NCBI RefSeq assembly: GCF_003966735.1
Contig: NZ_AP017378.1
Location: forward strand, 2,810,905-2,874,904
DNA length: 64,000 nt
Direction: 5' to 3'
DNA from: Desulfovibrio ferrophilus
Lineage (GTDB): Bacteria > Desulfobacterota > Desulfovibrionia > Desulfovibrionales > Desulfovibrionaceae
Shown here: one piece after another, positions 1 through 64,000 of the stretch
Layout of the letters: each line of letters begins with the position of its first letter
Position numbering within the stretch: the first letter of the stretch is position 1
Position numbers and translations under genes: made by a program
Notes under the pieces: generated by a model
Told to the model about the DNA's origin: nothing
The model's database searches: none
The model's input: only the letters and a program-made list of their open reading frames with translations

Positions 1-948
1 GTGGGGACGGCCAAAACTGTCGGGTTGGGAACCCTGTCCCTCGCAGAGACATTCAACCGGCTTCAGCCGGATATCATTCTTGTACTGGGCGACCGTTTCG
101 AGCTGCTTTCCGTGGCTTCGGCCTGTACCTGCATGACGATTCCCATGGCTCATATCGGCGGTGGTCAGACAACCGAAGGCGCCATGGATGAACAAATCCG
201 ACACATGGTCACCAAAGCCTCGCATCTGCATTTTGTCGCCAACGAAATGTTTGGGCAACGCCTGAAAAACATGGGAGAAGAGGTTTGGAGAGTCTTCATC
301 ACGGGCAGCCCATCCATTGACAGCCTCATGCGCACACCAAAGATAACGACAGAGGATCTGAGCAAAGAACTGGGGTTGGATCTTGCGCGTCCCACGGCGC
401 TCGTAGCCTATCATCCCGCCACGCTCGACCCACTCAATCTAGAGGCGCATACGAACCAATTTATCGAAGCCCTCAGCCAATTCGAGGGGCAACTCGTCCT
501 GACCTATCCCAACGGCGACCCGGGGAGCGAATACATCATCAAATCTTTCCAGAAACTGGACGCAGCCCATGGAGACAGAAGTGTTCTCATCCCCACACTG
601 GGCATAACCCGCTTCGTCAGTGCCCTGCTCCATGTAGACTTCATGATCGGCAATTCCTCAAGCGCCCTGATTGAGGCGCCAACGTTCAATCTGCCCGCAG
701 TCAATGTCGGAGACCGACAAAAAGGCAGACTGGCCTCTTCCAATGTCATTTCTTGCGCACAGGACAGCGCCTCAATCCTCCGGGCCATGCAAGAAGCCAT
801 GGCTCTCGGAAAATCACCCTGCGGCAAACCCTATGGAGACGGCAAAGCATCCCCGTCAATTGTCTCCGCGCTGAAATCGACACTTGAGAAACGAACAAGA
901 CAACAGTTATTGACCAAAAAGTTCTCAATTCCCGGAGAAGATAAATAA
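1..948 (+). CDS. neuC: UDP-N-acetylglucosamine 2-epimerase (hydrolysing), NeuC/LegG type, 5'-truncated by window edge
   Basis: The 315 residues match the hydrolysing UDP-GlcNAc 2-epimerase family, which releases a 2-epimerised amino sugar (ManNAc or its 2,4-diacetamido analogue) for nonulosonic-acid synthesis. Visible family features are the VLGDRFE segment near residue 29, the HIGGGQTTEGAMDE stretch near 52, and GNSSSALIEAP near 217 in the nucleotide-binding half. Family members are usually about 370-390 residues and the reading frame is open at base 1, so the N-terminus lies outside the window. The stop overlaps the next start (TAATG), so it is translationally coupled to neuB. With legB and legC nearby, the substrate may be the UDP-2,4-diacetamido-trideoxy sugar (LegG role) rather than UDP-GlcNAc; sequence alone does not decide. 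Confidence 0.9.
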   Translation: MGTAKTVGLGTLSLAETFNRLQPDIILVLGDRFELLSVASACTCMTIPMAHIGGGQTTEGAMDEQIRHMVTKASHLHFVANEMFGQRLKNMGEEVWRVFITGSPSIDSLMRTPKITTEDLSKELGLDLARPTALVAYHPATLDPLNLEAHTNQFIEALSQFEGQLVLTYPNGDPGSEYIIKSFQKLDAAHGDRSVLIPTLGITRFVSALLHVDFMIGNSSSALIEAPTFNLPAVNVGDRQKGRLASSNVISCAQDSASILRAMQEAMALGKSPCGKPYGDGKASPSIVSALKSTLEKRTRQQLLTKKFSIPGEDK

Positions 949-1973
949 TGTTCGATTCAGATAAAGTTTTTGTCATAGCTGAAGCCGGCGTCAACCATGA
1001 TGGAGACCTCTCCAAAGCTCTTCAGCTTGTTGATGTCGCAGCAGATTCCGGGGCCGACGCCGTTAAATTCCAGACCTTCCTGCCTGGAGAATGCACTGGC
1101 AGGCACGCCTTCAAGACTGACTACATGAAGGCAGGCTGCCCTGAAGACGAATCCCGATACGAACTTTCCTGCCGCCTTGCCCTGCCCTTTGAGTCCTTCG
1201 TCACCCTGAAACAACGGTGCGAGGAGAAAGGCCTGCTCTTTCTCTCCACTCCAGACGGCAACAAAAGTCTTAATTTCCTGGTCGACAAACTCCACGTTCC
1301 AGCCATAAAAATCGCTTCCACGGAAGTCACGAATATCCCCTTCCTGCAGAGCATCGCGTCCCAAAAACTACCTATCATTTTCTCCACGGGGCTAAGCACC
1401 CTTGGCGAGGTGGAAGCCGGGCTCAGTGCCATGAGAGGAATGACCAAGGCCCCCATCGTGGTGCTTCACTGCACCACCGAGTACCCGGCCCCATTCGACG
1501 AAATAAATCTGCGAGCCATGCAGACCATGGCCAGAGCCTTCCAAGTCCCCGTCGGATTTTCGGATCATTCCATTGGCAGCGCTGCAGCCATTGCCGCCGT
1601 TGCCCTGGGAGCCAAGGTCATTGAGAAACATTTTACACTGAGTCGCGCAGGTGGCGGTCCGGATCATCAGGCTTCGATGGAGCCAGATGAGCTCAAAACC
1701 TACATCTCTTCCATCCGCTGCACCGAGCTCCTTCTTGGGAACGGCATCAAACAGCCTACAGCAGCCGAGGAACGCAACAGGCAAAGTGTCAGACGCAGTG
1801 TCGTGGCGGCCCATACAATCCCAAAAGGCCATTCCCTGACCAGAGAAATGCTGACCTGCAAGCGACCAGGCACAGGTATTTCCCCAGCCCACATCGATAC
1901 ACTTGTTGGATTCACTCTCAATCGCGAGCTGCAACCCGACGAAGTTCTCACTTGGGAGGATATTCGCAAGTGA
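948..1973 (+). CDS. neuB: N-acetylneuraminate/legionaminate synthase (NeuB family)
   Basis: This 341-residue protein condenses phosphoenolpyruvate with a six-carbon amino sugar to make a nine-carbon nonulosonic acid in the cytoplasm. The N-terminal NeuB TIM barrel shows EAGVNHDGD near residue 12, DAVKFQTF near 36, STGLSTLGE near 145 and FSDHSIG near 204. The C-terminal 60 residues (from about RRSVVAA) form a SAF/antifreeze-like domain, and the length is typical. The start overlaps the neuC stop as TAATG. The gene lies in one transcript with neuC and the downstream acyltransferase. Whether the product is sialic, legionaminic or pseudaminic acid is inferred from context; the LegB/LegC pair favours legionaminic acid. 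Confidence 0.92.
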   Translation: MFDSDKVFVIAEAGVNHDGDLSKALQLVDVAADSGADAVKFQTFLPGECTGRHAFKTDYMKAGCPEDESRYELSCRLALPFESFVTLKQRCEEKGLLFLSTPDGNKSLNFLVDKLHVPAIKIASTEVTNIPFLQSIASQKLPIIFSTGLSTLGEVEAGLSAMRGMTKAPIVVLHCTTEYPAPFDEINLRAMQTMARAFQVPVGFSDHSIGSAAAIAAVALGAKVIEKHFTLSRAGGGPDHQASMEPDELKTYISSIRCTELLLGNGIKQPTAAEERNRQSVRRSVVAAHTIPKGHSLTREMLTCKRPGTGISPAHIDTLVGFTLNRELQPDEVLTWEDIRK

Positions 1974-3034
1974 GTGAAGCGGGAGTCCTGGTACCCACAC
2001 AGCATAAACAATGGATGAAGGCCCTTCAGGATTGCAGGGCGGGGTTGTGCGGGCATATCTACTACTATCCCGACTATGTCGCTCTGTATGCCAAGGCAAA
2101 GACCAGTGGTCATGCCTTTGTGTATCGAGAAGGCACAGATGTCTTCTTCATGCCCTATCTGCTGCAACCCATTCCTGCAGGCTATCATGATTCGCCGGCC
2201 TATTGCCTCGAAACTGCCTATGGATATGGGGGACTACTCGCCAGTGTTGATGAACCGGCCTTCCACATGCGAGCATGGGAAGCTCTCCGCAAGGTAGCCA
2301 AAGCCCAAGGGATCGTTGCTGGCTTCATCAGATACGATCCGGCATTCGACAACGCATCCTACCCGGTACCAACGTTTGTCTCAAAGGTCTTCGAGCGACA
2401 GGTTGTCCTACTCCAAGTTCCCAACAACGAAACAGAGTTGATCCAAGGATACCGATCATCAACACGGAACAAGGTACGCAAGGCAATGCGTTCAAGACTT
2501 GTAGTACAGCAAGTGGACACCGAGCTTGGCAGGCAGGTCCTGCAGCAACTCTACAGCGCTTCCATGGCCCATCTCAAGGCGGATAGCTTCTATCGATTCG
2601 ACGGCGAATATTTTCAATCCCTGTTTACCAGCCTCAAGAAACACCATCGAATCTTTCTCGCCAGGCATGACGACAATATCGTCGGAGCCATGCTGACGAT
2701 CAATTCAGAGGGCTTCTCTTCAATCCACCTCTCTGCGACTAATGCTGAGGGGAAAAAACTGGGAGCAGCAAACCTTCTGCGCCATGAATTTTTCGTTTCA
2801 TGCCTCAAAAATGGTGTAAAAACAGTCAATTGTGGTGGAGGCTTAACGAACAGCACCAAGGATCCATTGCTGAAATTCAAGGCCGGTTTTTCAAGAGCCA
2901 CAGGAGAATTTCACACGGGGCGGATTATCTTTGATCCGGCAAGCTATCAATCCATCAGCCAGGAATGGTTCGTCCAAAACCCTTCCCTGGCCTTAAGCCA
3001 TGGTCAACGGCATCTGCATTTTCTCTATCAATAG
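1970..3034 (+). CDS. FemAB-like GNAT N-acyltransferase of the nonulosonic-acid cluster
   Basis: The 354-residue protein has the double-GNAT architecture of FemAB/peptidoglycan-bridge acyltransferases. The second half carries FLARHDDNIVGAMLTI near residue 227, then LSATNAEGKKLGAANLL and a GGGLTNSTKDPLLKFKAGF segment typical of this superfamily (acyl-CoA pocket, then GLYKFK-like end). The GTG start at 1970 overlaps the neuB stop (GTGA) and has GGGAGGA about nine bases upstream; an in-frame TTG at 1952 is less likely. Coupling to neuB suggests N-acylation of the amino sugar or of the finished nonulosonic acid, a job done in the known pathway by the GNAT LegH. That role is inference. There is no signal peptide or membrane segment. 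Confidence 0.8.
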   Translation: MSEAGVLVPTQHKQWMKALQDCRAGLCGHIYYYPDYVALYAKAKTSGHAFVYREGTDVFFMPYLLQPIPAGYHDSPAYCLETAYGYGGLLASVDEPAFHMRAWEALRKVAKAQGIVAGFIRYDPAFDNASYPVPTFVSKVFERQVVLLQVPNNETELIQGYRSSTRNKVRKAMRSRLVVQQVDTELGRQVLQQLYSASMAHLKADSFYRFDGEYFQSLFTSLKKHHRIFLARHDDNIVGAMLTINSEGFSSIHLSATNAEGKKLGAANLLRHEFFVSCLKNGVKTVNCGGGLTNSTKDPLLKFKAGFSRATGEFHTGRIIFDPASYQSISQEWFVQNPSLALSHGQRHLHFLYQ

Positions 3035-3063
3035 CTGAACCCTTACCTCAAATAAATACCAAC

Positions 3064-4260
3064 CTAGTCAGCCAGCAGCCCCGGACCACTGGGCAGACAC
3101 AGCAGCCGTGCTTCCAGATTCTGGGCGCAGTCCAGGTTCATACGCGGGCAGTCCTGATACATGGGCAGCGTCGGGAGCAGATTCCATACTGGTCGGAGCA
3201 TGTAACCAGCATCGGCACAGCTACCGATAATTTTATTCCGAAGCGCCCGGACCGAGCTCAGGGTGTCCCCTGATGCCCTGTTCAGAAGTACGGCATTCAG
3301 CCAGTAGTTCGACTCTGAAAACTCCGGCTCCACATAGCATTCAAGGCCCTCGATTTCTCCGAAAGCCCGACAATATCGTTCAGCCAATCGTCGCTTGTTG
3401 TTCACGAACTGTTCCAGCGATTCCATCTGCCCGCAGCCAAGGGCTGCATTGATGTTTGGCATACGATAATTGAATCCCACTTGGTCGTGTTCGTATTTCC
3501 AGGCATGGGGCAACTTGGCCGTGGTAGTCAGATGCCTGGCCCGTCGGGCCAACTCAGCATCCTCGGTCAGGATGGCTCCCCCGCCGCCCGTGGTGATAAT
3601 CTTGTTGCCATTGAAACTCAGCGTCCCCAACAGACCCAGACGGCCTGTATGGCGCCCCTTGTAGAACGTCCCCAAGGATTCGGCAGCATCCTCGACAATG
3701 GGGATTCCATAGCTCCCGCAGACCTCAAGCAGGAGGTCCATGTCGACGGAATGCCCGAACACGTGCACCGGGACAACCGCCGCGATGCGCCGCTGCGTCT
3801 CGCTGTTGAAGGGCTGTCCGTCACGCATCTCCACAACGGCTTCCAGGTGCTTGCCCAGCCGGAGCGGATCAAGGCCCAGGGTCAACCGATCCGAATCTGC
3901 AAAATGTGGAACCGAGCCACAATAGGAAACGGCGTTGGCTGTGGCCACGAAGGTCAGTGCAGGAAGAATCACCTCATCACCCGGTCCGACGCCCGCCAGC
4001 ACCAATGCCGCATGCAAAGCAGCGGTGCCATTCACGACGGCCACGGCATGGGGCGCTCCCGTATACTCCTCGATCAGACGTTCAAAACGATCGACATACT
4101 GACCGACGGAAGACACGAAGGTGGAATCCAGACAATCCTGCAGATAGGCCTTCTCCTTGCCGGGGAAAAACGGCGCGTGCAGAGGCACCTGCGTCTGTGC
4201 ATCGCCAAGAACGGACTTCAAGACACGAACAAAATCGCGCGCGATCTCAGCCTCAGACAT
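3064..4260 (-). CDS. legC: LegC-family PLP aminotransferase (DegT/DnrJ/EryC1/StrS)
   Basis: This 398-residue, fold-type-I aminotransferase is of the sugar-nucleotide class that aminates the C4 keto group made by LegB. Visible features are GTAALHAAL near residue 77 (cofactor phosphate binding), VEDAAESLG near 184 (the Asp that holds the pyridine ring), and SFNGNK near 214-219, whose Lys should form the PLP aldimine. The ATG at 4260 is chosen because it begins a normal N-terminus (MSEAEIARD) and overlaps the end of legB by eight bases. An in-frame start 45 bases upstream would lie deeper inside legB. It forms a two-gene minus-strand operon with legB and converges on the + strand neuC-neuB genes only 29 bases away. 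Confidence 0.9.
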   Translation of the reverse strand: MSEAEIARDFVRVLKSVLGDAQTQVPLHAPFFPGKEKAYLQDCLDSTFVSSVGQYVDRFERLIEEYTGAPHAVAVVNGTAALHAALVLAGVGPGDEVILPALTFVATANAVSYCGSVPHFADSDRLTLGLDPLRLGKHLEAVVEMRDGQPFNSETQRRIAAVVPVHVFGHSVDMDLLLEVCGSYGIPIVEDAAESLGTFYKGRHTGRLGLLGTLSFNGNKIITTGGGGAILTEDAELARRARHLTTTAKLPHAWKYEHDQVGFNYRMPNINAALGCGQMESLEQFVNNKRRLAERYCRAFGEIEGLECYVEPEFSESNYWLNAVLLNRASGDTLSSVRALRNKIIGSCADAGYMLRPVWNLLPTLPMYQDCPRMNLDCAQNLEARLLCLPSGPGLLAD

Positions 4261-5263
4261 TATAAATATCCGCCTTGTACAGGCCAAGATTTTCCGGTGC
4301 CGCAATCCAACGGGCCGTCAGGTCCAGCCCATGCCTGAATCCCTCAAGACCGACATAACGAGGTTGCCACCCTGTCAAACGACGCATTTTCTCATTGTTG
4401 GAAAGCAACCGTTCAACCTCGCTTTTTTCCGGTCGAATACGCTGCTCATCCCTGACAATCTCGAGGTCCTTTTCCAAGACTTCACCAATCAGCCGAGCGG
4501 TGTCTCCTATGGAGTGCTCAAAACCAGTGCCCAAATTCACGACCTCGCCAAGACAGGCCGGGGACTGTGCAGCGGCAACGAACCCTTCGACAGTGTCCTC
4601 GACAAACGTGAAATCCCGAGTGGGAGATAAGGCCCCCAAACTGATCCTGCGCATGCCTGAGAGCACCTGTGAAATGACTGTGGGAATCACGGCCCGAGCC
4701 GATTGGCGCGGCCCGAATGTATTGAACGGACGGACCACTGCGACCGGGGTTTCAAATGACCGGAAGAAGGACAAAGCCATCTGATCCGCACCAATCTTGG
4801 TTGCCGAATACGGCGACTGCCCCTGCAGGGGGTGCTCTTCATCAATGGGAACCGACTGCGCCGTTCCGTACACTTCGCTTGTGGATGTATGAATCATCAA
4901 CCCAACACCGAGATCACGCACGGCCTGAAGGACGTTCAGGGTCCCCGTAATATTGGTATCCACATAGGTGTCGGGAGAATGGTATGAATAGGGGATAGCA
5001 ATGAGCGCGGCCAAATGGAACACCGCATCACACCCCTTGCAGGCCTCACGCACTCCGTTGGGGTCACGGATATCGCCGGAGAATATCTCCATCGAATCCT
5101 TGATATCCTTGGGTAAACGATCAAGCCACCCGTATGAATTCATGGAGTTGTAGTGAACAAAGGCACGCACTTGGCACCCCATGCGAGCAAGATGCTCAGC
5201 AAGGTGTGAACCGATGAATCCACCTGCCCCGGTAACCAAAACCTTCCATCCTTCAATCTTCAT
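4253..5263 (-). CDS. legB: NAD-dependent sugar-nucleotide 4,6-dehydratase, LegB type
   Basis: The 336-residue protein is an extended short-chain dehydrogenase/epimerase. The NAD-binding glycine motif GAGGFIGSH is at residues 12-20. The catalytic elements are TSTSEVYG near 128 and YSATK near 153 (Tyr-x-x-x-Lys). RPFNTFGPRQ near 180 is typical of GDP/UDP-hexose dehydratases. LegB converts UDP-GlcNAc (GDP-GlcNAc in Campylobacter) to the 4-keto-6-deoxy sugar, the first committed step toward legionaminic acid and bacillosamine sugars. It is first in the legB-legC operon and the two genes overlap. The nucleotide carrier (UDP or GDP) cannot be read from the sequence. Confidence 0.88.
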   Translation of the reverse strand: MKIEGWKVLVTGAGGFIGSHLAEHLARMGCQVRAFVHYNSMNSYGWLDRLPKDIKDSMEIFSGDIRDPNGVREACKGCDAVFHLAALIAIPYSYHSPDTYVDTNITGTLNVLQAVRDLGVGLMIHTSTSEVYGTAQSVPIDEEHPLQGQSPYSATKIGADQMALSFFRSFETPVAVVRPFNTFGPRQSARAVIPTVISQVLSGMRRISLGALSPTRDFTFVEDTVEGFVAAAQSPACLGEVVNLGTGFEHSIGDTARLIGEVLEKDLEIVRDEQRIRPEKSEVERLLSNNEKMRRLTGWQPRYVGLEGFRHGLDLTARWIAAPENLGLYKADIYNV

Positions 5264-5588
5264 CTTTGCTCGCCGTTCCGCTTGAAAAAGACTATCACCA
5301 CTGTGGACTGGACACCCTCAAACTCCAACCGATCCCTGTTCGGAAAGGACGATGGGAGACCAAATCAAGCATTATCAATAATAGCGGAAGGCTACTGTAT
5401 GCCTCCAAATTAATCAAAGCATTTTGCCACCGGTCACGGTTGCATCCGTCACGGAACCACCACGATATGAACATGTCTGAAACAGTGGACACGCATGATC
5501 TGCCGTTCCCCTAAACCGCACATCGACCCCAATAAAAAAAGCCGCGAGTCTCCCCGCGGCCTTCACAACTATCTATCGAAATCACGCG
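5264..5588. other. Intergenic region between legB and purA (no gene)
   Basis: These 325 bases lie upstream of legB and downstream of purA, both on the minus strand. They hold the purA terminator at 5534-5560 and must hold the legB promoter. I see no convincing coding sequence and no clear -35/-10 pair. Confidence 0.6.
5534..5560 (-). terminator. Rho-independent terminator of purA
   Basis: Read on the minus strand there is GCCGCG, an eight-base loop, CGCGGC and then seven T residues. It begins 29 bases after the purA stop. Confidence 0.85.
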
Positions 5589-6970
<1,382 letters not shown>

Positions 6971-7017
6971 TAATCTTTTACCGAGCTCTTTGGCCCGGGT
7001 CTTGCTTTGCCCCACAC

Positions 7018-8463
7018 ATGACAATGGAAACTATTCTGAAAAAATACGCAAAACCCTGGGAGCTGGTCGTTCTGACCGTCTCCCTGCTGGTGCTGGTCGA
7101 ACTGGTCTTCGTCATGCAATTGCAGGCAGGCCACTTTGCCGGTGACCCCGTGCTGCGCGTTGCCGCTCCCGAGAATGAGTGGCTTGCTGGCGAACTGACC
7201 CCCCACGGCATCGGCTTCGAAAAAGAGCTGCTTGATAAATTCTGTAACCAGAACAATCTGCGCTGGACCTGGATTCGAACCAAAAACTGGGCCGAGGCCT
7301 GGGAACAGGTTCGCAAGGGCCGCGCCGATATCGTCATCGGCCTGGGCACCGAGCCTCCGACATCCCTGGAAGTCAAGGTCACCGCAGGCCCGTCCTATGC
7401 CCGCACCCGCCCGGTGCTGGTGCATAACAACAAGCGCCTGGGCGTCAGCAAGGACTGCGACATCTTTGATCGCCCCGTGCTGGTCACGGCCGATACCGGC
7501 ATGACCGACAGCCTGCGCCAGAAAGCCGATGAACTGGACTGCACCTCACGCACCGTCTCCAGCGCCGACATGAGCATGACCCCGCTGCTGGACACCCTGA
7601 GCCGCAATCAGGCGCGCTTTGCCCTGGTGGACGAACGTCGCTTCGCCCTCTGGCAGCCCTTCTATCGCAAGATCAAGGCCGCCAAGACCCTGGACAGGGA
7701 ACTGGACTACCGCTGGTACTGGAGCGAACGCTCCTCCATCCTTGCCGGGTCCCTGCAGCACTTCTGGACGGAGATTCAGGCCAATGGCCAGTTGGCAAAC
7801 CTCTATGACAAATATTTCGGTTTCCTGCCTGAAGAGACCGATTATTTCGAACTCTATCACCTGATCAAGACCGTGGAAGAAAAGCTGCCCCGCTACCGCA
7901 AGGCCATCCTGAAGGCCGCGGAACGCACAGGGGTGGACCCGCTGCTGCTGGTGGCGGTCATCTATCAGGAGTCCCGCTTCGAGTCCGCTGCCCGGTCCAA
8001 GACCGGTGTGCGCGGGCTGATGCAGATCACCACAGCCACGGCCAGGACCCTGGGCGTGAACCGCATGGACCCCTTCGAGAGCATCAGCGGCGGCAGCCGT
8101 TATCTCCAACGCCTGTACAACGGGCTGGACGACATGGGGCTGGATACGGACACTCGCTGGCTGTTCGCCCTGGCAAGCTACAACCGTGGCCCCGGGCACC
8201 TGCGCGACGCCACCGACCTTGCCAAACGCCTGGGTGGCACTGGCAAGTCATGGCGCGAGTTGAAAACGGTGTTCCCCAAGCTGTGCTACGAGCGTTATTA
8301 CAAGGACTCCAGATACGGCTACACCAAGGGCTATGAAGTGGTGCACTACGTGGAGCGCATCCGCTACTACCATTATATCCTACACGGACTCGTCATCCTC
8401 TCGCGACCGGAAGCGCAGGAGCTTACCGCGCTTGTCAGCGCCTCCAGCGGCTCCGTTCTCTGA
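7018..8463 (+). CDS. mltF: Membrane-bound lytic murein transglycosylase F (MltF-like)
   Basis: This 481-residue cell-wall enzyme has an N-terminal membrane anchor (about residues 15-36). A periplasmic solute-binding-protein-3-like domain follows (about 45-270), then a lysozyme-like SLT domain (about 290-450). The presumed catalytic Glu is E318 in YQESRFES, followed by GVRGLMQI near 330 and ALASYNRGPGH near 385, all SLT family signatures. Such enzymes cleave peptidoglycan to 1,6-anhydromuropeptides. There is no lipobox, so anchoring is by an uncleaved N-terminal helix. An ATG at 7024 is an alternative start. The last 84 bases overlap, on the opposite strand, the 3' end of the next small gene. 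Confidence 0.88.
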   Translation: MTMETILKKYAKPWELVVLTVSLLVLVELVFVMQLQAGHFAGDPVLRVAAPENEWLAGELTPHGIGFEKELLDKFCNQNNLRWTWIRTKNWAEAWEQVRKGRADIVIGLGTEPPTSLEVKVTAGPSYARTRPVLVHNNKRLGVSKDCDIFDRPVLVTADTGMTDSLRQKADELDCTSRTVSSADMSMTPLLDTLSRNQARFALVDERRFALWQPFYRKIKAAKTLDRELDYRWYWSERSSILAGSLQHFWTEIQANGQLANLYDKYFGFLPEETDYFELYHLIKTVEEKLPRYRKAILKAAERTGVDPLLLVAVIYQESRFESAARSKTGVRGLMQITTATARTLGVNRMDPFESISGGSRYLQRLYNGLDDMGLDTDTRWLFALASYNRGPGHLRDATDLAKRLGGTGKSWRELKTVFPKLCYERYYKDSRYGYTKGYEVVHYVERIRYYHYILHGLVILSRPEAQELTALVSASSGSVL

Positions 8464-8742
8464 TTCCGGTTCCGGCCGTTTCTCGAACGGTGATTTCGAT
8501 CCTATAATCGGCATCTGGTCCGGCAGGTCTTCGGGGCTGCTGGACTGTTTCCAATGGTAGTTGAAGAGCTGATTCTTCCAACGGATGGACTGTATGAGGC
8601 CAAAGGTGACCACGGCCTCTTCCCAACGCTTGGTGGGCTCGAAATTCTGCACGATGGCGGCGTACTTTTCCCACATGGACGTCAGGGACGCCTCGTCGAA
8701 CGCCATCAATTGGCGGGCCAGTTTTTCTAGCGCCTTCTCCAC
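8380..8742 (-). CDS. Conserved-looking small protein of unknown function
   Basis: The 120-residue product is mostly helical and charged in its first 75 residues (MEKALEKLARQLMAFDEASL, then FEPTKRWEEAVV and IRWKNQLFNYHW). It ends in a basic, disordered tail. It starts at GTG (8742) with GAGAGGA six bases upstream, which supports real translation. I recognise no domain. Its 3' end overlaps the 3' end of mltF antiparallel by 84 bases. Codon use in the first 75 codons looks native; the tail lies in the overlap and may be constrained by mltF. Confidence 0.65.
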   Translation of the reverse strand: MEKALEKLARQLMAFDEASLTSMWEKYAAIVQNFEPTKRWEEAVVTFGLIQSIRWKNQLFNYHWKQSSSPEDLPDQMPIIGSKSPFEKRPEPESENGAAGGADKRGKLLRFRSREDDESV

Positions 8743-8877
8743 AGTATCCTCTCAGAAATATGGTGTTGTTGCGTCTTGGGTCCGGGGCCAAGTTTGGCAC
8801 ATGGGGCTTGATTGCCCCCCGGACAGCGGTATGGTATCAGCACTTTCCCGGCACGTAAATCGACGAGGAGACCCGCC

Positions 8878-10152
8878 ATGAGCGACTTAAAGAAAATGTA
8901 CAAGACCCTGCTGCATGATCCCTTTCCCGGAGAACTTTCCCTGCGCATCGGTGATCAGGAGCTGACTTTCAAGAAACGCACCTGGACCATCGACGGCGAA
9001 GAAAAGGGCATCAGATACGGCGAAAACCCGGACCAGCCAGCCGCTTTATTCGAACTCACAGGCGGCGGCCTGACCCTTGAAGGGGTTGAGTTCCGCGGCC
9101 CGGGCCAGGGTCTGGTCTCCTCGCTGACCGAAGAAAACATGCTCCAGGCCGGCAAGCACCCCGGCAAGATCAATCTGACCGATGTGGACAATGGGCTGAA
9201 CATGCTCCAGTACCTGACGGCCAAACCCGCCGCCATCATCCTGAAGCACAACAATCCCAGTGGCGCCGCCTGGACCGACGAAGGCGTAGCCGTGGCCCTG
9301 GAACGGGCCTGGAAAGCCGACCGCATCGCGGCCTTTGGTGGCACCGTGGTGGTCAACCGCCCCATCGACGACGCCACAGCCGAGATCATCAACTCCTCCT
9401 ATTTTGAAGTGGTGGCAGCCCCGGCCTTTGAAGGCAGCAGCCTGGAGACCCTGAAGAAACGCAAGAACCTGCGTATTCTCCAGATTCCCGGACTGGCCGA
9501 GTTGGACACCCTGGTGGGCCAGCCCTTCCTGGATATCAAGTCCTTGTCCGACGGCGGCATGGTGCTTCAGCTTTCGTTCCGCAACCGCATCCTGTCCGTG
9601 GACGACTTCATCCCGGCAGCGGCCCAGAAAGACGGCTCCGATTTCGTAGCGCGCCAGCCCACGGCTCAGGAAGCCGAGGATCTGCTGTTTGCGTGGGCCA
9701 TCGAGGCGGGCGTGACGTCCAACTCCGTCATCTTCGTGCGGGACGGAGCTACCGTGGCCATCGGCACCGGCGAGCAGGACCGCGTGGGTTGCGCCGAACT
9801 GACCATCCACAAATGCTACACCAAATATTCCGATATTCTGTGCTTCGACGAACTGGGCATTTCCATCTATGAATTGCAGTTGAAGGCCAAGGCCGACGAC
9901 GAGGCCGCAGCCAAGCTGGCAGACATCCAGAAACGCACCGAAGAGGCGCGTGGCGGCCTGCCGGGTACCGTACTGGTCTCCGACGGCTTCTTCCCCTTCC
10001 GCGACGGGGTGGACGTGGTCGTGGCTCAGGGTGTGACCGCCATTGCCCAGCCCGGCGGCTCCATCCGCGACTGGGAGGTCATCACCGCTGTCAACGAGGC
10101 TCAGCCTCAGGTGGCCATGGTCTTCACGGGCCAGCGTTCATTCAAGCACTAG
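8878..10152 (+). CDS. purH: AICAR formyltransferase (C-terminal half of PurH as a separate gene)
   Basis: The 424-residue product corresponds to the AICAR transformylase domain of bifunctional PurH. It transfers a formyl group from 10-formyl-THF to AICAR in the penultimate step of IMP synthesis. Family motifs are RYGENPDQPAA near residue 46, LKHNNPSGAA near 121 and AFGGTVVVN near 145, with VAQPGGS-like AIAQPGGSIRD near 391. The N-terminal IMP-cyclohydrolase domain is absent here and is encoded separately at 15740-16339 on the other strand. The ATG at 8878 has GAGGAGA seven bases upstream. The frame extends 66 bases further upstream but without family similarity. A strong hairpin at 10187-10224 ends the transcript. 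Confidence 0.93.
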   Translation: MSDLKKMYKTLLHDPFPGELSLRIGDQELTFKKRTWTIDGEEKGIRYGENPDQPAALFELTGGGLTLEGVEFRGPGQGLVSSLTEENMLQAGKHPGKINLTDVDNGLNMLQYLTAKPAAIILKHNNPSGAAWTDEGVAVALERAWKADRIAAFGGTVVVNRPIDDATAEIINSSYFEVVAAPAFEGSSLETLKKRKNLRILQIPGLAELDTLVGQPFLDIKSLSDGGMVLQLSFRNRILSVDDFIPAAAQKDGSDFVARQPTAQEAEDLLFAWAIEAGVTSNSVIFVRDGATVAIGTGEQDRVGCAELTIHKCYTKYSDILCFDELGISIYELQLKAKADDEAAAKLADIQKRTEEARGGLPGTVLVSDGFFPFRDGVDVVVAQGVTAIAQPGGSIRDWEVITAVNEAQPQVAMVFTGQRSFKH

Positions 10153-10186
10153 CCAACCACCGGCGGGGCCGGACAGACACTATTCC

Positions 10187-10224
10187 AGCCCTTCCGGCCG
10201 CCCGTCGGCAGGAAGGGCTTTCTC
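10187..10224 (+). terminator. Rho-independent terminator after the AICAR formyltransferase gene
   Basis: AGCCCTTCC at 10187-10195 pairs with GGAAGGGCT at 10211-10219 and is followed by TTCTCTC. It starts 34 bases after the stop. Confidence 0.75.
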
Positions 10225-10300
10225 TCGACTTTGCAGGCTGCTACACTGGCGGCCAGAACGCCGGGCTCCAGATTCCCGGCAAAGGGCAGGCAACTCATCC

Positions 10301-12346
10301 ATGAGTACCCTCGTGCGTTATCCGGGTCCGGGCTGCATTGTGGAATTCCTCCACGGCAACAAGCCCAATGTAGCCTGGGTCCTTGAAGAACAGTCCGGGC
10401 GCTTGCGCGTCCTGACCATCAACCGGCGGGAAATGAAACTCCCGGCCGGACGCATCCTGCCGTGGCCCGGGCCGGCACACCCGGCAGAGGCTTCGCGCGA
10501 GGAGATCGCGCATATCCTCGAGGACCACGAGTCCCGGCGCGAGGAACTGGCCTCACAAGTGGACCCCGAGGAAATCTGGGAACTGGCTCAGGGCGATGTG
10601 GACCGCGCCTCCATCACCTGGTTCACGGGCCTGACCTGGAACGAGCCCGATGCCGACCACATCGCAGCCATGGGCCGCCGCATGCTGGAGCAGAAGACCC
10701 ACTTCAAATTCCACCCCCCCGAATTCGAAGTCTATCCCGCTCAAAAGGTGGAGAGCCGCCGCGTGGAGGAAGAGACCCGGCGTCAGCGCGAACACATTGT
10801 CACCGCCGCCCAGCAGTTTTTCCACGCCCTGTGGGAAGCCCGCAGTAAGGGCCGCAGTGCCCCCGAACCGCCCGAAGGCATGGCGGAGACTCTGCATGCC
10901 ATCCTCATTGCTGCCATGGCCGACACCTCCGGTTCCCCGGAACTGACCATCTGGAACACTGTACGCAAGGGCCTGCCCGACCTGCCACAGTTGCCCATGT
11001 TCCTGGGCCAGACCTGGGGCGTGATTCCCGAACATTTCAATATGCAGCTGTTGCAGGAAGGCTACGATTGGGGCGATGACTGGGCCCGTGAATTCGACGC
11101 CGAGATGGATGAATTGGAAAAAGGGCTGGCCGCACTAGCTCAGGAGCCAGAAGAGACTCCCTTTATCAGCATCGACTCGGCCTCCACCCACGATATCGAC
11201 GACGCCTTTCACGTGCAATCCGGCCCGGACAACGGCTACCGCCTGCAAGTGGCCCTGGCCTGCCCGGCCCTGGGCTGGGAGTTCGGCTCCCCTCTGGACC
11301 GCGCCGTGCGCGAACGCGCAAGCTCCGTGTACCTGCCCGAGGGTGCCAGCCACATGATGCCCGAACGCTACGGCATCGGCCTGTTCAGTCTCTATCAGCA
11401 GCAGCCCAAGCCCGCGCTGGTGCTGGACTGCAACCTGGATGAGAACGGCAACATGCTTTCCATGGAGCCACGCTGCACCTGGGTGCGCATCGAACAGAAT
11501 TCTACCTATCAGGCCATGGAAGAGGCCCTGGACACACCGGACTGTGACCCTTGCCTGACCCTTGCGGCCGAATTGGGGGCCAAGCTCAGACAGCGTCGCA
11601 TCGACAATGGCGCCGTGGTCGTGGACAGGCCTGACCCCACTATCACCCTGGAAGGCGAGGGGGCAGAGACCCGCGTCTTGATCGAGGACTCTCCCCGCTA
11701 CGACAGGGCTCAGGCCACGGTCAGCGAATTCATGATCCTGGCCAACTCCAGCATCGGCCAGTGGGCTGCGGACAGGGGCATCCCCATGCTCTTCCGCACT
11801 CAGGACATCACCCTGCCCGGTGATGCCGCCGGAGTCTGGGACACGCCCGAGGATGCCCATCGCATCGTGCGCATGATGGCTCCCACGACCCAGGAGTTGA
11901 CCCCGCGCCTGCACGCCACCATCGGAGCCAAGGCCTATGCCCCGCTGACCTCGCCCATCCGGCGCTATGCGGACCTGATGAACCTGACCCAGGTGCTGCA
12001 CGCCCTGGAGCACGACGATACCCCCCGCTGGGACCGCGAGGAACTGCTGCTCATGCTGCCGCACATCACTGCCCGCACCGAGGCCGCAGGACGCATCCAG
12101 CGTTTCCGACCCCGCTACTGGAAGCTGGTGCACTTCAAACAGCGCAAGAAGGAGATGTTCTCCACCACCGTGGTGGAAGACGGACAGCTGGTGATTCTGG
12201 CCATGCCCAAGGAGCAGATGTACGTGCGCTGCCCGCGCAACCTGCTGGGCGACAAGATCTACCCAGGCCAGCGCTTTGCCGTGCGCCTGAACAAGGTCAA
12301 CCCACTGACCAACGAAATCCGGGTCGTGGAAGCACTGGAAGAATAA
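10301..12346 (+). CDS. RNase II/RNB-family 3'-5' exoribonuclease
   Basis: The 681-residue protein has a divergent N-terminal region of about 280 residues, rich in acidic helices, then the RNB catalytic domain. The catalytic signature SIDSASTHDIDDAF is at about residues 290-303, with the Asp residues that bind the two metal ions. SPIRRYADLMN, an RNB hallmark, is near 552. The last 70 residues resemble a degenerate S1/OB tail. Family members degrade mRNA 3' to 5'. The ATG at 10301 is chosen because it follows the upstream terminator and begins a basic beta-rich N-terminus. The frame runs 258 bases further upstream into the previous gene but is not plausible there. It is an RNase II-like protein, not a canonical RNase R. 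Confidence 0.87.
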   Translation: MSTLVRYPGPGCIVEFLHGNKPNVAWVLEEQSGRLRVLTINRREMKLPAGRILPWPGPAHPAEASREEIAHILEDHESRREELASQVDPEEIWELAQGDVDRASITWFTGLTWNEPDADHIAAMGRRMLEQKTHFKFHPPEFEVYPAQKVESRRVEEETRRQREHIVTAAQQFFHALWEARSKGRSAPEPPEGMAETLHAILIAAMADTSGSPELTIWNTVRKGLPDLPQLPMFLGQTWGVIPEHFNMQLLQEGYDWGDDWAREFDAEMDELEKGLAALAQEPEETPFISIDSASTHDIDDAFHVQSGPDNGYRLQVALACPALGWEFGSPLDRAVRERASSVYLPEGASHMMPERYGIGLFSLYQQQPKPALVLDCNLDENGNMLSMEPRCTWVRIEQNSTYQAMEEALDTPDCDPCLTLAAELGAKLRQRRIDNGAVVVDRPDPTITLEGEGAETRVLIEDSPRYDRAQATVSEFMILANSSIGQWAADRGIPMLFRTQDITLPGDAAGVWDTPEDAHRIVRMMAPTTQELTPRLHATIGAKAYAPLTSPIRRYADLMNLTQVLHALEHDDTPRWDREELLLMLPHITARTEAAGRIQRFRPRYWKLVHFKQRKKEMFSTTVVEDGQLVILAMPKEQMYVRCPRNLLGDKIYPGQRFAVRLNKVNPLTNEIRVVEALEE

Positions 12347-12679
12347 GCGGGCAAACGCTAGAGCACCCGCAGCCCAAAGTTGCGCAGCAATCCCGTGGCT
12401 GTTAGATCAGGTACCAGCAGCAACGGCGCCGGCAAAGGCTATTCAAAAACAAGCGAAGCACACCTAATTCATTAGATTTTATACGCTTAATATACTAATC
12501 ACCGCTCCCGCATTGCGAAAAGCAAACTCGTCACAAGGCTGTTCAAAAACGGTTGGATGCGAGGCGCGAGGAGGAATCAAAGCCGACGTGTATCAAGAGC
12601 ATCCACAAGGATTTGATTTCTACGATGAAACAAAGCAGACGGCTGATTTTCAACAGCCTGAGAGAGAAGGAGATGTCAC
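12347..12679. other. Intergenic region between the RNase II gene and plsY
   Basis: These 333 bases hold a short hairpin just after the exonuclease stop (GCGGG at 12349, CCCGC near 12368). An AT-rich patch near 12465-12500 could carry a promoter. The dispersed nested-stem element copy 1 lies at 12536-12659, and the plsY ribosome-binding site follows it directly. No gene is seen. Confidence 0.6.
12536..12659 (+). repeat. Dispersed nested-stem element, copy 1
   Basis: The outer arms are AGGCTGTT and AACAGCCT, followed by GCGAGGCGCGAG. The middle stem is GAATCAAA against ATTTGATTTC, the linker is GCCGACGTGTAT, and the 3' side reads AAAGCAGACGGCTG. It shares its layout and 5' box with the copy at 43473-43600. 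It sits directly upstream of the plsY ribosome-binding site. Confidence 0.75.
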
Positions 12680-13279
12680 ATGGCTTCACTAGCTTGGCTC
12701 GCAATGGCCTACCTTCTGGGTGCGGTGCCCTTCGGATTGGTGGTCGGCAAGATTTTTTGCGGCATTGACCCGCGCACCGCCGGCAGCAAAAACACCGGTG
12801 CCACCAACGTGGCCCGGCTGTGCGGCTTCAAATACGGCGTACTGGCCCTGGTTCTGGATCTGGCCAAGGGCTTCATTCCCACAGCCATTGCCCTGACCTT
12901 TTCCGACTCCTCGCTGTTCCTGTCCCTGACCGGACTGGCGGCCATTCTGGGCCACTGTTACTCGGTGTTCCTGTACGGCAAGGGCGGCAAGGCCGTGGCC
13001 ACCACCGTGGGTGTCTTCCTGGCCCTGGCCCCGATTTCCGCCATCATTGCGGCGGCATTGTGCATCGCAGTCATTGCCAAGTCGGGCTATGTCTCCCTGG
13101 GGTCCCTGACCCTGGTCACCGCCCTGCCCATCCTGATGCTCGTGACCGGCAATATCACCTACTGCCTGATGGCGCTGGTGGTCATGGCCCTTGTCTTCTG
13201 GCGGCACCGCGAGAACATCGAGCGACTGGCCAGGGGCGAGGAAAAATCATTCCTCAAAAATAAATATACCGACGGCTGA
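12680..13279 (+). CDS. plsY: Acyl-phosphate:glycerol-3-phosphate acyltransferase
   Basis: PlsY is an inner-membrane enzyme that transfers an acyl group from acyl-phosphate to glycerol-3-phosphate, starting phospholipid synthesis. The 199-residue product has five to six hydrophobic segments. It also has the three loop motifs: [10 protein letters not shown] near residue 34 (family usually GSGNIGATN), [18 protein letters not shown] near 92, and SGYVSLGS near 135. An AGAAGGAG site is eight bases upstream of the ATG. The gene is flanked on both sides by copies of the dispersed element, and copy 2 may serve as its terminator. Confidence 0.95.
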
Positions 13280-13284
13280 TCACA

Positions 13285-13415
13285 CTCAGGGCAGCCCCAA
13301 AGCACGCGATGGCGACGTTGCTGCGAAAAAAGCCAAACCCTCATGTACCATTCTGTACACTTCGGGCTTGGCTTTTTCTTGCGTCTGGCCCTCGCACACT
13401 TTGGAACTGCCCGAG
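13285..13415 (-). repeat. Dispersed nested-stem element, copy 2 (opposite orientation)
   Basis: The outer arms GGGCAG (13289-13294) and CTGCCC (13407-13412) pair. The middle stem is AAAAAGCCAAACCC against GGGCTTGGCTTTTT (13364-13377) and the inner stem pairs GTAC with GTAC. On the minus strand the conserved parts read GCGAGGGCCAGACGCAAG, CGAAGTGTAC, GGTACATGAGGG and CGCAGCAACG. With its T-run on + it is also a plausible plsY terminator. Confidence 0.75.
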
Positions 13416-13466
13416 GAAAACCATCTCATTTGTCATCACTTCAAATAAAAAGACACCTCACCTCAT

Positions 13467-13689
13467 GGCTGTTCAAATGACGTCAGATGTTAGGCGCAAA
13501 AACCCGGCAAGCTCGACGGCCTCAGACCGTCGGCGAGTCTTCGAGACTTACGGGATGAGAGAGCAGCGCTGTATCTGAACATACGTGAGAGTTTGCCGGG
13601 TTTGAAGCATACCTAGGGCATAAGGTCTTGTAAGCTCGCAGCTCGCTAACAATTCACTTAACGCAGCAGATGGCGTGATTTCAACAGCC
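13467..13689 (+). repeat. Dispersed nested-stem element, copy 3, with extra internal sequence
   Basis: The outer arms are GGCTGTT (13467-13473) and AACAGCC (13683-13689). The perfect middle stem is AAACCCGGCAA (13500-13510) against TTGCCGGGTTT (13593-13603). The linkers GCTCGA, CATACGTGAGAG and CGCAGCAGATGGCG match the family. Unlike the others it carries about 65 extra bases in the inner loop, with their own hairpin GACGG/CCGTC, and about 50 more on the 3' side. It ends nine bases from the hflX stop. Confidence 0.72.
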
Positions 13690-13697
13690 GCCTCCGG

Positions 13698-15305
13698 CTA
13701 CCCCACATCAACTCCGGGGAAGGCTCGAACACAAATGGCATCAGCCAACTCACGCAGGGATTTGCGATTCAATGCGCAGATCGACACCGCTTCGGGGTAC
13801 TGGTTGCGCAACAGCTCGCGCTGCCCGGCGTCCAGTCTGTCCCATTTGTTGAGCACCAGCAGACGCGGAATCTCATGCAGTTTCATGTCCAGGAGGATGT
13901 CGTCCACGGCCTTGATGTGAGTCTCCAACTCGGGATGCCCGGCATCGGCCACCTGAATCAGCAGGTCCGCTACTTCCAGCTCCTCCAGAGTTGCGCGAAA
14001 GGCTTCCTTCAACTCATCTGGCAATTGGCGGATGAACCCCACGGTGTCTGTGAGGATCAACTCGCGTTCCAGAGGGAAGCGCAGGCGGCGGGTGGTGGGG
14101 TCCAGGGTGGCAAAGAGCTTGTTCTCGGCCAGGACCTTGGATTCGGTCAGGGTATTGAGCAGTGTGGACTTGCCCGCGTTGGTATAGCCCACCAGCGCAG
14201 CCACGGGCAGACCTGCCTTGGCCCGACGCAGGCGCGTGGCCTTGCGACGCTTGCGCAAGTCGCCCAGCTCTTTCTTGATGCGAGTGATGCGCTCACGCAC
14301 ACGGCGGCGGTCGGTCTCCAGCTTGGTCTCACCCGGTCCGCGGCCACCAATGCCACCCATCAGGCGCGACAAGGCACGTCCGGTGCCCGCCAGGCGCGGC
14401 AGTGTGTATTGCAGCTGGGCCATCTCCACTTGCAGCTTGCCTGAGCGCGTGGTGGCGTGCTGGGCAAAGATGTCCAGAATCAGCTGGGTCCGGTCCAGAA
14501 TCTTGCGCTCGGTGATATTGGCCAGGTTGCGCATCTGCGAGGGAGTCAGCTCCTGGTCGAACAGAATCACACCCGCGTTTTCCTGGAGGGCACGCACCTC
14601 CAGCTCCGCCAGCTTGCCTTTGCCCATGATGGTCTTGGGGTTGGTCTTGCGCACGCGCTGGATCACGGTGCCACCGTTTTCCAACCCAGCGGTCTTGGCC
14701 AATTCAGCCAATTCCTCCACGGAGATTTCCTGCAACTCCCGGGAAGTCGTATCCACGCTGACCAGAATCGCCCGTTCGGTCTCGCCCATGGCCGCGCCAT
14801 CGGCCGCCAGAGTGGTGCCCACACGGGCCAGCTCCTCTTCCAGAGCCTCGACCTGAGCCGCAAAGTCCACGTCCACCCGATGCCAGGGCACCGGACCTGT
14901 AATATCGTATAATCCCCCATCCGGATTCGGGGGCAGCAGATGCGCGTAATAGACGTTCCCGGGCTGACCAAAACCGTCCACGGTCAGAGCCATGATCCCG
15001 TCCAGGCGCAAAAAGACCATGTCCATCAGGTCTTCCTGGGACAGGGCTTCGTCGGACAAGTGGGTGTGCAGCAGCCTGAGGCCGCGCAAACGACCTGCAA
15101 AGCGACGCGTACGAGTCAACTCGGGAATATAGATACCGCGCGCGTCACCCACCATGACCATGTCGGGCTTGCCCTTGCGATCGATGAGCAGGCCGATCTG
15201 ACGGCCCATGCCAGCCGAAAGCATACCCAACTCGCGCGCCTGCTCGCTCGCCATGCCGCCATGGGTCGGGTACTGGCGGTTGTAGAGCCGCGAGAGCTGT
15301 TTCAT
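13698..15305 (-). CDS. hflX: GTPase HflX (ribosome-splitting GTPase)
   Basis: HflX binds the 50S subunit and splits stalled ribosomes after stress. The 535-residue product has an N-terminal extension of about 170 residues. The HflX domain follows, with IMGKGKLAELE near 237, the Gly-rich GGIGGRGPGETKLETDRR near 325 and a long coiled coil. The G domain carries GYTNAGKST near 371-379, DTVGF near 419 and NKWD near 487. The coordinates use the first ATG (15305), but it has no Shine-Dalgarno. In frame upstream lie IANKVQGNTQGLKPSQ, preceded by AAAGGAG at ideal spacing from an ATA codon at 15353-15351. The true start is probably that ATA, adding 16 residues. Confidence 0.93.
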   Translation of the reverse strand: MKQLSRLYNRQYPTHGGMASEQARELGMLSAGMGRQIGLLIDRKGKPDMVMVGDARGIYIPELTRTRRFAGRLRGLRLLHTHLSDEALSQEDLMDMVFLRLDGIMALTVDGFGQPGNVYYAHLLPPNPDGGLYDITGPVPWHRVDVDFAAQVEALEEELARVGTTLAADGAAMGETERAILVSVDTTSRELQEISVEELAELAKTAGLENGGTVIQRVRKTNPKTIMGKGKLAELEVRALQENAGVILFDQELTPSQMRNLANITERKILDRTQLILDIFAQHATTRSGKLQVEMAQLQYTLPRLAGTGRALSRLMGGIGGRGPGETKLETDRRRVRERITRIKKELGDLRKRRKATRLRRAKAGLPVAALVGYTNAGKSTLLNTLTESKVLAENKLFATLDPTTRRLRFPLERELILTDTVGFIRQLPDELKEAFRATLEELEVADLLIQVADAGHPELETHIKAVDDILLDMKLHEIPRLLVLNKWDRLDAGQRELLRNQYPEAVSICALNRKSLRELADAICVRAFPGVDVG

Positions 15306-15370
15306 CTGGCTGGGTTTCAGGCCCTGGGTGTTGCCCTGTACTTTGTTTGCTATGGGGTGCTCCTTTAGCT

Positions 15371-15493
15371 GGGGCGTTGAAAATTCCTCGTTGGGTTCGT
15401 TGCTACGACAAAATCAACCTCTCACATATGAATTCTATATGCATCGAGCTTGATTTTGTCTTGCTACTGGCCCTCGGATTTTTTGATCGCATT
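15371..15493 (-). repeat. Dispersed nested-stem element, copy 4 (opposite orientation)
   Basis: The middle stem GACAAAATCAA (15407-15417) pairs perfectly with TTGATTTTGTC (15450-15460). The inner stem CATAT (15425-15429) pairs with ATATG (15437-15441). On the minus strand it reads GAGGGCCAGTAGCAAGA, GCTCGATGCATATAG, ATATGTGAGAGG and GTAGCAACG, matching the family linkers. The outer arms are imperfect. It lies just upstream of hflX. Confidence 0.75.
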
Positions 15494-15618
15494 CCGATGC
15501 GCCAGGCTCTCAAAAAGGCAAGAACACCGATCACCTCTAGCTTTAAGCACCCTATTACGTGAGGCAATACCGGAGGCAACTCAAAAGTTATATTTCGATC
15601 AAGTGAGTCTGAACCGGA

Positions 15619-15737
15619 AGCCGTTCAAAAACCACGCGGGCCAGGCACCAGAAGTTTTCAAACTCGATGCATAGTCGACCTATGTGAGAGATTGAAAACT
15701 TCGCAGCAACACAGCCCGCGGGGGAATTTCAACGGAT
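15619..15737 (+). repeat. Dispersed nested-stem element, copy 5
   Basis: The outer arms are CCGTT/AACGG and CGCGGGC (15635-15641) against GCCCGCG (15714-15720). The middle stem is GAAGTTTTCAA (15651-15661) against TTGAAAACTTC (15692-15702), perfect over 11 pairs. The inner stem is CATAG/CTATG. The linkers ACTCGATG, TATGTGAGAG and CGCAGCAACA match the family. Its 3' end is within five bases of the purH stop. Confidence 0.8.
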
Positions 15738-15739
15738 TC

Positions 15740-16339
15740 CTACGCGTTTTTACTGCCCAAGTAGCTGGTAATCATCGCGTCATATTCCGAGGTCTTGGCA
15801 AACGTCTCGCAGGCCATGTCCTTGCGCAGGGGCAGGGAGACCTTCATGTCGTTGGCCTTCAGATCGTCGATGATGCGGTCGTAGTGCTCGACGCCGGGTG
15901 CCACAAGGATGGAGTGGAAGTTCTTGGCTGCGGCGCGCAGCATGGTGGGGCCGCCGATATCGATCTGCTCCACGGCGGCCTTCAGGTCCAGGCCCTGGGA
16001 GGCGGCACGAGCGAAATCGTAGAGATTGACGCAGATCAGATCGAAAGGCGCCAAGCCCAATTCGGACAGGGTGTCCATGTGCTCGGGGTTGTCCTTGTCG
16101 GCCAGAACGCCGGCATGGATATGGGGATGGAGGGTCTTGACCCTGCCATTCATGATTTCAGGAAAACCGGTCACGTCGCTGACAGAAGCCACGGGCAAGC
16201 CCGCATCAAGCAGCATTTTCCGGGTTCCGCCGGTGGAAAAGAGTTCAACCCCGTTTTCTGTCAGAAAACGGGCGAAGTCCTCCAACCCGGTCTTGTCGGT
16301 CACGCTCAGGATGGCGCGCCGAATGGGCAGAAGATCCAT
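15740..16339 (-). CDS. purH: IMP cyclohydrolase (N-terminal half of PurH as a separate gene)
   Basis: The 199-residue product is the methylglyoxal-synthase-like domain of PurH. It closes FAICAR to IMP, the last step of de novo purine synthesis. Family motifs are ILSVTDKTGLEDFA near residue 10, FSTGGTRK near 34, VTGFPEIMNGRVKTLHP near 54, CVNLYDF near 103 and IDIGGPTMLRAAAKN near 124. The transformylase half is a separate gene at 8878-10152 on the opposite strand. The ATG at 16339 has GAGGTGA upstream, but that site is held in a perfect eight-base-pair hairpin (16344-16369). This suggests translational control through the structured leader. Confidence 0.93.
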   Translation of the reverse strand: MDLLPIRRAILSVTDKTGLEDFARFLTENGVELFSTGGTRKMLLDAGLPVASVSDVTGFPEIMNGRVKTLHPHIHAGVLADKDNPEHMDTLSELGLAPFDLICVNLYDFARAASQGLDLKAAVEQIDIGGPTMLRAAAKNFHSILVAPGVEHYDRIIDDLKANDMKVSLPLRKDMACETFAKTSEYDAMITSYLGSKNA

Positions 16340-16343
16340 GCAT

Positions 16344-16544
16344 TCACCTCGCTGTGTTTTCCGAGGTGATGCCAAATATGTGCGTGACTGGCAAGGAGCG
16401 AGCGCACTGCTCCACCTCATCCTGGTACTTGGCACCCCAGCCCCAGCAGCTCTTGTTGAGGCTGGGGAACCAAGCAGGGGAGGGGAGATTATCGTCACTC
16501 AGTCTGATCCGGGGCATAAGGGAGGGAACCCAACACCACCCCGG
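16344..16544 (-). promoter_or_regulatory. Structured leader of purH (IMP cyclohydrolase) with a sequestered Shine-Dalgarno
   Basis: Read on the minus strand, four hairpins follow one another: CCGGGG/CCCCGG (16544 and 16509 ends), CCCCAGCC/GGCTGGGG (16467-16435), GGAGC/GCTCC (about 16413-16395) and TCACCTCG/CGAGGTGA (16369-16344). The last one contains the GAGGTGA ribosome-binding site of the gene. There is no U-run, so these are not simple terminators. I cannot match them to a known riboswitch class. Confidence 0.45.
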
Positions 16545-16552
16545 AAGGACCG

Positions 16553-17116
16553 TTATGACCTGATGTGCTCCAGAAGTTCCTTCGCGGACTCATTGTCCGG
16601 GTCGGTCTCCAGGATGCGCTCCAGATGCCCTCGTGCTTCATCGGGCTTGCCGACACAGCTCAGGCACCCCGCCAGCGAATAGCGGACATCATGCTTCAGG
16701 GGATCGATGGCGAGGTAATTCTCCATATGGGGAATCACTTCCTCGATGCGACCCAGCACATGACCCAGCTGAACCAGCATGAAAATGCTGATCATGTTTT
16801 CGGGGTTCTGATCCAGGGCCTGGGAAAAATGATCAAAGGCCTCGTTCTGACGATTGGTTTCCATCTCCACGAGGGCCATACCGGCCAGAGCCTTATCGCT
16901 CTGCTCGATTTCTGCGGCCTTCTTGTACAGCTCGTAAGCCCTTTCAAGCTCACCCTGCTGAACGGCGATGGTGGCCAACCCCAGATAGGGATCGGGATGG
17001 ATGCCGTTGGACTGCACTGCCTTGTCGTAATACTCGACGGCTTTGTCCAAATCACCCATGAAGAGATAACACTCTCCAAGTTCCTTGTTGATTTCGTAAT
17101 CAAGATGGCTACTCAT
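16553..17116 (-). CDS. TPR-repeat protein of unknown function
   Basis: The 187-residue protein consists almost wholly of tetratricopeptide repeats, about five 34-residue units with the W/L-G-Y-A-F-A-P spacing: GECYLFMGDLDKAVEYYDKA, then PYLGLATIAVQQGELERAYE, and later SLAGCLSCVGKPDEARGHLE. It has no signal peptide or membrane segment, so it is probably a cytoplasmic protein-interaction scaffold. The ATG at 17116 has GGAGGGG nine bases upstream. An in-frame ATG 27 bases upstream lacks such a site. It lies upstream of purH on the same strand, about 210 bases away, and may share its transcript. Confidence 0.82.
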   Translation of the reverse strand: MSSHLDYEINKELGECYLFMGDLDKAVEYYDKAVQSNGIHPDPYLGLATIAVQQGELERAYELYKKAAEIEQSDKALAGMALVEMETNRQNEAFDHFSQALDQNPENMISIFMLVQLGHVLGRIEEVIPHMENYLAIDPLKHDVRYSLAGCLSCVGKPDEARGHLERILETDPDNESAKELLEHIRS

Positions 17117-17143
17117 GACATTCCCCTCCACTTTGGGAATCAT

Positions 17144-17588
17144 CGGGTAATCGGTCCTCGGTGCACATCCTATTGCATCAACCGAGCCGACTACTCATCC
17201 TGACGCGACAGCGCCATACGCCAAGCTTTAGCAAACCCCGTGCCACAATGATCAGCCGCCGCCCCGCAATATAAGGAACGCGCGTTTACACTAGAGTGGG
17301 CGGGAACTTATCGCCGCCTCACGCCACAGGCAGACATCGTCAATCTTATATCGGCCGGAAAATCATGCCCAGCAACTCACGCATAGTCCCCTGACACCGT
17401 CCTCGTCTTTACACACCCTCATCCACCCCTCCCCCCTCCTCGGCTACTCCAAATAAATCTCGTTAAATCAGCTAGATGCAGCGTTTGGCACAAGGGTTGC
17501 TCAGATGCTTGCGATCCGAACGACGATTTGCACCAGGAAAAGCTTGCCCAGGAAGGGCGCGTCGTCCGGGAACCTAGGAGGGACGGGC
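17144..17588. other. Intergenic region upstream of the flagellar operon
   Basis: These 445 bases separate the divergent TPR gene and flgB. They hold the sigma-54 promoter at 17486-17501 and a C-rich patch near 17425-17445. Sites for a sigma-54 activator are expected here, but I could not pick one out. No gene is seen. Confidence 0.6.
17486..17501 (+). promoter_or_regulatory. Sigma-54 promoter of the flgB operon
   Basis: TGGCAC, five bases (AAGGG), then TTGCT matches the RpoN consensus, with GG and GC separated by exactly ten bases. It lies 88 bases upstream of the flgB ATG on the same strand, which gives a leader of about 75 bases. Confidence 0.88.
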
Positions 17589-17999
17589 ATGAAAAGCCTT
17601 TTTGGAACTCATATTCAGTTAACGGGCAAAGTCCTGGACATGCGGCTCATGCGTCAAAATGTCGTCATGAGCAATCTGGCCAACATCACTACGCCCAACT
17701 ACAAGGCGCAACGGCTGACCTTCGAAGAAGATCTGCAGTCCGCCTTGAACCTGGATGCGCGCGGCAAGATGAGCCGCACCGCAGGCGCTCACGTTCCCTC
17801 TGTATTTTCCAGTGACTCCTTCGGAGCGGACTTGGAAAAGGGCTTCAAGCATCGCGTCATTCACGGACAGGACAACGTCGATCTCGACAAGGAAATGTCC
17901 GTCATGGCCAAGAACACCTTGATGTACAACGCCCTGACCACTGTCCTCAAAAAGAACTTCGAAGGACTCACGACCCTTATTTCGGAGGCGAGTAAGTAA
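17589..17999 (+). CDS. flgB: Flagellar basal-body rod protein FlgB
   Basis: The 136-residue FlgB builds the proximal rod of the flagellar basal body, outside the inner membrane. The family rod signature (QNVVMSNLANITTPNYKAQ) is at about residues 22-40. The C-terminal helix with MSVMAKNTLMYNALTTVLKK is the typical coiled-coil end. The ATG at 17589 has AGGAGGG seven bases upstream. The frame is open 84 bases further upstream but without family similarity. It is the first gene of the sigma-54-driven operon, and its stop overlaps the flgC start as TAATG. Confidence 0.95.
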   Translation: MKSLFGTHIQLTGKVLDMRLMRQNVVMSNLANITTPNYKAQRLTFEEDLQSALNLDARGKMSRTAGAHVPSVFSSDSFGADLEKGFKHRVIHGQDNVDLDKEMSVMAKNTLMYNALTTVLKKNFEGLTTLISEASK

Positions 18000-18436
18000 T
18001 GGACTTCCTGACAGCACTCGACATCGGTTCATCGGCCCTGTCCGCAGAACGGACAAATCTGAATATCATTTCCATGAACCTGGCCAACGCCAAGACCACC
18101 CGCACCGCCGAAGGCGGACCGTATCAACGGCGCGGCGTGATCAAGGCCACCACCGACGTGGACGCCCGATTCTCCAGGGTCATGCAGGATCATCTGACTC
18201 GCGAACTGAAGGGCGTGCGCATTCTGGGCATCTCCCGCGATTCCGAGCGCATGAAGCAGGTCTTCGAACCCGGTCATCCCGATGCCAACAAGGACGGCTA
18301 CGTGACCTACCCGGACATCAACGTGGTGGAGGAGATGACCAACATGCTCACCACCACCCGCTCCTACGAGGCCAGCGTGGCCTCCATCTCATCCGTCAAG
18401 GGAATGTGGAACAAGGCCCTGGAACTGGGAAGATAA
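17999..18436 (+). CDS. flgC: Flagellar basal-body rod protein FlgC
   Basis: The 145-residue FlgC is the second proximal rod subunit. The N-terminal rod motif is at about residues 10-36 (SALSAERTNLNIISMNLANA, then KTTR). The C-terminus has VVEEMTNMLTTTRSYEASVAS, typical of flagellar axial proteins. The central DPxHPDAN-like EPGHPDANKDGYVTYP near residue 91 is diagnostic for FlgC. It is coupled to flgB by a four-base TAATG overlap. Confidence 0.96.
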   Translation: MDFLTALDIGSSALSAERTNLNIISMNLANAKTTRTAEGGPYQRRGVIKATTDVDARFSRVMQDHLTRELKGVRILGISRDSERMKQVFEPGHPDANKDGYVTYPDINVVEEMTNMLTTTRSYEASVASISSVKGMWNKALELGR

Positions 18437-18460
18437 GTACGAGCTTAAGGGAGAATAATC

Positions 18461-18814
18461 ATGGCTATCAATAATATCGCAATGAATGCTTACCGCAGCG
18501 CCATCGAGTCCGGAAAGGTCCACCAGCGTGGTGCCGATTCCCTGACCAAGATCGGGAAGCAAGGCACCTCCGGGCACATGCGTGTCGGCAGCGGCAACAG
18601 CTTCGAGAAGACCGTCTCCGAGTCTCTGAAGAAGGTCAACGACCTGCAGACCGAAAAGACCAGCATGATCGAAGCCTTCGCCTCGGGCGAGAAGCAGAAC
18701 GTGCATGAGCTGATGATCTCGCTGCAAAAGGCTGGGCTGGCCATGAAGATGACAAGCGCCGTGCGCAACAAGGTCATGGACGCCTACAGAGAACTCTCGA
18801 AGATGTCGTTCTAG
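18461..18814 (+). CDS. fliE: Flagellar hook-basal body protein FliE
   Basis: The 117-residue FliE joins the MS ring (FliF) to the rod. The C-terminal half is typical (SFEKTVSESLKKVNDLQ near 47, then VHELMISLQKAGLAMKMTSA near 85 and VRNKVMDAYRELSKM). The N-terminus is variable, as in the family. It lies 24 bases after flgC with AAGGGAGA upstream of the ATG, in the usual flgB-flgC-fliE-fliF order. Confidence 0.93.
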   Translation: MAINNIAMNAYRSAIESGKVHQRGADSLTKIGKQGTSGHMRVGSGNSFEKTVSESLKKVNDLQTEKTSMIEAFASGEKQNVHELMISLQKAGLAMKMTSAVRNKVMDAYRELSKMSF

Positions 18815-18870
18815 CCCAGAGAACGTAGTCCCAACTTCAAGTACAACGACCAGCACCCGGAGCAGAATCC

Positions 18871-20502
18871 ATGTCGCCCGAACTGACAAGCATCACCGAA
18901 AAGGCCAAAAACTTCTGGGTCAAGACCAACGTCTCCCAGCGTATCCTGATCGGTGGACTGACCACCACGGTCATCGTCACCTTCTTCCTGCTCATTTTCT
19001 GGCTCAACCAGCCGGACTATCAGGTGTTGTACTCACGCCTCTACCCCGAAGACGCATCCACCGTCGTCAACCTGCTGCAGGCTGAAAAGATTCCCTACAA
19101 GCTGGAAGACAACGGCTCCGTCATCATGGTTCCGGCAGACAAGGTCTATGACCTGCGCCTGAAGATCGCCGGTGAAGGCAACCTGCATGGCCAGGGCCTG
19201 GGCTTTGAGATCTTCGACGATGTTCAGGTCGGCCAGACCGACTTTGTGCAGCGCATCAACTACCAGCGAGCCCTGCAGGGTGAGCTGGCCAGAACCATCT
19301 CCGAATTTCCCCAGGTCGACCGGGCGCGGGTGCATCTGGTGCTGCCCCACAAGACCCTGTTTGTGGAAGAGCAGTCCAAGCCTTCGGCTTCGGTCGTACT
19401 GAAGCTCAAGAGCGGCGAGAAGATGGAGCCCAAGGAAGTCGATGGCATCGTCAACCTGATCGCTCTGGCCGTCGAGGGCATGGATCCCAACATGATCACC
19501 GTGGCCGACACCACGGGCGTGATGCTCTTCACCCCCAGAGGCCTCGAATCCTCCCAGGGCATGAGCAGCACCCAGTTGGGGCAGAAGGTCTCCATCGAGA
19601 ACAATCTGGAGCAGCGCATCGAGCAGATGCTGATGCCGCTCTACGGCCCAGGTCGAGTCATCGCCAAGGTCAACGCAGAGCTGGACTTCAGCCGCAAGAC
19701 CTCCCGTTACGAGGAATACGATCCCGAATCTGCAGTGGTCCGCAGCGAACAGCGCAGCGAGGAAACCCAGCAGGGCGACGCCAACATCCAGTCCGGCTCC
19801 CCGGAGCCGAACTTCCGGGGCGAGGGCGGTGGCCCGGCCACGTCCAACCAGCAGGGTTCGCGCGAATCCCGTACCACCAACTATGAAATCAACAAGGTCG
19901 AACGCGAAGTCATCTCGCCCATGGGTGAGTTGAAGCGCCTGACCGTTGCAGTTATCGTGGATGGCATCTACACTGAACAGCCCATCGGGGATGCGGCTGA
20001 GGGCGAAGCCACCCAGACCGAATTTGCCTTTACTCCGCGTAGCGCCGAGGAACTGAACCGCGTCAAGCAGTTGGTTGCCAACGCTGTGGGCGTGGATGAT
20101 ATGCGCGGCGACACCATTCAGGTCTCCAGCATCTCCTTCGGCGGCCCGGAAATGGAAATCAGACCCGATGTTCTGGAACTGGTCCTCGAGTACGTACAGC
20201 GACTCGGCAAGCCCTTCCTGAACGGTCTGTTGATCTTCCTGTTCCTGGTCATGGTCGTCCGCCCGGTAGTCATGGCACTCATCCGACCCAAGACCGAGGT
20301 CGAGGGCGTGGAAGGCATTGCCGGACTGCCCGAGGGTGAAGGCCGCATCGCACTCATCGAGGGCGATGACGAAGAGGATGCACTGGACGCATTGCGCAAG
20401 ATCGACGATATTCGTGCCCATGCACTGCAGCTTTCCGAGCAGAACATGGACGGCACCATGGCAATTATTAAGAATTGGCTCAAACAGGAGGCCCCGGCGT
20501 AA
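18871..20502 (+). CDS. fliF: Flagellar MS-ring protein FliF
   Basis: The 543-residue FliF forms the inner-membrane MS ring on which the flagellum is assembled. There is one transmembrane helix at about residues 26-45 and a second at about 448-470. The ring-building motifs lie between them (YSRLYPEDASTVVNLLQ near 55, EGNLHGQGLGFEIFDD near 97, RVHLVLPHKTLF near 155). The disordered segment at about 290-340 is expected. The C-terminal tail (IRAHALQLSEQN and following) is the FliG-binding part. The stop overlaps the fliG start as TAATG. Confidence 0.97.
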   Translation: MSPELTSITEKAKNFWVKTNVSQRILIGGLTTTVIVTFFLLIFWLNQPDYQVLYSRLYPEDASTVVNLLQAEKIPYKLEDNGSVIMVPADKVYDLRLKIAGEGNLHGQGLGFEIFDDVQVGQTDFVQRINYQRALQGELARTISEFPQVDRARVHLVLPHKTLFVEEQSKPSASVVLKLKSGEKMEPKEVDGIVNLIALAVEGMDPNMITVADTTGVMLFTPRGLESSQGMSSTQLGQKVSIENNLEQRIEQMLMPLYGPGRVIAKVNAELDFSRKTSRYEEYDPESAVVRSEQRSEETQQGDANIQSGSPEPNFRGEGGGPATSNQQGSRESRTTNYEINKVEREVISPMGELKRLTVAVIVDGIYTEQPIGDAAEGEATQTEFAFTPRSAEELNRVKQLVANAVGVDDMRGDTIQVSSISFGGPEMEIRPDVLELVLEYVQRLGKPFLNGLLIFLFLVMVVRPVVMALIRPKTEVEGVEGIAGLPEGEGRIALIEGDDEEDALDALRKIDDIRAHALQLSEQNMDGTMAIIKNWLKQEAPA

Positions 20503-21497
20503 TGGCGCTCACCGGTTCACATAAGACAGCGATCCTGATGCTCGCCATGGGCGAGAAGTTCACGGCCGACGTCTTCAAACGCCTCGACAGAGCCGAGATC
20601 GCACAGATCTCCAAGGCCATGGTCGAAATGGAAACCATCCCCAAGGAACAGGTGGAGGACGTCCTGCGCGAGTTCCACCACCAGCTGATGGTCAACGCGG
20701 AAATGCTCATGGGCGGACCTGACCAGGTCAGAAAGCTGCTCATGAAGAACCTCGATTCCGAGACCGCGAAATACATTCTGGACGCCTTGGAACTGGATTC
20801 CGGCCCGGCCCCGTTCCGCGAGCTGGAAAACGTCAGCCCGCGCATCCTGTCGCAGATTCTCAGAAACGAGCACCCGCAGACCCTGGCGCTCATCCTGGGC
20901 CACCTGCATCCGGATCAGGCCGCCGAACTGTTGCAGGCTCTGCCCGCAGGCGTACGCCCCGAAATCCTGATGCGACTGGCCAGGTTGGAAGCCGTGGCCG
21001 AGGAGATGCTGATGGAAGTGGACAAGGTCCTGCAAAGCCAGTTGATCGCCATGGGCGGCAAGGAAGGCAAGAAGGTCGGTGGCGTCCAGGCAGTAGCCGA
21101 GATTTTGAACGCCGTGGACCGCTCCACCGAGGAAGAAGTCCTGTCCGAGATCGAGGAAGAATCCTCGCAGATGGCAGAAGACATCAGAAACCTCATGTTC
21201 GTGTTCGAAGATATCAACGCCCTGGACGACCGCTCCATCCGCGAGCTGTTGAAGGAGGTCTCCAACGAGGACCTGACCAAGGCGCTCAAGGGCTCCACCG
21301 AGGACCTGCAGGAGAAGTTCTTCAAGAACCTGTCCGAACGCGCCGCTGCCATGATCCGGGAAGACCTGGAAATCATGGGCCCGGTGCGGCTGTCCGAAGT
21401 GGAAGGCGCCCAGCAGAATATCGTAAAAATCGTCCGCCGACTCGAGGCCGAAGGCCGGGTCATGGTAGGACGCGGAGGCGGCGATGTCTTTGTCTAA
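20502..21497 (+). CDS. fliG: Flagellar motor switch protein FliG
   Basis: The 331-residue FliG couples stator force to rotation and sits on the cytoplasmic face of the MS ring. The N-terminal FliF-binding domain, the middle domain with NEHPQTLALILGHLHPDQAA near 123, and the C-terminal domain with the charged torque helix (DDRSIRELLKEV near 246, then LSERAAAMIREDLEIMGPVR) are all present. The ATG at 20502 overlaps the fliF stop. An in-frame start 27 bases upstream lies inside fliF and is unlikely. It overlaps fliH by 14 bases. Confidence 0.97.
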   Translation: MALTGSHKTAILMLAMGEKFTADVFKRLDRAEIAQISKAMVEMETIPKEQVEDVLREFHHQLMVNAEMLMGGPDQVRKLLMKNLDSETAKYILDALELDSGPAPFRELENVSPRILSQILRNEHPQTLALILGHLHPDQAAELLQALPAGVRPEILMRLARLEAVAEEMLMEVDKVLQSQLIAMGGKEGKKVGGVQAVAEILNAVDRSTEEEVLSEIEEESSQMAEDIRNLMFVFEDINALDDRSIRELLKEVSNEDLTKALKGSTEDLQEKFFKNLSERAAAMIREDLEIMGPVRLSEVEGAQQNIVKIVRRLEAEGRVMVGRGGGDVFV

Positions 21498-22251
21498 TGA
21501 CAACGCCACACGCAACACGGGCCGGGTCATCATGGGCCTTGGGTCTCAGGGACCGATGGAAACATCCCTGAGCGAGCTTCAGGGCCAACGCGACCTGACC
21601 AAGTGGACCTCCAAGACCGAGGAGGAATACATGACCCGTGTGCGTGACCGCGCCACGGGTGCGGCCAAGCAGATCATCTCCCAGGCCATGACCAAAGCGG
21701 CCGAGTTGCGGGAACAGGGCAAGGCCGAAGGCCTGCAGGATGCCACCAATCAGGCCCAGGCCTATCTGGACGAACTGGCCGAGCAGCATGCCCTGACCCT
21801 GGCCCAGGCCATGGCGGCACTGGAACAGGGGGCGAACCAGCTGTGGAACGAACACCGTCAGGATATCGTCACCCTGGTCAGCATGGTCGTACGCAAGGTC
21901 ATCAATCTTGAAATGGACTCCCGGCGCGAGGAAATCCTGGCCTCGGTCATGGATCAGGCCCTGGAAGCCATCGACTCCCAGCGGGAATTACGCATCAAGG
22001 TCAATCCCGTGGACGAAGAGGCCGTGACCGGACTCATGGAGCGGGCCAAGGCCTTGCATCCCGGACTGGAGCGCTGGAGCGTTCGCCCTGACGACAATCT
22101 TCAGCCCGGTGGCATGGTGCTGGAATCCGCCCAGGGCATGGTGGACAACTCCATGGAAGGCCGCTGGCAGATCGTGGAGGCCGTGCTGGATCAACTGGGT
22201 CTTGATAACGGCTCCGCAGCAGCGCCCTCGGAGGAGGGAGCAGGCCTGTGA
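21484..22251 (+). CDS. fliH: Flagellar assembly protein FliH
   Basis: The 255-residue FliH is the peripheral stalk of the flagellar export ATPase, binding FliI and docking it to the export gate. The long Ala/Gln/Glu-rich helix at about residues 40-125 and the C-terminal globular part (DIVTLVSMVVRKVINLEM near 129, then LRIKVNPVDEEAV near 165 and GGMVLESAQGMVDNSMEGR near 212) fit the FliH/HrpE family. The ATG lies inside the end of fliG and the stop overlaps the fliI start (GTGA). Confidence 0.93.
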   Translation: MSLSNDNATRNTGRVIMGLGSQGPMETSLSELQGQRDLTKWTSKTEEEYMTRVRDRATGAAKQIISQAMTKAAELREQGKAEGLQDATNQAQAYLDELAEQHALTLAQAMAALEQGANQLWNEHRQDIVTLVSMVVRKVINLEMDSRREEILASVMDQALEAIDSQRELRIKVNPVDEEAVTGLMERAKALHPGLERWSVRPDDNLQPGGMVLESAQGMVDNSMEGRWQIVEAVLDQLGLDNGSAAAPSEEGAGL

Positions 22252-23594
22252 GCCTGAACCCCAAAGGCTGCATCAGTTTCCTGAAGGATCTGGACCCTTG
22301 CATGACCTATGGCAAGGTCTGCAAAGTCGTGGGTCTCATTGCCGAGGGCGAGGGCATCAAGGCCCCCCTTGGCGCGGTGTGCGAACTGCTGCCCTATGGG
22401 CGTTCCAAGGAAGGGGTCTATGCCGAGGTCGTGGGCTTCCGCGACGGCGCCAGCCTGCTGATGCCCTATGGCGAGATGCGCGGCGTGCGCCCCGGCACCC
22501 TGATTCGCAACACTTCCACCCCGCCACTGTTGCCTGTGGGCAACCAATTTCTGGGCCGTTGCGTGGACGCCTTCGGTGTCCCCTTTGACAACAACCCTCC
22601 CCCGATCCCCGATCAATATTATCCGCTCTACGCCAATCCCCTGAACCCGCTGGAACGCCCCCGCATCACGGAACCGCTGGATGTGGGCGTGCGCAGCATC
22701 AATGGCCTGCTCACCCTGGGCAAGGGCCAGCGCGTGGGTATCATGGCCGGTTCAGGCGTGGGTAAATCCACACTCATGGGCATGATGGCCCGCTACACCA
22801 AGGCCGACGTCAACGTCATTGCGCTGGTGGGCGAGCGTGGTCGAGAGGTGCTGGAATTCATCGAAAAGGATCTGGGGCCAGAGGGCATGGCCCGCTCGGT
22901 GGTGATCTGTGCCACCTCGGACCACGGGCCGCTGGTGCGCATGCGCGCGGCCTATGCGGCCTCGACCATGGCCGAATATTTCCGCGATCAGGGCAAGGAC
23001 GTACTGCTCATGATGGACTCGGTCACGCGTTACGCCATGGCCTCTCGCGAGGTCGGTCTGGCTGCGGGCGAACCGCCCACCACGCGTGGCTACACTCCCT
23101 CCGTTTTCGCCCAGCTGCCCAAGCTGCTGGAGCGCGCAGGCCGCAGCACCAAGGGCACCATCACCGGCATCTATACCGTGCTGGTGGACGGTGACGATTT
23201 CAACGAGCCCATCGCCGATGCGGTGCGCTCCATTCTGGACGGACACATCGTGCTGACCCGTGACCTTGCCGACCAGGGCCACTACCCGGCCATCGATGTA
23301 CTCAAGTCCATCAGCCGGCTGCGTTCGGACGTGACCCCGCCCGAGGCTTTGGCCCCGGGGCAGACCTTTATCCGCCATCTGGCCACCTATGCCCGGGTGG
23401 AAGACATGGTCAACATTGGAGCCTACAACAAGGGTTCCAACCCCGAGATCGATCAGGCCATCAAGATGCACAATCCTCAGAAAAAATACTTGCAGCAGTC
23501 CGTGGAAGTTGGCAGCGATCTGAACGACAGCTATCAGTCGTTGATGAACCTCATCGCCCCGAAGCCACCGCCCAAAAATGGACAGAAAAAATAA
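22248..23594 (+). CDS. fliI: Flagellum-specific export ATPase FliI
   Basis: The 448-residue FliI is the hexameric ATPase that feeds substrates to the flagellar type III export gate. The Walker A motif GSGVGKST is at about residues 168-175 and the Walker B region at LLMMDSVTRYAMA near 251. The signature PPTTRGYTPSVFAQLPKLLERAG near 276 is present. GTG at 22248 is the start, overlapping the fliH stop. A terminator follows 26 bases after the stop and no fliJ lies between, so the operon ends here. Confidence 0.97.
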   Translation: MSLNPKGCISFLKDLDPCMTYGKVCKVVGLIAEGEGIKAPLGAVCELLPYGRSKEGVYAEVVGFRDGASLLMPYGEMRGVRPGTLIRNTSTPPLLPVGNQFLGRCVDAFGVPFDNNPPPIPDQYYPLYANPLNPLERPRITEPLDVGVRSINGLLTLGKGQRVGIMAGSGVGKSTLMGMMARYTKADVNVIALVGERGREVLEFIEKDLGPEGMARSVVICATSDHGPLVRMRAAYAASTMAEYFRDQGKDVLLMMDSVTRYAMASREVGLAAGEPPTTRGYTPSVFAQLPKLLERAGRSTKGTITGIYTVLVDGDDFNEPIADAVRSILDGHIVLTRDLADQGHYPAIDVLKSISRLRSDVTPPEALAPGQTFIRHLATYARVEDMVNIGAYNKGSNPEIDQAIKMHNPQKKYLQQSVEVGSDLNDSYQSLMNLIAPKPPPKNGQKK

Positions 23595-23619
23595 CTGCCT
23601 CTAGAAAAACCAATCTATG

Positions 23620-23645
23620 AAGCCGCCGTCAGGCGGCTTTTTTTG
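23620..23645 (+). terminator. Rho-independent terminator of the flagellar operon
   Basis: GCCGCC (23622-23627), loop GTCA, GGCGGC (23632-23637), then a run of about eight T residues. It ends transcription after fliI. Confidence 0.92.
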
Positions 23646-23772
23646 CGAAAAATTTTTGAGAATTTTCAATAATCAGCTGTATCTGGCGGGAGGCGGCCAA
23701 GTGCGATACAAAAACTGGATGAATCATCCCCAAGGGTATCGCGCACTTTCACCCCGAGCATCGGAAACGGCC

Positions 23773-25251
23773 ATGACAGAAACAGAACTGATATCCCTGA
23801 GCATTGCGGCTGACACAGAGTATTTCCCCACCGTCAATTTCGCGGCCAAACAGTGCGCCACGAAACTCGGCTTTGCCCCACGCGATGCCGACCGCATCTG
23901 CCTGGCCCTGGAAGAGGCCATGGCCAATGCCATCAAGTATGGCTATGGCGGTACGAACGACCGGCTGCATATCTCTCTGACCCGCGCCAGCATGGGCATC
24001 AAGATCATCCTTCGGTCCCGCGGCCTGACCCTGGACCAGAAGCATCTGCCCCAATACGATCCCGCCCTGGCCCATGACGCGCAGGATACCACCGGCCTGA
24101 GCTTTCACTTGATCCAAAAGCTTGTGGACACGGTGTCGCGCGCTGTGCGCGATGATGGGCAGATCACAGTGACCATGCTCAAGCAACTGCCTCTCCCCCG
24201 CCCGGTCGAAAGCGAGGTGCAACAGAATGGCAAGGCACCCCGCGCGCCCAAGCAGGAAGTTACGCACTCCATCCGCCGCGCAAGTCCCGAGGACGCCGAA
24301 GCCATCTCGCGCCTTGCCTTGCGCTCGCACGGTACGGTGATGTTCAGCGAACAGATCTACTACCCCGAACGCGTGCGGGAGATGATCGAGTCCGGGGAGA
24401 TGACCTCGGCCCTTGTGGTGACGGATGCGGGGGTAGTCATGGGCCACGGCGCACTGGTGGCGCAGGAGCCCGGCGGCTGCATCGAGGAACTGACCTATGG
24501 CGTGGTGGATTCGCGCTTTCGCAGCCAGGGCTGCGCCTCGAAGCTGGCCGAATTTCTGATGGACGAGGCTACTGAGCGCGGCGTGTACGCGCTACAGGCC
24601 TTTGCCGTGACCAGCCATGTCCATTCGCAACGCGCCATCGAACATCTGGAGTACAAGGAATGCGCTCTGCTGCTGGCGGCCAGCCCGCCGGCGCGTCATT
24701 GGGACGATAACCAGGGCGGTGAGCCGGGGCGCATCGGCAACCTGGTCTATGTCAAATTTCTGCAACCGCCCAAGCCGCTGGAACTGTATGTGCCGCCTCG
24801 GCACCGGGAGATGGTCGCACGGCTCTATGCAAACATGGATGCACCCTTCCAGTTTGTGGACGCGGGGCAAGGCCCGGCCCCCACGGGTCCGGCGCAGCTC
24901 TTTACACTGGCAAACTTCGCGGAGGGCTGGAGCCTGATCGGCATCCAATCGTATGGAGCGGACACCGCTACTCAGGTGCGAAAGGAACTGGACAACGCCC
25001 TCTCCGCCAACATCAGCTCCATCCAGCTGATGCTGCCCTTGCACGACCCGGCCACGGCGACCCTGTGCACGGAGTTCGAGGCCATGGGCTTCTTCTTCGC
25101 GGGCGTGGGCACTGGCCCGGACCGCAGTGAAAACCTGATCCTGCAATACCTGAATGGCGTTGATGCGGGCTATGACTCCGTGCATGTGCACTCGGACATG
25201 GCAAAAGAACTGGTGGAGTATGTGCGGAGTTGTGATGAGGGGAAGGAGTGA
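23773..25251 (+). CDS. RsbW-like HATPase fused to a GNAT acetyltransferase
   Basis: The 492-residue protein joins two domains. Residues about 5-140 resemble the serine/anti-sigma kinase HATPase family (ICLALEEAMANAIKYGYGG near 43 carries the Mg-binding N-box Asn). However, the usual DxGxG box is degenerate (RSRGLTLD near 79) and the second glycine box reads TTGLSFHLIQKLVD. Residues about 162-310 form a GNAT domain (FRSQGCASKLAEFLMDEA near 242 is the acetyl-CoA loop), followed by a C-terminal domain I do not recognise. It could link anti-sigma-type switching with acetyl-CoA sensing; that is inference. The ATG at 23773 is chosen because the HATPase domain begins just after it. It is separated from fliI by a terminator. 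The leader at 23701-23750 has a long imperfect inverted repeat. Confidence 0.8.
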   Translation: MTETELISLSIAADTEYFPTVNFAAKQCATKLGFAPRDADRICLALEEAMANAIKYGYGGTNDRLHISLTRASMGIKIILRSRGLTLDQKHLPQYDPALAHDAQDTTGLSFHLIQKLVDTVSRAVRDDGQITVTMLKQLPLPRPVESEVQQNGKAPRAPKQEVTHSIRRASPEDAEAISRLALRSHGTVMFSEQIYYPERVREMIESGEMTSALVVTDAGVVMGHGALVAQEPGGCIEELTYGVVDSRFRSQGCASKLAEFLMDEATERGVYALQAFAVTSHVHSQRAIEHLEYKECALLLAASPPARHWDDNQGGEPGRIGNLVYVKFLQPPKPLELYVPPRHREMVARLYANMDAPFQFVDAGQGPAPTGPAQLFTLANFAEGWSLIGIQSYGADTATQVRKELDNALSANISSIQLMLPLHDPATATLCTEFEAMGFFFAGVGTGPDRSENLILQYLNGVDAGYDSVHVHSDMAKELVEYVRSCDEGKE

Positions 25252-25340
25252 GGATGACGAGAAAAACGCTAAAACAAAAGACCTGACCCCATTCTTCACT
25301 CGTCGTGCAAAAGCGTTAGAAATTTGTGAGATACGAGAAT

Positions 25341-25385
25341 CAAGAAATAAGAAAGCCGCCCTTTGGGCGGCTTTCTTATTTCTTG
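25341..25385. terminator. Bidirectional terminator with a 21-bp perfect stem
   Basis: Bases 25341-25361 are perfectly complementary to 25365-25385 with a TTT loop. The core is GAAAGCCGCCC against GGGCGGCTTTC, flanked by AT-rich arms that give U-rich ends both ways. It separates the convergent HATPase-GNAT gene and the AT-rich orphan gene, whose stop codon lies inside the right arm. Confidence 0.85.
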
Positions 25386-26029
25386 TCACTTAAAGACCCA
25401 AGCGGTTTTATTGTAAATCGTTTAGAATAAAGTGGAGATTTATAATATTGTCCCTCTTTAACAGCAGTTACAATCAATGAACGAATGGCGTCTTCAAGGC
25501 CATTTTCTAAATAAGCAAAAGAAGGACCTGCAGGATATCGATCATCGGGGTTATCTACAACACAATCGATATGAGGATGACCAACTTCTTTAAGGTACGC
25601 ATGAAACGCACCTTTACCTAAAAGTAAACCAAAAACTCTCCACGCATATTTTTTACCCCAATAATACTCGCCACCATGTACATGAGGTTTTACACGATCA
25701 TCATTTTTATATTTTTCCCTATCAAAAATCTTTCCCATTTCTGCCAATGAAGCTTCAAACAAAGTAACCCTTTCCAACTGATCAACATCTGTGATTTCCA
25801 CTATATCATTTTGATCTACTAACCGTTTGCCATTATCCTGTGGTACATACCCAACATTGTAGCTATGACCAACTACAACCACAGGAGCACTGCTGCTTGT
25901 ATATACAACATATATTGTTCCCGTAGTCTTAGGTGTAAATTCATGCTGAAAAGAACCTGCCGAAACTCGAGAAACTTTATAATTAGAAGCAATCAACCCT
26001 GGACAATTGTGTAACTCTCTTGGACGCAT
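25376..26029 (-). CDS. Hypothetical protein of unusual AT-rich composition
   Basis: I recognise no family in this 217-residue product. It is soluble, with no signal peptide or membrane helix. A beta-rich N-terminal part (TGTIYVVYTSSSAPVVVVG near 36) is followed by a mixed part rich in aromatic residues and His (VKPHVHGGEYYWGKKYAW near 114, then HPHIDCVVDNPDDRYPAGPS near 151). Its base composition is clearly lower in GC than its neighbours and its codons are A/T-ended, which suggests recent acquisition. The ATG at 26029 has only a weak GGGTTAG site. A -35/-10 candidate lies at 26086-26114. The stop is inside the shared terminator stem. Confidence 0.7.
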   Translation of the reverse strand: MRPRELHNCPGLIASNYKVSRVSAGSFQHEFTPKTTGTIYVVYTSSSAPVVVVGHSYNVGYVPQDNGKRLVDQNDIVEITDVDQLERVTLFEASLAEMGKIFDREKYKNDDRVKPHVHGGEYYWGKKYAWRVFGLLLGKGAFHAYLKEVGHPHIDCVVDNPDDRYPAGPSFAYLENGLEDAIRSLIVTAVKEGQYYKSPLYSKRFTIKPLGSLSDKK

Positions 26030-26085
26030 AACTAACCCACAATAATATGTTTTTTAGTAATTAATGACCCGCGGAAAGCCCTTCA

Positions 26086-26114
26086 GACATAAAATATCGG
26101 AAAGCCACGGTCAA
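26086..26114 (-). promoter_or_regulatory. Candidate promoter of the AT-rich orphan gene
   Basis: On the minus strand TTGACC is followed after 17 bases by TATGTC, about 57 bases upstream of the start codon. Confidence 0.35.
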
Positions 26115-26171
26115 CAGGGCATTCTATTCGCGGCATAATAAAATTTCTTATCTCTGTTTATAAAAGTTTTT

Positions 26172-26237
26172 GGGAGGGGATGGGGGTCCGGGGGCAGGGG
26201 AGAACTTTTTTCTCAAAAAGTTTTCCCCTGCCCCCGG
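26172..26237. repeat. G-quadruplex-capable tract overlapping a 23-bp inverted repeat
   Basis: Five runs of three to five G residues at 26172-26200, separated by one to three bases, fit the G4 pattern on the + strand. Bases 26188-26210 also pair with 26215-26237 over 23 positions with one mismatch (core GGGGGCAGGGGA). It lies 30 bases beyond the stop of the minus-strand Pat-like gene and may end or protect that transcript. There is no U-run on the minus strand. Confidence 0.6.
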
Positions 26238-26267
26238 AAAAGAATTCTTCTTCACCCTACTGCCCTA

Positions 26268-28982
26268 CTACTCCGGGTGAAGCAGCAGCTTGAACTTGTA
26301 GAGATCGTCGTCGTAGTTCTTCTTGACCTCAAAGCCCAACTTCTCGGAGAGCACGGACATACCCTTGTTCTCCAACAGCGCCTCGCCGATCATGTATTTG
26401 GTCTTGCGGGTCTTGGCGTAGCTGATCAATTTTCTCATGAGGATGCCGCCCAGGCCGCGGCGTTTGTAGTCCGAGCGGACCACAATGGCGAATTCGATGT
26501 CCGAGTTATCGGGCTTGGTCATGCCGCGCACCACACCAAGGGTCTCGTACTCGCCCGAGCCTTCGCTGGTCTCGGCAGTGGCGATGAAGGCCATTTCGCG
26601 GTCGTAGTCGATCTGCGTCAGACGAATCATCTCGGAGCGCGGCAACTCGCGAATCAGCCCGAAGAAACGGTAGCGGATATCATCCACGGACAGCTTGGAC
26701 AGAAACTCCCAATGCGCTGGTTCATCCTCGGGCCGGATGGGTCGCAAGATGACCTTGCGGTCGTCCTTCAAAACCACGGATTCTTCCAACTCACGCGGAT
26801 AGGGCCGAATGGCGAGGCGTGCGCCGGGGTCGCCCTTGTATGGGGCCACGCGAATTTCGGCGTCCAGGGCCAGCAGCCCCTGCCCATCCGCAAAGAGCGG
26901 GTTGATCTCCAGCGACTGGATCTCCGGGATATCCACAATGAGCTGCGAGACCTTGACCAAGGTCAGGCAGAGGATATTGATGTCTGCCGGTGGGCTGCCC
27001 TTACCACCGCGCAACAGGCGAGAGATGGCGGTGCGAGAGATGAGTTCCTTGGCAAGGCTCATGTTCAGGGGAGGAAGCGACACGGCGTGGTCACCGATGA
27101 TATCGGTCTCGGCGCCGCCCTGCCCGAAGTGGATGTACGGACCAAAGACCGGGTCCATGCCCGCCTTGATGAACAGCTCACGGGCTCGCGGCCTGCGGCC
27201 CATACGCTGCACCACATAGCCTGCCACGCGGCAGTCCGGATGCGCGGTGGTCACGCGGTCCACCACGGCCTGAGCGGCCTCGGCCACGGCATCGGCGGTT
27301 TCAAGGTCCAGCACCACACCGCCAGCCAGTGATTTGCAGAAATTGTCGGGCGAAAGCACCTTCAGCGCCACGGGATAGCCCATCTCCTCGGCGGCGGTCA
27401 CGGCGGCTTCGGCATTGCCGGACAAGCGCGTCTCCACCACCGGAATGTCATAGGAATCCAGCACATCCATGGCCTCGGGCACGGAAAGCAACTCGTGCCC
27501 GTTCTCCAAGGCGCTTTCCACCACCATGCGCGCGGTGGCAGTATCGGGCATGAATTCCGAGGGCAACGAGGCCGGGGTCTCCATCAGCATTTCCTGGTTC
27601 CGGCGATAGTTGACCAGGTTCAGGAAGGCGCGCACGGCCTTGTCCGGGGTCCAGTAGGTGGAGATGCCAGCCTCGGACAGGATATCGCGGGCCTGCTGGG
27701 CGTTGTCGCCCCCCATCCAACTGGTGAGCACAGGACGCTTGGCCCGGCGCGAGGCCTTGGCCACGGCATGGGCGACCTCCTGACCATCCACCAGCGGCGA
27801 GGGCACGCGCAGCACCAGCACCGCGTCCACACCCTTGGCCTTCAACAGAATCTTCAGGGCCTCGGCGTAACGCTCGGGCGGGGCATGTGCCGTGATATTG
27901 ACGGGGTTCTCGGCATCCAGAAAATGCTTGGCCGGGCCACCGGACTCCACTTCCAGCAGTTCCAGAAGCTGGGTGCGGGTTTCCTCTTCCAGCACGGCCA
28001 TCTTGCCGCCGCCCTCGATGATCATGTCCTGCACGAGGATGCCGGGGCTTTTGCCATTGGCGAGGATCGCCAGCCGCTCGCCCTTCATGGGCTTGGTGCG
28101 GACAATGGTCTCCACGCTGTCGAACAGGGAATCGATGTCCGGCACGCGCAACATGCCTGAACGGCGGAAGGCGGCCTCGTAGACGGCGTCCCAGCCCTGC
28201 TGGCCGCCACGGTAGCGGGCGATGAGGCGCGAGGCCTCGGGCGTGCGCCCGGCCTTGATGACCAAGAGCGGCTTGTTGCGGGCCGTGGCCCGTGCGGCGG
28301 AAAGGAAGGCGCGGGCGTTGCGGATTTCCTCCACATACAGCAGCACTGCGCGGGTGCCGGGGTCGGAGTTCAGGAAATCCAGCAACTCGCCAAAGCCGAA
28401 GTCCAGCTTCTTGCCCAGAGAAATGAAATGCGAGAACCCGATGCCCCGGTTCTTGGCCCAGTCCAGGACCGTGGTGAACAGGGAGTCGGATTCCGTGATG
28501 AAGGCCACACGCCCAGACGTGATATCTGTATGCCCGAGGCTGGCGTTGATGCCCACGGAGGGGGACAGGAACCCGATGGAATCCGGCCCCAGAAAGCGGA
28601 GGTCCGTTTGCCGGGCGGCACCGAGAATGGCGTTCTCCAGCATGGTGCAGACGTCCGGGGGCAGGTCCTCGAACCCGTTGCCCAGGATCACGGCACCGGA
28701 CACACCGCGCCGCCCCAGCTGCAACACGTAGTCGGGCACGGTCTCGGGGGCCGAGCAGATGATGGCCAGATCAGGGGTCAGGGGCAACGTGTCGATCTCG
28801 CGATAGACGGGGAGTCCATAGACCTGCGACAGGGTGTCGTGCACGGGGATGATGGGGCCGATGAACTTGCTGGCAAGCAGGTTCTTCATGATCACGGCGC
28901 CGGGGTGACCCTGCTCCTCCGTTGCGCCGATAACGGCCACGGAGTTGGGCTTGAACATTGTGGAGAGATTCGTGAGATTCAT
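26268..28982 (-). CDS. Pat-like protein: acyl-CoA synthetase (ADP-forming)-type domains fused to GNAT acetyltransferase
   Basis: The 904-residue protein has a CoA-binding Rossmann domain (SVAVIGATEEQGHPGA near 14), succinyl-CoA-ligase-like domains to about 460, an ATP-grasp domain at about 485-710 and a C-terminal GNAT domain at about 740-900 (FAIVVRSDYKRRGLGGILM near 840). This is the layout of Salmonella Pat/E. coli PatZ, which acetylate and inactivate acetyl-CoA synthetase. In true ADP-forming synthetases the segment SHTGSLAG carries the phosphohistidine; here the aligned stretch is RYRGGQQG with Tyr at residue 257, so synthetase activity is probably lost. It is divergent from acs, which fits a regulator of Acs. 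The start is the first ATG of the open frame and is uncertain by a few codons. Confidence 0.88.
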   Translation of the reverse strand: MNLTNLSTMFKPNSVAVIGATEEQGHPGAVIMKNLLASKFIGPIIPVHDTLSQVYGLPVYREIDTLPLTPDLAIICSAPETVPDYVLQLGRRGVSGAVILGNGFEDLPPDVCTMLENAILGAARQTDLRFLGPDSIGFLSPSVGINASLGHTDITSGRVAFITESDSLFTTVLDWAKNRGIGFSHFISLGKKLDFGFGELLDFLNSDPGTRAVLLYVEEIRNARAFLSAARATARNKPLLVIKAGRTPEASRLIARYRGGQQGWDAVYEAAFRRSGMLRVPDIDSLFDSVETIVRTKPMKGERLAILANGKSPGILVQDMIIEGGGKMAVLEEETRTQLLELLEVESGGPAKHFLDAENPVNITAHAPPERYAEALKILLKAKGVDAVLVLRVPSPLVDGQEVAHAVAKASRRAKRPVLTSWMGGDNAQQARDILSEAGISTYWTPDKAVRAFLNLVNYRRNQEMLMETPASLPSEFMPDTATARMVVESALENGHELLSVPEAMDVLDSYDIPVVETRLSGNAEAAVTAAEEMGYPVALKVLSPDNFCKSLAGGVVLDLETADAVAEAAQAVVDRVTTAHPDCRVAGYVVQRMGRRPRARELFIKAGMDPVFGPYIHFGQGGAETDIIGDHAVSLPPLNMSLAKELISRTAISRLLRGGKGSPPADINILCLTLVKVSQLIVDIPEIQSLEINPLFADGQGLLALDAEIRVAPYKGDPGARLAIRPYPRELEESVVLKDDRKVILRPIRPEDEPAHWEFLSKLSVDDIRYRFFGLIRELPRSEMIRLTQIDYDREMAFIATAETSEGSGEYETLGVVRGMTKPDNSDIEFAIVVRSDYKRRGLGGILMRKLISYAKTRKTKYMIGEALLENKGMSVLSEKLGFEVKKNYDDDLYKFKLLLHPE

Positions 28983-29324
28983 TCGGGCGTCGGCCTCGCA
29001 GGGTTCCGGTGGAGTTCCGGGACCTTTTAGTCACTGTTCTGGCATCTCTCGGGCGGCTCACTGCCCGATTTCGACCGTTCGCCGCATGCGTATAGTCGCG
29101 CAATCAAGCACGCGTCCGTTCATACCACCATTTCATGCCGTTTACCAAAAAATTCTGCCCTTCGATTTTCCAACCCCTTATAAAACGTGTACTCTTTGAG
29201 GCGAAGCAATCCCCCGGCCAAAGCCGGAGACCGCCACCGGCCACGCCGCCCGCCCAGAACAGGCCCGCGGCGCATCTTATTCAACGATGCCGATATTTTA
29301 ACGACCAAAATAAGGGAGATCCGA
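28983..29324. other. Divergent intergenic region between the Pat-like gene and acs
   Basis: These 342 bases must carry both promoters. Visible are two small hairpins (TCGGGC/GCCCGA near 29048-29069 and CCGGC/GCCGG at 29214-29227) and a TATAAA at about 29177, without a good -35. No gene and no sigma-54 site are seen. Confidence 0.5.
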
Positions 29325-31310
<1,986 letters not shown>

Positions 31311-31338
31311 CTCCCGCCTTTTGCACACCGCACAACCG

Positions 31339-31370
31339 AAGAGGCCGGAAGCAGATGCTTCCGGCCTCTT
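31339..31370 (+). terminator. Terminator after acs
   Basis: AAGAGGCCGGAAGC (31339-31352) pairs perfectly over 14 bases with GCTTCCGGCCTCTT (31357-31370) around an AGAT loop. The T-run is short, and the AAGAG arm makes it usable in both directions. Confidence 0.8.
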
Positions 31371-31436
31371 TGCAAATGACCTTAAGCCTTTAATAAATAT
31401 CAGCTTGTTACAAGTGCTATATGCTTGACGTGTCGT

Positions 31437-32615
31437 TCAGTTCTTTTTGAACTCAAGAAGTTGTACAGAAGATCCCCTTCCCCCTACAACAAGAAAGCGT
31501 CCATCTGATGAAAAACTGTTCATATTGAAAAATTCTTTCGAATTTAGATTATATACAATTCGATGTTCATTCATATTGTATATAAACACAACAGCTTTCT
31601 TCTTCCACATACTGTATGTTCCTGAGACAACGGAAACAAGCTGTCCATCTGGGGACATGTCTAAATCAACCACAACGTTGTCCAGCATGAAACGGTCCTT
31701 CTCAGTGCCATTATTTGCATCAAGCAAGCGAACAACCCCATTTTGTATGAGTGCACCTGCCGCAGTGCCAATAGCCAATACCTTGCTGTTAGGCGAAAAA
31801 ACTACATCAACGATGCCTTCATCACTTTCCCATTGAAATAATTCCTTGCCACTTGCCGTATCGAAAAGATGAAGTCGAGTTTCGTAGGCAATTCCTCCGG
31901 GATCGGTGGTTGAAACTAAAAGTTTTTCGCCATTAGGAGAGAAGAGGAGCTGAGTGATTGTCCCTTCGATTGAAAACTCACGATCAATTGTCTTTGTAGA
32001 AAGATCATATTGATACACCGTGTGCTGCAGCGAAGATTCTGATTTGCGGACTCCTGCTGCAAAATATCGTTCATCTGGTGAAAAATGGAATTGTCCAAAC
32101 TGCCAGCCGCCGCCAGGAAAGTGATGTTCTGTTTTTCCTATGTTAAGATTTATAAGAGATGTTCCGTTTCCGTTTGCTGCAGCAAGGAAGTCACCATTTA
32201 GAGATATCTTGATTTTCTTTGGAGTCGCTCCCCCCTTGAGCACTTCACGTCGTTTACCGGTTGCAGTGTCGAAAATCTGGATCAATCCACCGGACTGTCC
32301 CAATGCAAGCGTGTTTGACTTTGCAGAGAAGGCATACGACGTGTTGTCTTTGGAAAACTCGACACTGCCAGATTGGTTGAAATCAAGAATGCTCACATGA
32401 GTAGGACTACCAGCAAGAAGTGTACATCCTTCCCCGAAAAAGCGGACAGTCTTCGGGGCCGAAATAAGCTCTAGCGTGTATACTTTCAAATCGAGTTCCT
32501 GCTGAACGGACACTGAGTCTGCGCTATTCACAGATTGCGAGGCGTTTTTAGGCACACAACCGAAACACGCTGACAATATAAACAAGCACCACGTTAGTTT
32601 GACTAGATTAATCAT
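31437..32615 (-). CDS. Predicted lipoprotein with WD40/YVTN-like beta-propeller repeats
   Basis: The 392-residue product begins with a lipoprotein signal peptide (MINLVKLTWCLFILSAC; Cys17 after LSA is the likely lipidated residue, Cys20 an alternative). It continues as repeated 40-45-residue blades: SLNGDFLAAANGNGTSLI, FSPDERYFAAGV, FSPNGEKLLVST, FSPNSKVLAIGT, MSPDGQLVSVV and FSSDGRFLVVGG. Such propellers bind proteins or ligands in the periplasm; no specific function can be assigned. Base composition is lower in GC than in flanking genes, suggesting transfer. A good promoter lies at 32665-32693. It is monocistronic and convergent with acs across a terminator. Confidence 0.8.
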   Translation of the reverse strand: MINLVKLTWCLFILSACFGCVPKNASQSVNSADSVSVQQELDLKVYTLELISAPKTVRFFGEGCTLLAGSPTHVSILDFNQSGSVEFSKDNTSYAFSAKSNTLALGQSGGLIQIFDTATGKRREVLKGGATPKKIKISLNGDFLAAANGNGTSLINLNIGKTEHHFPGGGWQFGQFHFSPDERYFAAGVRKSESSLQHTVYQYDLSTKTIDREFSIEGTITQLLFSPNGEKLLVSTTDPGGIAYETRLHLFDTASGKELFQWESDEGIVDVVFSPNSKVLAIGTAAGALIQNGVVRLLDANNGTEKDRFMLDNVVVDLDMSPDGQLVSVVSGTYSMWKKKAVVFIYNMNEHRIVYNLNSKEFFNMNSFSSDGRFLVVGGRGSSVQLLEFKKN

Positions 32616-33186
32616 ATCAATCCCACATGCTATTCAGGTTATTTGTCACTTTAACTCAAATTCAATTATTTGCCATATATACAAGCAAGTCAACTACATA
32701 GAGTACTCAACCGTATTTAACTGAGCCTTTGGGCGATTCCTGCAGCATTCGGTTTCAGCCTCTTCGGGGTTGTCGCAAACGATTCGCTCCAGCAAAGTGA
32801 AAGTAGGAATCTACAAATAAAGAAAACTACAATGGCTTCATGAATTTGCCTTTTAGCACCTTGTTGACCCCACCGTAGACAACCGGCTCAGATCGGCCTC
32901 TTTGCATTGGATGAACTCAAAAACTATGGAAATCGCCAGCCCAAGCATACTTATCAAAGCTTTTCGCCTGCGGCGTGCCCAAAGGGACCGAGGAGACTGC
33001 ACGCCCACCCGTGGCTGGATAGCGAATGCCCCCCAGAGTTCCATCGCTGCTCTCTTGATTTCTGAGCGCCAGCCCCCCACTTCGCTCAGCGCGAAGCAAG
33101 AACTCAAGGCCTTGGAACCCCATCACCCCCGCAGATCGGTCTATGCACCCAATAAGCATGCAAAAAGAGCGTTCTCTGGCTCTGCC
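32616..33186. other. Long intergenic region between the lipoprotein and AlgJ-like genes
   Basis: These 571 bases hold the lipoprotein promoter (32665-32693) and a GGTTTCAGCCTCTTCGGGGT segment near 32750 that resembles one near 56540. The GC-rich part at 32880-33170 has open frames of 80-85 codons on both strands. None of those frames has a convincing ribosome-binding site or recognisable protein, so I leave them uncalled; a decayed gene is possible. Confidence 0.5.
32665..32693 (-). promoter_or_regulatory. Candidate sigma-70 promoter of the lipoprotein gene
   Basis: On the minus strand TTGACT is followed after exactly 17 bases by AATAAT, about 50 bases upstream of the start codon. Confidence 0.6.
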
Positions 33187-34353
33187 CTACTGAACGGCCA
33201 GGGCCTCCAGAAAAGGCTTGGGGTCGGGTGCGAAGCGGATCAGATTGCGTTCCACCAACTCCTCCACGATCAGGTCAGGCTGAACCGCTTTGATCAGTAG
33301 TTCCAAATCCTGCGGGGAGTCAGGCGACAGCTTGTCGCGATGCACCCCCACCCCTGTGGCGAACTGCTCGGCAATGCGATCGGTGAAGGTCGTGGCCATG
33401 ACAAAGGAATCCCCCACAATGGCGACCCGACCGGAGCGCCCGGCAGTGCTGAACAGACGCGCCGGATACGGCCCCCAGTCGCGCCCCAGATAGGTGCGAT
33501 CGCGGATGGCGACGGGGCTTGACCCCAAGGGGCTGAGCACTTCGTAGTCCTCAGTCAGCATGTATTGCAGCCCCAGCATCTTGGCCAGATCCAGACCGAT
33601 GCCCGACACGGACCTGCGCCTGAAGTCATCCAGCCCCGGCGGAGTCACGCCCGGCATGGCCGCCCGACGCAGCACGGCAGAGGCAGCCAGCGCCGCCCCG
33701 GTGTCGTTCCAGTGGGTGTCCGTCTTGTGATAGACCTGCCGCGTTGCAACCTGCTCCAGCAGCATGGATTTGAGGTCGATCCAGGGGATGTCACTCTGCC
33801 CGGTAAGCACGCCGTTCAGCTGATCCAAAGCCGAGACCGGTGCCGGGGCCAGGTCCTGGGGAATCTGGGACGAATAAATCGAGGGCTTGCTGGGGGCCAC
33901 CGTGAAGACGTAGCGCACCCCGCGCCGAGTCAGCCAGTCGCGCTTGGCCCGGAGCAAGGTTGCCCAGGCCTCCAAACGCTTGGCAGACAGGGGCGCATTC
34001 TTGCGGGCATAGGAAACCGACTGTCCCATGTAGAGCCAGTCATCGTCTCCGGACACGACCCAGCGCGACGGCTTGGGCGCCAGCACCCGCAACTGGATCA
34101 GGTTGTAGAGGCTGCTCAGCTCCTGCCGGAACCCAAAGTGATCGCTGATGAATTTTTCCATCCCGCGCGGCAGTTCGGCAAGCTCGGCCAGACCGGAGGG
34201 CACCTCCGGCAATGGGGCCAGATCGCGCTTCTCCTCCAGAGAGACCGTGGTGTTCCAATTCAGCACCAGCCCGCCAAAGGGCAGGAACAGGGCCGCCAGA
34301 AACAGCCCCACGCGCAATCGCTTTGCCAGTGATGATTGAATGTTGCTGCGCAT
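33187..34353 (-). CDS. AlgX/AlgJ-like SGNH-fold O-acetyltransferase component
   Basis: The 388-residue protein has one N-terminal membrane anchor (about residues 14-33) and a periplasmic SGNH-hydrolase-like domain of the AlgX/AlgJ family. The catalytic Asp-His pair is visible in HKTDTHWNDTGA near 207-217 and the Ser in VGDSFVMA near 320. DHFGFRQEL near 70 is also typical. With an MBOAT partner these proteins O-acetylate exopolysaccharide at the cell surface. The gene starts two bases after the stop of the upstream MBOAT gene, so the two are co-transcribed. The target polysaccharide is unknown because no glycosyltransferase lies nearby. Confidence 0.85.
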   Translation of the reverse strand: MRSNIQSSLAKRLRVGLFLAALFLPFGGLVLNWNTTVSLEEKRDLAPLPEVPSGLAELAELPRGMEKFISDHFGFRQELSSLYNLIQLRVLAPKPSRWVVSGDDDWLYMGQSVSYARKNAPLSAKRLEAWATLLRAKRDWLTRRGVRYVFTVAPSKPSIYSSQIPQDLAPAPVSALDQLNGVLTGQSDIPWIDLKSMLLEQVATRQVYHKTDTHWNDTGAALAASAVLRRAAMPGVTPPGLDDFRRRSVSGIGLDLAKMLGLQYMLTEDYEVLSPLGSSPVAIRDRTYLGRDWGPYPARLFSTAGRSGRVAIVGDSFVMATTFTDRIAEQFATGVGVHRDKLSPDSPQDLELLIKAVQPDLIVEELVERNLIRFAPDPKPFLEALAVQ

Positions 34354-34355
34354 GC

Positions 34356-35807
34356 CTAGAACCTGAAGTAGATAAAAGGATTGTACGTGGCGGAGGCCAC
34401 ATGCAGCAGCGACAGGAACAGAATGCTCATCAGGGCCAGGGTCTGGACCGTATCGAGGCCCCAGCTCGGGGGTGTGCGCAGTAGAGCCGGATAACGCCCG
34501 GAAAAGTTTTCACGCACCCAGGCCAGCACCAACGCCCACGGGATGGAGAGCAGCACCCCGGCATAGAGCATCAGTTTCTTTTCCATGGGCAGATACGTGC
34601 CTGCGGCCATGGTCTTGGCGGTGACCCCGCCCAACCCGGCCATGGCACCGATGTAGTCCAGGGCATCGGGCAAGGCCTCGACCCGGAAGAAGACCCAGGC
34701 CACCAGCACCACCACCAGCACATAGGCATGGCGCACGGGCCGCCAGCAGCGGTCCAACCAGAGGCCGAAGCGAGTCCGCTCCAGCACCAGGAACAGGCCG
34801 TGCAGCGCGCCCCAGATCACGAAGTTCCAGCTTGCGCCGTGCCACAGGCCGCAGAGCAGGAACACGACCCAGAGATTGAGCATGACACGCCAGGGAGCCA
34901 CCCGGCTGCCGCCCAGAGGGATGTAGAGATAATCACGGAACCACGAGGACAGCGAGATGTGCCAACGCCGCCAGAAGCCGCGAATGGAGGTGGCGATGTA
35001 GGGGTAGTTGAAGTTCTCCAGAAAATGGAACCCGAACATCCGGCCCAGGCCGATGGCCATGTCGGAATAGCCCGAGAAATCGAAATAGATCTGCAAGGCG
35101 TAACAGCCGATGCCCAGCCAGGCCACCGGAGCCGACAGTTCGGCGGGGGCCACGGCCATGATCTGATCCGCCACCTCGCCTAGGGTGTTGGCCAACAGCA
35201 TCTTCTTGCCCAGACCGATGATGAAGCGCTGCACCCCCTCGGAGAAGCCGTCCAGGGTCACCCGCCGCTGGCGAAGCTGCGCCGCCACGTCGTGATAGCG
35301 CACGATGGGTCCGGCAATGAGCTGTGGAAACAGGCTGATGTACAGGGCCAGATTCACGGGGTTGCGCTGAACCTCGACCTCGTTGCGATAGAGGTCGATG
35401 ACATAGGACATGGCCTGGAAGGTGAAGAACGAGATACCGATGGGCAGATGCAGTTGCAGGGCGGGCAACGGTTGCTGGCCGATCATGGCAAGCACGGTGT
35501 TGAGGTTTTCCACCACAAAACCGCCGTACTTGAACCAACCCAGCAGCCCGAGGTTGAAGACCACGGCCCCGCCAAGCACCAGTTTTTTGCCACGGGGGGT
35601 GGCGGCACGCGCCAGCAGCAACCCGGAGCCGTAGTTCACACCGATGGAGGCCAACATCACCAGGACGTAGAAGACCTCGCCCCAGGCATAGAAGCCCAAA
35701 CTTGAGACAAGCAGGAACAGATTCTTCAGCCGGACGGGCAGCAGGTAGTAGCCCAAGAGCACCAGGGGCAGAAAAAAGAAGAGAAAGGCTGACGAGGAAA
35801 AGACCAT
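34356..35807 (-). CDS. MBOAT-family O-acyltransferase (AlgI-like)
   Basis: The 483-residue polytopic membrane protein has about ten hydrophobic segments. It carries the MBOAT signature with the invariant His in LCGLWHGASWNFVIWG (His near residue 323) and the upstream GFWRRWHISLSSWFRDYLY near 270, both diagnostic of AlgI/DltB-type acyltransferases. It would pass acetyl groups from the cytoplasm across the membrane to the AlgJ-like partner encoded immediately downstream. Promoter elements must lie in the divergent region shared with mntP. Confidence 0.92.
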   Translation of the reverse strand: MVFSSSAFLFFFLPLVLLGYYLLPVRLKNLFLLVSSLGFYAWGEVFYVLVMLASIGVNYGSGLLLARAATPRGKKLVLGGAVVFNLGLLGWFKYGGFVVENLNTVLAMIGQQPLPALQLHLPIGISFFTFQAMSYVIDLYRNEVEVQRNPVNLALYISLFPQLIAGPIVRYHDVAAQLRQRRVTLDGFSEGVQRFIIGLGKKMLLANTLGEVADQIMAVAPAELSAPVAWLGIGCYALQIYFDFSGYSDMAIGLGRMFGFHFLENFNYPYIATSIRGFWRRWHISLSSWFRDYLYIPLGGSRVAPWRVMLNLWVVFLLCGLWHGASWNFVIWGALHGLFLVLERTRFGLWLDRCWRPVRHAYVLVVVLVAWVFFRVEALPDALDYIGAMAGLGGVTAKTMAAGTYLPMEKKLMLYAGVLLSIPWALVLAWVRENFSGRYPALLRTPPSWGLDTVQTLALMSILFLSLLHVASATYNPFIYFRF

Positions 35808-36137
35808 CGCTGAGTATCCGGCAATTGTTGATTATTGAGCCCGGCGAGCGGGCGACCGTCGCCAAGTGGCGCTGGCTGCTGCCCCGCATCGGGGCGCCGA
35901 AGATAGCAAAGCATGGCCGGGACCACAATCATGAGGTGAGGGTCTGCGGCGGTCCGAACGTCCAAAGAGTAATTCCGCGAATTACCGATTGCGCTCCTCA
36001 CTTCATCAGACGATACGCTGATCGCTCCACTGCCATATGCTTGATCATCCCTTTCAATCAAAGCAATGCTGAGAAAATGCTTGTGTATGCCAAGGACCGT
36101 ATGTAGCTCTGTCAAAATTCGAGTTAAGGAACAACAC
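35808..36137. other. Divergent intergenic region between the MBOAT gene and mntP
   Basis: These 330 bases contain a GC-rich hairpin (GCCCCG/CGGGGC near 35880-35895), the perfect inverted repeat at 35969-35985 and a weaker TTGAT/ATCAA repeat near 36042-36062. I find no clear gene, no clear promoter and no match to the yybP-ykoY manganese riboswitch that often precedes mntP. Confidence 0.5.
35969..35985. promoter_or_regulatory. Operator-like perfect inverted repeat
   Basis: GTAATTCCGCGAATTAC is a perfect dyad (six-base arms, five-base centre) midway between the MBOAT gene and mntP. Its regulator is unknown. Confidence 0.35.
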
Positions 36138-36707
36138 ATGGGAAATATAGCACTCATCACCATAGCCATCGCCCTTGCCATGGACGCCTTCGCTGTCGCG
36201 ATTGCAACCGGCATTACGCTCAAATCTGTCAGCCCACGCCAAACGTTCCGGCTGGCATGGCACTTCGGGCTGTTTCAGGCACTCATGCCCATACTCGGCT
36301 GGTTTCTGGGCGCTACGGTCCGCTCCTATATTGAGGCATATGACCACTGGATCGCTTTCGCCCTGCTTGCCTACATCGGATACAAGATGATCCGGGAAGC
36401 TTTTGAGGATGACGAAGACTCCCGAAAGGACCCGACCAAGGGCATGACCCTGATCGTTCTTTCCATCGCGACCAGCATTGACGCACTCGCGGTGGGGCTC
36501 AGCCTCTCCATGTTGGGAGTCTCCGTGTGGTGGCCGTCCCTGATCATTGGCATCGTCGCTCTACTCTTCACGACAGCTGGCCTTCATCTCGGCAAAACCG
36601 CCGCCAAGGCACAAAACATAGGCAAATACGCCGAGTTGCTCGGTGGCACTGTGCTCATCTGCATCGGCCTCAAAATCTTGTGGGATCATGGGGTCATCGC
36701 AGCATAG
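36138..36707 (+). CDS. mntP: Putative manganese efflux pump MntP
   Basis: The 189-residue protein has six hydrophobic segments arranged as two similar halves. The DUF204 signatures are AMDAFAVAIATG near residue 13 and SIDALAVGLSLS near 115, where the conserved Asp residues line the metal path. It exports Mn(II) across the inner membrane in other bacteria. The ATG at 36138 has TAAGGA upstream. An in-frame start 72 bases earlier gives a poor N-terminus. It is monocistronic and followed by a hairpin (36773-36806) that can act as terminator. Confidence 0.9.
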   Translation: MGNIALITIAIALAMDAFAVAIATGITLKSVSPRQTFRLAWHFGLFQALMPILGWFLGATVRSYIEAYDHWIAFALLAYIGYKMIREAFEDDEDSRKDPTKGMTLIVLSIATSIDALAVGLSLSMLGVSVWWPSLIIGIVALLFTTAGLHLGKTAAKAQNIGKYAELLGGTVLICIGLKILWDHGVIAA

Positions 36708-37071
36708 AGAAGAGGCATGCTCTCGTGCGCGATTTTCAGACCGCCACTAAGAGTACGAAAGCAAGGCGCAAAAAAGCCAGGATCGACTTACACCGAACCT
36801 GGCTTTCGTTTCTTGATGTTCCGGTCTCGTGGGCCGTTCATGAGGAGTCGGATGGTAAAAACAAGGGATGTTAAGACCGACGCCTATTCAGACATAGGCG
36901 AGGTTTTCAACATTCCCGCAGCGCCCCCTCTGGGGCAGCTCCCAGCCTGAGGACGTCGCAAAGGGTGCGAAAGCGAGGCGCGAGGGCTGGCCGGGGCCGA
37001 TGTGTATATGCCAATACATGAGGGTCCGGTCAGCACGAAGCAACACCGCAATCAGCCCCTCTGGGGCGTCC
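36708..37071. other. Intergenic region between convergent mntP and the ZIP transporter, with dispersed elements
   Basis: These 364 bases contain a partial element (36757-36810), an inverted repeat CGCCTAT/ATAGGCG near 36880-36900, a CCCC-TCT-GGGG hairpin near 36924, and a full element copy (36948-37073). No gene is seen. Confidence 0.6.
36757..36810 (+). repeat. Partial dispersed nested-stem element, doubling as mntP terminator
   Basis: AGCAAGGCGCAA resembles the 5' box of the family. The stem AAAGCCAGG (36773-36781) pairs with CCTGGCTTT (36798-36806) around GATCGACTTACACC, followed by CGTTTCTT. The outer arms and the 3' linker are missing. Confidence 0.5.
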
Positions 37072-37073
37072 TT
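36948..37073 (+). repeat. Dispersed nested-stem element, copy 6
   Basis: The outer arms are AGGACG (36950-36955) and CGTCCT (37067-37072). The 5' box is GCGAGGCGCGAG. The middle stem GCTGGCCGGGGCC pairs with GGGTCCGGTCAGC through some G-U pairs, and the inner stem is TGTAT/ATACA. The linkers GCCGATG, ATACATGAGGG and GAAGCAACACC fit the family. Its last base touches the stop codon of the ZIP gene. Confidence 0.75.
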
Positions 37074-37884
37074 ACCCTAAAGCCACATCCAGACTCATCA
37101 TCACGGTAAACCCCATGATCACCCCCATGGTTGCCCAATCACCGTTACCTGAGGACTGGGATTCCGGGATGACCTCCTCCACGGAGACGAAGATCATGGC
37201 TCCGGCGGCAAAGGCCAGAGCATAAGGCAGAATGGGCTGGGCATAGAGCACTGCCGCCGCGCCGATCACACCCGCGATGGGCTCCACCATGCCCGAAGCC
37301 TGACCATACAAAAAAGCCTTGGACCGACTCATGCCTTCGCGCCGCAGCGGTACGGACACGGCCGTGCCCTCGGGAAAATTCTGGATGCCGATACCCAGAG
37401 CCAGAGCCATGGCCCCGGCCAGAGTCGCAGAATCCATGCCCGCAGCCACGGCCCCGAAGGCCACGCCCACGGCCAACCCCTCGGGGATGTTGTGCAGGGT
37501 GATGGCCACCACCAGAAGCGTGCTGCGTTTCCAGTTGGTTGGTATGCCCTCGGCCTCGCTGGTGGGGGTATTCAAATGCAGATGTGGCAGGAACATATCC
37601 ACCACTCGCAAAAATATTGCTCCCCCCACAAAGCCGATGGCAGCAGGTACGAATGACCAGAACCCCAAATGTTCGCTCATCTCGATGGCCGGGGCCAAGA
37701 GCGACCAGTAACTGGCGGCAATCATCACGCCCGCGGCAAACCCAAGCATCACATCAAGGGTCAGTTTACTCACATTCTTGGTCAGAAAAACCACCGCTGC
37801 GCCAGCACCGGTCAAGCCCCACGTAAAACATGTGGCCAACAGCGCCTGCATGACAGGGTTCAGTTCTACAAAGGCTTCCCACAT
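37072..37884 (-). CDS. ZIP-family divalent metal transporter (ZupT/GufA-like)
   Basis: The 270-residue protein has about eight transmembrane helices. Helices IV and V carry the metal-binding signatures HNIPEGLAVG near 151 and QNFPEGTAVS near 195. A short His-containing loop (FLPHLHLN near 117) lies between helices III and IV. ZIP proteins import Zn, Fe or Mn into the cytoplasm. The ATG at 37884 is preceded by GGGAGA at good spacing. The open frame runs 123 bases further upstream with no similarity. It is divergent from lutA, and its stop abuts a dispersed element. Confidence 0.9.
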   Translation of the reverse strand: MWEAFVELNPVMQALLATCFTWGLTGAGAAVVFLTKNVSKLTLDVMLGFAAGVMIAASYWSLLAPAIEMSEHLGFWSFVPAAIGFVGGAIFLRVVDMFLPHLHLNTPTSEAEGIPTNWKRSTLLVVAITLHNIPEGLAVGVAFGAVAAGMDSATLAGAMALALGIGIQNFPEGTAVSVPLRREGMSRSKAFLYGQASGMVEPIAGVIGAAAVLYAQPILPYALAFAAGAMIFVSVEEVIPESQSSGNGDWATMGVIMGFTVMMSLDVALG

Positions 37885-37990
37885 ACGATTCTCCCGAATA
37901 ATGAACAGATTACAGGCAGAGTATACCGAATTTTCATGTCGGGTCCAGTGCACGGAAGACCTTTGGCACTGTCTCCATAGACCGCAGATA

Positions 37991-38018
37991 TTGACATGCC
38001 AGCCCAAGGGGTCATAAT
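37991..38018 (+). promoter_or_regulatory. Candidate sigma-70 promoter of lutABC
   Basis: TTGACA (37991-37996) is followed after 16 bases by CATAAT (38013-38018). Transcription would start about 12 bases before the lutA ATG, so the leader would hold little beyond the ribosome-binding site. Confidence 0.55.
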
Positions 38019-38036
38019 CGCCGCCTTGGAGAATCT

Positions 38037-38768
38037 ATGCCTACAGTAAATTTATTCATTCCCTGTCTTGTGGACCAGTTCCTGCCCGAGGTTGGTCAGG
38101 CCTGCGCCAATGTACTGACGCGCCTGGGCGTTGACCTGCACATGCCAAAGGGCCAGACCTGCTGCGGCCAGCCCGTGTATAAATCGGGACGCCTGGACGA
38201 GGCACGCGAGGTTGCGCGCCGCCATCTGACCCTATTCGAAAACGCCGATGTGGTCGTGGCCCCTTCCGGGTCCTGCGTACACATGATGCGCCACAGCTAT
38301 GCCGAGTTGTTCGAAAACGATCCCGGCATGCGCGAGCGTGCCAGGGCTCTGGGCCAGCGGACCTTTGAATTCTGCGAATATCTGGTGGACGTGCTGGGCG
38401 TGACCGACGTGGATGCCAACTATGTGGCCCGCGCCGCCTATCACGATTCCTGTCAGGTGGGCCGCAGCCTGGGGGTCAAGGATCAGCCCCGCGCCCTGCT
38501 GGACGCCGTGGGCGGACTGACCCGTGTGGAACTTGAATTTGCCGACGAATGCTGCGGCTTCGGTGGCCCTTTTTCCGTACAGCACGCTGCCGTGTCCGAG
38601 GCTATTCTGGAAGACAAGATCGACGACATCCTGTCCTGTCAGGCCGACATCGTGGTCACAGCGGAACCCAGCTGCCTGTTGAACATCCGCGGCGGACTGG
38701 AAAAACTCAAAGCCAAGCAACCCGTGCTGCATATCGCACAGGTTCTGGACTCGGGGGTGGGCGCATGA
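38037..38768 (+). CDS. lutA: Lactate utilisation protein LutA/LldE ((Fe-S)-binding, CCG domains)
   Basis: The 243-residue protein belongs to the LutA/LldE family, one of three subunits that oxidise L-lactate to pyruvate without the flavin enzyme LldD. Two cysteine-rich CCG domains are visible: GQTCCGQPV near 39 with SGSCVHMM near 78, then DSCQVGRS near 138 with DECCGFGGPFS near 166 and AEPSCLLNI near 204. These hold an Fe-S cofactor. TTGGAGA precedes the ATG. Its stop overlaps the lutB start (ATGA). Confidence 0.93.
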   Translation: MPTVNLFIPCLVDQFLPEVGQACANVLTRLGVDLHMPKGQTCCGQPVYKSGRLDEAREVARRHLTLFENADVVVAPSGSCVHMMRHSYAELFENDPGMRERARALGQRTFEFCEYLVDVLGVTDVDANYVARAAYHDSCQVGRSLGVKDQPRALLDAVGGLTRVELEFADECCGFGGPFSVQHAAVSEAILEDKIDDILSCQADIVVTAEPSCLLNIRGGLEKLKAKQPVLHIAQVLDSGVGA

Positions 38769-40192
38769 GGATGACCGGACCATTCACCACCCGCTGCGAA
38801 CAGGCCGTGGCCGACAAGAGGCTGCGCAAGACACTGAAAAACGCCGCCCGCATCTTCCGCCAGAGCCGGGCCGACGGCATGGACACCCTGCCCGATCCCG
38901 AGGCCGCGCGCGATCGCGCCGAAGAGGTCAAACGACGCTGCCTGGAGAACCTGCCCGCTATTCTGGAAATGCTGGAAGAAAACGTCATCGCCGCAGGCGG
39001 GCACGTGCACTGGGCCAGAACCGGGGCCGAAGCCAATGCCATCGTGGCCGACATCGCCAGGGCCGAAGGGGTCAAGGCCGTGGTCAAGGGCAAGTCCATG
39101 GTGACCGAAGAAACCGGGCTGAACCATCTGCTCGAATCCCAGGGCATTGAGGTCAATGAAACGGACCTGGGCGAGTGGATCGTACAGCTGGCCGACGAAA
39201 AACCCTCGCATATCGTGGGCCCGGCCCTGCACAAGAACCGCCACGAGGTCTCTGAGCTCTTCCACGAGCATCTGGGCGAACCCATCACCGACGACATCCC
39301 CACACTGACTCTCATGGCCCGGCGCGCCCTGCGCGAAAAATTCCTTGAGGCCGACATGGGCATCACCGGCGCCAATATGCTGGTAGCCGAGACCGGGACC
39401 GTTGTCCTCATCGAAAACGAGGGCAACATCCGCATGAGCACCACCCTGCCCCGGGTGCATGTGGCCGTGGCCAGCCTGGAGAAGGCGGTGCAGAGCATGG
39501 AGGATATGGCCGCCATCCTGGCGGTGCTGCCTCGCTCGTGCACCGGACAGGTGCTGTCGTCGTACACCTCGCTCATCACCGGGCCACGCCGCGAGGACGA
39601 GACCGACGGGGCGGAGGTCTTTCATCTGGTGCTGCTGGACAATGGTCGCTCCAAGGTCCTGGCCGACCCCGAGATGCGCCCCATCCTTAACTGCATCCGC
39701 TGTGGGGCCTGTTTCAATTTCTGTCCGGCCTATATCCGCGTGGGCGGTCTGGCCTTCCCGGGAACCTATTCCGGCCCCATGGGCTCCATCCTCGCACCAC
39801 TTTTGGCCGAGGCTCAGGGCGTGGACAACCCCTATGCGCAGTTCCCCTACTTCTGCACCACCTGTGGGGCCTGCCGTGATGCCTGCCCTGTGCGCATCGA
39901 TCACCCACGCCTGCTGATGAAACTGCGTGCGCGCCATGCCGATACCCAATCGCCGCTGCCCCCGTTGGCAGCAGCGGCCTTTGCCCGGCTCACGGCCAGC
40001 CCACGGGCCTGGAAAGCGGCCACCACCGTGGCCCGCACCCTGGACCCGAACCTGAAGCTGGCCCGCCGCATGCCCGGTATTGGCAAGGCCCTGTCCCTGT
40101 GGGCACGCAAACGCCGCCTGCCCAGCTTCAAGGAGCCTTTCTCCAAGACGTGGAAACCCGGCAAGACAACCCGGCAGGGAGGACGATCATGA
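38765..40192 (+). CDS. lutB: Lactate utilisation protein LutB/LldF (LUD domain plus ferredoxin-type Fe-S clusters)
   Basis: The 475-residue protein has an N-terminal LUD domain (AVVKGKSMVTEETGLNHLLE near 106) and two [4Fe-4S] motifs. These are NCIRCGACFNFCPAY near 310 and FCTTCGACRDACPVRIDHP near 362, placed as in LutB/LldF. It passes electrons from lactate oxidation toward the respiratory chain in sulfate reducers; the acceptor is not shown here. The ATG at 38765 overlaps the lutA stop (ATGA). The frame extends upstream inside lutA but only as a shadow. Confidence 0.94.
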   Translation: MRMTGPFTTRCEQAVADKRLRKTLKNAARIFRQSRADGMDTLPDPEAARDRAEEVKRRCLENLPAILEMLEENVIAAGGHVHWARTGAEANAIVADIARAEGVKAVVKGKSMVTEETGLNHLLESQGIEVNETDLGEWIVQLADEKPSHIVGPALHKNRHEVSELFHEHLGEPITDDIPTLTLMARRALREKFLEADMGITGANMLVAETGTVVLIENEGNIRMSTTLPRVHVAVASLEKAVQSMEDMAAILAVLPRSCTGQVLSSYTSLITGPRREDETDGAEVFHLVLLDNGRSKVLADPEMRPILNCIRCGACFNFCPAYIRVGGLAFPGTYSGPMGSILAPLLAEAQGVDNPYAQFPYFCTTCGACRDACPVRIDHPRLLMKLRARHADTQSPLPPLAAAAFARLTASPRAWKAATTVARTLDPNLKLARRMPGIGKALSLWARKRRLPSFKEPFSKTWKPGKTTRQGGRS

Positions 40193-40839
40193 GCGCACGT
40201 GAATACATTCTGGACGCCCTGCGTCGCGGCGTAGGCCATGGCAGCTGCCCCCGCCACGCCCGTTCTTCCAGAGCCAGGGCTCACGGCAAGGACAACTGGA
40301 AACTGATGCGTGAGCGTGCCGAACTGCGCGGTGTGCGCTACGTGCCCGTGAAGGACCTTGAGAACGCCCGCAACGAACTGAAGGCCATGCTCAAGGAACT
40401 GGGCGCCACGAGTGCCCTGGTCTGGGATCACCACGATCTGGACGCTTTGGGTCTGGCTGAAATTCTGGCCGAGCTGAAGATCACTGTCATTGCCCATGAC
40501 GCCCCTCTGGCCGAACGCGCAGGGACGGATGTGGGCATTACCAGTGCCGAGGCCGTGCTGCCCGAATCCGGTTCGGTCATCGTCACTGCAGGAGCCAGCA
40601 CCCCACGCCAGACATCGCTGCTCCCGCCCGTGCACATCGCCCTGGCCCTGCCCGGTCGCGCCGTGCCCACCATCCCGAAGCTTCCGGCCTTTGTCCGCTC
40701 GCTGACGCGCGCCGACGGGCTGTTGCCCTCGGCCATGCACATCATCACCGGCCCCAGCTCCACCGCGGACATCGAAAAGATCGTGGTCAAGGGCGTGCAC
40801 GGCCCCACCGTCTGCGCGGTGATCGCCGTGGAAGGCTGA
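40189..40839 (+). CDS. lutC: Lactate utilisation protein LutC/LldG (LUD domain)
   Basis: The 216-residue protein is a single LUD domain, the third subunit of the lactate dehydrogenase complex. Typical LutC features are GITSAEAVLPESGSVIV near 117 and the conserved end GPSSTADIEKIVVKGVHGP near 186. The Arg/His-rich N-terminus (YILDALRRG, then CPRHARSSRARAHG) is more variable. Its ATG overlaps the lutB stop. No lactate permease and no D-lactate dehydrogenase lie next to the operon in this window. Confidence 0.92.
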   Translation: MSAREYILDALRRGVGHGSCPRHARSSRARAHGKDNWKLMRERAELRGVRYVPVKDLENARNELKAMLKELGATSALVWDHHDLDALGLAEILAELKITVIAHDAPLAERAGTDVGITSAEAVLPESGSVIVTAGASTPRQTSLLPPVHIALALPGRAVPTIPKLPAFVRSLTRADGLLPSAMHIITGPSSTADIEKIVVKGVHGPTVCAVIAVEG

Positions 40840-40860
40840 CCGCAAAAACTATTCTTGAAC

Positions 40861-40904
40861 GAGGAGGGACGGTGCCTTTTGCAAAAGATCTCCCGTCCCT
40901 CCTC
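40861..40904 (+). terminator. Terminator-like hairpin after lutC
   Basis: GAGGAGGGACGG (40861-40872) pairs perfectly with CCGTCCCTCCTC (40893-40904), and the loop contains the palindrome TTTTGCAAAA. It has no T-run. Confidence 0.5.
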
Positions 40905-40957
40905 GCCCAAACCCTCTTCCCCATCCCCCCGACCTTTCCATTCTCCACACCCCCTCA

Positions 40958-40975
40958 TTGTTGACATGTCAACAA
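40958..40975. promoter_or_regulatory. Perfect 18-base palindrome, operator-like
   Basis: TTGTTGACATGTCAACAA is a perfect dyad and contains TTGACA on both strands. No -10 at proper spacing follows on either side. It could be an operator for an unseen transcript or a regulator of lut genes. Confidence 0.4.
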
Positions 40976-41108
40976 ACGGTTATCGATCGTTCTTGGCCGC
41001 CCCGCAGGGTACTGAATTACTAAATCACTCAAATTGAGCAATTTCGTCCAAGTTTTTCAATAGGAGCTGTTGTAAAAAAAGAGACATGATAGCAATCGGG
41101 TCAGTACA

Positions 41109-41195
41109 ATGCCAACCAAACAAGACAACCAATTCATATTCAACCACAGCGCCCAGCTCGCAGGCCTGACCGCACTGAGCGCCGAAATGCGATGA
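41109..41195 (+). other. 28-codon open frame, possible small gene or gene remnant
   Basis: ATG at 41109 opens 28 codons ending at TGA (41195), with GC-rich third positions like real genes here (the second half reads SAQLAGLTALSAEMR). It has no good ribosome-binding site. It could be the start of a gene truncated by deletion. Confidence 0.2.
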
Positions 41196-41282
41196 TTGCC
41201 ATGAAAAAAGGGGACATCCCTGTCCGGAAAGAAAGAGATTCAGCAGGGCAGCAAACGACGCCCCTAGGCTGGACGACGGGGA

Positions 41283-42158
41283 CTACTGGCGCAGGGCCAT
41301 CAGCGAGGAGGCAGCGCCCACCAAGGCCATACCCACCGCAAGACCCACCGCGTATTCCACAGGCAGAAAGCTGATGGATAGATTCAGTGGTGGGGTGTTG
41401 AACAGATCAGCCAGGGCCAGTTGCACCCCCTTGAGCATGCCCAGGGACAATACGCCACCCACAAGGCCCAGGGTCGCCCCACCCACCACCAGCGGCAGTT
41501 GGATGTACCAGCGGCCTGCGCCTACCAGCTGCAGGATTTCAACTTCATCGCGCCGCGAGATGAGCGACAGGCGCAAGGTATTGGAAACGATGAGCGCACC
41601 CACCAGCCCCAAACAGGCGATGAGCGGCCAGAGCACCGTGCGCGCAAATGACTTCCAGGCCTTGGCCAGCCCCAACTGCATGGTGCTGTAATGCACGTCC
41701 TGCACGAAGCGCTTGCCCGCAATGCGCGACAGGATGTTCTGGGTGAAGGCCTCGGGATCGCCCGCTGGCGAGGCAAAGTGCAGCACCGCCGTGGCAGGCA
41801 GAGGGCTATCCCCGGTCAATCCCTTGATCTGGGTTTCACCGCCCTCCAGAGAGCGGGCAAGATCGGCCAGAGCCTCATCCGGGGTAAATGTCTTCATGGA
41901 CAGCAGACCGTCCAGAGTCTGGAACTCCTGCCACTGCTTCTTGACCACGGCCATGTCCGCGTCCGCCTGCCAGTAGACCTGAAAGACAAAACGCCCCTTG
42001 GCCGAGGACAATTCCTGATTCAGATTGACCACGAACAGCAGAAACAACCCGGCCAGAAAAGCCGTGAGGGTGACGGCCATCAGCGTCATGACCTGAGCCA
42101 GAGGGTTGCGCGTAAGGTCAGAAAATCCACGCACAATGAGCCGCATGAGCATGCCCAT
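41283..42158 (-). CDS. ftsX: Cell-division protein FtsX
   Basis: The 291-residue FtsX is the membrane half of the FtsEX complex, which activates peptidoglycan hydrolases at the division septum. There is one transmembrane helix at about 23-45, a periplasmic domain at about 46-170, then three helices (about 174-195, 220-245 and 262-285), the family layout. SNTLRLSLISRRDEVEILQLVGA near 192 is the conserved cytoplasmic loop that contacts FtsE. The ATG overlaps the ftsE stop (TAATG). Confidence 0.93.
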   Translation of the reverse strand: MGMLMRLIVRGFSDLTRNPLAQVMTLMAVTLTAFLAGLFLLFVVNLNQELSSAKGRFVFQVYWQADADMAVVKKQWQEFQTLDGLLSMKTFTPDEALADLARSLEGGETQIKGLTGDSPLPATAVLHFASPAGDPEAFTQNILSRIAGKRFVQDVHYSTMQLGLAKAWKSFARTVLWPLIACLGLVGALIVSNTLRLSLISRRDEVEILQLVGAGRWYIQLPLVVGGATLGLVGGVLSLGMLKGVQLALADLFNTPPLNLSISFLPVEYAVGLAVGMALVGAASSLMALRQ

Positions 42159-42922
42159 TACTGCCTCCCGCCTTTGTGGCTGTCGGGGCCGCAGCCCGGG
42201 CGACTGTTGGGCAGTTCAGAGGTCTGGGCAATCTCCAGGTCCGGGGCCTGCCAGTTGGCATTGGTCACATGCCCGTCCACGAGCTCCAGGCGCTTGGCAC
42301 CCGGCACACTCTCCACCACATCCCGGTTGTGGGTCGCCAGAATCACGGTGGTACCAAAGGTATGGAACTGTTTGAAAACTTCCATGAGATGCATGGCCAG
42401 ATCGCGATCCAGATTGCCGGTGGGCTCGTCGGCCAGCAGCAACTGCGGATTGATGACAATGGCCCGGGCAATGGCCACGCGCTGCTGTTCACCGCCTGAA
42501 AGCTCGGAGCAGCGGCACAGGGCCTTTTTCTCCAGCCCCAGGCTGCGCAGCACGGCATTGACCCTTTTGGTGGCGATACGCGCAGGCATGCCGCGCACCT
42601 CCAGGGGCAACGCGACGTTGGCCGCCACGGTGCGGTCCTTCAAAATCTTGAAGTCCTGAAAGACGACGCTGACCTGACGGCGCAGTTGCACCACATGCCG
42701 ACCAGACAGGTCCTTGAGCTGGAATCCGGCCACCTCGGCCTGACCGCGCACAAGGGGCAGCGAGGCATACAGCAGCCGGAGCAACGTGGTCTTGCCCGCC
42801 CCGGACGGGCCGGACAGGAACAGGAACTCTCCCTTGTTCAGGGAGAAACTGACATTCTTCAGTGCCCAGTGTGTGCCGAAGTTATGCGACACGTGCCGGG
42901 CCTGGACCATTGGCGTAGACAT
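42158..42922 (-). CDS. ftsE: Cell-division ATP-binding protein FtsE
   Basis: The 254-residue ABC ATPase carries Walker A GPSGAGKTTLLR at about 38-49, the signature LSGGEQQRVAIARA near 139, and Walker B LLLADEPTGNLD near 160, followed by an H-loop (ILATHNRD near 195). FtsE-specific context comes from overlapping ftsX. The C-terminal 25 residues form a hydrophilic tail longer than in E. coli FtsE. The ATG at 42922 is used; an in-frame ATG four codons later is possible. Confidence 0.93.
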   Translation of the reverse strand: MSTPMVQARHVSHNFGTHWALKNVSFSLNKGEFLFLSGPSGAGKTTLLRLLYASLPLVRGQAEVAGFQLKDLSGRHVVQLRRQVSVVFQDFKILKDRTVAANVALPLEVRGMPARIATKRVNAVLRSLGLEKKALCRCSELSGGEQQRVAIARAIVINPQLLLADEPTGNLDRDLAMHLMEVFKQFHTFGTTVILATHNRDVVESVPGAKRLELVDGHVTNANWQAPDLEIAQTSELPNSRPGCGPDSHKGGRQ

Positions 42923-42995
42923 ACGCCCGGAAAACTAACGGTTTTCCCGGGGGAGGGCAAATACAAGACGCATTTCAATAAAAGCCGAGCAACGG

Positions 42996-43433
42996 CTAGT
43001 GAACGGTCTTGTCCCCGGACTGTGCATCCTGCTCGGCCTGCTTGAACTCATCGGCCATGACCTGCTTGAGTTGGGTGGCAAAGGCGGTGAGGCCCTTGGG
43101 TTGCAGGGCGGCAATGGATTCCTGCTCGCTGGCAACATCGCCAAAGGGCTTGGCAAAGACACAGATCAGATGAATGCCCACGGGCTTACCATTCACTTCG
43201 ATCATGCCCAAAACATTGGCGGTCCTGAGCTGCTTTTTGACGTCATTTGGCATGGGCAATGCCGTCAGCGCTTTCTTCCCGTAGAACAGGTAGCGAATGG
43301 TCATCTTGGGCGTGGACAAAGGCTCGTTCTGGAAACCATTATCCAAGTCCAGACCACTCTGCTTGGCGGACGTGATCATGTTGAAGATATCGCTGCCAAT
43401 GCTTTCTTCATAGCTTTTGTCTTGTTCCGACAT
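42996..43433 (-). CDS. Small soluble protein of unknown function
   Basis: The 145-residue product has no signal peptide, no membrane helix and no domain I recognise. The middle (MTIRYLFYGKKALTALPMPNDVKKQLRTANVLGM, a mix of short strands and helices) may be a compact fold, and the last 40 residues are charged and helical. The ATG at 43433 has GGAGAAAG upstream, and codon use is like its neighbours, so it is probably expressed. It lies upstream of ftsE on the same strand, 73 bases away, and could be co-transcribed with ftsEX. Confidence 0.7.
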   Translation of the reverse strand: MSEQDKSYEESIGSDIFNMITSAKQSGLDLDNGFQNEPLSTPKMTIRYLFYGKKALTALPMPNDVKKQLRTANVLGMIEVNGKPVGIHLICVFAKPFGDVASEQESIAALQPKGLTAFATQLKQVMADEFKQAEQDAQSGDKTVH

Positions 43434-43472
43434 ACTCTTTCTCCAATCAAAATTTTAAATCGTATTTCTCTT

Positions 43473-43600
43473 CAGACCGTTCAAAAACGGTAGGATGCGA
43501 GGCGCAAGAAAAATTCAAGATCGCAGCGTATTAACAATACGTAAGATTTTGAATTCTTTCACAGCAACGAAGCAGACGGCTGTTTTTCAGCGGTCTGTTA
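43473..43600 (+). repeat. Dispersed nested-stem element, copy 7 (best-preserved)
   Basis: The outer arms CAGACCG (43473-43479) and CGGTCTG (43591-43597) are perfect. The 5' box is GCGAGGCGCAAGA, the middle stem AATTCAA (43512-43518) pairs with TTGAATT (43549-43555), and the inner stem CGTATT (43527-43532) pairs with AATACG (43536-43541). The linkers GATCGCAG, GTAAGA and CACAGCAACGAAGC match the family. Its 3' end overlaps the rlmI stop codon (43598-43600). Confidence 0.8.
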
Positions 43601-44785
43601 CATAACTTGGACCAAGAGACCTTTCAAGTAGCTGCCCTCAGGGAAATTAAGCGCCACAGGATGATCCGGAGCCTGGGTAAACCGACGCACGATGCGCGCA
43701 TCACGCCCGGCATCCAGAGCAGCACCCGCCACCACCTTCTGGAACAGATCATCACTGATCAATCCCGAACAGGAGAAGGTGAACAGCAATCCACCGGGCC
43801 TGAGCAGCCTGAGCGCGGACAGGTTGATATCCTTGTAGCCCCGACAGGCCTGTTGCAACTGATTACGCGACTCCACGAATTTGGGCGGATCAAGTACGAT
43901 CACGTCGAAGGTCCGATTCTCGTCGCGATACTCACGCAAGGCCGCAAACACATCGGCCACGCGGTACTCCACGTTCTCGCCGGACAGGCCATTGAGCTCC
44001 ACATTGCGCCGGGCCAGATCCAGAGCCGGGGCCGAAACATCGAGGTTGAGGCAACTGGCCGCACCGCCCAAGAGCGCCGTGACGCCGAAACCACCGGTGT
44101 AGGAGAAACAGTTCAGCACGTCCTGGCCCTGACAATGCGCGCCCACGGCGCGGCGGTTGTCGCGCTGGTCCAGATAGTATCCGGTCTTGTGCCCGTTGCG
44201 GATATCCACCAGGAATCTGGCCGGGCGTTCGTCGATCTCCACAAACTCGGGTGGTTCGTCACCCAAGAGCAGGCCGGAGTGAGGCACCAGCCCTTCCTTG
44301 GCGCGGATATCAGAGTCGGAACGATCCCAAAAGCCCTTGCAGCCGGTCAACTCCAGCATGGCAGCGGCGATATCACCCTTGTGGCGCTCGGCGCCAGCGC
44401 TCATGAACTGGCCCGAAAGCCAATCCCCGTAGCGATCCACAACCACGCCGGGCAAGCCATCGGACTCGGCCCCAATCAGGCGGCAGGCCCCCTCGGGGAT
44501 ATCCAGCCCCTGAGTGCGACGAGCCGCAATGCAATCACCGATTCTGGCCCTGAAAAATTCGGAGTCAGCGGTGGTCTTGCGATCAAAGGTCCAGACCCGG
44601 GCCTGAATCTGTGACTCCGGCGAATAGGCCGCCGAGGCCAACCAGCCTCCGCTGGCCGAAACAACGTCCACGGTCTCGCCGATCTTGGGAGAACCTTCCA
44701 CTTTCTGCACGGCCCCGGAAAATATCCACGGATGGCGGCGCAGCAATGATTTCTCTCGTCCTTTCTTCAATATCAGTGTTGGCAT
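43598..44785 (-). CDS. rlmI: 23S rRNA (cytosine-5)-methyltransferase RlmI family
   Basis: The 395-residue protein starts with a PUA domain (LLRRHPWIFSGAV near 14), followed by an RlmI-type linker and a SAM-dependent Rossmann methyltransferase. Motif I is VLNCFSYTGGFGVTALLGGA near 225, the catalytic-type motif IV is VLDPPKF near 299 and the late motif is SCSGLIS near 344. RlmI makes m5C1962 in 23S rRNA in E. coli; the exact site here is inferred. Nothing is operonic with it on either side, and a dispersed element touches its stop. Confidence 0.9.
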   Translation of the reverse strand: MPTLILKKGREKSLLRRHPWIFSGAVQKVEGSPKIGETVDVVSASGGWLASAAYSPESQIQARVWTFDRKTTADSEFFRARIGDCIAARRTQGLDIPEGACRLIGAESDGLPGVVVDRYGDWLSGQFMSAGAERHKGDIAAAMLELTGCKGFWDRSDSDIRAKEGLVPHSGLLLGDEPPEFVEIDERPARFLVDIRNGHKTGYYLDQRDNRRAVGAHCQGQDVLNCFSYTGGFGVTALLGGAASCLNLDVSAPALDLARRNVELNGLSGENVEYRVADVFAALREYRDENRTFDVIVLDPPKFVESRNQLQQACRGYKDINLSALRLLRPGGLLFTFSCSGLISDDLFQKVVAGAALDAGRDARIVRRFTQAPDHPVALNFPEGSYLKGLLVQVM

Positions 44786-44873
44786 GGCGCCCCTATAGCA
44801 CTTGAGCGAGGTGGGTCAAATGAAACCTGCCCCGGCAAAATGAGATCAGCCATAGAGGCAGGGAATTCACGAA

Positions 44874-44901
44874 TTGACAACAGTGTGCAGCAGGATAGCA
44901 T
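44874..44901 (+). promoter_or_regulatory. Candidate promoter of the orphan histidine kinase
   Basis: TTGACA (44874-44879) is followed after 16 bases by TAGCAT (44896-44901), about 35 bases upstream of the kinase start. Confidence 0.4.
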
Positions 44902-44934
44902 AAACAGGTCAATAAACCACCTTGCCCCTGTGCA

Positions 44935-46278
44935 ATGCCGAAATCGAGGCACATCATGGTACAATCGACTCCAGATCAGGACAAACCGCGAGAACAGTTG
45001 CTCTTTGAGCTTGCCGAACTCAGGCAGCAACTGAAACTCATGGCCAGATTTCAGCCGGATCAGGGGCCGTCCGGAGTGGCGGATCTCAGACATCTCGAAA
45101 AAATCAATCTGATCGAGGAAGCCATCCGCAAGGGTCGAGGCCTGGATGCGGTCATGTCCCGGGTTGTGGACGCCATCCGCCAAGCCTTTGATGCGGATCA
45201 GGCCTGGTTGATGTACCCCTGCACTCCCGACAGTCCCTCTTTCAGGGTTCCGTATCGGTCCTGCCATCCTGATTTCCCCATCACTTTCCCCGCCGATGCC
45301 GATCTGCCCGCCACCGAAAATATTGTGGACAACAACCGCCTGGCCCTTGAGCGGGACGAGCCGCTGATCCTGCACCCAGACCACGGCAATAATGTCCCTC
45401 AGGAAGCCAGAGAACACGCCAGCGCCAAATCCGCCATGCTCATCTCCCTGCATCCCGATGTCGGCGATCCGTGGCTCCTGGGCCTGCATCATTGCAGTTT
45501 CGAGCGCGAATGGTCGCCTCAGGAACAGCATCTGCTTCGTGACATCAGCGGGCGCGTGACCGACGCCCTGTCCTGCATGCTTCTCAATAGCGATCTGGAC
45601 GAAAGCCGCCAGCGCCTGAAGCGCCTTTCGGCGGAATTGTTCCGCGAGCAGGATGAACAGCGCAAACGCTTTGCCAGCGAGATCCATGATGATCTCGGGC
45701 AACCGCTCCTGGCCATCAAGGTCGGCCTGGACAACGCCCTCTATGATCTGGGTGAAAACGGTGACCACAGCCTGCGCAAATGGCTTATCAGCGCGGCAGG
45801 GCTGGCCAAATCCCTGGTGGATCGCATCCGCATGATGCAGGAGGCCCTGTACCCGTCCACCCTGCAGGATTTCGGACTGCTGGTGGCCTTGGATGCGTTT
45901 CTGAGTGACTTCAAGAAAATCTATCCCACGATCACTGTAAACAAGGTCATCTCCCTCCAAAACGAGAATATTCCCGACGCGCTGGCCGGGGTCTTGCTGC
46001 GTATCGTGCAGGAAGGCCTGTACAATGCGGCCAAACACAGCAGGGGAGATAGCGTCTCCGTGGCTCTGGATCGGCGCGATGGGCACCTCAGACTGGCCAT
46101 CCGCGACAATGGGCAGGGCTTCGATACCCTGACCATTGGCCCCACCCCCGGAGTTCCAGGCGGTCTGGGCCTGCCCAGCATGCAGGAACGCGCCGAAATG
46201 ACCGGTGGCGTCTTCTCCATCCACTCGGCACCGGACAAGGGCACCTTCATCCAGATCCTCTGGGAGATGGACACCTGA
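44935..46278 (+). CDS. Orphan soluble sensor histidine kinase (GAF-like, HisKA_3)
   Basis: The 447-residue protein has no membrane segment. An N-terminal coiled region leads to a GAF-like sensor at about 55-215. The NarX/DesK-type dimerisation domain follows with phospho-acceptor His251 in [13 protein letters not shown]. The ATPase domain has [12 protein letters not shown] near 357, DNGQGFD near 385 and [12 protein letters not shown] near 402. Kinases of this class signal to NarL/LuxR-type regulators, but none is adjacent, so its partner is elsewhere. ATG at 44935 or at 44956 could be the start; neither has a strong ribosome-binding site. Confidence 0.87.
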
Positions 46279-46393
46279 TCAGCCTTGCTCATTCTCATTT
46301 CCAACCCACAATCGATTATTACTCCTTGAACAACCGGGCAAAGGATTTTATCGTAGTCGTCCGATTAACTTGATCCACTGGAGACAGCATTTT

Positions 46394-48049
46394 ATGCGAA
46401 GCGATAAAATTACCAAAGGGCTGGAAAAAGCCCCTCACCGTTCCCTGCTCTATGCCCTCGGATTGACTGCAGAAGAAATGGACCGCCCGCTGATCGGCGT
46501 GGTCAACTCCGCCAACGAGGTCGTGCCCGGACACATCCACCTGCACACCATCGCCAAGGCGGTCAAAGAAGGCGTGCGGCATGCTGGCGGCGTACCTCTG
46601 GAATTTCCCGTCATCGGCGTCTGCGATGGCATCGCCATGAACCATGCAGGGATGCATTTTTCGCTGCCCTCGCGTGAAATCATTGCCGATTCCATCGAGA
46701 TCATGGCCACAGCGCATCCCTTTGACGCATTGGTGCTGATCCCCAACTGCGACAAGGTTGTCCCCGCCATGCTCATGGCTGCACTGCGCTTGAACATCCC
46801 GGCCGTGGTTGTTTCGGGCGGGCCCATGATGGCCGGTCCCCAGGGTAGCGATCTGATCAGCGTGTTCGAGGGTGTGGGCCGCGCCAAGCGTGGCGAGATC
46901 GACGAGGCCGAGCTGTCGCGCCTGGAGCAGTGTGCCTGTCCGGGTTGCGGTTCCTGTTCGGGCATGTTCACGGCCAACTCCATGAACTGCCTGTCCGAGA
47001 CTATCGGTCTGGCCCTGCCCGGCAACGGCACCATCCCGGCCGTGACTGCCGAGCGCGTGCGCCTGGCCAAGACCGCAGGCATGCGCGTCATGGACCTCTT
47101 GGCCAAGGACATCAAACCGCGGGACATCGTCACCGAACAGTCCGTGGCCAATGCCGTAACCTTGGACATGGCTCTGGGCTGCTCCACCAACACGGTGCTG
47201 CACCTGCCCGCCATCTTTGCCGAGGCCGATCTGGATCTGACCCTGGATATCTTCAACCAGGTCAGCAAAAAGACCCCCAACCTGTGCAAACTTTCTCCGG
47301 CAGGCCCCCATCACCTGGAGGACCTGCACCGCGCCGGTGGCATCCCAGCCGTGATGAGTGAACTGGCCAAGCATGACCTGCTCAACCTCGATGCCCTGAC
47401 CGTCACCGGCCAGTCCGTGGGAGACAACCTGCGCAGCCTGTCCGCCGTGGTCAGAGACTATGAGGTCATCCGGCCCATCGACAAACCCTATTCCAAGGAA
47501 GGCGGCATCGCCGTTCTGCGCGGCAACCTTGCCCCTGACGGAGCTGTGGTCAAACAATCCGCCGTGGCCCCGGAGATGATGCAGCGTACGGCGCGAGCCC
47601 GGGTCTTCGACTCCGAGGAACTGGCTGGCGAGGCCATCCTGAACAACAAGATCGAAAAGGGTGACGCAGTCGTCATTCGCTATGAGGGCCCGCGTGGCGG
47701 TCCCGGCATGCGCGAGATGCTCTCGCCCACGGCCAATATCGCCGGCATGGGGCTGGGTGCAGATGTGGCGCTCATCACCGACGGCCGTTTTTCCGGCGGA
47801 ACGCGCGGCGCGGCCATTGGTCATGTCTCGCCCGAAGCGGCAGACGGTGGCGTGATCGGTCTGGTTCAGGAAGGCGACATGATCGAGATCGATATCCCGG
47901 CCCGCAAACTGGAGCTTCTGGTGGACGAGACCGAACTGGACAAGCGCCGTGAAGCACTGGTCATGCCCGAAAAGGTCCTCAATTCTCCGCTGCTCAGACG
48001 CTACAGCAGACAAGTACGCTCTGCGGCTCAGGGGGCGAGATACAAATAG
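46394..48049 (+). CDS. ilvD: Dihydroxy-acid dehydratase
   Basis: The 551-residue IlvD dehydrates dihydroxy acids to 2-keto acids in valine, isoleucine, leucine and pantothenate synthesis. Fe-S cluster ligands are visible in [10 protein letters not shown] near 120 and [19 protein letters not shown] near 178-196; CDGIAMNH near 76 is also diagnostic. The ATG at 46394 has GGAGAC eight bases upstream. The frame is open for 189 bases before it, overlapping the kinase gene, without similarity. No other ilv gene is nearby. A hairpin (48060-48084) follows the stop. Confidence 0.97.
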
Positions 48050-48059
48050 CGGTTCATCT

Positions 48060-48084
48060 GGAGGGGGCCTTGCGTCCCCTCCCA
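48060..48084 (+). terminator. Terminator-like hairpin after ilvD
   Basis: GGAGGGG pairs with CCCCTCC around GCCTTGCGT and is followed by CATTTGTT. Confidence 0.5.
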
Positions 48085-48247
48085 TTTGTTCGGCAGCGTG
48101 CAGTAGTCACCCTCGCAGCCTCCAAAACAGGTTGCTACATGGCGTTATTCAGGTGATAATGAGCCATTGATATCTATTTGAAAATGTTTAGCTTTTCTCT
48201 ATAACCCAGAGCAGGCAAGGCCTCCTACAACTCCGGAGCCAAAACGC

Positions 48248-48988
48248 ATGGCCAGATGGGACGGCAGCGCGGTAGACCGCTATGAAGCGTGGTTCGAATC
48301 CACACAGGGTTCGTTCGCGCTGGTGCAGGAGCGCCGTCTTCTGGAACGGCTGGCTTCACCATGGCCGCGCCGGGGAAACACCCTGCTGGACATAGGCAGT
48401 GGGCCAGGCATCTTCATGAAGCTGTTCTGGGAAATGGGCTTCGACATCACCGGCCTGGACGACTCCCCGGATATGCTGGGCGCAGCGCGGCGTAGACTTG
48501 GACCTCATGCCTCCTACCATCTGGGCAAGGCTGAACATCTGCCCTTTAGTGACGACGAATTCGACTACGCCTCCCTGCTTACGGTCCTGGAATTCTGCGA
48601 GGACCCGCTCACGGCCCTGCGCGAAGCCAAACGGGTAGCCAAATACGGGGTGATCATCGGCTTTTTGAACCGCTACTCCCTCTACCGCCGAGCACGCTGC
48701 ACCTCCTGCTGGCCCTGGAAGGGCAATGAGGGTGCGTTCATCGAGGCCCGCTGGTATTCCTGTTTGGAGATGCGCCGCCTGATCTCCGAGGCTCTTGGCA
48801 ACAAACCCATCAAATGCGGCTCCGTGCTGCCGGGTCCGGTCTGGACCTGGCGCGCCACCCCGCCCTGGAACTGGCTCAACGGACTGGTCTATCCGCTTGG
48901 CCTTGGGGCCTATGGTGCCATCCGCGTGGACTTTGCCGGCCAGCGCCCTTTGACCCCGCTCTATTCCTTCGCCAAGTCAACGGCGTAA
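48248..48988 (+). CDS. Class I SAM-dependent methyltransferase, substrate unknown
   Basis: The 246-residue protein has a Methyltransf_11-type Rossmann fold. Motif I is LLDIGSGPGIFMKLF near 46, motif II is ITGLDDSPDMLGAARRRLG near 69, motif IV is LPFSDDEFDYASLLTVLEF near 98. After the core there is a Cys/Trp-rich insert (CTSCWPWKGNEGAFIEARWY near 156) and a C-terminal segment with WTWRATPPWNW. Family resemblance is to small-molecule or quinone methyltransferases, but the substrate cannot be read. It lies alone between ilvD and hisS. Confidence 0.82.
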   Translation: MARWDGSAVDRYEAWFESTQGSFALVQERRLLERLASPWPRRGNTLLDIGSGPGIFMKLFWEMGFDITGLDDSPDMLGAARRRLGPHASYHLGKAEHLPFSDDEFDYASLLTVLEFCEDPLTALREAKRVAKYGVIIGFLNRYSLYRRARCTSCWPWKGNEGAFIEARWYSCLEMRRLISEALGNKPIKCGSVLPGPVWTWRATPPWNWLNGLVYPLGLGAYGAIRVDFAGQRPLTPLYSFAKSTA

Positions 48989-49107
48989 GCACAGCTCAAT
49001 ATCACTAGAATAGATCGTCGGTTTTGACATTTAGGCCGCTATGGACTAACTCCATGCGGCTTGGACATTGTTTGGAACCCTAGAACCAAAGACGATACGC
49101 ACACACA

Positions 49108-50358
49108 ATGAGCAAAATTCAGAAAATCAAGGGCGTGGCCGATCTCTTCCCGCCCGAGAGCACCAAGTTCGCCCTCCTCGAGGACACCGCCCGCAAGGTC
49201 TTCTTCCGTTACGGCTATGATGAGGTCCGCACCCCCATCATCGAGAAGACCCAGTTGTTTTCCCGCTCCATTGGCGAGGAAACCGACGTGGTGCAGAAGG
49301 AAATGTACACCTTCCCCGACCGCAAGGGCCGCAGCCTGACCCTGCGCCCCGAGGCCACTGCCGGACTGATGCGCGCCTATATCGAGAACAAGCTGCACGC
49401 CCCGGGCAAGGTGACCAAGGTCTTCACCTTCGGCCCCATGTTCCGCTACGAGCGCCCTCAAAAGGGACGCATGCGCCAGTTCCATCAACTGGACGTGGAG
49501 ATGATCGGCCCCAGCGAGCCCCAGGCCGACGCCGAATTGGTGCTGATGCTCTACACCTACCTGCGTGAACTGGGCATGAAGCAGCTGACCTTCGAGGTCA
49601 ACTCCCTGGGCTGCCGCGAATGCCGCCCCGTGCATCGCCAGGCCCTGACTGACTTTTTCAAGAATCTCACCGGGTATGACGAACTGTGCGACGACTGCAA
49701 ACGTCGCAGCGAGTCCAACCCCCTGCGCGTGCTGGACTGCAAGGTCGAGCGCTGCCGCGAGCTGACCAAGGACGCCCCGAGCATCGAGGATCACCTCTGC
49801 AACGGTTGCCGCACCTCCTACGAGGAAGTGCTCAGGATTCTGGACGGCGCCAAGGTGGACTATGTCAAGAACCCGAGGCTGGTGCGCGGGCTGGACTATT
49901 ACGTGGGCCTGACCTTCGAGGTCACCTCCACGGATATCGGGTCGCAGACCGCTGTTGCCGGCGGCGGCCGCTACGATGGCCTGATCAAGCAGCTGGGCGG
50001 CGCGGACGTGCCCGCCACGGGCTTTGCCATCGGCATGGAGCGTTTGGCCATGCTGACCCCGGACGCAGAACCCGCCAGACCGGACTTCTACATCGCGGTG
50101 CTGGACGAGAACGGCCCGACCCCGGCCCTGCAACTGGCCCAATCCCTGCGTGATGCCGGGCTGCAAGGCCAGACCGGATTCGCCAGCGGCAGCATGAAAA
50201 GCCGCATGCGCGCAGCCGACAAGTCCGGTGCACGCTACTGCCTGATTCTGGGCGAAGCGGAACTGGCAGACGATACCCTGACCGTCAAGAATCTGGAGAC
50301 CGGCGAGCAGACAGTCATACCCCTCACAGAGACAATAGATTTCCTAAATAAAGTTTAG
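49108..50358 (+). CDS. hisS: Histidine-tRNA ligase
   Basis: The 416-residue class II synthetase charges tRNA-His. Motif 1 lies in YGYDEVRTPIIEKTQLF near 36, motif 2 in MFRYERPQKGRMRQFHQLDVE near 112, and the His-specific motifs LVRGLDYYVGLTFEV near 257 and AVAGGGRYDGLI near 279 are present. The C-terminal anticodon-binding domain begins near 325. GC-rich native codons and a normal length indicate an intact gene. Just upstream there is a hairpin (GCCGC-ATGGA/TCCAT-GCGGC, about 49030-49055). Confidence 0.97.
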   Translation: MSKIQKIKGVADLFPPESTKFALLEDTARKVFFRYGYDEVRTPIIEKTQLFSRSIGEETDVVQKEMYTFPDRKGRSLTLRPEATAGLMRAYIENKLHAPGKVTKVFTFGPMFRYERPQKGRMRQFHQLDVEMIGPSEPQADAELVLMLYTYLRELGMKQLTFEVNSLGCRECRPVHRQALTDFFKNLTGYDELCDDCKRRSESNPLRVLDCKVERCRELTKDAPSIEDHLCNGCRTSYEEVLRILDGAKVDYVKNPRLVRGLDYYVGLTFEVTSTDIGSQTAVAGGGRYDGLIKQLGGADVPATGFAIGMERLAMLTPDAEPARPDFYIAVLDENGPTPALQLAQSLRDAGLQGQTGFASGSMKSRMRAADKSGARYCLILGEAELADDTLTVKNLETGEQTVIPLTETIDFLNKV

Positions 50359-50604
50359 AAATTTTCTAATCGATAAAGACAGTTAGAATTTCAGGGCTGC
50401 ACGCGATAAGCTGCTAATATAATTAACTATTACAACAAGCATCAGGCAACGGCCATATTCGCCCCGTACCGCGTTTTCCCGGATTTTCCGGCCCCTGCAT
50501 CACCAGGGAGGCAAAAAGCGCTCAGCGGCCCTCATAGGGGCCATTGACAAGAGGGTGACAACCATGGCCCATTGCGACATCGAAAGCGAAGAAGGACACC
50601 CCCC

Positions 50605-52422
50605 ATGGAAGAGACTTACGACGTTCAGTTGGAACACCAGAAGTACATTTCCGACCTCGGAGATTGGCAGCGCACCCACACCTGTTGCGAGCTGACCGCC
50701 GACAATATCGGCGACGAGGTCTGCCTCATGGGCTGGGCCCAGTATCGTCGCGACCATGGCGGGTTGATCTTCATCGACCTGCGTGACCGCAATGGCCTGA
50801 CCCAGGTCGTCTTCTCTCCCGAGCACAACGAAGAGGCCCATGCCCAGGCTCACATCCTGCGCACCGAATATGTTCTGGCCGTGAAGGGCCTTGTGCGCGA
50901 GCGTCCTGACGGCATGCACAACAAGGGCATGGTCACCGGCGATATCGAAGTGGTCATCTCCGAGTGGAAACTCCTGAACACCGCCCGCACCACGCCCTTT
51001 GCCATCGAGGATCGCCTGGATGCCTCCGAGAACCTGCGTCTCAAGTATCGCTATCTCGACCTGCGTCGCCCCAAACTGGCGCGCAACTTCATCCTGCGCC
51101 ACAAGGCCGTACAGAGCGTCCGCCGCTTCCTGGACGAAGAGACCTTTCTGGAGATCGAGACCCCGATCCTGACCAAGTCCACCCCCGAGGGTGCACGCGA
51201 CTTCCTGGTGCCCAGCAGGGTCAATGACGGTGAATTCTACGCCCTGCCCCAGTCGCCCCAGTTGTTCAAGCAGCTGCTCATGGTCTCGGGCATGGAGCGT
51301 TACTACCAGGTTGTGCGCTGCTTCCGCGACGAAGACCTGCGCGCCGACCGCCAGCCCGAGTTCACACAGATCGACTGCGAGATGAGCTTCGTGGATCAGG
51401 AACAGGTCATGGACATGGCCGAGCGCATGATCCGCAGGCTGTTCAAGGAGACCGTGGATGTCGACCTGCCCAACCCCTTCCCCCGCATGACCTACGCCCA
51501 GGCCATCGGCGATTACGGTCTGGACAAGCCCGACACCCGCTTCGACATGAAGCTCATCGACGTCACCGAAGTGGTCAAGGGCAGTGATTTCAAGCTCTTT
51601 GGCAGCGCCGAATTGGTCAAGGGCATGCGCGTCGAGGGCGGCGCCTCCATGTCGCGCAAGGAAATCGACGGCCTGACCGAATTCGTCAAGATTTACGAGG
51701 CCAAGGGCCTGGCCTGGATCAAGGTCAAGGAAGATGGCGAGTGGCAGTCACCCATCGTCAAATTCTTCTCCGATGACGAAAAAAAGGGCCTGTCCGAGAG
51801 CCTGAACATGCAGGTGGGAGACATCATCTTCTTCCAGGCCGGTCCTGCCGAGATGGTCAACACCGCCTTGGGCCAGCTCAGAAACGAGCTTGCCAAGCGT
51901 CTGGGCCTGATCGACGACAAGACCTTCAACCCCTTGTGGGTCACGGACTTCCCGCTGCTGGAATACGACGCCGAAGCCAAACGCTACGTGGCCCTGCACC
52001 ACCCCTTCACCGCCCCAGTGGGCGGGGTCGAGGCGCTCAAGGCCGATCCGGGCAAGGTCCTGTCCAATGCCTATGACATGGTCCTGAACGGCAGCGAAAT
52101 CGGCGGTGGTTCCATCCGCATCCACTCCCAGCAGATGCAGCAGGCCATGTTCGAGGCCCTGGGCATCGGCGAAGAGGAAGCCCGCGCCAAGTTCGGCTTC
52201 CTGCTGGACGCTCTGGAATTCGGCGCTCCCCCGCACGGAGGCATTGCCTTCGGCCTGGACCGTCTTATCATGATTTTGACGGGCTCTTCGTCCATCCGCG
52301 AGGTCATTGCCTTCCCCAAGACCCAGAAGGCCACCTGCGTGATGACCGAAGCCCCCAGTGCCGTAGCCGCCAAACAGTTGCGCGAGCTACACATCAAAGT
52401 ACGGGAAAAGAAAAAGGACTAG
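50605..52422 (+). CDS. aspS: Aspartate-tRNA ligase
   Basis: The 605-residue protein is a bacterial-type AspRS. It has an N-terminal OB-fold anticodon-binding domain ([20 protein letters not shown] near 42), class II motifs 1-3 (motif 2 [19 protein letters not shown] near 226, motif 3 [12 protein letters not shown] near 547) and the bacterial GAD insertion at about 300-420. The ATG at 50605 has GAAGGA nine bases upstream; a start 33 bases earlier is less likely. The N-terminal 25 residues before the OB fold are longer than in E. coli. hisS and aspS run in tandem, as in many bacteria. Confidence 0.97.
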
Positions 52423-52473
52423 TCCGGTGCAACAGGTTATCAGCCCTTGTGGTACCTGGCACGAGGAGAATAT

Positions 52474-52998
52474 ATGAAGCTTGAACTACGAGTCTACCCT
52501 GACCCGGTTCTGGCCCAGAAGGCCCAGCCGGTCGAGGCCATTACACCGGAACTCAGGAAGCTGGCCGAGGACATGGCCGAGACCATGTACGCCAGCGAAG
52601 GTATTGGCCTGGCAGCCCCGCAGGTGGGCGAGTCCATCCGTTTTGTAGTTATTGATATTACAGGACCCGATGTACGCGGCGACCTGCGCTACCTGGTCAA
52701 CCCCGTGATCACCGAAAAAAGCAGTGACACCGTGGAAACCGAGGAAGGCTGCCTGTCCGTTGCCGCCCTGCGGGCCAAGGTCAAGCGCGCAGAACGGGTC
52801 ACGGTCACGGCTCAGGACCTGGATGGCAACGACATCACCATCGAAGCCGATGAAATGATGGCCATCTGCCTGCAGCACGAACTCGACCATCTTGATGGCG
52901 TCCTGTTCATTGACCATATCAGCCGCCTCAAGCGGTCCCTGTACGACAAGAAGGTGAAAAAATGGCTGCGTCAGCAGGACAAGGTGAAGGCAAACTAA
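52474..52998 (+). CDS. def: Peptide deformylase
   Basis: The 174-residue metalloenzyme removes the formyl group from nascent N-termini. All three motifs are present: GIGLAAPQVG near 43 (motif 1), EEGCLSV near 90 (motif 2, metal-binding Cys) and HELDHLDG near 135 (motif 3, HExxH-type metal ligands). CGAGGAGA precedes the ATG at 52474. The gene overlaps fmt by 37 bases, and the pair acts at opposite ends of formyl-methionine use. Confidence 0.97.
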   Translation: MKLELRVYPDPVLAQKAQPVEAITPELRKLAEDMAETMYASEGIGLAAPQVGESIRFVVIDITGPDVRGDLRYLVNPVITEKSSDTVETEEGCLSVAALRAKVKRAERVTVTAQDLDGNDITIEADEMMAICLQHELDHLDGVLFIDHISRLKRSLYDKKVKKWLRQQDKVKAN

Positions 52999-53975
52999 GA
53001 ATCGTCTTCATGGGGACACCGGAATTTGCCCGGATCTCCCTGGAGCATCTTCATGCCTGGGACGGCGCCGAGATCGTCGCCGTCTACACCCAGCCCGACC
53101 GCCCCTGCGGCCGTGGCCGCAAGTGCAAGCCTTCGGATGTGAAGGTCTTTGCCATGGAGCACGATATCCCCGTGCTGCAACCCGAGAACTTCAAGGCCGA
53201 CAAGGCCGTGGAGGAACTCGCGGTCCTTGCCCCGGACCTGCTGATCGTTGCTGCCTATGGCCTGATCCTGCCCCAACGGGTACTGGACATCCCCCGCGAG
53301 GGCGCCATCAACGTCCATGGTTCGCTGCTGCCCAAATACCGCGGCGCCGCACCCATCCAACGTGCCATCATGAATGATGAAGCCGCCACGGGCATCACCA
53401 TCATGCAGATGGATGCGGGCATGGACACCGGCGACATCCTCTTTGCCCGATCCCTGTTCATTGGCAAGGACGATACAGCGGAGACCCTGCACGACGAATT
53501 GGCCGAACTGGGTGGAAAGCTGCTGGTGGAAGCCCTGGAACGCAAAGGTCAGAACAAGCTTGTGCGCATCCCCCAGAACGATGCCAAGGCCACCTACGCC
53601 GCCAAACTGGAAAAACACGAAGGCGAAATCCACTGGAACCAGCCCGCTCAGGACGTGCACAATCGTGCACGGGCCATGCATCCCTGGCCCGGAGCCTATT
53701 TCACCTGGTCCGGTGACCAGCGCACGGGCAAGAAGGAACAGCGTCTGGTCCTGACCCCAGGCAGTGTCGGTTTTACGCTGCCCGAGCCACAGCCCGAGCC
53801 CGGAACCATCCTTGGCATCTGCGAGGGCATGCTGGCCATTGCCTGTACGGACAAGGCCTATCTCGTGCCCTCGCTCAAGCCTGCGGGCAAGAAACTGCTC
53901 ACGGCCGAGGCCTTTGCCTGCGGCTATCTGGACAACTGCCCCAACGTCGTCTGCCCGGATGAGGATGACGCCTAG
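52962..53975 (+). CDS. fmt: Methionyl-tRNA formyltransferase
   Basis: The 337-residue Fmt formylates Met-tRNA-fMet with 10-formyl-THF. Visible are RIVFMGTPEFA near 13, HGSLLPKYRGAAPIQRAI near 112-129 (catalytic His and the formyl-folate-binding SLLPKYRG) and the C-terminal tRNA-binding domain from about 210. The ATG at 52962 has AAGAAGGTGA directly upstream inside the end of def. It belongs to the def-fmt operon. Confidence 0.96.
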   Translation: MAASAGQGEGKLRIVFMGTPEFARISLEHLHAWDGAEIVAVYTQPDRPCGRGRKCKPSDVKVFAMEHDIPVLQPENFKADKAVEELAVLAPDLLIVAAYGLILPQRVLDIPREGAINVHGSLLPKYRGAAPIQRAIMNDEAATGITIMQMDAGMDTGDILFARSLFIGKDDTAETLHDELAELGGKLLVEALERKGQNKLVRIPQNDAKATYAAKLEKHEGEIHWNQPAQDVHNRARAMHPWPGAYFTWSGDQRTGKKEQRLVLTPGSVGFTLPEPQPEPGTILGICEGMLAIACTDKAYLVPSLKPAGKKLLTAEAFACGYLDNCPNVVCPDEDDA

Positions 53976-54087
53976 CTTTAACCGGGTGACGAACATTGAC
54001 TTTTTCCATGCCTGCTGCTCAAATCCATGATCATCGCCAGAGTCTTTATTGGGACTCACGAGAATGTATTACCTCTAGTATTACAAA

Positions 54088-54960
54088 ATGGATAGACCAC
54101 TGCCCATGACTGCCAAGGAATCTCGCGTCGAGGCCTTTGATCACCTCGACAGGACCGCAGGGAGCGCCCGCAAGCGCCTGTTCATCGGACTCATCACCGG
54201 AGCCTCGATTCTGATTTGCGGCCTGCTGGTTCTGCTCTGGGTCATCCCCTACATCGGGCTGGCACAGATTCATCCTACGGCCCCCTGGGTTCTTGGACTG
54301 GCCCTGGCCGTCCTGGTGGGTATCGTGGGCTGGGCCTCGCTGGGCCTGGTCCTGAATATCCTGCTGGGTCGCAGTCTGCCCCTGACGCGACGCCTGCGCG
54401 GCCTGACCATCAAGATTTTCCTGCCACTGATGGTGTTGCTCGGAAAAATCCTGAGTATCAGCAAGGAGCGGGTGCGCTCGTCCTTCATCAAGGTCAACAA
54501 CGAATTGGTGCTGACCGAGGCAGGACGCTACACGCCCGAGCAAATCCTGCTGCTCATGCCCCACTGCCTGCAGAATAGCCGCTGCGACATGCGCCTGACC
54601 TACGATATCAACAACTGCAAGCGCTGCGGCAAATGCCCCATCAAGGAACTTCTCGAAATCTCAGAGCGATACGGTGTTCATTTGGCCATTGCCACGGGGG
54701 GCACCATCGCCCGGCGCATCGTGGTCCAGACCCGGCCCCGGCTGATCATCGCCGTGGCCTGCGAGCGCGATCTGTCCAGCGGTATTCAGGACACCTATCC
54801 CCTGCCCGTGTTTGGCGTCATGAACCTGCGCCCGCACGGCCCGTGCCTGGATACCGGAGTGCCCATGCATGATCTGGAGCAGGCCCTGCAACGCTTTCTC
54901 ATCGATCCCCCTGCTCCCACGGTGCTGCCCATGGCCACCAACCCCGCGCCAAGCCGCTAG
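54088..54960 (+). CDS. DUF116 membrane protein, probable metal or Fe-S binding
   Basis: The 290-residue protein has two transmembrane helices (about 32-56 and 68-92) and a cytoplasmic domain of the DUF116 family. Cysteines are clustered in HCLQNSRCD near 163, NNCKRCGKCP near 177, VACERD near 226 and HGPCLDTG near 250, which suggests a bound metal or Fe-S cluster. Function is unknown. It lies between fmt and rsmB. ATG 54088 or 54106 could be the start, neither with a clear ribosome-binding site; a direct repeat of GTATTAC lies just upstream (54066-54084). Confidence 0.82.
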   Translation: MDRPLPMTAKESRVEAFDHLDRTAGSARKRLFIGLITGASILICGLLVLLWVIPYIGLAQIHPTAPWVLGLALAVLVGIVGWASLGLVLNILLGRSLPLTRRLRGLTIKIFLPLMVLLGKILSISKERVRSSFIKVNNELVLTEAGRYTPEQILLLMPHCLQNSRCDMRLTYDINNCKRCGKCPIKELLEISERYGVHLAIATGGTIARRIVVQTRPRLIIAVACERDLSSGIQDTYPLPVFGVMNLRPHGPCLDTGVPMHDLEQALQRFLIDPPAPTVLPMATNPAPSR

Positions 54961-54968
54961 GAACCACC

Positions 54969-56294
54969 ATGTCCCGTCGACCAAATTTTCATAACGCCCT
55001 GCCCCCGGCCAGGCGCGCGGCTCTGGACGCCCTCACGGCCTGCCTCAAGGGCGCGGATATCCAGGCCGCCCTGGACTCTGCCCTGACGCCAAAACGCGGT
55101 CAGGAACCCCTTGTGGGACGCGATGCAGCCCTGGCCACCGAACTGGCCTACGGTACCCTGCGCCTGAAGCTGCGCCTGGACTTCCTGCTGGCCCATTATC
55201 TCACCCGCCCCGACGGCCTGCCCGTTCTGATGCGCATGGCCCTGTCACTGGCGGCCTACGAAATCACACAACTGGACAAGGTCCCGGCCTATGCCTCGGT
55301 GGACTGGTGCGTGGAGCACATCAAGGCAAGCATCAATCCGGGGCTGGCCAATGTGGCCAACGCCGTGCTGCGCAAAATCGTGGACCTGGGAGACAGTGCC
55401 TCGGACCCGGAATTCTACCGCACAGGAACCCCGAACCAGCGGGCCTTCATGGCGCATTATTACGCCACCCCGCGCTGGCTCACGGACCTATGGTGTGACA
55501 GCTACGGCGACCAGGACACCGAACACTATCTTGCTGCCACCACCAAAGCAGCTCCATTAGGCCTGCGGTTTCGCCCCGGAGTCCCCGAGACCGCCAAACT
55601 GCTGGAGCAGTGGACCTTCTCGGACCATTGCCTGGATGCCACCCCCAGCGGCATCGCCCTGAACCGCACTCCCGAAGACTTTCATGAACTGCTCGAGTCC
55701 GGCGGTGTGCTGCGCCAAAGCCTGGCCGGACAACAGGCCATGCTTGCTCTGGGTTGCGACAACTGGCCACGCCCCCTGTGGGACGCCTGCTGCGGACGCG
55801 GTGGCAAGACCCTGCTTCTGGCCGATGCCGGCGGTGGTCCCATCCTGGCCTCGGACCCCAGTATGGCTCGCTTGCGCGGCCTGAAGCGCGAGTTGCAGCG
55901 GCTGGACGTTCCCGGCGTCATTGCCGCCCGCGTCAGAGCCGACCGCCCTGCTCCGCTCAATGAACCTGTTCCTGCTATTCTGGTGGACGCGCCCTGCTCC
56001 GGGCTGGGTGTGCTCTCACGCCGCCCGGACGCCAAATTGAAGCGCCAGCCCAACGACCTGATCAAACTGGCTGCGCTCCAGGACAAAATCCTGGACAATG
56101 CTGCCCTGCACCTGGCTCCCGGCGGCATCCTGGCCTACGTGACCTGCACCCTGAATCCAGCCGAGAATGAACAACGCGTCCAGGAATTCATGAGCCGTCA
56201 CAGTGAGTTCGGGTTGGACATGCAGTGGCAGACACCCCCGGATTCGCCACTGAATGAATTCTTCTATGCCGCACGGTTGACACGCACGGGTTAA
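54969..56294 (+). CDS. rsmB: 16S rRNA (cytosine-967-C5)-methyltransferase RsmB
   Basis: The 441-residue protein has an N-terminal NusB-like RNA-binding domain (about 15-150) and a C-terminal Rossmann methyltransferase. Motif I is WDACCGRGGKTLLLAD near 270, motif IV with the release Cys is VDAPCSGLGVLSRRPD near 338-353, and the motif VI region with the nucleophilic Cys is YVTCTLNPAENE near 388. It methylates 16S rRNA. It starts eight bases after the DUF116 gene, so the two are probably co-transcribed. A terminator lies at 56331-56353. Confidence 0.93.
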   Translation: MSRRPNFHNALPPARRAALDALTACLKGADIQAALDSALTPKRGQEPLVGRDAALATELAYGTLRLKLRLDFLLAHYLTRPDGLPVLMRMALSLAAYEITQLDKVPAYASVDWCVEHIKASINPGLANVANAVLRKIVDLGDSASDPEFYRTGTPNQRAFMAHYYATPRWLTDLWCDSYGDQDTEHYLAATTKAAPLGLRFRPGVPETAKLLEQWTFSDHCLDATPSGIALNRTPEDFHELLESGGVLRQSLAGQQAMLALGCDNWPRPLWDACCGRGGKTLLLADAGGGPILASDPSMARLRGLKRELQRLDVPGVIAARVRADRPAPLNEPVPAILVDAPCSGLGVLSRRPDAKLKRQPNDLIKLAALQDKILDNAALHLAPGGILAYVTCTLNPAENEQRVQEFMSRHSEFGLDMQWQTPPDSPLNEFFYAARLTRTG

Positions 56295-56618
56295 AACAGC
56301 AGAAATCCCCCTTTCGAATTGGTTATCAGCCCTTGCCAGTCAAGGGCTTTCCTATTGCGTGGAAGATGCGGACAATCCCTTCCAATTGCCCGGCATCTTG
56401 CTCTGACCCCATGATTGAGGCATGTTCAAAGGGATTTCGTGAATCACGACAATCTCTGCGAAACAATTACTATTTTCTGAGTCTTCCGATGATCCCGGAG
56501 CTCAACGTAACCGAAACCGGTCTGTTCGTAGTTTGCAGTTTCAGCCCCCTCGGGGTCTGCACCGCGTCCTGATGGGCCTCGGCATATTCCTTCACCAACC
56601 AAGCGGAGAAACGAAGCA
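56295..56618. other. Intergenic region between rsmB and the purine permease gene
   Basis: These 324 bases hold the rsmB terminator (56331-56353) and a TTTCAGCCCCCTCGGGGTC segment near 56540. I looked for a purine riboswitch, which is common upstream of such permeases, and did not see its conserved loops. No gene is seen. Confidence 0.5.
56331..56353 (+). terminator. Terminator after rsmB
   Basis: AGCCCTTG pairs with CAAGGGCT around CCAGT and is followed by TTCCTATT. Confidence 0.65.
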
Positions 56619-57950
56619 ATGAATCAACCGTCCATGCCCGGAAGCGGCATTCTGGAACGATATTTCCATCTGGCCGAGGCAGGCACGTCAGTGCGCACCG
56701 AAATCATGGCGGGTCTGACCACCTTCATGACCATGGCCTATATCCTGGCGGTTAACCCTGGCGTGCTCAGCACCACCGGGATGGATGCCGGAGCCGTGTT
56801 CACCGCCACAGCCGTGGCCTCATCCATAGCAACCCTGGTCATGGCCCTGTACGCCAGACTGCCCTTTGCCCTGGCTCCGGGCATGGGCCTCAATGCCTTT
56901 TTTGCCTACACCGTGGTTCTGTCCATGGGCCACACCTGGCAGATGGCCCTGACTGCCGTGTTTCTGGAAGGTCTGATCTTCCTGCTGCTTACAGCCACCA
57001 AACTGCGCGAGGCCATCGTGCACTGCATGCCGCTGCCCATCAAAAAGGCCATCTCCGGCGGGATTGGCCTGTTCGTTGCCCTGATCGGCTTCAAGAACGC
57101 AGGTATCGTGACCGGCTTTGAGCCAACTCTGGTCAAGCTGGGCGATGTCACCGCACCCGGCCCGCTGGTGGCCTTCTTCGGTCTGGCCGTGACTGGCGTG
57201 CTGCTGGCCAAAAAGGTCCGTGGCGCGCTCCTCTATGGCATCCTGGCCGCCACTGCGGTGGGCATCCCTCTGGGTGTGACCCAAATCGCCGATTTCGACG
57301 CTTCGCATTTATTCTCCGTACCCAGCCTGGAACCCCTACTGTTCAAGATTCAGTTCCACCAGATCCTGACCTTTGACATGGCCGTAATCCTGTTCACCTT
57401 CCTGTTCGTAGACATGTTTGACACCGTGGGCACCCTGATCGGCGTTTCCGCCAATGCCGGCATGCTGGACAGCAAAGGTCAGGTGCCACGCGCCCGACAG
57501 GCTCTGTTTGCCGATGCCGTGGGCACCACTCTGGGCTCCCTGCTGGGCACCTCTACGGTCACGACCTATGTGGAAAGTGCCTCGGGCGTGGCCCAGGGTG
57601 GCCGCACCGGACTGACGGCCCTGACCGTGGCCGTGCTGTTCATGGTTTCGCTGCTGTTGGCCCCCATCTTCCTGCTGATTCCGGCCCAGGCCACAGCCTC
57701 GGCCCTGATCGTGGTGGGACTGTTCATGCTCAAGCCCATATTCGAAATCAATATGGACGACTTTACCGACTCCATTCCAGCCTTTCTGACCATCGTGCTG
57801 ATGCCCTTCACCTTCTCCATCTCCGAAGGCATCGTCTTTGGCATACTGGCGTATGTGGCCCTGAAGCTGCTCACCGGACGCAGCAAGGAAATCCCGGCGC
57901 TGCTCTATATTCTCGCACTGCTGTTCATCTCCCGATTGGTCATCCAGTAA
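56619..57950 (+). CDS. NCS2-family purine permease (AzgA/GhxP-like)
   Basis: The 443-residue membrane protein has 12-14 hydrophobic segments. It shows AzgA-branch motifs: TEIMAGLTTFMTMAYILAVNP near 27, PFALAPGMGLNAFFAYTV near 82, FLFVDMFDTVGTLIGVS near 263 and GTSTVTTYVESASGVAQGGRT near 310. Members import hypoxanthine, guanine or adenine with protons. The narrow substrate cannot be read from sequence. GGAGA lies upstream of the ATG. It is monocistronic, with a terminator at 57972-58003. Confidence 0.92.
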   Translation: MNQPSMPGSGILERYFHLAEAGTSVRTEIMAGLTTFMTMAYILAVNPGVLSTTGMDAGAVFTATAVASSIATLVMALYARLPFALAPGMGLNAFFAYTVVLSMGHTWQMALTAVFLEGLIFLLLTATKLREAIVHCMPLPIKKAISGGIGLFVALIGFKNAGIVTGFEPTLVKLGDVTAPGPLVAFFGLAVTGVLLAKKVRGALLYGILAATAVGIPLGVTQIADFDASHLFSVPSLEPLLFKIQFHQILTFDMAVILFTFLFVDMFDTVGTLIGVSANAGMLDSKGQVPRARQALFADAVGTTLGSLLGTSTVTTYVESASGVAQGGRTGLTALTVAVLFMVSLLLAPIFLLIPAQATASALIVVGLFMLKPIFEINMDDFTDSIPAFLTIVLMPFTFSISEGIVFGILAYVALKLLTGRSKEIPALLYILALLFISRLVIQ

Positions 57951-57971
57951 ACGGATTCAACATGACTCTCC

Positions 57972-58003
57972 AAGGCCATCCGTCATACGACGGGTGGCCT
58001 TTT
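57972..58003 (+). terminator. Terminator after the purine permease gene
   Basis: AAGGCCATCCGTC (57972-57984) pairs over 13 positions, one of them G-U, with GACGGGTGGCCTT (57989-58001), followed by TTCC. Confidence 0.8.
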
Positions 58004-58184
58004 CCATTGCCTCACCTTCAAGGCTCTTCCAATTGCGCACCACAATCGGCCCTTTTGTCCGTAAAGGGCCAGAATTATCCAACACTATCATCTGTTGATT
58101 TGAATCCGCGTATGTTATCCTCATTTTTCGAGAGAGAGAGATTGCCCAATGGGTTGCCCCGTGCGTCGTGGAGGATACCGAGCT

Positions 58185-59300
58185 ATGAAACCGCTTTCCA
58201 TCATCATCTGCATACTGGCCATTGCCTGGTTATTTCTTGCACCTGATGTCTGCCGGGCAGAGCAACCTCCTTCCCCTTACATGACCGTCAATGAGTTTTT
58301 GGATCTCCACCCCGAACAGATGCGGGTGATGGATGAATTCCAGCAACTCGTGGCAGCGCCAGGCACGGCCATCCACCATAGCGTACAGCAACAGCCCGTC
58401 AAAATTGCCTTTGTCTATCCCGGACTTCAAGTCTCGGATTACTGGATGCGCAGCCTCAAATCCTTTCGCAACCGGATGGATGAAGTTGGCATCAAATATC
58501 AGCTCAGTGAATATTTCTCCAAGCCCGTGGTGGACACACGGCTCCAGCAAATGCAGCTCAAGGAAGCATTAAAAAGCGACCCTGACTATCTCGTTTTCAC
58601 ACTGGATGCCATGCAGCACAGGCATCTGCTCAGCCGCCTGATTACCAAGGGCCGCCCCAAGATCATCCTCCAGAACATCACCACTCCACTGCGCATGTGG
58701 GAAGGAAAGCAGCCCTTTCTCTATGTGGGCTTTGATCACATCATCGGTTCCAGAATCCTGGCCGACTATTTCCTGTCCAAGACCCATAACGGACAATACG
58801 GCCTGCTGTTCTTCGGACCAGGCTATGTCAGCGACATGCGCGGCAAGACCTTTGCGCGCTTCATGGAGCAAGGACAAGGCCCAAGTCTGGCTGCGGCCTA
58901 CTTCACTGACGGCAATCAGGAAAAAGCCCGCAAGGCCACTCTGGCTATCCTTGAAGAACACGACATTGCCTTCCTTTATGCCTGTTCCACTTCGGTGGCC
59001 CTCGGGGCCATCGACGCCCTGCGCGAAACCGGAAAGACAGACCAGGTAATGATCAATGGCTGGGGAGGCGGCAGCGCCGAACTTGAAGCCATACTGGCTG
59101 GCGAGTTGGACGTCACAGTCATGCGCATGAACGACGACAATGGTGTGGCCATGGCCGAGGCCATCCGCCTGGATGCTGAGGGCAAACCGGAGCTTGTCCC
59201 CACGATCTATTCCGGTGATTTCGTACTGGTGGAAAAGGGCATCTCACCCTTGGACATCGAACAACTCAAGGCTCGTGCCTTCCGCTATTCAGGCAGGTAG
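58185..59300 (+). CDS. luxP: Periplasmic autoinducer-2-binding protein, LuxP type
   Basis: The 371-residue protein begins with a signal peptide (about 1-25, cleavage near CRAEQ) followed by a two-lobed periplasmic binding domain. It resembles Vibrio LuxP along its whole length: VYPGLQVSDYW near 77, ILQNITTP near 161, VGFDHIIGSR, GYVSDMRGKTF near 213, ACSTSVALGAIDAL near 266, NGWGGGSAEL near 291 and VMRMNDDNGVAMAEAI near 312. The residues I recall as contacting borated AI-2 in V. harveyi LuxP (Gln77, Ser79, Trp82, Asn159, Arg215, Thr266, Trp289, Arg310) align with Gln82, Ser84, Trp87, Asn164, Arg219, Thr269, Trp293 and Arg314 here. GGAGG lies ten bases upstream of the ATG; an ATG 36 bases earlier is an alternative. 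The downstream kinase starts four bases after the stop. Confidence 0.9.
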   Translation: MKPLSIIICILAIAWLFLAPDVCRAEQPPSPYMTVNEFLDLHPEQMRVMDEFQQLVAAPGTAIHHSVQQQPVKIAFVYPGLQVSDYWMRSLKSFRNRMDEVGIKYQLSEYFSKPVVDTRLQQMQLKEALKSDPDYLVFTLDAMQHRHLLSRLITKGRPKIILQNITTPLRMWEGKQPFLYVGFDHIIGSRILADYFLSKTHNGQYGLLFFGPGYVSDMRGKTFARFMEQGQGPSLAAAYFTDGNQEKARKATLAILEEHDIAFLYACSTSVALGAIDALRETGKTDQVMINGWGGGSAELEAILAGELDVTVMRMNDDNGVAMAEAIRLDAEGKPELVPTIYSGDFVLVEKGISPLDIEQLKARAFRYSGR

Positions 59301-59304
59301 AACT

Positions 59305-61524
59305 ATGGCGTCCCCCCGACAGCAAAGTCTGTCCTCCCTTCTCGGGCTCTATCTTTCCGCAACCCTGGTCATTTTTGCGACGGCCTTACTGATATGGACC
59401 TACGATACCGCCATCAAGGCCGTTAACGCCCAGCTTCTTCTCGATTTTGACCAACGTTTTACCATTGCCCGTAACGTCCTTACGCACAGGCTGGATCTCA
59501 TCAATGCCAACCTGAGCCACATCGCTGTCTCGGACAGGGTTCTTTCAAAAATCCATTCCGGAAAAAAGGCCGCCACGGAGACTGAACTTGGCCGTGTGGT
59601 CTGGGATCAAACCGACTCCTCTCTCGATATTTTGTTCATGGCAACGGCAGAGAATAATACAATATGGGCCGACGCCAGTGCCCCCTTTCTTGATGTGTCC
59701 CCTTTCCTGCCATTAATCGCCGAACACAAGCAGAGCCTCGCTCCTTCCGGGGCTGTACTGCATTTGCAAACCAATAACCGTTCCCTGACCATGCTCGTGA
59801 GCGCCGTTCCCCTCGTCCGACAGGACACGGGCAAGGTGATTGGAACGCTCTTTGGTGGAATCGTTCTCGGAGACAACTTCACCCTTGTGGAAGGCATCCG
59901 CTCGAGCACGGAATCCCGCGAAATCATACTGCTTGAAGATGGTCGCATCCTGGCCTCCACTAGCCTTGAAGACAGTGCAGCGACCAGGGAAATCCGGGAA
60001 CTCGGAAAGCGAGTCATACAGGAAGACTTTGTGCGCCTGCCAGGAGAGCTCATTGCTTCTTTCAGGCCCCTTGCCCTGCCCTCGTTTCCGGCACCATTGG
60101 TCTGCGGCATTGCCATTGCCGATCTCACCCCCACCAGCATCACGAATGCATACATGCACAAGGGCGCCTTCACCATTACCCTGTCCATTGTCTTCTTCCT
60201 GGGAACAATCCTGCTTATTCATCGTGTGACCCGGCCATCTCTGAACAGACTTCTGGACTACACGAACAAAGTCCGCTCAGGAGACACCCAGGCCCGTTTC
60301 CAGCCCGTACGCATCAATGAACTGAACATCGTGGGCCAGGCCATGGAAGAAATGGTTGCCAAACTCCAGGCTTCCCAAAGCTATGTGGAAGGCATCGTCA
60401 ACTCCATGCCATCGGTCCTCATCGGTGTGGACCATTTCGGCGTCGTCACCCTTTGGAACGATAAAGCTGCTCAAGCCTCTGGAAAAATTGCTGATCAGAT
60501 CAAAGGAAGAAGGCTGGACGAAGCTTTTCCCGAACTTGCCAGTGACATGGAAATGATTCTGGCCTCCATCCGGGAAGGCAAGGTTCGCGAAATACATAAG
60601 CGGGTGCGCAACAAAGATGGAATCGCCATCTATGAAAACGTGGTGGTCTACCCGCTGGCCGTTGGTTACGACGGCGGTTCCGCCGGTGCCGTGGTGCGGG
60701 TGGATGACGTGTCTGAGCGAGTGCGCATCGAAGAAATCATCGTTCAGACCGAGAAAATGATCTCCGTGGGAGGCCTGGCCGCAGGCATGGCCCATGAAAT
60801 CAATAACCCCTTGGGTGGCATCCTACAGGGTGCCCAAAACATTGAGCGACGCCTCTCCCCCGACCTCACGGCCAATATCAAGGCCGCCGAGGCCCAGGGA
60901 ACCACTCTCGAAGCTGTACGCGGCTACATGCTGGACAGGGGATTGCTCAGAATGCTCGACGGCATCAGGGACTCAGGTGAACGTGCCGCCAAAATCGTAC
61001 GCAACATGCTCAATTTCAGCCGGGGCAGCGAGTCCCGGCGCAAGGTCTGTGACCTCAATGCCCTTGTGGATCATGCTGTGGAGCTGGCCTCCAGCGATTA
61101 CGACCTGAAGAAGAAATATGATTTCCGCCGGATCGATATCCAACGACAATTTCACCCCGAACCAGTGACCATCTCCTGCACAGAGATGGAGATTGAGCAG
61201 GTTGTGCTGAATCTGTTGCAAAACGCTGCCTATGCCATGGCTGACTCGGACCAGACTGACAATCCACCTCGCATCATTCTGCGAAGCCGTCTGGAACCAG
61301 GATTTTCCGTGTTTGAAGTCGAGGACAACGGTCCGGGCCTGAGCGAAGACGTTCGCAAACGCATCTTCGAGCCCTTCTACACCACCAAACCTCCGGGGCT
61401 CGGGACTGGATTGGGCCTCTCGGTATCCTATTTCATTATCACCCAGAACCATGGCGGCACCTTCAGCGTGGAGTCCGAACCCGGCAAGGGCGCCAAATTC
61501 ATCATCAAGCTTCCGGCCACCTGA
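59305..61524 (+). CDS. LuxQ-like membrane sensor histidine kinase (no receiver domain)
   Basis: The 739-residue kinase has a transmembrane helix at about 11-32, a periplasmic PDC-like sensor at about 33-285, a second helix at about 286-306 and a HAMP region to about 355. A PAS domain follows at about 362-475, then HisKA with His497 in GMAHEINNPLGG and an HATPase domain (LNLLQNAAYAM near 633, VEDNGPGLSE near 671, GTGLGLSVSYFI near 702). It follows luxP by four bases, so it is the likely partner that reads ligand-bound LuxP in the periplasm. Vibrio LuxQ is a hybrid kinase with a receiver domain; this protein ends after the ATPase domain, so the phosphate must pass to a separate regulator not seen here. 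A bidirectional terminator follows. Confidence 0.88.
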   Translation: MASPRQQSLSSLLGLYLSATLVIFATALLIWTYDTAIKAVNAQLLLDFDQRFTIARNVLTHRLDLINANLSHIAVSDRVLSKIHSGKKAATETELGRVVWDQTDSSLDILFMATAENNTIWADASAPFLDVSPFLPLIAEHKQSLAPSGAVLHLQTNNRSLTMLVSAVPLVRQDTGKVIGTLFGGIVLGDNFTLVEGIRSSTESREIILLEDGRILASTSLEDSAATREIRELGKRVIQEDFVRLPGELIASFRPLALPSFPAPLVCGIAIADLTPTSITNAYMHKGAFTITLSIVFFLGTILLIHRVTRPSLNRLLDYTNKVRSGDTQARFQPVRINELNIVGQAMEEMVAKLQASQSYVEGIVNSMPSVLIGVDHFGVVTLWNDKAAQASGKIADQIKGRRLDEAFPELASDMEMILASIREGKVREIHKRVRNKDGIAIYENVVVYPLAVGYDGGSAGAVVRVDDVSERVRIEEIIVQTEKMISVGGLAAGMAHEINNPLGGILQGAQNIERRLSPDLTANIKAAEAQGTTLEAVRGYMLDRGLLRMLDGIRDSGERAAKIVRNMLNFSRGSESRRKVCDLNALVDHAVELASSDYDLKKKYDFRRIDIQRQFHPEPVTISCTEMEIEQVVLNLLQNAAYAMADSDQTDNPPRIILRSRLEPGFSVFEVEDNGPGLSEDVRKRIFEPFYTTKPPGLGTGLGLSVSYFIITQNHGGTFSVESEPGKGAKFIIKLPAT

Positions 61525-61586
61525 TACCCCCAGGCCACAACCTACCTGATCCCCTCCCCGCACAGCGCACAACCATACTCAAATAA

Positions 61587-61620
61587 CAAAGTCCACCCGC
61601 CAGAGGGCAGGTGGACTTTG
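61587..61620. terminator. Bidirectional terminator after the kinase gene
   Basis: CAAAGTCCACC (61587-61597) pairs perfectly with GGTGGACTTTG (61610-61620). It lies between the + strand kinase and the - strand DUF1992 gene. Confidence 0.7.
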
Positions 61621-61651
61621 TCGTCAAATGAACATGAAGTCATAAAAAGAG

Positions 61652-62047
61652 TCAGTCGTTCTCCTGGCCCGAGACCCTGACCTTGCCTACGACCTTGTCG
61701 TAGTAATACTCCTTCTTTTCCAGTTGAATGGGACGCCTGCGCCCCATATTGATCTTGACAACCAGCAGATTGAGTTTCTCCATCTGCCTGAGGCGGGTCT
61801 GCTCGTCCGGGGCGGCTTCCAAGAGATCAACAGCCCGCTGAATGTCTTTTTCCTGCTGGATTTCAGGGGGTACATGACCGGAATTGCGGAGAATCTTATA
61901 GGCCATGCGCAAGTCTTCGGGCACAAAGGAATCGTCCTCGAAAACCAACGGTTTACCCCGGCCGGGAAGGGCGTCGAACTCGCCCCGCTCCTGAGCTTTT
62001 CTGATGGCCTGTTCAGCGACCTCGTCAATGATTTTCAAAAAGCCCAT
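61652..62047 (-). CDS. DUF1992 (DnaJC28-like) protein
   Basis: The 131-residue protein belongs to the DUF1992 family, recognised by IIDEVAEQAIRKAQERGEFDALPGRGKPL near the N-terminus (a stretch with the family GxGKPL box) and by AYKILRNSGHVPPEI near 48. Function is unknown. It is small, charged, mostly helical and cytoplasmic. The ATG at 62047 has GGAAG seven bases upstream; an ATG 15 bases earlier lacks one. It is monocistronic and convergent with the LuxQ-like kinase gene. Confidence 0.88.
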   Translation of the reverse strand: MGFLKIIDEVAEQAIRKAQERGEFDALPGRGKPLVFEDDSFVPEDLRMAYKILRNSGHVPPEIQQEKDIQRAVDLLEAAPDEQTRLRQMEKLNLLVVKINMGRRRPIQLEKKEYYYDKVVGKVRVSGQEND

Positions 62048-62232
62048 GTCAGACTTCCACATTGATTCTGTGTTGCCCCCCCCGGATACAGCCCAAAAGC
62101 CGTGACACGGCCACAGAGCTGCTCAACGGGGTTCAGGGAGGGGTAGGTACGTTTAGACGGAATTAAGGCTCTGAGCAGCAAAATCAGACGACCACTATGC
62201 GGAAAATGAACTCTGTAGAAGCCCTCTGCATG

Positions 62233-63267
62233 CTAATCGGCCTCTCCAAACCAGCTGCTCCGGGGCGGCAACTCGCAACCCTCTTCCAATAGCTGCCGGA
62301 TGTCATCCACAGTGGCCGAAGCCGTACCAACCTCGGCAACCACGATTCCGGCTGCAAGGTTGGCCAACTCACAAGCCGTAATCAGATCCAGCCCCCTGGC
62401 AACCGCCAAGCCCAACATGGCAATAACCGTATCGCCTGCACCAGTGACATCGAAGACCTTACGTGCCGCCGTGGGGATGTGCGTCACATGTTCCGGTCCC
62501 TGGAACAGGGCCATGCCCTTGGGGCCGAGGGTGATCAGCAAATTCGCATTCTTGAGTTTCTTGAATATCTTCAGACCGGTGCGCAGCACTGAATGCTTGT
62601 CAGCGGTCTCCAGCTCGATCCCGGCCCCTTCCTGAGCTTCCTTGCTGTTTGGGGTCAGCAGGTCCACGCCCTGATACAGGTCGAAGTTACGGGTCTTGGG
62701 ATCCACAAAGACCTGCGGCCTGTTTTCCATGGAATCCAAAAGCTTCCACAGGCGTTCCATAAACGCTGCGGTGACCAGTCCCTTGCCGTAATCAGAAAGG
62801 ATGATCACCCCGGCCTCATGCACTTCGTCACGGATATAATCGAACAACTGCTCGGTCACACCGTCGGACATGACATGGGTCTTTTCGTAGTCCACACGGA
62901 CCACCTGCTGATTCTGGGCCACGATGCGTGTCTTACGAATCGTAGGACGTTCAGAATCACAAACCGCATGGGCAGTGACCCCGGCCTCACGCAGCAGGCG
63001 TCGCATGCGTTCTCCATCGGTATCCATACCGCAGATACCAACAATGGTGGGCTCGCCACCGAGTGCCTTGATGTTGCGTGCCACGTTGCCCGCACCACCA
63101 AGAATATAGCGTTCCTGCTCCACGTGAACCACGGGCACCGGTGCCTCCGGTGAAATACGCGCCACCTGGCCAACCACATAGTGGTCCAGCACAAGATCGC
63201 CAATGATCAGGACTTTGCCGCCGGCAAGCCTGGGCAGCGCATCGAGCAGTTTTTTTCTATCTGTCAT
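62233..63267 (-). CDS. rfaE1: D-glycero-beta-D-manno-heptose-7-phosphate kinase
   Basis: The 344-residue protein is the ribokinase-family half of HldE, which phosphorylates heptose-7-phosphate at C1 for lipopolysaccharide core synthesis. Motifs are VLIIGDLVLDHYVVG near 19, ILGGAGNVARNIKALGG near 55, ILSDYGKG near 155 and the catalytic VFDVTGAGDTVIAML near 267 (GAGD with the base Asp). The adenylyltransferase half found in E. coli HldE is absent, so a separate rfaE2 is expected elsewhere. ATG 63267 is preferred to an in-frame TTG 12 bases upstream. It lies 23 bases downstream of parB on the same strand and is probably co-transcribed with it. Confidence 0.92.
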   Translation of the reverse strand: MTDRKKLLDALPRLAGGKVLIIGDLVLDHYVVGQVARISPEAPVPVVHVEQERYILGGAGNVARNIKALGGEPTIVGICGMDTDGERMRRLLREAGVTAHAVCDSERPTIRKTRIVAQNQQVVRVDYEKTHVMSDGVTEQLFDYIRDEVHEAGVIILSDYGKGLVTAAFMERLWKLLDSMENRPQVFVDPKTRNFDLYQGVDLLTPNSKEAQEGAGIELETADKHSVLRTGLKIFKKLKNANLLITLGPKGMALFQGPEHVTHIPTAARKVFDVTGAGDTVIAMLGLAVARGLDLITACELANLAAGIVVAEVGTASATVDDIRQLLEEGCELPPRSSWFGEAD

Positions 63268-63290
63268 GTAGTTTCTCAACTCTTGGGTGA

Positions 63291-64000
63291 CTATTTCAGC
63301 ATCTCGGCAATCCCCGGAACCTCGGGCCCATCTTCTTCGGGCACGGCAGGGATTTCTGGTTCGTTCACGCCCAGCAAATTGAGCAGGACATTCAATTCCT
63401 CAGGGCTACCGTATTTCAGGATGATCTGGCCCTTGTTCAGAGCTCCGGAAACCATGGCCTTGGCACCGACCACATGGGTGATGCGCCGGCCAAGTTCCAA
63501 AACCTCATTGGAGACGGGCTTCGGAGCTCCGGGTTTACGCACGATGGTCGGAGTACCATTGTCGCCCGGCAAATCACCGGTGCGCTTCCAGTACGCAGCC
63601 ATGGCCTCGGCCTCGCGCACAGACATGCCCTTGTTCAGGACGCGCATCCGGAACTCTTCCTGGGCCTCTGCATCACTCACCGCCAGCAGGGATCGGCCAT
63701 GACCGGCACTCATGTTGCCGCGCCGGATATCCATCTGAATGGCGTCGGGCAGCTGCGTCAGGCGCAGAGTATTGGCAATGGCAGAGCGGCTCTTGCCCAC
63801 ACGTTCGGCAAGGTCTTCCTGAGTCAGATCAAACTGCTCCTGAAGACGCTTTAAGCCGAGCGCCTCTTCAATGGGGTTCAGATCCTCGCGCTGCAGGTTC
63901 TCGATGAGCGCAATGGCCAGGGTTTCCTGGTCGTCCAAATGGCGGACGATGGCAGGCATCTCCGGCTGCTCTGCAATCTGCGAAGCACGCCAGCGGCGTT
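63291..64000 (-). CDS. parB: Chromosome-partitioning protein ParB (5' end outside window)
   Basis: The visible 236 residues carry most of a ParB protein. At the right edge the frame still reads RRWRASQIAEQPEMPAIV, part of the family GERRWRA (CTPase/ParB box) region. Then come LIENLQREDLNPIEEA, the helix-turn-helix LTQEDLAERVGKSRSAIAN and MSAGHGRSLL. The C-terminal dimerisation part ends the protein at 63291. ParB binds parS sites and spreads as a CTP-dependent clamp to segregate the origin region. About 60-80 N-terminal residues and parA are expected just beyond the window. Confidence 0.95.
   Translation of the reverse strand, partial: RRWRASQIAEQPEMPAIVRHLDDQETLAIALIENLQREDLNPIEEALGLKRLQEQFDLTQEDLAERVGKSRSAIANTLRLTQLPDAIQMDIRRGNMSAGHGRSLLAVSDAEAQEEFRMRVLNKGMSVREAEAMAAYWKRTGDLPGDNGTPTIVRKPGAPKPVSNEVLELGRRITHVVGAKAMVSGALNKGQIILKYGSPEELNVLLNLLGVNEPEIPAVPEEDGPEVPGIAEMLK

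Follow-up and report, generated by a model that had tools for sequence, protein, structure and literature searches.

Within the window (the 64,000-nucleotide stretch of Desulfovibrio ferrophilus DNA analyzed here), two adjacent genes probably encode, as judged from sequence and structural models, a LuxP–LuxQ-type receptor pair for borated autoinducer-2 (AI-2) outside the vibrios. We infer, with reasonable confidence, that together they serve as the AI-2 receptor of a bacterium unlikely to produce AI-2 itself, with the signal perhaps relayed through an orphan response regulator. A first-pass annotation of the same DNA had already proposed the LuxP–LuxQ-type pair, and the proposal is borne out by the identity, pocket, and fold of LuxP and by the PF09308 sensor of its partner, with LuxP outside the vibrios already in print.

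The LuxP-like protein and its ligand pocket

The luxP-like gene (58185..59300, + strand, ATG to TAG) encodes a predicted periplasmic AI-2-binding protein of 371 residues, the first 25 of which (58185..58259, + strand) form a probable signal peptide, with the cleavage site judged by eye and an N-terminal helix at residues 3–17 in the model. In a phmmer search of PDB chains, LuxP was matched over residues 32–370 with an E-value of ~2e-104, as compared to 2.4e-9 for the best non-LuxP chain, and the identity to V. harveyi LuxP is 49.6% over 353 positions. The protein is LuxP-like throughout, as originally annotated.

The eight residues that had been put forward as ligand contacts are all retained in the same alignment columns as in V. 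harveyi LuxP (span 58428..59126, + strand). Gln82, Ser84, Trp87, and Asn164 correspond to V. harveyi Gln77, Ser79, Trp82, and Asn159, and Arg219, Thr269, Trp293, and Arg314 correspond to Arg215, Thr266, Trp289, and Arg310. Among the V. harveyi residues, we take Trp289 to be an AI-2 contact residue. The other seven are given as the AI-2 hydrogen-bond residues of 1JX6 (PMC9687752, in extract), and Arg215 and Arg310 are tied to borate–AI-2 binding (PMC3794749, in extract). Across the 94 LuxP sequences compared, all but one of the eight residues are invariant (94/94), and Gln82 is kept in 91, with Glu in the other three; the conservation of Asn164 and Arg314 is partly built in, because both of the scan patterns used to find the LuxP loci contain them.

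The structural model, with a pLDDT of 91.7, is closest to the AI-2-bound LuxP structure 1jx6 (rmsd 1.3 Å, TM 0.97 by target length). Given so close a match and identical residues, the pocket side chains would be expected to point into the cleft. The same eight contacts, the same fold, and the same gene order before a sensor kinase are found for V. harveyi LuxP (1jx6, 1zhh, 2hj9). Could the protein instead bind a sugar, such as ribose, allose, or a similar ligand, and the pair be a sugar-sensing two-component system? Pfam assigns the protein to Peripla_BP_4, it weakly matches ribose- and allose-binding proteins, and the fold matches listed include 2x7x, a hybrid system that senses fructose. However, the non-LuxP chains among the 50 fold matches listed are only 14–22% identical, as compared to ~50% for LuxP; the AI-2 contacts are kept, including the equivalents of both arginines; and the partner kinase carries a LuxQ sensor. 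We thus regard a sugar-sensing role as improbable. By sequence and model, the window LuxP carries the complete borate–AI-2 pocket, and AI-2 binding is predicted. As to the receptor part, we are confident that it represents a genuine AI-2 receptor of the LuxP–LuxQ type.

The kinase and the surrounding locus

Only four bases, AACT (59301..59304, + strand), separate the luxP-like gene from the kinase gene (59305..61524, + strand, ATG to TGA, 739 residues), which suggests that the two are carried on one transcript. A terminator-like hairpin lies 3′ of the kinase gene (61597..61614, + strand), and is weak as a signal, the region having six comparable hairpins versus 3.7 on average after shuffling; a promoter scan of the region yielded two sites versus 2.6 in shuffles, with no excess. 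According to Pfam, the upstream neighbors encode a DUF116 protein, RsmB, and a xanthine/uracil-type permease, and those downstream, on the other strand, a DnaJ-C28 domain protein, PfkB, and ParB. No ABC transporter gene (ATPase or permease) was detected by Pfam among the neighbors. A cognate regulator adjoining the pair was considered and rejected, as none is present in the six neighboring open reading frames scanned.

The periplasmic sensor of the kinase (PF09308, residues 54–230; 59464..59994, + strand) was identified by Pfam with an E-value of 3e-21 and 76.5 bits, against a cut-off of 25.7. The six PDB chains closest to the sensor model are all LuxQ periplasmic domains, although in these structural matches the sensor is only 16–21% identical to Vibrio LuxQ, and the LuxP-contact surface is putative. 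The sensor is followed by a HAMP linker (residues 304–356; 60214..60372, + strand; Pfam), a PAS region covered by three overlapping Pfam PAS models (residues 361–474; 60385..60726, + strand), a HisKA domain that has an insertion according to Pfam and the alignment with paralogues (residues 490–574; 60772..61026, + strand), and a HATPase_c domain (residues 627–738; 61183..61518, + strand; Pfam). The putative phospho-acceptor, His497 (60793–60795, + strand) in the motif MAHEINNPL, was picked by analogy. Pfam detected no Response_reg domain in the kinase; the position of the gene and the missing receiver are thus as first annotated. Vibrio LuxQ (NF041947) likewise has a PF09308 sensor of the same fold, followed by HisKA and HATPase domains, but also possesses a receiver (V. 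harveyi L166). The window kinase scored 135.9 bits against the NF041947 equivalog model, below its cut-off of 1200.

A transmitter probably from a local kinase family

The transmitter of the window kinase is 56–64% identical to those of eight paralogues in its own genome, and only 23% identical to that of V. harveyi LuxQ. In the tree, it groups with kinases from its own and other Desulfovibrionaceae (SH-aLRT 98), and the LuxQ-sensor transmitters of six other bacteria fall apart from this group. A single clade of the eight LuxQ-sensor transmitters was rejected by the AU test (p-AU 2e-7), which was performed after the tree had been seen and on a group defined by its sensor domain; both the tree and the test used “quick” trees, in which the only LuxQ-sensor kinases were those with this transmitter type, with Vibrio LuxQ left out. 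L010 and L011 are two shorter, tentative matches to the same transmitter.

The transmitter very likely comes from the Desulfovibrionaceae kinase family, and only the periplasmic sensor of the window kinase is specifically LuxQ-like. The LuxQ-like layout, which the first-pass annotation extended as far as the ATPase domain, is supported for the sensor and not for the transmitter. An origin by receiver loss from a Vibrio-type LuxQ was rejected, since the transmitter belongs to another family by both identity and tree.

LuxP loci in other bacteria

How is LuxP partnered elsewhere? We examined the best 80 of 316 LuxP loci, found with two patterns containing Asn164 and Arg314. A LuxQ-sensor gene adjoins luxP in 76 of these 80 loci, as judged by a profile built from 19 proteins, 18 of them from LuxP loci and one the window's own. 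Pfam found PF09308 in all 35 proteins checked, namely the window's and those of 34 of the 76 loci, among which 19 plus the gene of L094 had already been matched beforehand. The outputs differ: with receiver, GGDEF, EAL, and SpoIIE domains called by profiles made from the proteins of this analysis, the 46 classified non-Vibrio loci comprise 22 GGDEF-EAL proteins, 18 receiver-less kinases, five hybrid kinases with a receiver, and one SpoIIE phosphatase. In the loci examined, the receiver-less form is therefore the usual kinase partner outside Vibrio, and the suggestion that the window pair is a “simplified” circuit was not sustained.

The distances of LuxP and the LuxQ sensor are correlated (r 0.79 for 35 pairs; none of 5000 permutations was as high), a result expected under pairing and under simple shared ancestry alike. 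In this comparison, the 14 rows of the family are receiver-less kinases, all checked, including those of the window, G116, G002, and G073 (L162); L094 and L162 sit in genomes G002 and G073.

Some of these partners have been described before. The luxP operons of Neptuniibacter and Marinomonas resemble the window pair in that luxP is followed by a PAS-containing signaling gene (PMC2561040, in extract). The same extract terms the Neptuniibacter caesariensis MED92 partner of LuxP a transcriptional regulator, whereas in our analysis this protein (L129) has a LuxQ sensor with GGDEF-EAL by profiles and PF09308 by Pfam.

LuxP has also been reported in Desulfovibrio, in 2008 and 2016 (PMC2561040 and PMC5187520, both in extract). 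The former describes Dde_3311, a LuxP in a luxS-negative genome with no associated luxQ homologue, and deems an AI-2 role less realistic; the latter lists LuxP in D. piezophilus, D. hydrothermalis, and D. alaskensis, with LuxQ matches that covered 31% of the query. In contrast to these cases as extracted, the window LuxP directly precedes a PF09308 kinase. For D. ferrophilus IS5, a LuxP is listed as DFE_2651 (PMC9659907, in extract). Elsewhere, LuxP is stated to be “present only in Vibrio spp.” (PMC7584622, 2020, in extract), and a survey of 267 LuxP proteins assigned them a role in cellular import (PMC12268683, 2025, in extract). AI-2 reception outside Vibrio is known for LsrB and the dCACHE (CahR) receptors as well (PMC7584622, in extract): LsrB is a different binding protein, ~11% identical to LuxP, and CahR receptors are membrane proteins that bind AI-2 directly, unlike the LuxP route.

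AI-2 production by the host

A luxS search, suggested by the first-pass annotation, returned no matches in the host genome, which is 99.98% complete; the control was positive in five of 14 named genomes. The host genome also encodes an SAH hydrolase. Because luxS has no match in so complete a genome and SAH hydrolase is present, the host is probably a listener and not a maker of AI-2, and we consider it likely that it listens for AI-2 without making its own. Proposed non-LuxS routes to AI-2 (PMC7584622, in extract) count against this reading. More widely, luxS was unseen in 25 of the 48 non-Vibrio carriers examined, although absences in metagenome bins are unsure because their completeness is unstated. 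The survey covered 50 of the 80 loci, 48 of 53 non-Vibrio and two of 25 Vibrio, omitting L105, L109, L123, L137, and L142 (truncated or near-duplicates) and leaving L094 and L162 uncounted.

The window LuxP differs from that of V. harveyi in both its luxS-negative genomic setting and its phylogeny, which had also been proposed as a check: in the LuxP tree, it lies outside the supported Vibrio clade. A recent transfer from Vibrio was rejected on this ground; support is weak for the deeper branches, which bear on the source. Within the phylum, LuxP is seldom found, with two of 395 genomes carrying it, host included, as would fit a Vibrio luxPQ that is in decay or was lately acquired and lacks function. 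We find this explanation highly implausible, as both frames are intact, the pocket is fully kept, LuxP lies outside the Vibrio clade, and the pair is also retained in another species of the genus (LuxP 75%, sensor 65%). The family has exceptions, with two members carrying LuxP but no LuxQ, and three carrying LuxQ but no LuxP.

The candidate output

The candidate partner of the kinase is an orphan single-domain response regulator (G000:C1:1491851-1492243) located 1.38 Mb from the pair. The regulators adjoining luxPQ in two other bacteria are of its type (L096, 43% identity; L097, 38%), and for the L097 regulator a single match in the host genome, namely the orphan, stands clear of the rest (1.2e-22; next 2.7e-13). 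Relatives of the orphan directly adjoin kinases with the window's transmitter type in seven of 29 other loci, from four genera, and one such relative also adjoins a spirochaete kinase. In another 11 of the 29 loci (two genera), a different, REC-bearing kinase lies alongside, and in the remaining 11, which include the two closest relatives, there is no kinase within 1.5 kb. Six further LuxQ-sensor kinases share this transmitter type. Of these, L096 and L097 have a regulator of the orphan's type next to them, L170 has one of another type (24% identity to the orphan), and no regulator adjoins L099, L101, or L104. By profile, no REC gene directly adjoins any of the eight paralogous kinases. For one paralogue, a REC gene lies three genes away, beside another kinase.

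The best-supported output is, we infer, this orphan single-domain regulator rather than LuxU–LuxO; whether the signal leaves through this particular regulator we judge to be evenly balanced. Signaling through LuxU and LuxO in the Vibrio manner would find a stand-alone Hpt candidate (an open frame of 125 amino acids) and, by motif, sigma-54-type response regulators in the host genome. However, the kinase would not feed phosphate to LuxU or an Hpt protein because it has no receiver, its transmitter is unlike that of V. harveyi LuxQ, and kinases of this type are associated with a different kind of regulator; we consider the Vibrio relay very unlikely. The annotated functional equivalence with Vibrio LuxPQ therefore probably extends to borated AI-2 and is unlikely downstream.

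The kinase might also act mainly on another regulator, such as one controlling c-di-GMP. In L065 (genus g7), the neighbor of luxPQ is an RR-GGDEF gene that runs the other way, GGDEF-EAL proteins make up 22 of the 55 non-Vibrio LuxP partners in the best 80 of 316 loci, and the orphan itself is bordered by one gene with GGDEF/EAL domains and one with a REC domain. Nevertheless, no such gene adjoins the window pair, and the orphan's relatives adjoin this kinase type, leaving this alternative a plausible but lesser prospect.

Proposed mechanism and significance

For the relay through the orphan regulator, we propose the following. AI-2 reception: LuxP would close on borated AI-2 released by neighbors, and the complex of LuxP with the LuxQ sensor would then rearrange. 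Signal transfer: the change would be relayed through the HAMP and PAS regions to the transmitter recruited from the Desulfovibrionaceae kinase family, shifting its kinase/phosphatase balance. Output: phosphate would pass straight to the orphan single-domain regulator, with neither an internal receiver nor LuxU. The regulator may be common to the eight paralogous kinases, and AI-2 would then count among several signals that feed into a shared relay.

Sulfate reducers inhabit mixed marine biofilms, with borate and AI-2 producers nearby. The loci examined speak for a LuxQ-type membrane sensor as the usual partner of LuxP, with an output that differs between lineages. LuxP and the LuxQ periplasmic domain may, at about an even chance, form a portable AI-2 input cassette that has repeatedly been joined to its carriers' own outputs in several phyla; non-Vibrio carriers without luxS may only listen, and here AI-2 would enter a pooled relay, with the orphan regulator common to nine kinases (the window kinase and its eight sisters). 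In the literature searched, we found no report of LuxP and the LuxQ sensor as an exchangeable module. The present loci make it testable whether bacteria that do not make AI-2 sense their neighbors by it, and for what.

A LuxP gene next to a sensor kinase gene

The LuxP-type gene (58185-59300, + strand) is followed, after a gap of four bases, by the LuxQ-sensor kinase gene (59305-61524, + strand). DUF116, RsmB and xanthine/uracil-type permease genes lie upstream of the pair, and DnaJ-C28-domain, PfkB and ParB genes lie downstream on the opposite strand. Among these neighbours, scanned by Pfam, neither a regulator gene nor an ABC transporter gene adjoins the pair. Because of this arrangement and these neighbours, the two genes look like a small operon that lacks both.

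The binding protein is LuxP. In a PDB sequence search, it matches LuxP with an E-value of about 2e-104, as compared to about 2e-9 for the next group, and it is 49.6% identical to Vibrio harveyi LuxP over 353 positions. The structure closest to its AlphaFold2 model (39-row alignment, pLDDT 91.7) is the AI-2-bound LuxP 1jx6 (rmsd 1.3 Å; TM-score, normalised by target length, 0.97). Among the 50 structure matches listed, those other than LuxP are 14-22% identical to it. The first-pass annotation had named eight ligand residues, and the alignment indeed places them in the columns of V. harveyi Gln77, Ser79, Trp82, Asn159, Arg215, Thr266, Trp289 and Arg310, of which we take Trp289 to be an AI-2 contact residue. 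Seven of these positions are invariant in all 94 of 94 LuxP sequences and the eighth, Gln82, is kept in 91, against a background of 13% of all alignment columns reaching 97% conservation; since Asn164 and Arg314 sit inside search patterns that retrieved most of the sequences, the other six residues form the less biased set. According to one published report, seven of the eight are hydrogen-bond partners of AI-2 in 1JX6 (PMC9687752).

A LuxQ-type sensor joined to a transmitter of another kind

Pfam identifies LuxQ-periplasm (PF09308, 3e-21), HAMP, PAS, HisKA and HATPase_c domains in the kinase and, in agreement with the first-pass annotation, no receiver domain. The same annotation had described a LuxQ layout up to the ATPase domain, which holds for the periplasmic sensor but not for the transmitter, the cytoplasmic HisKA-HATPase_c part. 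Each of the six PDB chains that best match the model of residues 1-300 (pLDDT 88.2) is a LuxQ periplasmic domain, with 16-21% identity and a TM-score, normalised by target length, of 0.80-0.83. In contrast, the transmitter is 23% identical to that of V. harveyi, as compared to 56-64% for eight kinases of its own genome. The counterpart in the one other species of the genus is 77% identical to it. For LuxQ-sensor kinases from six further bacteria the identity is 47-55%, and for the remaining eight LuxQ-sensor kinases compared, V. harveyi included, it is 23-32%, with 30% for one from genus g7.

A quick tree built from 52 transmitter rows has a supported group (SH-aLRT 98) that unites the kinase with its paralogues from the same genome, further Desulfovibrionaceae kinases and three from the genome G203; the LuxQ-sensor kinases from the six further bacteria fall outside this group. 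Forcing eight LuxQ-sensor transmitters of the same type into one clade is rejected (p-AU 2e-7). The kinase combines a LuxQ sensor with a transmitter foreign to it. Judging from these identities, the tree grouping and the single-clade rejection, sensor and transmitter appear to have recombined in this lineage, or the transmitters to have been converted. The divergence of LuxP correlates with that of the LuxQ sensor (r 0.79, 35 pairs; 0/5000 permutations as high), which is expected both from pairing and from simple shared ancestry.

No REC gene lies directly beside any of the eight own-genome kinases (L002-L009, contig C1), which may be an orphan kinase family converging on one regulator.

LuxP loci and their outputs across bacteria

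A collection with one genome per species gave 316 LuxP-like places, of which we surveyed the best 80. They belong to Pseudomonadota, Thermodesulfobacteriota, Campylobacterota, Bdellovibrionota, Spirochaetota and a Cloacimonadota bin. A LuxQ-sensor gene adjoins LuxP in 76 of these 80, the exceptions being L143, L165, L172 and L157, the last of which ends at a contig end. PF09308 was confirmed by Pfam in 35/35 proteins scanned (the window's and those of 34 of the 76 loci). Within the best 80, the 25 Vibrio loci comprise 22 kinases with a receiver and 3 split or sensor-only cases; the 55 non-Vibrio loci comprise 22 GGDEF-EAL proteins, 18 kinases without and 5 with a receiver, 1 SpoIIE, 1 sensor only, 4 cut by contig ends and 4 with none. 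The output type switches at least 10 times on the 80-row LuxP tree.

In the open-licence literature searched, as far as its text was available, we found no description of LuxP and the LuxQ sensor as a module common to different outputs. Published accounts report 112 kinases and one “GCD”, presumably a c-di-GMP enzyme, among 115 LuxQ-periplasm architectures (PMC4822843), and a PAS-containing transcriptional regulator as the Neptuniibacter LuxP partner (PMC2561040). Elsewhere, LuxP is described as restricted to Vibrio (a 2020 paper, PMC7584622), or is taken as transport-serving in a survey of 267 LuxP proteins, three of them shown to bind AI-2 (PMC12268683).

The 22 direct sensor-GGDEF-EAL fusions among the best 80 (L106-L110, L113-L116, L119, L122-L126, L129, L133, L146, L147, L155, L156, L167) are from marine Gamma- and Alphaproteobacteria, and 21 retain the GG[DE]EF motif. 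At L095 (6209-9378), a LuxQ sensor-SpoIIE phosphatase fusion precedes two genes, one encoding DUF6272 and a small one with no match in Pfam, and AI-2 may feed into a partner-switching system there. A phosphorylase-superfamily gene (PNP_UDP_1, L103 8925-9755) follows another luxPQ, reminiscent of the pfs gene reported beside Marinomonas luxP (PMC2561040).

Distribution in the family

Of the 199 genomes of the family, 16 have LuxP, 17 have the LuxQ sensor and 11 have LuxS. LuxP and the sensor co-occur in 14 and are adjacent in 14/14; two genomes have LuxP without the sensor and three the sensor without LuxP. LuxS is present in 8 of the 16 LuxP-bearing genomes and absent from the other 8, and three genomes have LuxS without LuxP. 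Across the phylum LuxP is rare (2/395 genomes at E 1e-40, our own counted).

Three g7 loci (L066, L071 and L079, in G156, G092 and G047) retain a LuxQ-sensor kinase in genomes with no LuxP at E 1e-20; this sensor may act alone or with another binding protein, and G047 has luxS. At a further g7 locus (L065 9372-17979), the opposite strand facing luxPQ holds a response regulator with GGDEF (Pfam) and a 1,670-residue ORF. Judged by position and length, ORFs of 303-317 residues stand at the corresponding site in eight other g7 loci, and a c-di-GMP output is possible in this genus.

Two g4 LuxP genes (L080 8913-10064, L081 7918-9024) lie in genomes without a LuxQ-sensor match, near HlyIII-type and SNF-type transporter genes (SNF by Pfam in L080 only). 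They resemble Dde_3311, which is reported to have no luxQ alongside and for which an AI-2 role was judged less realistic (PMC2561040). The same paper already describes LuxP from Desulfovibrio and from genomes that lack luxS, and calls sensing the AI-2 of others conceivable; another reported LuxP, LuxS and weak LuxQ matches in Desulfovibrio and inferred a V. harveyi-like system (PMC5187520).

A candidate partner regulator

Two other genomes, those of Pseudodesulfovibrio MC-06 (L097) and of a Desulfatibacillum bin (L096), carry luxP, then a kinase of the same transmitter type and then a single-domain response regulator; in the former genome, the luxP-linked kinase is the sole one of this type at E 1e-60. 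The L097 regulator has one outstanding match in our genome, the single-domain orphan regulator at C1:1491851-1492243 (38%, 1.2e-22; next 2.7e-13), to which the L096 regulator is 43% identical. Because the regulators beside these luxP and kinase genes resemble it, the orphan regulator is a candidate partner of the kinase, supported but not proven by gene association.

The orphan regulator gene is flanked by GGDEF/EAL and REC genes, and a profile search covering roughly 7 kb to each side of it found no histidine kinase. It has relatives in 41 of 149 family genomes. In the best 30 loci by score (29 besides our own), a kinase of the same transmitter type (48-63% identity) directly adjoins the relative in 7/29, from four genera; a REC-bearing kinase of another type lies beside it in 11/29, from two genera; and no kinase lies within 1.5 kb in 11/29, including the two closest relatives. 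In a spirochaete, one kinase with such a transmitter has an orphan-type regulator beside it, and the LuxQ-sensor kinase of the same spirochaete (L170) adjoins a regulator of a different kind (24% identity to the orphan regulator). No regulator lies next to the LuxQ-sensor kinase at L099, L101 and L104.

Signal production

LuxS has zero matches in the genome (99.98% complete), and an SAH hydrolase is present, a route that releases homocysteine without AI-2 (PMC6022435). With no LuxS match and SAH hydrolase present, the organism is probably a non-producer of AI-2. Among 48 non-Vibrio LuxP genomes tested from the best 80 of 316 loci, luxS was found in 23 (one a partial match) and not in 25, part of which are metagenome bins with completeness not given; as a control, luxS was found in both Vibrio genomes tested.

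D. ferrophilus carries an intact LuxP-type receptor and, attached to a kinase of local type, a LuxQ-type sensor; for this pair we infer AI-2 binding, the direction of regulation, the partner and the physiological role. The receptor pair is most likely an AI-2 listener.
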